From positions 1 through 7,909 of the forward strand of contig JAODLU010000096.1 of the NCBI GenBank assembly GCA_025464125.1: a stretch of DNA of 7,909 nt, in the 5' to 3' direction. The notes beneath the pieces were generated by a model. That model had not been told where the DNA came from and made no database searches. It worked only from the letters and a program-made list of their open reading frames with translations. This stretch comes from Microbacteriaceae bacterium (lineage in GTDB: Bacteria > Actinomycetota > Actinomycetes > Actinomycetales > Microbacteriaceae). Every line of letters starts with the position of its first letter. Within the stretch, counting starts at the first letter, position 1. Below are positions 1 through 7,909 of the stretch, one piece after another. A program made the translations under genes and the position numbers.

Positions 1-372
1 GTGGAAGAGATCATGATGAAGAATCCGCCGAGCCTGCAACTGAACCTCGATGCGCTCGATCGTGTGCCCGAGCAGCTCTTCATGGCGGTCGACGAGGGCA
101 CGCCAGACCCGTCGTGGATCTACGACACCGACTTCTCGAACATCGACCATGTCGATGTGCTGACCGGCACCAAGGCATGGCAGATCGCCACTCGACTGGC
201 ATACGAGGGCATTCCAGTCGGCCAGGTCATCCCCGACATGAAGAAGGCGACCGCCGCATTCTTCGCGCTTCCTGCGCCAGCGGGCAGCCCCAAGGTTGCC
301 CTTGTCAATTACGAGTTGATGATGGAACTGCGCAAGCTGCTCGGCTACCTGGAACTCGAGGGCAGGTCGTGA
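1..372 (+). CDS. murT: MurT-like Mur ligase family protein, C-terminal part (5' end outside window)
   Basis: The reading frame is open from the first base and ends with TGA at 370-372. The 123 visible residues match the C-terminal (DUF1727-type) domain of MurT, the ATP-dependent subunit that, with GatD, converts the alpha-carboxyl of D-Glu in lipid II to an amide. Visible landmarks are DPSWIYDTDF (residues 36-45), where the family has a D-x-S-W-[IL]-[WY]-D signature, a TGTKAWQIATRLAYEGIP stretch (55-72) like the family's TG-x-RA...RL-Y-G-P, and a final VNYELMMELRKLL helix. The ATP-binding and zinc-ribbon parts lie upstream and cannot be judged. The segment before DPSW (MAVDEGTP) lacks the N-x-x-x-ADG pattern I expect in amidating MurT, a possible divergence. 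The GTG at base 1 is most likely internal, because the domain alone is far shorter than MurT (about 410-440 aa). It is coupled to gatD by a GTGA overlap. Confidence 0.85.
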   Translation: MEEIMMKNPPSLQLNLDALDRVPEQLFMAVDEGTPDPSWIYDTDFSNIDHVDVLTGTKAWQIATRLAYEGIPVGQVIPDMKKATAAFFALPAPAGSPKVALVNYELMMELRKLLGYLELEGRS

Positions 373-1112
373 CGACGCTCAGCATCCTGCACCTTTACCC
401 CCGCGAACTGGGCATCAACGGTGACGTCGGCAACGTTCTGGCCCTTCGCCGTCGCGCGGAGTGGCGCGATATCGATGTCCAGGTGATCGACCACGAGATC
501 GGTGACCAGCTGACGGATGCCCCTGATTTAGTCTTCATCGGAAGCGGGCCGCTTTCCGCGCAACTGGCCGTGCACGACGATCTGCTGCGAATTGCACCGA
601 CCCTCAGGAAGTGGGCGGCGGAGGGTGTTCCCATGCTCGCGATCACGGCCGGCTGGCAGCTCTTCGGCACGCAACTGACGCTCGCCGACGGCACGGTACT
701 CGACGGCGCCGGCGTGCTGCCGTCGACTGCCCGGCTGATCGACGGCCGCACGATCAGCGAAATGACCGGAACCGGTCGTAACGGTGACCTGATGGCAGGT
801 TTCGAGAACCACGGCGCAATCATGACGCTGAGTGGCGGTGAGCCGCTGATGACCGTCGGCTACGGCAAGGGAAACACCGGCTTGGCCGCGGAGCCTGGGG
901 ATCGGGTCGAAGGGCTGGTTGACGGCGCGAACATCGGCACTAACCTGCATGGTCCGTTCCTGCCCATGAATCCGGCGTACGCCGACCTGCTGCTCGCAAG
1001 TGCCCTCGCTCGCACGGGAGCCTCGCTCCCTGCGGCCGACGCGCGTGTGCACGCCGTGGACCTGTCCGCCGAGAAGGCTCGCGAGGCTGTGGTCGGCCGC
1101 GTCGGGAGCTAG
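369..1112 (+). CDS. gatD: GatD-like glutamine amidotransferase subunit lacking the catalytic cysteine
   Basis: This 247-aa protein of the CobB/CobQ-like class I glutamine amidotransferase family normally pairs with MurT and feeds it ammonia from glutamine. The GTG start at 369 overlaps the murT stop (GTGA), the usual arrangement. An in-frame ATG at 114 is rejected because it lies inside murT and adds no homology. Family features are HLYPRELGINGDVGNVLALRRR (residues 8-29, quoted in part: HLYPRELG...GNVLALRRR), FENHG (145-149) and GTNLHGPFLP (190-199), whose His194 matches the catalytic His. The nucleophile motif, normally [IV]-C-[GA]-G-[YF]-Q-L-L-G, reads ITAGWQLFG (92-100): Thr93, codon ACG at 645-647, replaces Cys. 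The upstream GGGQDxEQ-like loop reads GSGPLSAQ (58-65). Glutaminase activity is therefore not expected. It may be a structural partner of MurT, or may help present an amino-acid nucleophile (inference). Family assignment is secure; loss of activity is likely. Confidence 0.9.
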   Translation: MTTLSILHLYPRELGINGDVGNVLALRRRAEWRDIDVQVIDHEIGDQLTDAPDLVFIGSGPLSAQLAVHDDLLRIAPTLRKWAAEGVPMLAITAGWQLFGTQLTLADGTVLDGAGVLPSTARLIDGRTISEMTGTGRNGDLMAGFENHGAIMTLSGGEPLMTVGYGKGNTGLAAEPGDRVEGLVDGANIGTNLHGPFLPMNPAYADLLLASALARTGASLPAADARVHAVDLSAEKAREAVVGRVGS

Positions 1113-1118
1113 GACAGT

Positions 1119-1134
1119 TGTCCGCGCTCGGACA
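1119..1134. terminator. Small hairpin between convergent gatD and ectB
   Basis: TGTCCG (1119-1124) pairs with CGGACA (1129-1134) around the loop CGCT. It lies 7 bp past the gatD stop and 18 bp before the ectB stop, in the only 40 bp separating the convergent genes. The stem is short (6 bp) and has no T-run on either side, so a bidirectional terminator is plausible but weakly supported. Confidence 0.35.
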
Positions 1135-1152
1135 TGTTCGATCTGACCCGCG

Positions 1153-2436
1153 CTACTTGGCCGCGACTGCCTGTGCGGAGCGGCTGGAAAGCACTGTGTT
1201 CGCGCTCGCTTCGATGATGTCGAGGCCGCGTTCCAGCACTTCGTTGTCGATCGTGAGAGCGGGCAGCAGCTTCAGCACCTCATCGAAAGCCCCGGAGGTC
1301 TCGATGATGAGGCCATTCCTGAAAGATTCTCCCGCGATCTCGTTGGCCACTGTCGGATCCGTTCCGACCAGCCCAAGCAGCAGGCCGCGGCCACGCACCG
1401 AGAACTCACCAGGATGATCAGCTGAGATCTTCTCCAGGCGCTCTCGAACGAGTGCCGACTTGCGATGGACTTCGGCCGATAGCGTGTCGTCTGCCCAGTA
1501 CGTCTCGAGTGCGACAGTGGCACCGACGAAAGCCAGGTTGTTGCCACGGAAGGTTCCGGTGTGGCCACCCGGTTTCCAGATGTCGTACTCCGGTTTGATC
1601 AGCACGAGTGACATCGGCAGCCCGTAACCGGACAGCGACTTCGAGAGAATAACGACGTCTGGCACGATTCCGGAGTCCTCGAAGCTGAAGAATTCACCAG
1701 AGCGCCCGCAGCCGATCTGGATGTCGTCAGCGATCAGCAGGATGCCGTGGGCGATGCAGAGGTCGGCCAGGCTTCGCAGCCACTCGGCCCGCGCCACGTT
1801 GACGCCTCCTTCACCCTGCACGGTCTCGACGATCACAGCGGCTGGCAGGTCAAGACCGCTGCTCGGGTCGGTGAGCAGCTTCGCGAACTGGGCGATCGTG
1901 TCTGTCTCATCGTCGTAATAGCCGTCGTACGGCAGGAAGGTGACGTCCCCGAGCGGCACCCCGGCCGCCGCACGATACTTCGAGTTGCCGGTCGCCGCCA
2001 GCGCCCCGAGGCTAAGCCCGTGATAGCCGTGGGTGAAGGCGACGACGTTGGTGCGGCCGGTGACCTGGCGGGCAATTTTCAGGGCAGCCTCGACCGCATT
2101 CGCCCCCGTCGGGCCGGTGAACTGCAGCTTGTAGTCCAGCTTGCGCGGCAGCAGCACGTGACTGCGGAAGGTTTCGAGGAACTTCTTCTTGGCCGTCGTC
2201 GCCATGTCGAGACCGTGAACGATGCCGTCGGCCTGGATGTAGTCGATGATCGCCTGCTTGAACTTCGGGTTGTTGTGACCGTAGTTCAGGGTGCCTGCGC
2301 CGCTGAAGAAGTCGATGCGCTCGACACCGTCCTGGTCGACCATGATCGAGCCGTGCGCGTGGTCGAAGATCACCGGGAACGAGCGGATATAACCGCGCAC
2401 TTCGGACTCCATGGAGTTGAAGATGCTGAGGTCCAT
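1153..2436 (-). CDS. ectB: EctB-type L-2,4-diaminobutyrate:2-oxoglutarate aminotransferase
   Basis: This 427-aa class III PLP aminotransferase has the usual EctB length and matches EctB along its whole length. The family interconverts L-aspartate 4-semialdehyde plus glutamate with L-2,4-diaminobutyrate plus 2-oxoglutarate. Visible motifs are the N-terminal ESEVRGYIRSFPVIFD (10-25), GAGTLNYGHNNP (46-57), DGIVHGLDMAT (70-80), the PLP-phosphate loop TGPTGANAVEAALK (107-120), ETVQGEGGVN (204-213), IADDIQIGCGRSG with Asp237 for the pyridine nitrogen, LSKSLSGYGLP with PLP Lys266, and HTGTFRGNN. The ATG at 2434-2436 is preceded by AGGAAAGG (- strand, 2452-2445) at 8 nt spacing. It lies 125 bp downstream of the Alr1 gene on the same strand and converges with gatD. 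No ectA or ectC is present in the window, so the DAB may serve the cell wall instead of ectoine (inference). An ectoine role cannot be excluded without the rest of the genome. Confidence 0.93.
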   Translation of the reverse strand: MDLSIFNSMESEVRGYIRSFPVIFDHAHGSIMVDQDGVERIDFFSGAGTLNYGHNNPKFKQAIIDYIQADGIVHGLDMATTAKKKFLETFRSHVLLPRKLDYKLQFTGPTGANAVEAALKIARQVTGRTNVVAFTHGYHGLSLGALAATGNSKYRAAAGVPLGDVTFLPYDGYYDDETDTIAQFAKLLTDPSSGLDLPAAVIVETVQGEGGVNVARAEWLRSLADLCIAHGILLIADDIQIGCGRSGEFFSFEDSGIVPDVVILSKSLSGYGLPMSLVLIKPEYDIWKPGGHTGTFRGNNLAFVGATVALETYWADDTLSAEVHRKSALVRERLEKISADHPGEFSVRGRGLLLGLVGTDPTVANEIAGESFRNGLIIETSGAFDEVLKLLPALTIDNEVLERGLDIIEASANTVLSSRSAQAVAAK

Positions 2437-2476
2437 GTGTCACGCCTTTCCTGGTCGCGGACCGATGCCGCGTCCG

Positions 2477-2508
2477 CCTTCGGTACGGGTTCAAGCTTAA
2501 GCCGAAGG
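2477..2508. promoter_or_regulatory. 7-bp inverted repeat upstream of ectB
   Basis: CCTTCGG (2477-2483) and CCGAAGG (2502-2508) form a perfect inverted repeat with an 18-base spacer containing AAGCTT. It lies 41-72 bp upstream of the ectB start in the 125-bp gap after the Alr1 gene. The centre-to-centre distance is 25 bp. It could be an operator for a separately controlled ectB, or a long-loop hairpin attenuating read-through from the racemase genes. I see no convincing -35/-10 pair on the - strand here. The remaining gap holds a second weak dyad, GCGGAC/GTCCGC, near 2457-2477. Confidence 0.3.
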
Positions 2509-2561
2509 GCCTCAGGCGGGGAGCACACTCGCCATGGTTGGCAGGAATGCGTCCAGGCCGG

Positions 2562-3596
2562 TCAGTCGGTGTATACCCGTTCTACGCGCTGCGCGATGCG
2601 CACCACGATTTCGTCACCGATGCTGTCTGCCCAGTTAGCCCACTCTTCCGCAGTTGGCTCGCCAGCGTCCCCGGTGCCGAACAGCACGACTTCGTCGCCA
2701 ACGGAGAGATTGTGGGCCTCGATAACCGATTCATCGACCCCGATCGAGAGGATGCGCGCCCTCGCGCCACCTGCCCAGGCCTCAGCGCGGGGGAGTGCGC
2801 CGCCGGCCAACCCATCGCCGAATCCGACGCCGATCGTCGCAGCGCCGGCTTCCACCGAGGTGACCGTCGTAACCAGGGTCATCACCGCAATGAGTCCGAG
2901 CTCGCGCCCCGTGATGTCGTCGAATGGCGAGATGCCGTAAGCCGCGATGCCGAAGCGCACGAGATCCAGTCGTGCCTCGGGCATCCGGATTCCTGCCGAG
3001 CTTGCGGCGAGGTGCACCATGCTGAAACGTGCGCCGAGCGCCTCGGCGACCGCGATTGCTTCATGCAGGGCGGCGAGGGCCGCGGCGTCCTCTTCTTCTG
3101 AGGCGTCTGCCAGGTGCGACCATGCGCCGAAGACGGTCACCGCGCCACGTTTCTCGGCCGCGAGCGCCGCTGTGACGAGCGCTGGCCATTCCTCCGGCGA
3201 TGCGCCATTGCGATGAAGGCCGGTGTCGATTTTCAGGTGCACGCGCACCGGATGCCCCGGCCGAGCAGCTTCGATGGCCTCAAGCTCGTGTACCGACGAC
3301 ACACCAAGCTCGACTCCGGCGCGGGCTGCCGCACCGAAGTCGCTCTTCAGCCCGTGCAGCCATGCGAAGAGCGGAGCGGTGACACCGGCCTCCCGCAGTG
3401 CGAGGGCTGCCGGGATGTCGAGCACAGCTAGGGAACTGGCACCGGATTCGAGGGCGATCGGCGCGAGCTCGAGCATGCCATGACCGTACGCATTTGCTTT
3501 GACGGCCAGCATGGTGGCTGACGGGGCGGCGATGGCGGCAAGCACGCGCACGTTGTGGCGGAATGCATCGAGATCGATGATTGCGCGGGCGGTCAT
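2562..3596 (-). CDS. alr: Alanine racemase-like protein (Alr1) with PLP lysine but no catalytic tyrosine
   Basis: This 344-aa fold-type III PLP protein is shorter than typical Alr (about 360-380 aa). The N-terminal barrel is complete: MLAVKANAYGHG (29-40) with PLP Lys33 and Tyr37, HLKIDTGLHRNG (120-131) with Lys122 and Arg129, WSHLADA with His161, and LDLVRFGIAAYG (210-221) with Arg214. In the C-terminal domain, MTLVTTVTSVEAG (239-251) runs straight into AATIGVGFGDG (252-262). About 15 residues are missing, including the SYG segment with the catalytic Tyr (Tyr265 in Geobacillus numbering). The GRxxMD motif reads SIGVDE, and the usual NYE near the C-terminus reads IGDE (Asp328 where Tyr354 is expected). 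The ATG at 3594-3596 overlaps the TGA of the Alr2 gene as ATGA. A homodimer should not racemize. I infer that it needs Alr2 to supply the Tyr. The substrate is probably not alanine, perhaps a diamino acid. Confidence 0.9.
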   Translation of the reverse strand: MTARAIIDLDAFRHNVRVLAAIAAPSATMLAVKANAYGHGMLELAPIALESGASSLAVLDIPAALALREAGVTAPLFAWLHGLKSDFGAAARAGVELGVSSVHELEAIEAARPGHPVRVHLKIDTGLHRNGASPEEWPALVTAALAAEKRGAVTVFGAWSHLADASEEEDAAALAALHEAIAVAEALGARFSMVHLAASSAGIRMPEARLDLVRFGIAAYGISPFDDITGRELGLIAVMTLVTTVTSVEAGAATIGVGFGDGLAGGALPRAEAWAGGARARILSIGVDESVIEAHNLSVGDEVVLFGTGDAGEPTAEEWANWADSIGDEIVVRIAQRVERVYTD

Positions 3597-4225
3597 GTGC
3601 TGGCCTGTCCTTCGTCGAGCCAGCGCCGGTGCACGCGGTGCCCAAGGCCCGCGAACAGGTCAAGGGTGCTGCGGCGGGCGAGAGCCGACCATTCCTGCGC
3701 GCGATCGGCGTCCCAGACGACCACCTCATCGCCGACTGTGGCCTCGCCATCACCCAGGTCGAGCACGAACTGGTCCATCGCGATTCGTCCAGCGACCGTG
3801 CCGCTCCTGCCGCCGGTTGACGCGGTCGCACGACTGGAGCCGAGGCGCGGCAGCCCGTCCGCATAGCCGAGGCCGACAAGGGCAACCGTGCTGTCGGCGA
3901 CCGTGCGATAGGTGTAGCCGTAAGAGATGCGGCTGCCAGCGGGCAGCGCTTTGACTGCTACGACTTCGCCGACGAGGGTGAGCACGCCTTCGTAGACGGG
4001 TACGCCGTCGGGTGCTGTCATCGCACCGGGGGGCAGGGTTTGCCCTGGCGAGACCTGGAACTTCGTAAAGCCGAACGACCTGGACTCATCGAGCACGCGC
4101 CGGAAGCCGTGCCCGTAAGCGTCGGCCCTGAGGTCTACGACCGAGGCGCCGGAATCGGCGATGGCGCGCAGATTCGACCGGAGCCGGAAGGCGGACAGCC
4201 GTGCCTCACGGAGTAACCCGGCCAC
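3593..4225 (-). CDS. Truncated alanine racemase-like protein (Alr2): C-terminal domain with catalytic tyrosine, no barrel, Lys to Arg
   Basis: The protein has 210 aa. Residues 6-40 match the first Alr strands, REARLSAF...VVDLRADAYGHG, but Arg33 (codon AGG, 4129-4127) stands where the PLP Lys belongs. The barrel then collapses: about 30 residues (41-71) replace some 190. Residues 72-203 are a full Alr C-terminal beta domain: LTLVGEVVAVKALPAG, ISYGYTYRT with catalytic-type Tyr102, ALVGLGYADGLPR (115-127), AGRIAMDQFVLDLG (145-158) with Met150-Asp151, and VGDEVVVW. NYE near the end is replaced by TLD. The GTG start lies 18 bp after the TAG of the upstream gene in the same frame, with no clear Shine-Dalgarno, so re-initiation is likely. 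The stop overlaps the Alr1 start (ATGA), a sign of coupled 1:1 synthesis. It keeps what Alr1 lacks and lacks what Alr1 keeps. A decayed pseudogene is unlikely given the intact motifs and overlaps. Confidence 0.88.
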   Translation of the reverse strand: MAGLLREARLSAFRLRSNLRAIADSGASVVDLRADAYGHGFRRVLDESRSFGFTKFQVSPGQTLPPGAMTAPDGVPVYEGVLTLVGEVVAVKALPAGSRISYGYTYRTVADSTVALVGLGYADGLPRLGSSRATASTGGRSGTVAGRIAMDQFVLDLGDGEATVGDEVVVWDADRAQEWSALARRSTLDLFAGLGHRVHRRWLDEGQAST

Positions 4226-4243
4226 GTCGTGGAGAGGAGAGAA

Positions 4244-4483
4244 CTAGACGGAGCGCTGGTTCTCGAGGAGCCTGTCGGATTCGTCGTGCCAGTCGCTCGC
4301 TACAGCGGCAAGCTTCTCCTGGTACTTCTTGCCGTGGTGCGAGCAGAAGAGCAATTCGCTGGTGCCGATCGAAACGCGGATATAGGCCTGGGCGCCGCAG
4401 GAATCGCAGCGATCTGAGGCAGTGAGTTCGTGGGCGGAGTGGAGTTCATCGAGTGTTGTGGTTTCGGGTGCGATCTGTGACAT
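4244..4483 (-). CDS. Small CxxC zinc-ribbon protein (DUF7455-like)
   Basis: This 79-aa protein is of a type common in actinobacteria next to parE and usually annotated as a hypothetical or DUF7455 protein. The core reads ELTASDRCDSCGAQAYIRVS then LLFCSHHGKKY. Cys26, Cys29, Cys47 and His49/His50 form a probable zinc site, followed by a helical tail (KLAAVASDWHDESDRLLE). Its function is unknown. The ATG at 4481-4483 is preceded by an excellent GGAGGAGC Shine-Dalgarno (- strand, 4497-4490) at 6 nt. It is the first gene of the - strand group. Its TAG is 18 bp before, and in frame with, the Alr2 start, so its promoter probably drives the racemase pair. It is transcribed divergently from parE. Confidence 0.85.
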   Translation of the reverse strand: MSQIAPETTTLDELHSAHELTASDRCDSCGAQAYIRVSIGTSELLFCSHHGKKYQEKLAAVASDWHDESDRLLENQRSV

Positions 4484-4648
4484 GAGATGCTCCTCCAGGT
4501 TCCGTGACGTGATCGGTCGTGCGTCGTGCTACCAATACAAACACGCTCACGTGACAACCGGGTTACGAAACCCCACCATTTCGAATCATTTCGCTGACCG
4601 CGTACCTCTGGGTGTCACTGGGCGAGTCTGTCGGCTCTTCGACCTAGG
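4484..4648. promoter_or_regulatory. Divergent intergenic region between the zinc-ribbon gene and parE
   Basis: These 165 bp contain the promoters for both directions and no gene that I can support. On the - strand a TTGTCA (4558-4553) resembles a -35, but the nearest -10-like TATTGG (4538-4533) is only 14 bp away, so that promoter is uncertain. CATTTCG occurs twice exactly one helical turn apart (4577-4583 and 4587-4593), which could be a regulator contact or chance. The parE -10 is listed separately. Confidence 0.45.
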
Positions 4649-4650
4649 GT
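4645..4650 (+). promoter_or_regulatory. -10 element TAGGGT for parE, leaderless type
   Basis: TAGGGT fits the actinobacterial TANNNT -10 pattern and ends 7 bp before GTG 4658. Transcription would begin at or next to the G of the start codon, giving a leaderless mRNA. No good -35 is visible 16-18 bp upstream. The same bases could instead be read as a Shine-Dalgarno (AGGGTGA, 4646-4652), also pointing to 4658. Confidence 0.5.
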
Positions 4651-4657
4651 GAGTGCC

Positions 4658-6748
4658 GTGCCAAATTCCGACTACTCCGCCCGGCACCTCTCGGTGCTCG
4701 AGGGCCTCGAGGCCGTTCGCAAGCGCCCGGGAATGTACATTGGCTCCACGGATTCCCGTGGCCTCATGCACTGCCTGTGGGAGATCATCGACAACTCGGT
4801 GGACGAGGCGCTCGGGGGCAACGGTGACGACATCACGGTCATCCTGCACAAGGACTCCAGCGTCGAGGTTCGCGACAGGGCCAGGGGTATCCCCGTCGAC
4901 ATCGAGCCGAAGACTGGCCTGTCGGGCGTCGAAGTGGTTTTCACCAAACTGCACGCCGGTGGCAAGTTCGGCGGCGGGTCATACGCGGCGTCCGGCGGAC
5001 TGCACGGGGTCGGTGCCTCAGTCGTCAACGCTCTTTCCGAGCGACTCGACGTCGAAGTAGACCGCGAAGGCAAGACGTGGGCCATGTCGTTCCACCGTGG
5101 TGAGCCAGGCATTTTCGCCGACAGCGGTGAGCCCCGTGCCGACGCGCCCTTCACTCCGTTCGTAGCGAACAGTGAGCTGCGGGTCGTGGGCAAGGTCGCC
5201 AAGGGGGTGACGGGAACGCGCATTCGGTACTGGGCCGACCCCCAGATCTTCACCAGGGGCACGACCTTCCAAACTGACGAACTAGTGGCACGTGCCCGCC
5301 AAACGGCATTCCTCGTTCGCGGCCTCGGTCTCGACATCACCGATGATCGCGGCGACGAGCCCACCCGTGAGGTCTTCAGGTTCGACGGGGGCATCTCGGA
5401 GTACGTCGATTTCCTCGCCCCGGACACCGCACTCACCGAAACCTGGCGCATGACGGGCGCAGGGTCATTCACCGAGACGGTTCCAGTGCTCGATGACAAG
5501 GGCCACATGGTTGCGACAGAACTCAGCCGCGACTGTGAGGTCGACATTGCACTTCGCTGGGGCACCGGCTACGACACGGTCTTCCGCAGCTACGTCAACA
5601 TCATCGCGACACCGAAGGGCGGCACACACCAGGCCGGGTTTGAGGCAGGCATGCTCAAGTTCCTGCGCGCCCAGGTCGAGCAGAATTCCCGTCGCCTGAA
5701 GATCGGCTCCAACAGCACAGACAAGCTCGAGAAAGACGACATCCTCGCGGGGCTTACCGCCGTTCTCACTGTTCGTCTCCCTGAGCCGCAGTTCGAGGGA
5801 CAGACGAAGGAGATCCTCGGCACGCCTGCCGTGCGCAACATCGTCGCCAGCGTCGTCGCGAAGACCATGGCCGACAAGTTCGGCTCTCCGAAGCGTGACG
5901 ACAAAACGCAGTCAGCCCTCGTTCTCGACAAGATCGTGGCCGAAATGAAGTCCCGCGTGTCGGCACGCGCGCACAAAGAGACCCAGCGCCGCAAGAACGC
6001 GCTGGAGAACTCGTCACTTCCCGCGAAGCTCGTCGACTGCCGCAGCTCGGATGTCGCGAACAGCGAGCTTTTCATCGTGGAGGGCGACTCCGCTCTCGGC
6101 ACCGCGAAACTCGCCCGCGACAGCGAGTACCAGGCCCTCCTGCCCATCCGCGGCAAGATTCTCAACGTGCAGAAGGCGTCGGTCTCCGACATGCTGTCGA
6201 ACGCCGAGTGCGCCTCCATAATCCAGGTGATCGGCGCGGGTTCCGGTCGCAGCTTCGATCTCACCAGCGCCCGTTACGGCAAGGTGATCATCATGAGTGA
6301 CGCCGACGTCGACGGCGCGCATATCCGCACCCTGCTGCTCACGCTGTTCATGCGGTACATGCCGGAGATGATCAAGGACGGCCGCGTCTACGCGGCGGTG
6401 CCTCCCCTTCACAGGGTTATCGTCATGAATCCCGGAACGAAACCGAACGAGACGATCTACACCTACTCCGAGGCCGAACTGAACGGCGTGCTCGCCGGGC
6501 TCAAGCGCAGCAACAAAAAGTACCAGGACCCCATCCAGCGCTACAAGGGTCTTGGCGAGATGGATGCTGACCAGCTCGCCACGACCACGATGGATCGTGC
6601 ACATCGCACCCTCCGCCGGGTGAATGTGCCGGATGCGGCGAACGCTGAGCGCGTCTTCGAACTGCTGATGGGCAATGATGTCGCTCCACGCAAGGACTTC
6701 ATCATCGCTGGATCAGAGGGCCTGTCTCGCGACAGGATCGACGTCTAA
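4658..6748 (+). CDS. parE: DNA topoisomerase IV subunit B (type IIA topoisomerase ATPase subunit)
   Basis: This 696-aa ATPase/TOPRIM subunit of a type IIA topoisomerase would act with ParC to decatenate chromosomes. The GHKL ATPase includes SVLEGLEAVRKRPGMYIGS, EIIDNSVDEALGG (from Glu42) and the ATP lid GGGSYAASGGLHGVGASVVN (20 residues). The transducer has LTVRLPEPQFEGQTKEILG. The TOPRIM domain has FIVEGDSALGTAKLARDSEY (acidic Glu475) and SDADVDGAHIR (Asp548, 550, 552). The C-terminus has IQRYKGLGEMDADQL and RVFELLMGNDV. EGDSALGT instead of the EGDSAGGS usual in GyrB favours ParE of the actinobacterial type. GyrB cannot be fully excluded without the partner gene. GTG 4658 is chosen over GTG 4649 because the -10-like TAGGGT overlaps 4649 and because homologues have only a few residues before SDYSARHLS. 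No key residue is missing. Confidence 0.93.
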   Translation: MPNSDYSARHLSVLEGLEAVRKRPGMYIGSTDSRGLMHCLWEIIDNSVDEALGGNGDDITVILHKDSSVEVRDRARGIPVDIEPKTGLSGVEVVFTKLHAGGKFGGGSYAASGGLHGVGASVVNALSERLDVEVDREGKTWAMSFHRGEPGIFADSGEPRADAPFTPFVANSELRVVGKVAKGVTGTRIRYWADPQIFTRGTTFQTDELVARARQTAFLVRGLGLDITDDRGDEPTREVFRFDGGISEYVDFLAPDTALTETWRMTGAGSFTETVPVLDDKGHMVATELSRDCEVDIALRWGTGYDTVFRSYVNIIATPKGGTHQAGFEAGMLKFLRAQVEQNSRRLKIGSNSTDKLEKDDILAGLTAVLTVRLPEPQFEGQTKEILGTPAVRNIVASVVAKTMADKFGSPKRDDKTQSALVLDKIVAEMKSRVSARAHKETQRRKNALENSSLPAKLVDCRSSDVANSELFIVEGDSALGTAKLARDSEYQALLPIRGKILNVQKASVSDMLSNAECASIIQVIGAGSGRSFDLTSARYGKVIIMSDADVDGAHIRTLLLTLFMRYMPEMIKDGRVYAAVPPLHRVIVMNPGTKPNETIYTYSEAELNGVLAGLKRSNKKYQDPIQRYKGLGEMDADQLATTTMDRAHRTLRRVNVPDAANAERVFELLMGNDVAPRKDFIIAGSEGLSRDRIDV

Positions 6749-6766
6749 AGGTTTGCGCCGACCGCT

Positions 6767-6792
6767 GTTGCCCCGCACGGATGCGGGGCAAC
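6767..6792. terminator. Bidirectional hairpin terminator between parE and SDR gene
   Basis: GTTGCCCCGCA (6767-6777) pairs perfectly with TGCGGGGCAAC (6782-6792) around the loop CGGA. The 11-bp GC-rich stem lies 18 bp after the parE stop and 5 bp after the end of the converging dehydrogenase gene. There is no T-run on either side, as is common for actinobacterial terminators. It is well placed to serve both genes. Confidence 0.8.
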
Positions 6793-6797
6793 CTGGG

Positions 6798-7592
6798 TCA
6801 GGAAAGCGGTTCGCGCCAGGGTCCTGCGGTGTGACCTCCGTCGACGACGAACTCCGCGCCTGTGCAATACGACGCCTCGTCTGACGCGAGGAAGAGCACC
6901 ATGTTGGCGATTTCTTCCGGTCGGCCGATTCGCTGGATTGGCTGCTTCGAGATCAGCTCATCGAGGGCCTTGCTTTCGAAGGTCTTCTTGGCACCCTTCT
7001 CAGCCTTGGATTCGCCGCGCATGAGAGGAGTGTCGATCATGCCGGGGTGCACCGAGTTGACGCGCACGCCCAACGGACCAAGCTCGAGCGCGATGCTCTT
7101 CGTCATGCCGCGGACTGCGAACTTGGTTGCCACGTAGGTGGTCATACCGCGCACGCCAACCATGCCGTCCATCGACGACATGTTGATGATCGAGCCCTTG
7201 CCCGAAGCGATCAAAGCCGACCGCGCGGCGCGCATGCCGTAGAAGACACCGTGCTGGTTCACAGCCGTGAGCCTGAGCACAGCGTCGAGGTCGACGGTGT
7301 CCAGCGGGCTGAGAAAACCGAACCCTGCATTGTTCACGAGGATGTCGAGCCCTCCGAACCGATCGACAGTGTCTGCTACCGCTGCCGTCCACTGGTCGTA
7401 TTCAGCGACATCGAGATGTACATAGTTTGCGGCGTCTCCCAGCTCCTTAGCCAGTTCACGCCCTGACTGCTCATCGATGTCCGCAAGGGTCACCTTTGCG
7501 CCCTCTTTCACGAACCTGCGAGCTACAGCCTCGCCGATCCCTTTTGCCGCACCCGTAACAAGGGCGACTTTGCCCTCTAGACGACCCGTCAT
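6798..7592 (-). CDS. SDR family NAD(P)-dependent oxidoreductase
   Basis: This 264-aa classical short-chain dehydrogenase has a standard length and a complete site. It shows the Rossmann TGAAKGIG (13-20), Asp38 at the end of the second strand (LADID), which favours NAD over NADP, NNAG (87-90), Asn112, Ser140, and the Y-x-x-x-K pair Tyr153/Lys157 in TYVATK. HPGMIDTPL follows, and the C-terminal VVDGGHTAG is typical. It resembles the FabG / 3-alpha(20-beta)-hydroxysteroid dehydrogenase group, but the substrate cannot be told. ATG 7592 is preceded by GAGGAG (- strand, 7603-7598) at 5 nt. An ATG five bases upstream opens only ATG-CAA-TGA, whose stop overlaps the true start. The frame stays open to 7865, but those extra residues have no SDR similarity. 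The 3' end meets parE at a shared hairpin. Confidence 0.92.
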   Translation of the reverse strand: MTGRLEGKVALVTGAAKGIGEAVARRFVKEGAKVTLADIDEQSGRELAKELGDAANYVHLDVAEYDQWTAAVADTVDRFGGLDILVNNAGFGFLSPLDTVDLDAVLRLTAVNQHGVFYGMRAARSALIASGKGSIINMSSMDGMVGVRGMTTYVATKFAVRGMTKSIALELGPLGVRVNSVHPGMIDTPLMRGESKAEKGAKKTFESKALDELISKQPIQRIGRPEEIANMVLFLASDEASYCTGAEFVVDGGHTAGPWREPLS

Positions 7593-7776
7593 TGCATCTC
7601 CTCTAAAACATCCAGTGCTGTCCTTCGTTGGAGCGAGCACAATCCTCAGGTTATCCGCAAACGTCGGGTTGTTCATCCTGTATGAGATCGGCCGCAGTCT
7701 TGCGTGAATCACCGAACTTCTCGAATGGCGACTCCATCTGGCACTTTGCCCGCAAACCCGGCTTAGAATCCGGTGC
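7593..7776. promoter_or_regulatory. Divergent intergenic region between SDR gene and carboxylesterase gene
   Basis: These 184 bp must hold both 5' regions. An imperfect dyad, GTGCT (7615-7619) with AGCAC (7636-7640) and inner CC/GG pairs, lies 23-48 bp upstream of the SDR start and could be an operator. I could not identify a convincing SDR promoter. No gene is supported here. Confidence 0.3.
7764..7769 (+). promoter_or_regulatory. -10 element TAGAAT for the carboxylesterase gene, leaderless type
   Basis: TAGAAT is close to the consensus TATAAT and ends 7 bp before the GTG at 7777. This is the same spacing as at parE, so the transcript would start at the start codon. There is no Shine-Dalgarno before this GTG, which supports a leaderless mRNA. 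A matching -35 is not evident. Confidence 0.55.
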
Positions 7777-7909
7777 GTGACCACACAAATTGCCCGAACA
7801 AGCGATCTCATTGTCGAAATCAGTGGCGGCGAGCTCGGGGGCACGGCGCTGCGGGCATTGCGCATGTGGCGAGGTATCCCGTACGCGAAACCTCCAGTCG
7901 GCCCGCTGA
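7777..7909 (+). CDS. Carboxylesterase/lipase family protein, N-terminal part (3' end outside window)
   Basis: Forty-four codons are visible. After a short lead, the sequence LRMWRGIPYAKPPVGPL matches the N-terminal signature of type-B carboxylesterases (F/W-x-GIPYA-x-PPVG-x-LRF), alpha/beta-hydrolases that cleave esters. No signal peptide is seen, so a cytoplasmic enzyme is likely. The catalytic Ser, Glu and His lie beyond the window. The GTG at 7777 is chosen because of the TAGAAT -10 seven bases upstream. The alternative GTG at 7773 is in another frame. It is divergent from the SDR gene, which may hint at shared control, but nothing in the sequence proves this. Confidence 0.8.
   Translation, partial: MTTQIARTSDLIVEISGGELGGTALRALRMWRGIPYAKPPVGPL

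Follow-up and report, generated by a model that had tools for sequence, protein, structure and literature searches.

Two reciprocally reduced alanine racemase homologues of Microbacteriaceae as a putative obligate heterodimer sharing one composite active site

Alanine racemase (Alr; EC 5.1.1.1; PF01168 and PF00842; solved examples 1SFT, 1XFC and 1VFH) is a textbook homodimer and drug target whose active site lies at the subunit interface; both halves of that site are present on each of the identical subunits, and the dimer has two sites. The locus described here encodes two Alr-like proteins, Alr1 and Alr2, which have this fold in common with Alr, Alr1 sharing its PLP lysine and barrel residues and Alr2 its catalytic tyrosine, gate residues and methionine; unlike in the homodimer, each protein carries only one half, a single site is predicted, and Asp or Glu takes the place of Tyr354 (Geobacillus numbering). 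Serine palmitoyltransferase, a fold type I enzyme unrelated to Alr, offers a partial parallel, but its LCB1 subunit is not known to be a physically reduced half in the way that Alr1 and Alr2 are. In that eukaryotic LCB1/LCB2 heterodimer one subunit is without the PLP lysine, and a single active site has been treated as a working hypothesis (PMC3794620). The Bar and Lyr racemases act on basic amino acids and also have Tyr354 replaced (Thr391, Ala393; PMC3485190); however, they are homodimers of complete subunits with Thr or Ala at position 354, where Alr1 has Asp or Glu. PddB, a cofactor-independent diaminobutyrate racemase from the same phylum, acts on the substrate that we propose for the pair, 2,4-diaminobutyrate (DAB), yet is described as weakly DapF-like, uses no PLP and serves poly-D-Dab rather than the cell wall (PMC8225329). 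In the open-licence PMC literature we found no alanine racemase described as split or heterodimeric, nor any gene for a racemase that would make the D-DAB or D-ornithine (D-Orn) of Microbacteriaceae walls. The Alr-like fold and its catalytic residues are known; as far as we have found, a split of one active site across two mutually dependent proteins, as predicted here, is apparently undescribed for the Alr family.

The stretch of DNA analysed here (the window; 7,909 nucleotides) is a complete contig of a Microbacteriaceae genome that is in 389 contigs and 64.7% complete. The gene order is the MurT part and GatD on the + strand, EctB, Alr1, Alr2 and the DUF7455 protein on the - strand, ParE/GyrB on the + strand and a short-chain dehydrogenase on the - strand, with the following features.
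1–372, + strand: C-terminal part of MurT (PF08353), apparently continuing beyond the window edge.
366–1112, + strand: GatD-like glutamine amidotransferase with Thr94 (codon 645–647) replacing Cys (profile match, residue check).
1153–2436, - strand: EctB-like L-2,4-diaminobutyrate:2-oxoglutarate aminotransferase (TIGR02407, 625 bits; cut-off 552).
2562–3596, - strand: Alr1, 344 aa, predicted PLP-binding barrel subunit (residue check, Pfam, fold comparison).
3593–4225, - strand: Alr2, 210 aa, predicted lid subunit consisting of the C-terminal domain (residue check, Pfam).
3593–3596, - strand: ATGA stop–start overlap of Alr2 and Alr1, read from the sequence.
4244–4483, - strand: DUF7455 protein, conserved neighbour (PF24254, synteny).
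4649–6748, + strand: DNA topoisomerase IV/gyrase B subunit (ParE/GyrB), a conserved landmark of the site (profile match).
The ParE/GyrB of the window is 89–91% identical to same-genus copies. Database entries for the two halves go by the names 'alanine racemase' or 'alanine racemase C-terminal domain-containing protein'.

The original prediction, made from the sequence alone, held that Alr1 has a full barrel without the catalytic-Tyr segment, that Alr2 has almost no barrel and an Arg for the PLP lysine but keeps the C-terminal domain, and that the two genes overlap as ATGA; all of this was borne out by the translations and profile matches. Alr1 has K33, K122, R129, H161 and R214 at the positions named, PF01168 is covered in full (1–220/220) and the PF00842 match begins at profile position 26; Y37 and S199 of the barrel are additionally retained, and D328 occupies the position of Tyr354. 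Alr2, which starts with GTG, has R33 at the PLP-lysine position, Y102 and M150-D151, matches PF00842 over 1–126/127 and gives no PF01168 match at E ≤ 0.001. Its C-terminal domain also holds Y121, R127 and R147, and its barrel remnant is a short stretch around RADAYGHG, N-terminal to the aligned C-domain; residues 79–205 align to Alr from ahead of the catalytic Tyr through to the C terminus. The closest solved relatives of both proteins are actinobacterial Alr (Streptomyces, M. tuberculosis). Aligned with the M. tuberculosis enzyme, Alr1 matches the barrel with residues 2–261 and the end of the C-terminal domain with residues 249–343, residues 249–261 being aligned twice, once to the catalytic-Tyr segment (Phe opposite Tyr) and once to the later GYADG motif, with no Tyr in either; an addition to the earlier picture is that Alr1 retains about 100 residues of the C-terminal domain. 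Against the curated TIGR00492 cut-off of 168 bits, Alr1 scores 181, above it, and Alr2 98, below it. The AlphaFold model of Alr1 (pLDDT 91.7, pTM 0.89) superimposes on the 18 best solved Alr chains with query-normalized TM scores of 0.90–0.95, indicating an Alr-like fold within the PLP racemase superfamily that we take to be fold type III.

A search for both short forms as neighbours, proposed along with the original prediction, gave a census of 99 pairs at 98 loci (66 in a first set and 33 in a second), none identical, from Microbacteriaceae and one unplaced Micrococcales MAG. The first set covers 26 genus codes and the second adds g78, for 27 in all; named Microbacterium genomes, the Micrococcales MAG and a MAG labelled Cryobacterium complete the sample. 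These loci are a part of the matches: 30 of 99 matching Microbacterium loci were fetched, and about one to three per genus elsewhere in the family. Three loci were dropped beforehand (L070, in which Alr1 ends at the contig end; L248, with broken frames; L255, with a 10-base placeholder), two as second copies (L301, M. testaceum; L325, G684) and two as ordinary Alr only (L300, L257); L068 was kept with the C terminus of its Alr1 cut. In Geobacillus numbering, K39, Y43, K129, R136, H166, S204 and R219 are each present in 99/99 Alr1 and the catalytic Tyr265 in none. Eight Alr1 rows of the first set have a letter in the Tyr265 column; three of these letters (Gly, Gly, Ala) read as genuine, and the other five are put down to a contig end or to neighbouring residues that were misaligned. 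For Alr2 the mirror image holds at columns that we take to be Geobacillus Tyr284, Arg290, Met312 and Asp313 and at Tyr265: Tyr265, Arg290 and Met312 are each in 99/99, position 284 is Tyr or Phe in all 99, Arg309 is kept in 93 and position 313 is Asp in 83 and Asn in 16. The PLP Lys39 is found in 0/99 Alr2, five of them without a recognizable remnant at that site, and in no pair do both catalytic bases (Lys39 and Tyr265) occur in one half. At the sequence level, therefore, the pair comprises two different subunits with complementary catalytic residues, without exception at these two. Loss or decay of Alr2 where Alr1 is kept, which had been named as evidence against the prediction, was not seen among the fetched loci; both halves are present, with opposite residue sets, in 99/99. 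As controls, Lys39, Tyr265, Arg290 and Met312 are all present in 50/50 ordinary Alr (a sample picked by the letter at position 354, so that its Tyr354 in 50/50 is circular) and in all tandem full-length copies (23 downstream and 24 upstream). Eleven of 66 Alr2 keep at least 44 barrel columns; the PLP Lys is lost in all 11 and the catalytic residues of the C-domain are intact, as would befit decay of a barrel no longer holding PLP.

The pair is present in 12 of 13 genomes of the window's genus (the exception, G005, is 78% complete). A close match to M. testaceum Alr1 was found in 99 of 119 Microbacterium genomes and none in the other 20, and the 30 loci fetched from these were pairs in 30/30. 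An order-wide search at E ≤ 1e-68 matched 2 of 297 genomes, the window's own and one of the same family, the share of the 297 lying outside the family being uncounted; in a scan of named genomes, the matches listed included few pairs and were mostly ordinary Alr. In all 97 unfused pairs measured Alr2 lies directly upstream of Alr1, with a 4-bp stop–start overlap in 88 (55/64 in the first set, 33/33 in the second). Both genes are under purifying selection, dN/dS being 0.11–0.30 for Alr1 and 0.14–0.46 for Alr2, below 0.5 for both in 17/17 comparisons. Natural Alr2–Alr1 fusions occur at two loci and in five database proteins (two of the five named Pseudoclavibacter, and one of the five being the protein of L251, one of those two loci) and hold Lys39 and Tyr265 on one chain, in different halves. 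The AlphaFold model of one fusion, P0001, has a pLDDT of 87.9 and a pTM of 0.89, its sole stretch below 50 being the linker (267–306); the VIA structure rows for this model span residues 270–663 and barely cover the Alr2 half. The fusions and the confident fold support physical association of the halves, the pTM of a fused chain being no proof that the unfused proteins bind.

Each active site of the solved Alr structures draws Lys39 from one subunit and Tyr265 from its partner. In the gate layers (middle and inner) of the M. tuberculosis enzyme, Tyr271', Tyr290', Arg296' and Arg316' are described as partner residues and Tyr364 as one of those that the Lys-bearing subunit itself provides (PMC3485190). 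The four partner residues are equated here with Geobacillus Tyr265, Tyr284, Arg290 and Arg309, the set that Alr2 keeps. The catalytic residues that the barrel of one Alr subunit provides are on Alr1, and those provided by the C-terminal domain of the partner are on Alr2; as judged by these residues, the Alr active site has been divided along its subunit boundary. We consider Alr1 and Alr2 to be reciprocally reduced relatives of full-length alanine racemase, likely functional only together, and very probably they form an obligate heterodimeric racemase whose one active site is built from both proteins. The residue census, the dN/dS values, the Lys-less barrels, the natural fusions and the predicted fold of one fusion all lend support to this reading of complementary halves, which the original prediction had put forward. 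Our current working hypothesis is that the C-terminal domain of Alr2 caps the barrel of Alr1, that Tyr102 removes the L-alpha-proton and Lys33 gives a proton back on the opposite side, with roles exchanged in the reverse reaction, the proximity of Tyr102 and Lys33 being expected by homology, and that the ATGA overlap couples synthesis of Alr2 and Alr1 near 1:1. Alr1 probably keeps its C-terminal domain of about 100 residues because position 354 belongs to the Lys-bearing subunit.

Tyr354 is regarded as necessary for the alanine specificity of Alr, the equivalent residue being Thr391 in lysine racemase and Ala393 in a broad-specificity racemase (PMC3485190). In Alr1 this position is acidic in all 98 sequences with a letter there (Asp in 43, Glu in 55), whereas in 57 unfiltered non-tandem full-length copies it is Tyr (48) or His (9), the His copies being a separate paralogue. 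An acidic residue in place of the alanine-restricting Tyr would suit a cationic side chain, and we think it probable that the predicted heterodimer acts on diaminobutyrate or ornithine, making the D-form for group B peptidoglycan. Among the candidate substrates Ala, Ser, Lys, Orn and DAB, the evidence, which consists solely of position 354, the neighbouring genes and co-occurrence, favours the last two. If that assignment is correct, the pair is a candidate enzyme for the D-diamino acid of Microbacteriaceae walls, and the question becomes directly testable. That the heterodimer is real but yields D-Ala or another D-amino acid (D-Lys, D-Ser) we regard as unlikely, though not negligible: D-Lys is listed for some Microbacteriaceae walls (PMC7033078). 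As to D-Ala, at least three PF00842 matches occur in all 27 pair genomes listed outside the window's genus and in 11 of 12 within it, the exception being the window's own incomplete genome, in which no second Alr was found (at about 65% completeness this carries little weight); therefore ordinary Alr probably supplies D-Ala, which is unlikely to be the pair's main role.

The EctB-like aminotransferase of the window is a proposed supplier of the racemase substrate, and within the fetched stretches EctB lies beside the pair in the window and at L212, L216, L223, L224 and L299. In a survey of 80 genomes, three of them with neither type, a close EctB was found in 15 of 50 genomes with Asp354 and 0 of 27 with Glu354, pairs and tandems together (Fisher p 0.0007, kinship ignored); its absence from the other 35 of the 50 counts against the DAB/Orn assignment. 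Regarding wall chemistry, Clavibacter michiganensis has a D-diaminobutyrate bridge (PMC9603630), and Microbacterium walls contain D-Orn, L-Lys or DAB, with the M. testaceum clade named as D-ornithine (M. enclense excepted), M. oxydans placed near D-ornithine strains and M. arborescens belonging to an L-Lys clade (PMC10757982). The pair occurs in both M. testaceum and M. oxydans, in each case with Glu354, and in Microbacterium sp. Yaish 1, which shares 95.2% identity with M. arborescens across 11.6 kb, only ordinary Alr and no pair was found; this suggests that the pair tracks D-ornithine walls in these few Microbacterium cases, the wall of Yaish 1 being judged from its relative M. arborescens. 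Cryobacterium walls are said to contain diaminobutyrate, but no deletion-type Alr1 was found in Cryobacterium sp. Y11 and the pair of the Cryobacterium-labelled MAG has E354, not D354, both of which speak against the proposed substrate.

A more distant alternative is that Alr1 by itself is a PLP enzyme, aldolase-like or a slow racemase, with Alr2 as a regulatory or folding partner whose Tyr is unused in catalysis. Geobacillus Alr that has lost Tyr265 gains aldolase activity (PMC6411801), and Alr1 alone exceeds the TIGR00492 cut-off (181 over 168 bits) and gives a confident fold; yet a mere regulator would have no need of the catalytic residues of a partner subunit, and Alr2 keeps Tyr265, Arg290 and Met312 in 99/99 with its barrel lost or stripped, which makes this alternative improbable. 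We reject as extremely improbable the idea that the genes are decaying remnants, or one gene split by assembly error: both fall short of normal Alr length, the window is a contig from a MAG and one fetched locus (L248) has broken frames, but the same architecture recurs in 99 pairs, single-contig genomes included, the losses in the residue census are complementary and non-random, dN/dS is low in every comparison, and Alr1 and Alr2 both match the C-terminal domain and are therefore not two pieces of one gene.

A possible source of the obligate heterodimer that we favour may be seen in other genera, which have two unreduced, full-length alr in tandem, the upstream copy with Tyr (or Trp) at position 354 and the downstream copy with Asp or Glu. 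In the barrel tree one starred group (98) unites the reduced Alr1 with the downstream tandem copies, and tandem copies are nested within it twice; six upstream pseudo-barrel copies sit on very long branches and their placement is not trusted. A single origin of reduced Alr1 was rejected (AU p 0.0003, log-likelihood 76.9 lower; 62 Alr1 rows against 33 others, the group having been named after inspection of the tree). In the C-domain tree (16 Alr1 and 24 Alr2 rows), the residual C-domain of Alr1 clusters with that of the downstream tandem copies, whereas Alr2 joins the upstream and the ordinary copies (96). The simplest reading is that alr was duplicated in tandem and that the copies were then reduced reciprocally, at least twice in parallel; alternatively, the nested tandem copies may have regained a full C-domain later. 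Unreduced, partly reduced, fully reduced and fused versions coexist in the lineage and amount to a natural experiment on the evolution of obligate heterodimers.

GatD, which belongs to the MurT/GatD module of peptidoglycan, adjoins the pair in 47 of the 66 loci of the first set, and this is counted in favour of the DAB/Orn assignment; counting against it, GatD is not beside the pair in the other 19, M. testaceum included, nor at M. oxydans and two other named Microbacterium loci, and the M. testaceum genome gave no GatD match at all. Thr94 of the window GatD sits where S. aureus GatD has the Cys of ICGGYQ, presumably the catalytic residue, and this Cys is missing in 47/47 pair-adjacent copies (one of these, L070, lies outside the 99). 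Among 30 control genomes, 24 had a GatD match and six (M. testaceum, Yaish 1 and four others) had none; the Cys is kept in 8/8 named non-Microbacteriaceae and in two family members (G015, G026) and is absent from the remaining 14 of the 24, including Curtobacterium pusillum and Cryobacterium sp. Y11. Since the Cys is missing both beside the pair and in many control GatD of the family, its loss follows the family, not the pair. The bridge of group B walls is attached to the D-Glu alpha-carboxyl, and we hypothesize that MurT with the Cys-less GatD would pass the D-DAB or D-Orn product to lipid II. We tentatively propose, as a composite more apt to fail in some part than to hold as a whole, that a single-site heterodimer, made at least twice by reciprocal decay of a tandem alr, would together with MurT and a glutaminase-dead GatD be the missing group B peptidoglycan module, in which MurT would attach D-diaminobutyrate (Asp354) or D-ornithine (Glu354), in place of ammonia, to the D-Glu alpha-carboxyl.

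The pair of the window falls in the Asp354 group, the other same-genus members in the tree in the Glu354 group. Compared with those of the same genus, the window has the same site beside ParE and DUF7455, but the cassette is inverted and EctB is added, which suggests that the cassette in the window has been replaced by one of a different type.

Alr genes in tandem are also found at full length, in loci of other genera (L073–L086, L088, L239–L245 and L122), and at position 354 (Geobacillus Alr numbering, used throughout for Alr) the upstream copy carries Tyr or Trp and the downstream copy Asp or Glu. Both copies lack Lys129 in the tandems of Curtobacterium and of genera g5 and g33 (Cys upstream; Asn, Thr or Gly downstream), and in these Asn replaces Asp313 in the upstream copy. 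A further Alr-like paralogue with Phe43, Glu129, Ala309 and His354 is present within the window's genus (L015–L023).

The segment at 1153–4225 of the window shares a site adjoining ParE/DUF7455 with L061–L071 of the same genus. The window has at this site an inverted Asp354-type cassette together with EctB, whereas in L061–L071 the site is occupied by a pair of the Glu354 type that runs the other way, a difference that looks like a cassette swap, one that may alter the wall type.

The pair is adjoined by a gene lacking a motif residue:
366–1112, GatD-like glutamine amidotransferase; Thr94 (own numbering; codon 645–647) in place of the motif Cys

This Cys is missing from the pair-adjoining GatD-like protein at all 47 of 47 loci. 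It is kept in all eight non-Microbacteriaceae controls that gave a match (8/8) and, among Microbacteriaceae control genomes, is kept in two and missing from 14 others. It is possible that MurT has been re-used for attaching the bridge amino acid. One locus, L216 (genome G234), contains two different reduced pairs, with an EctB gene between them.
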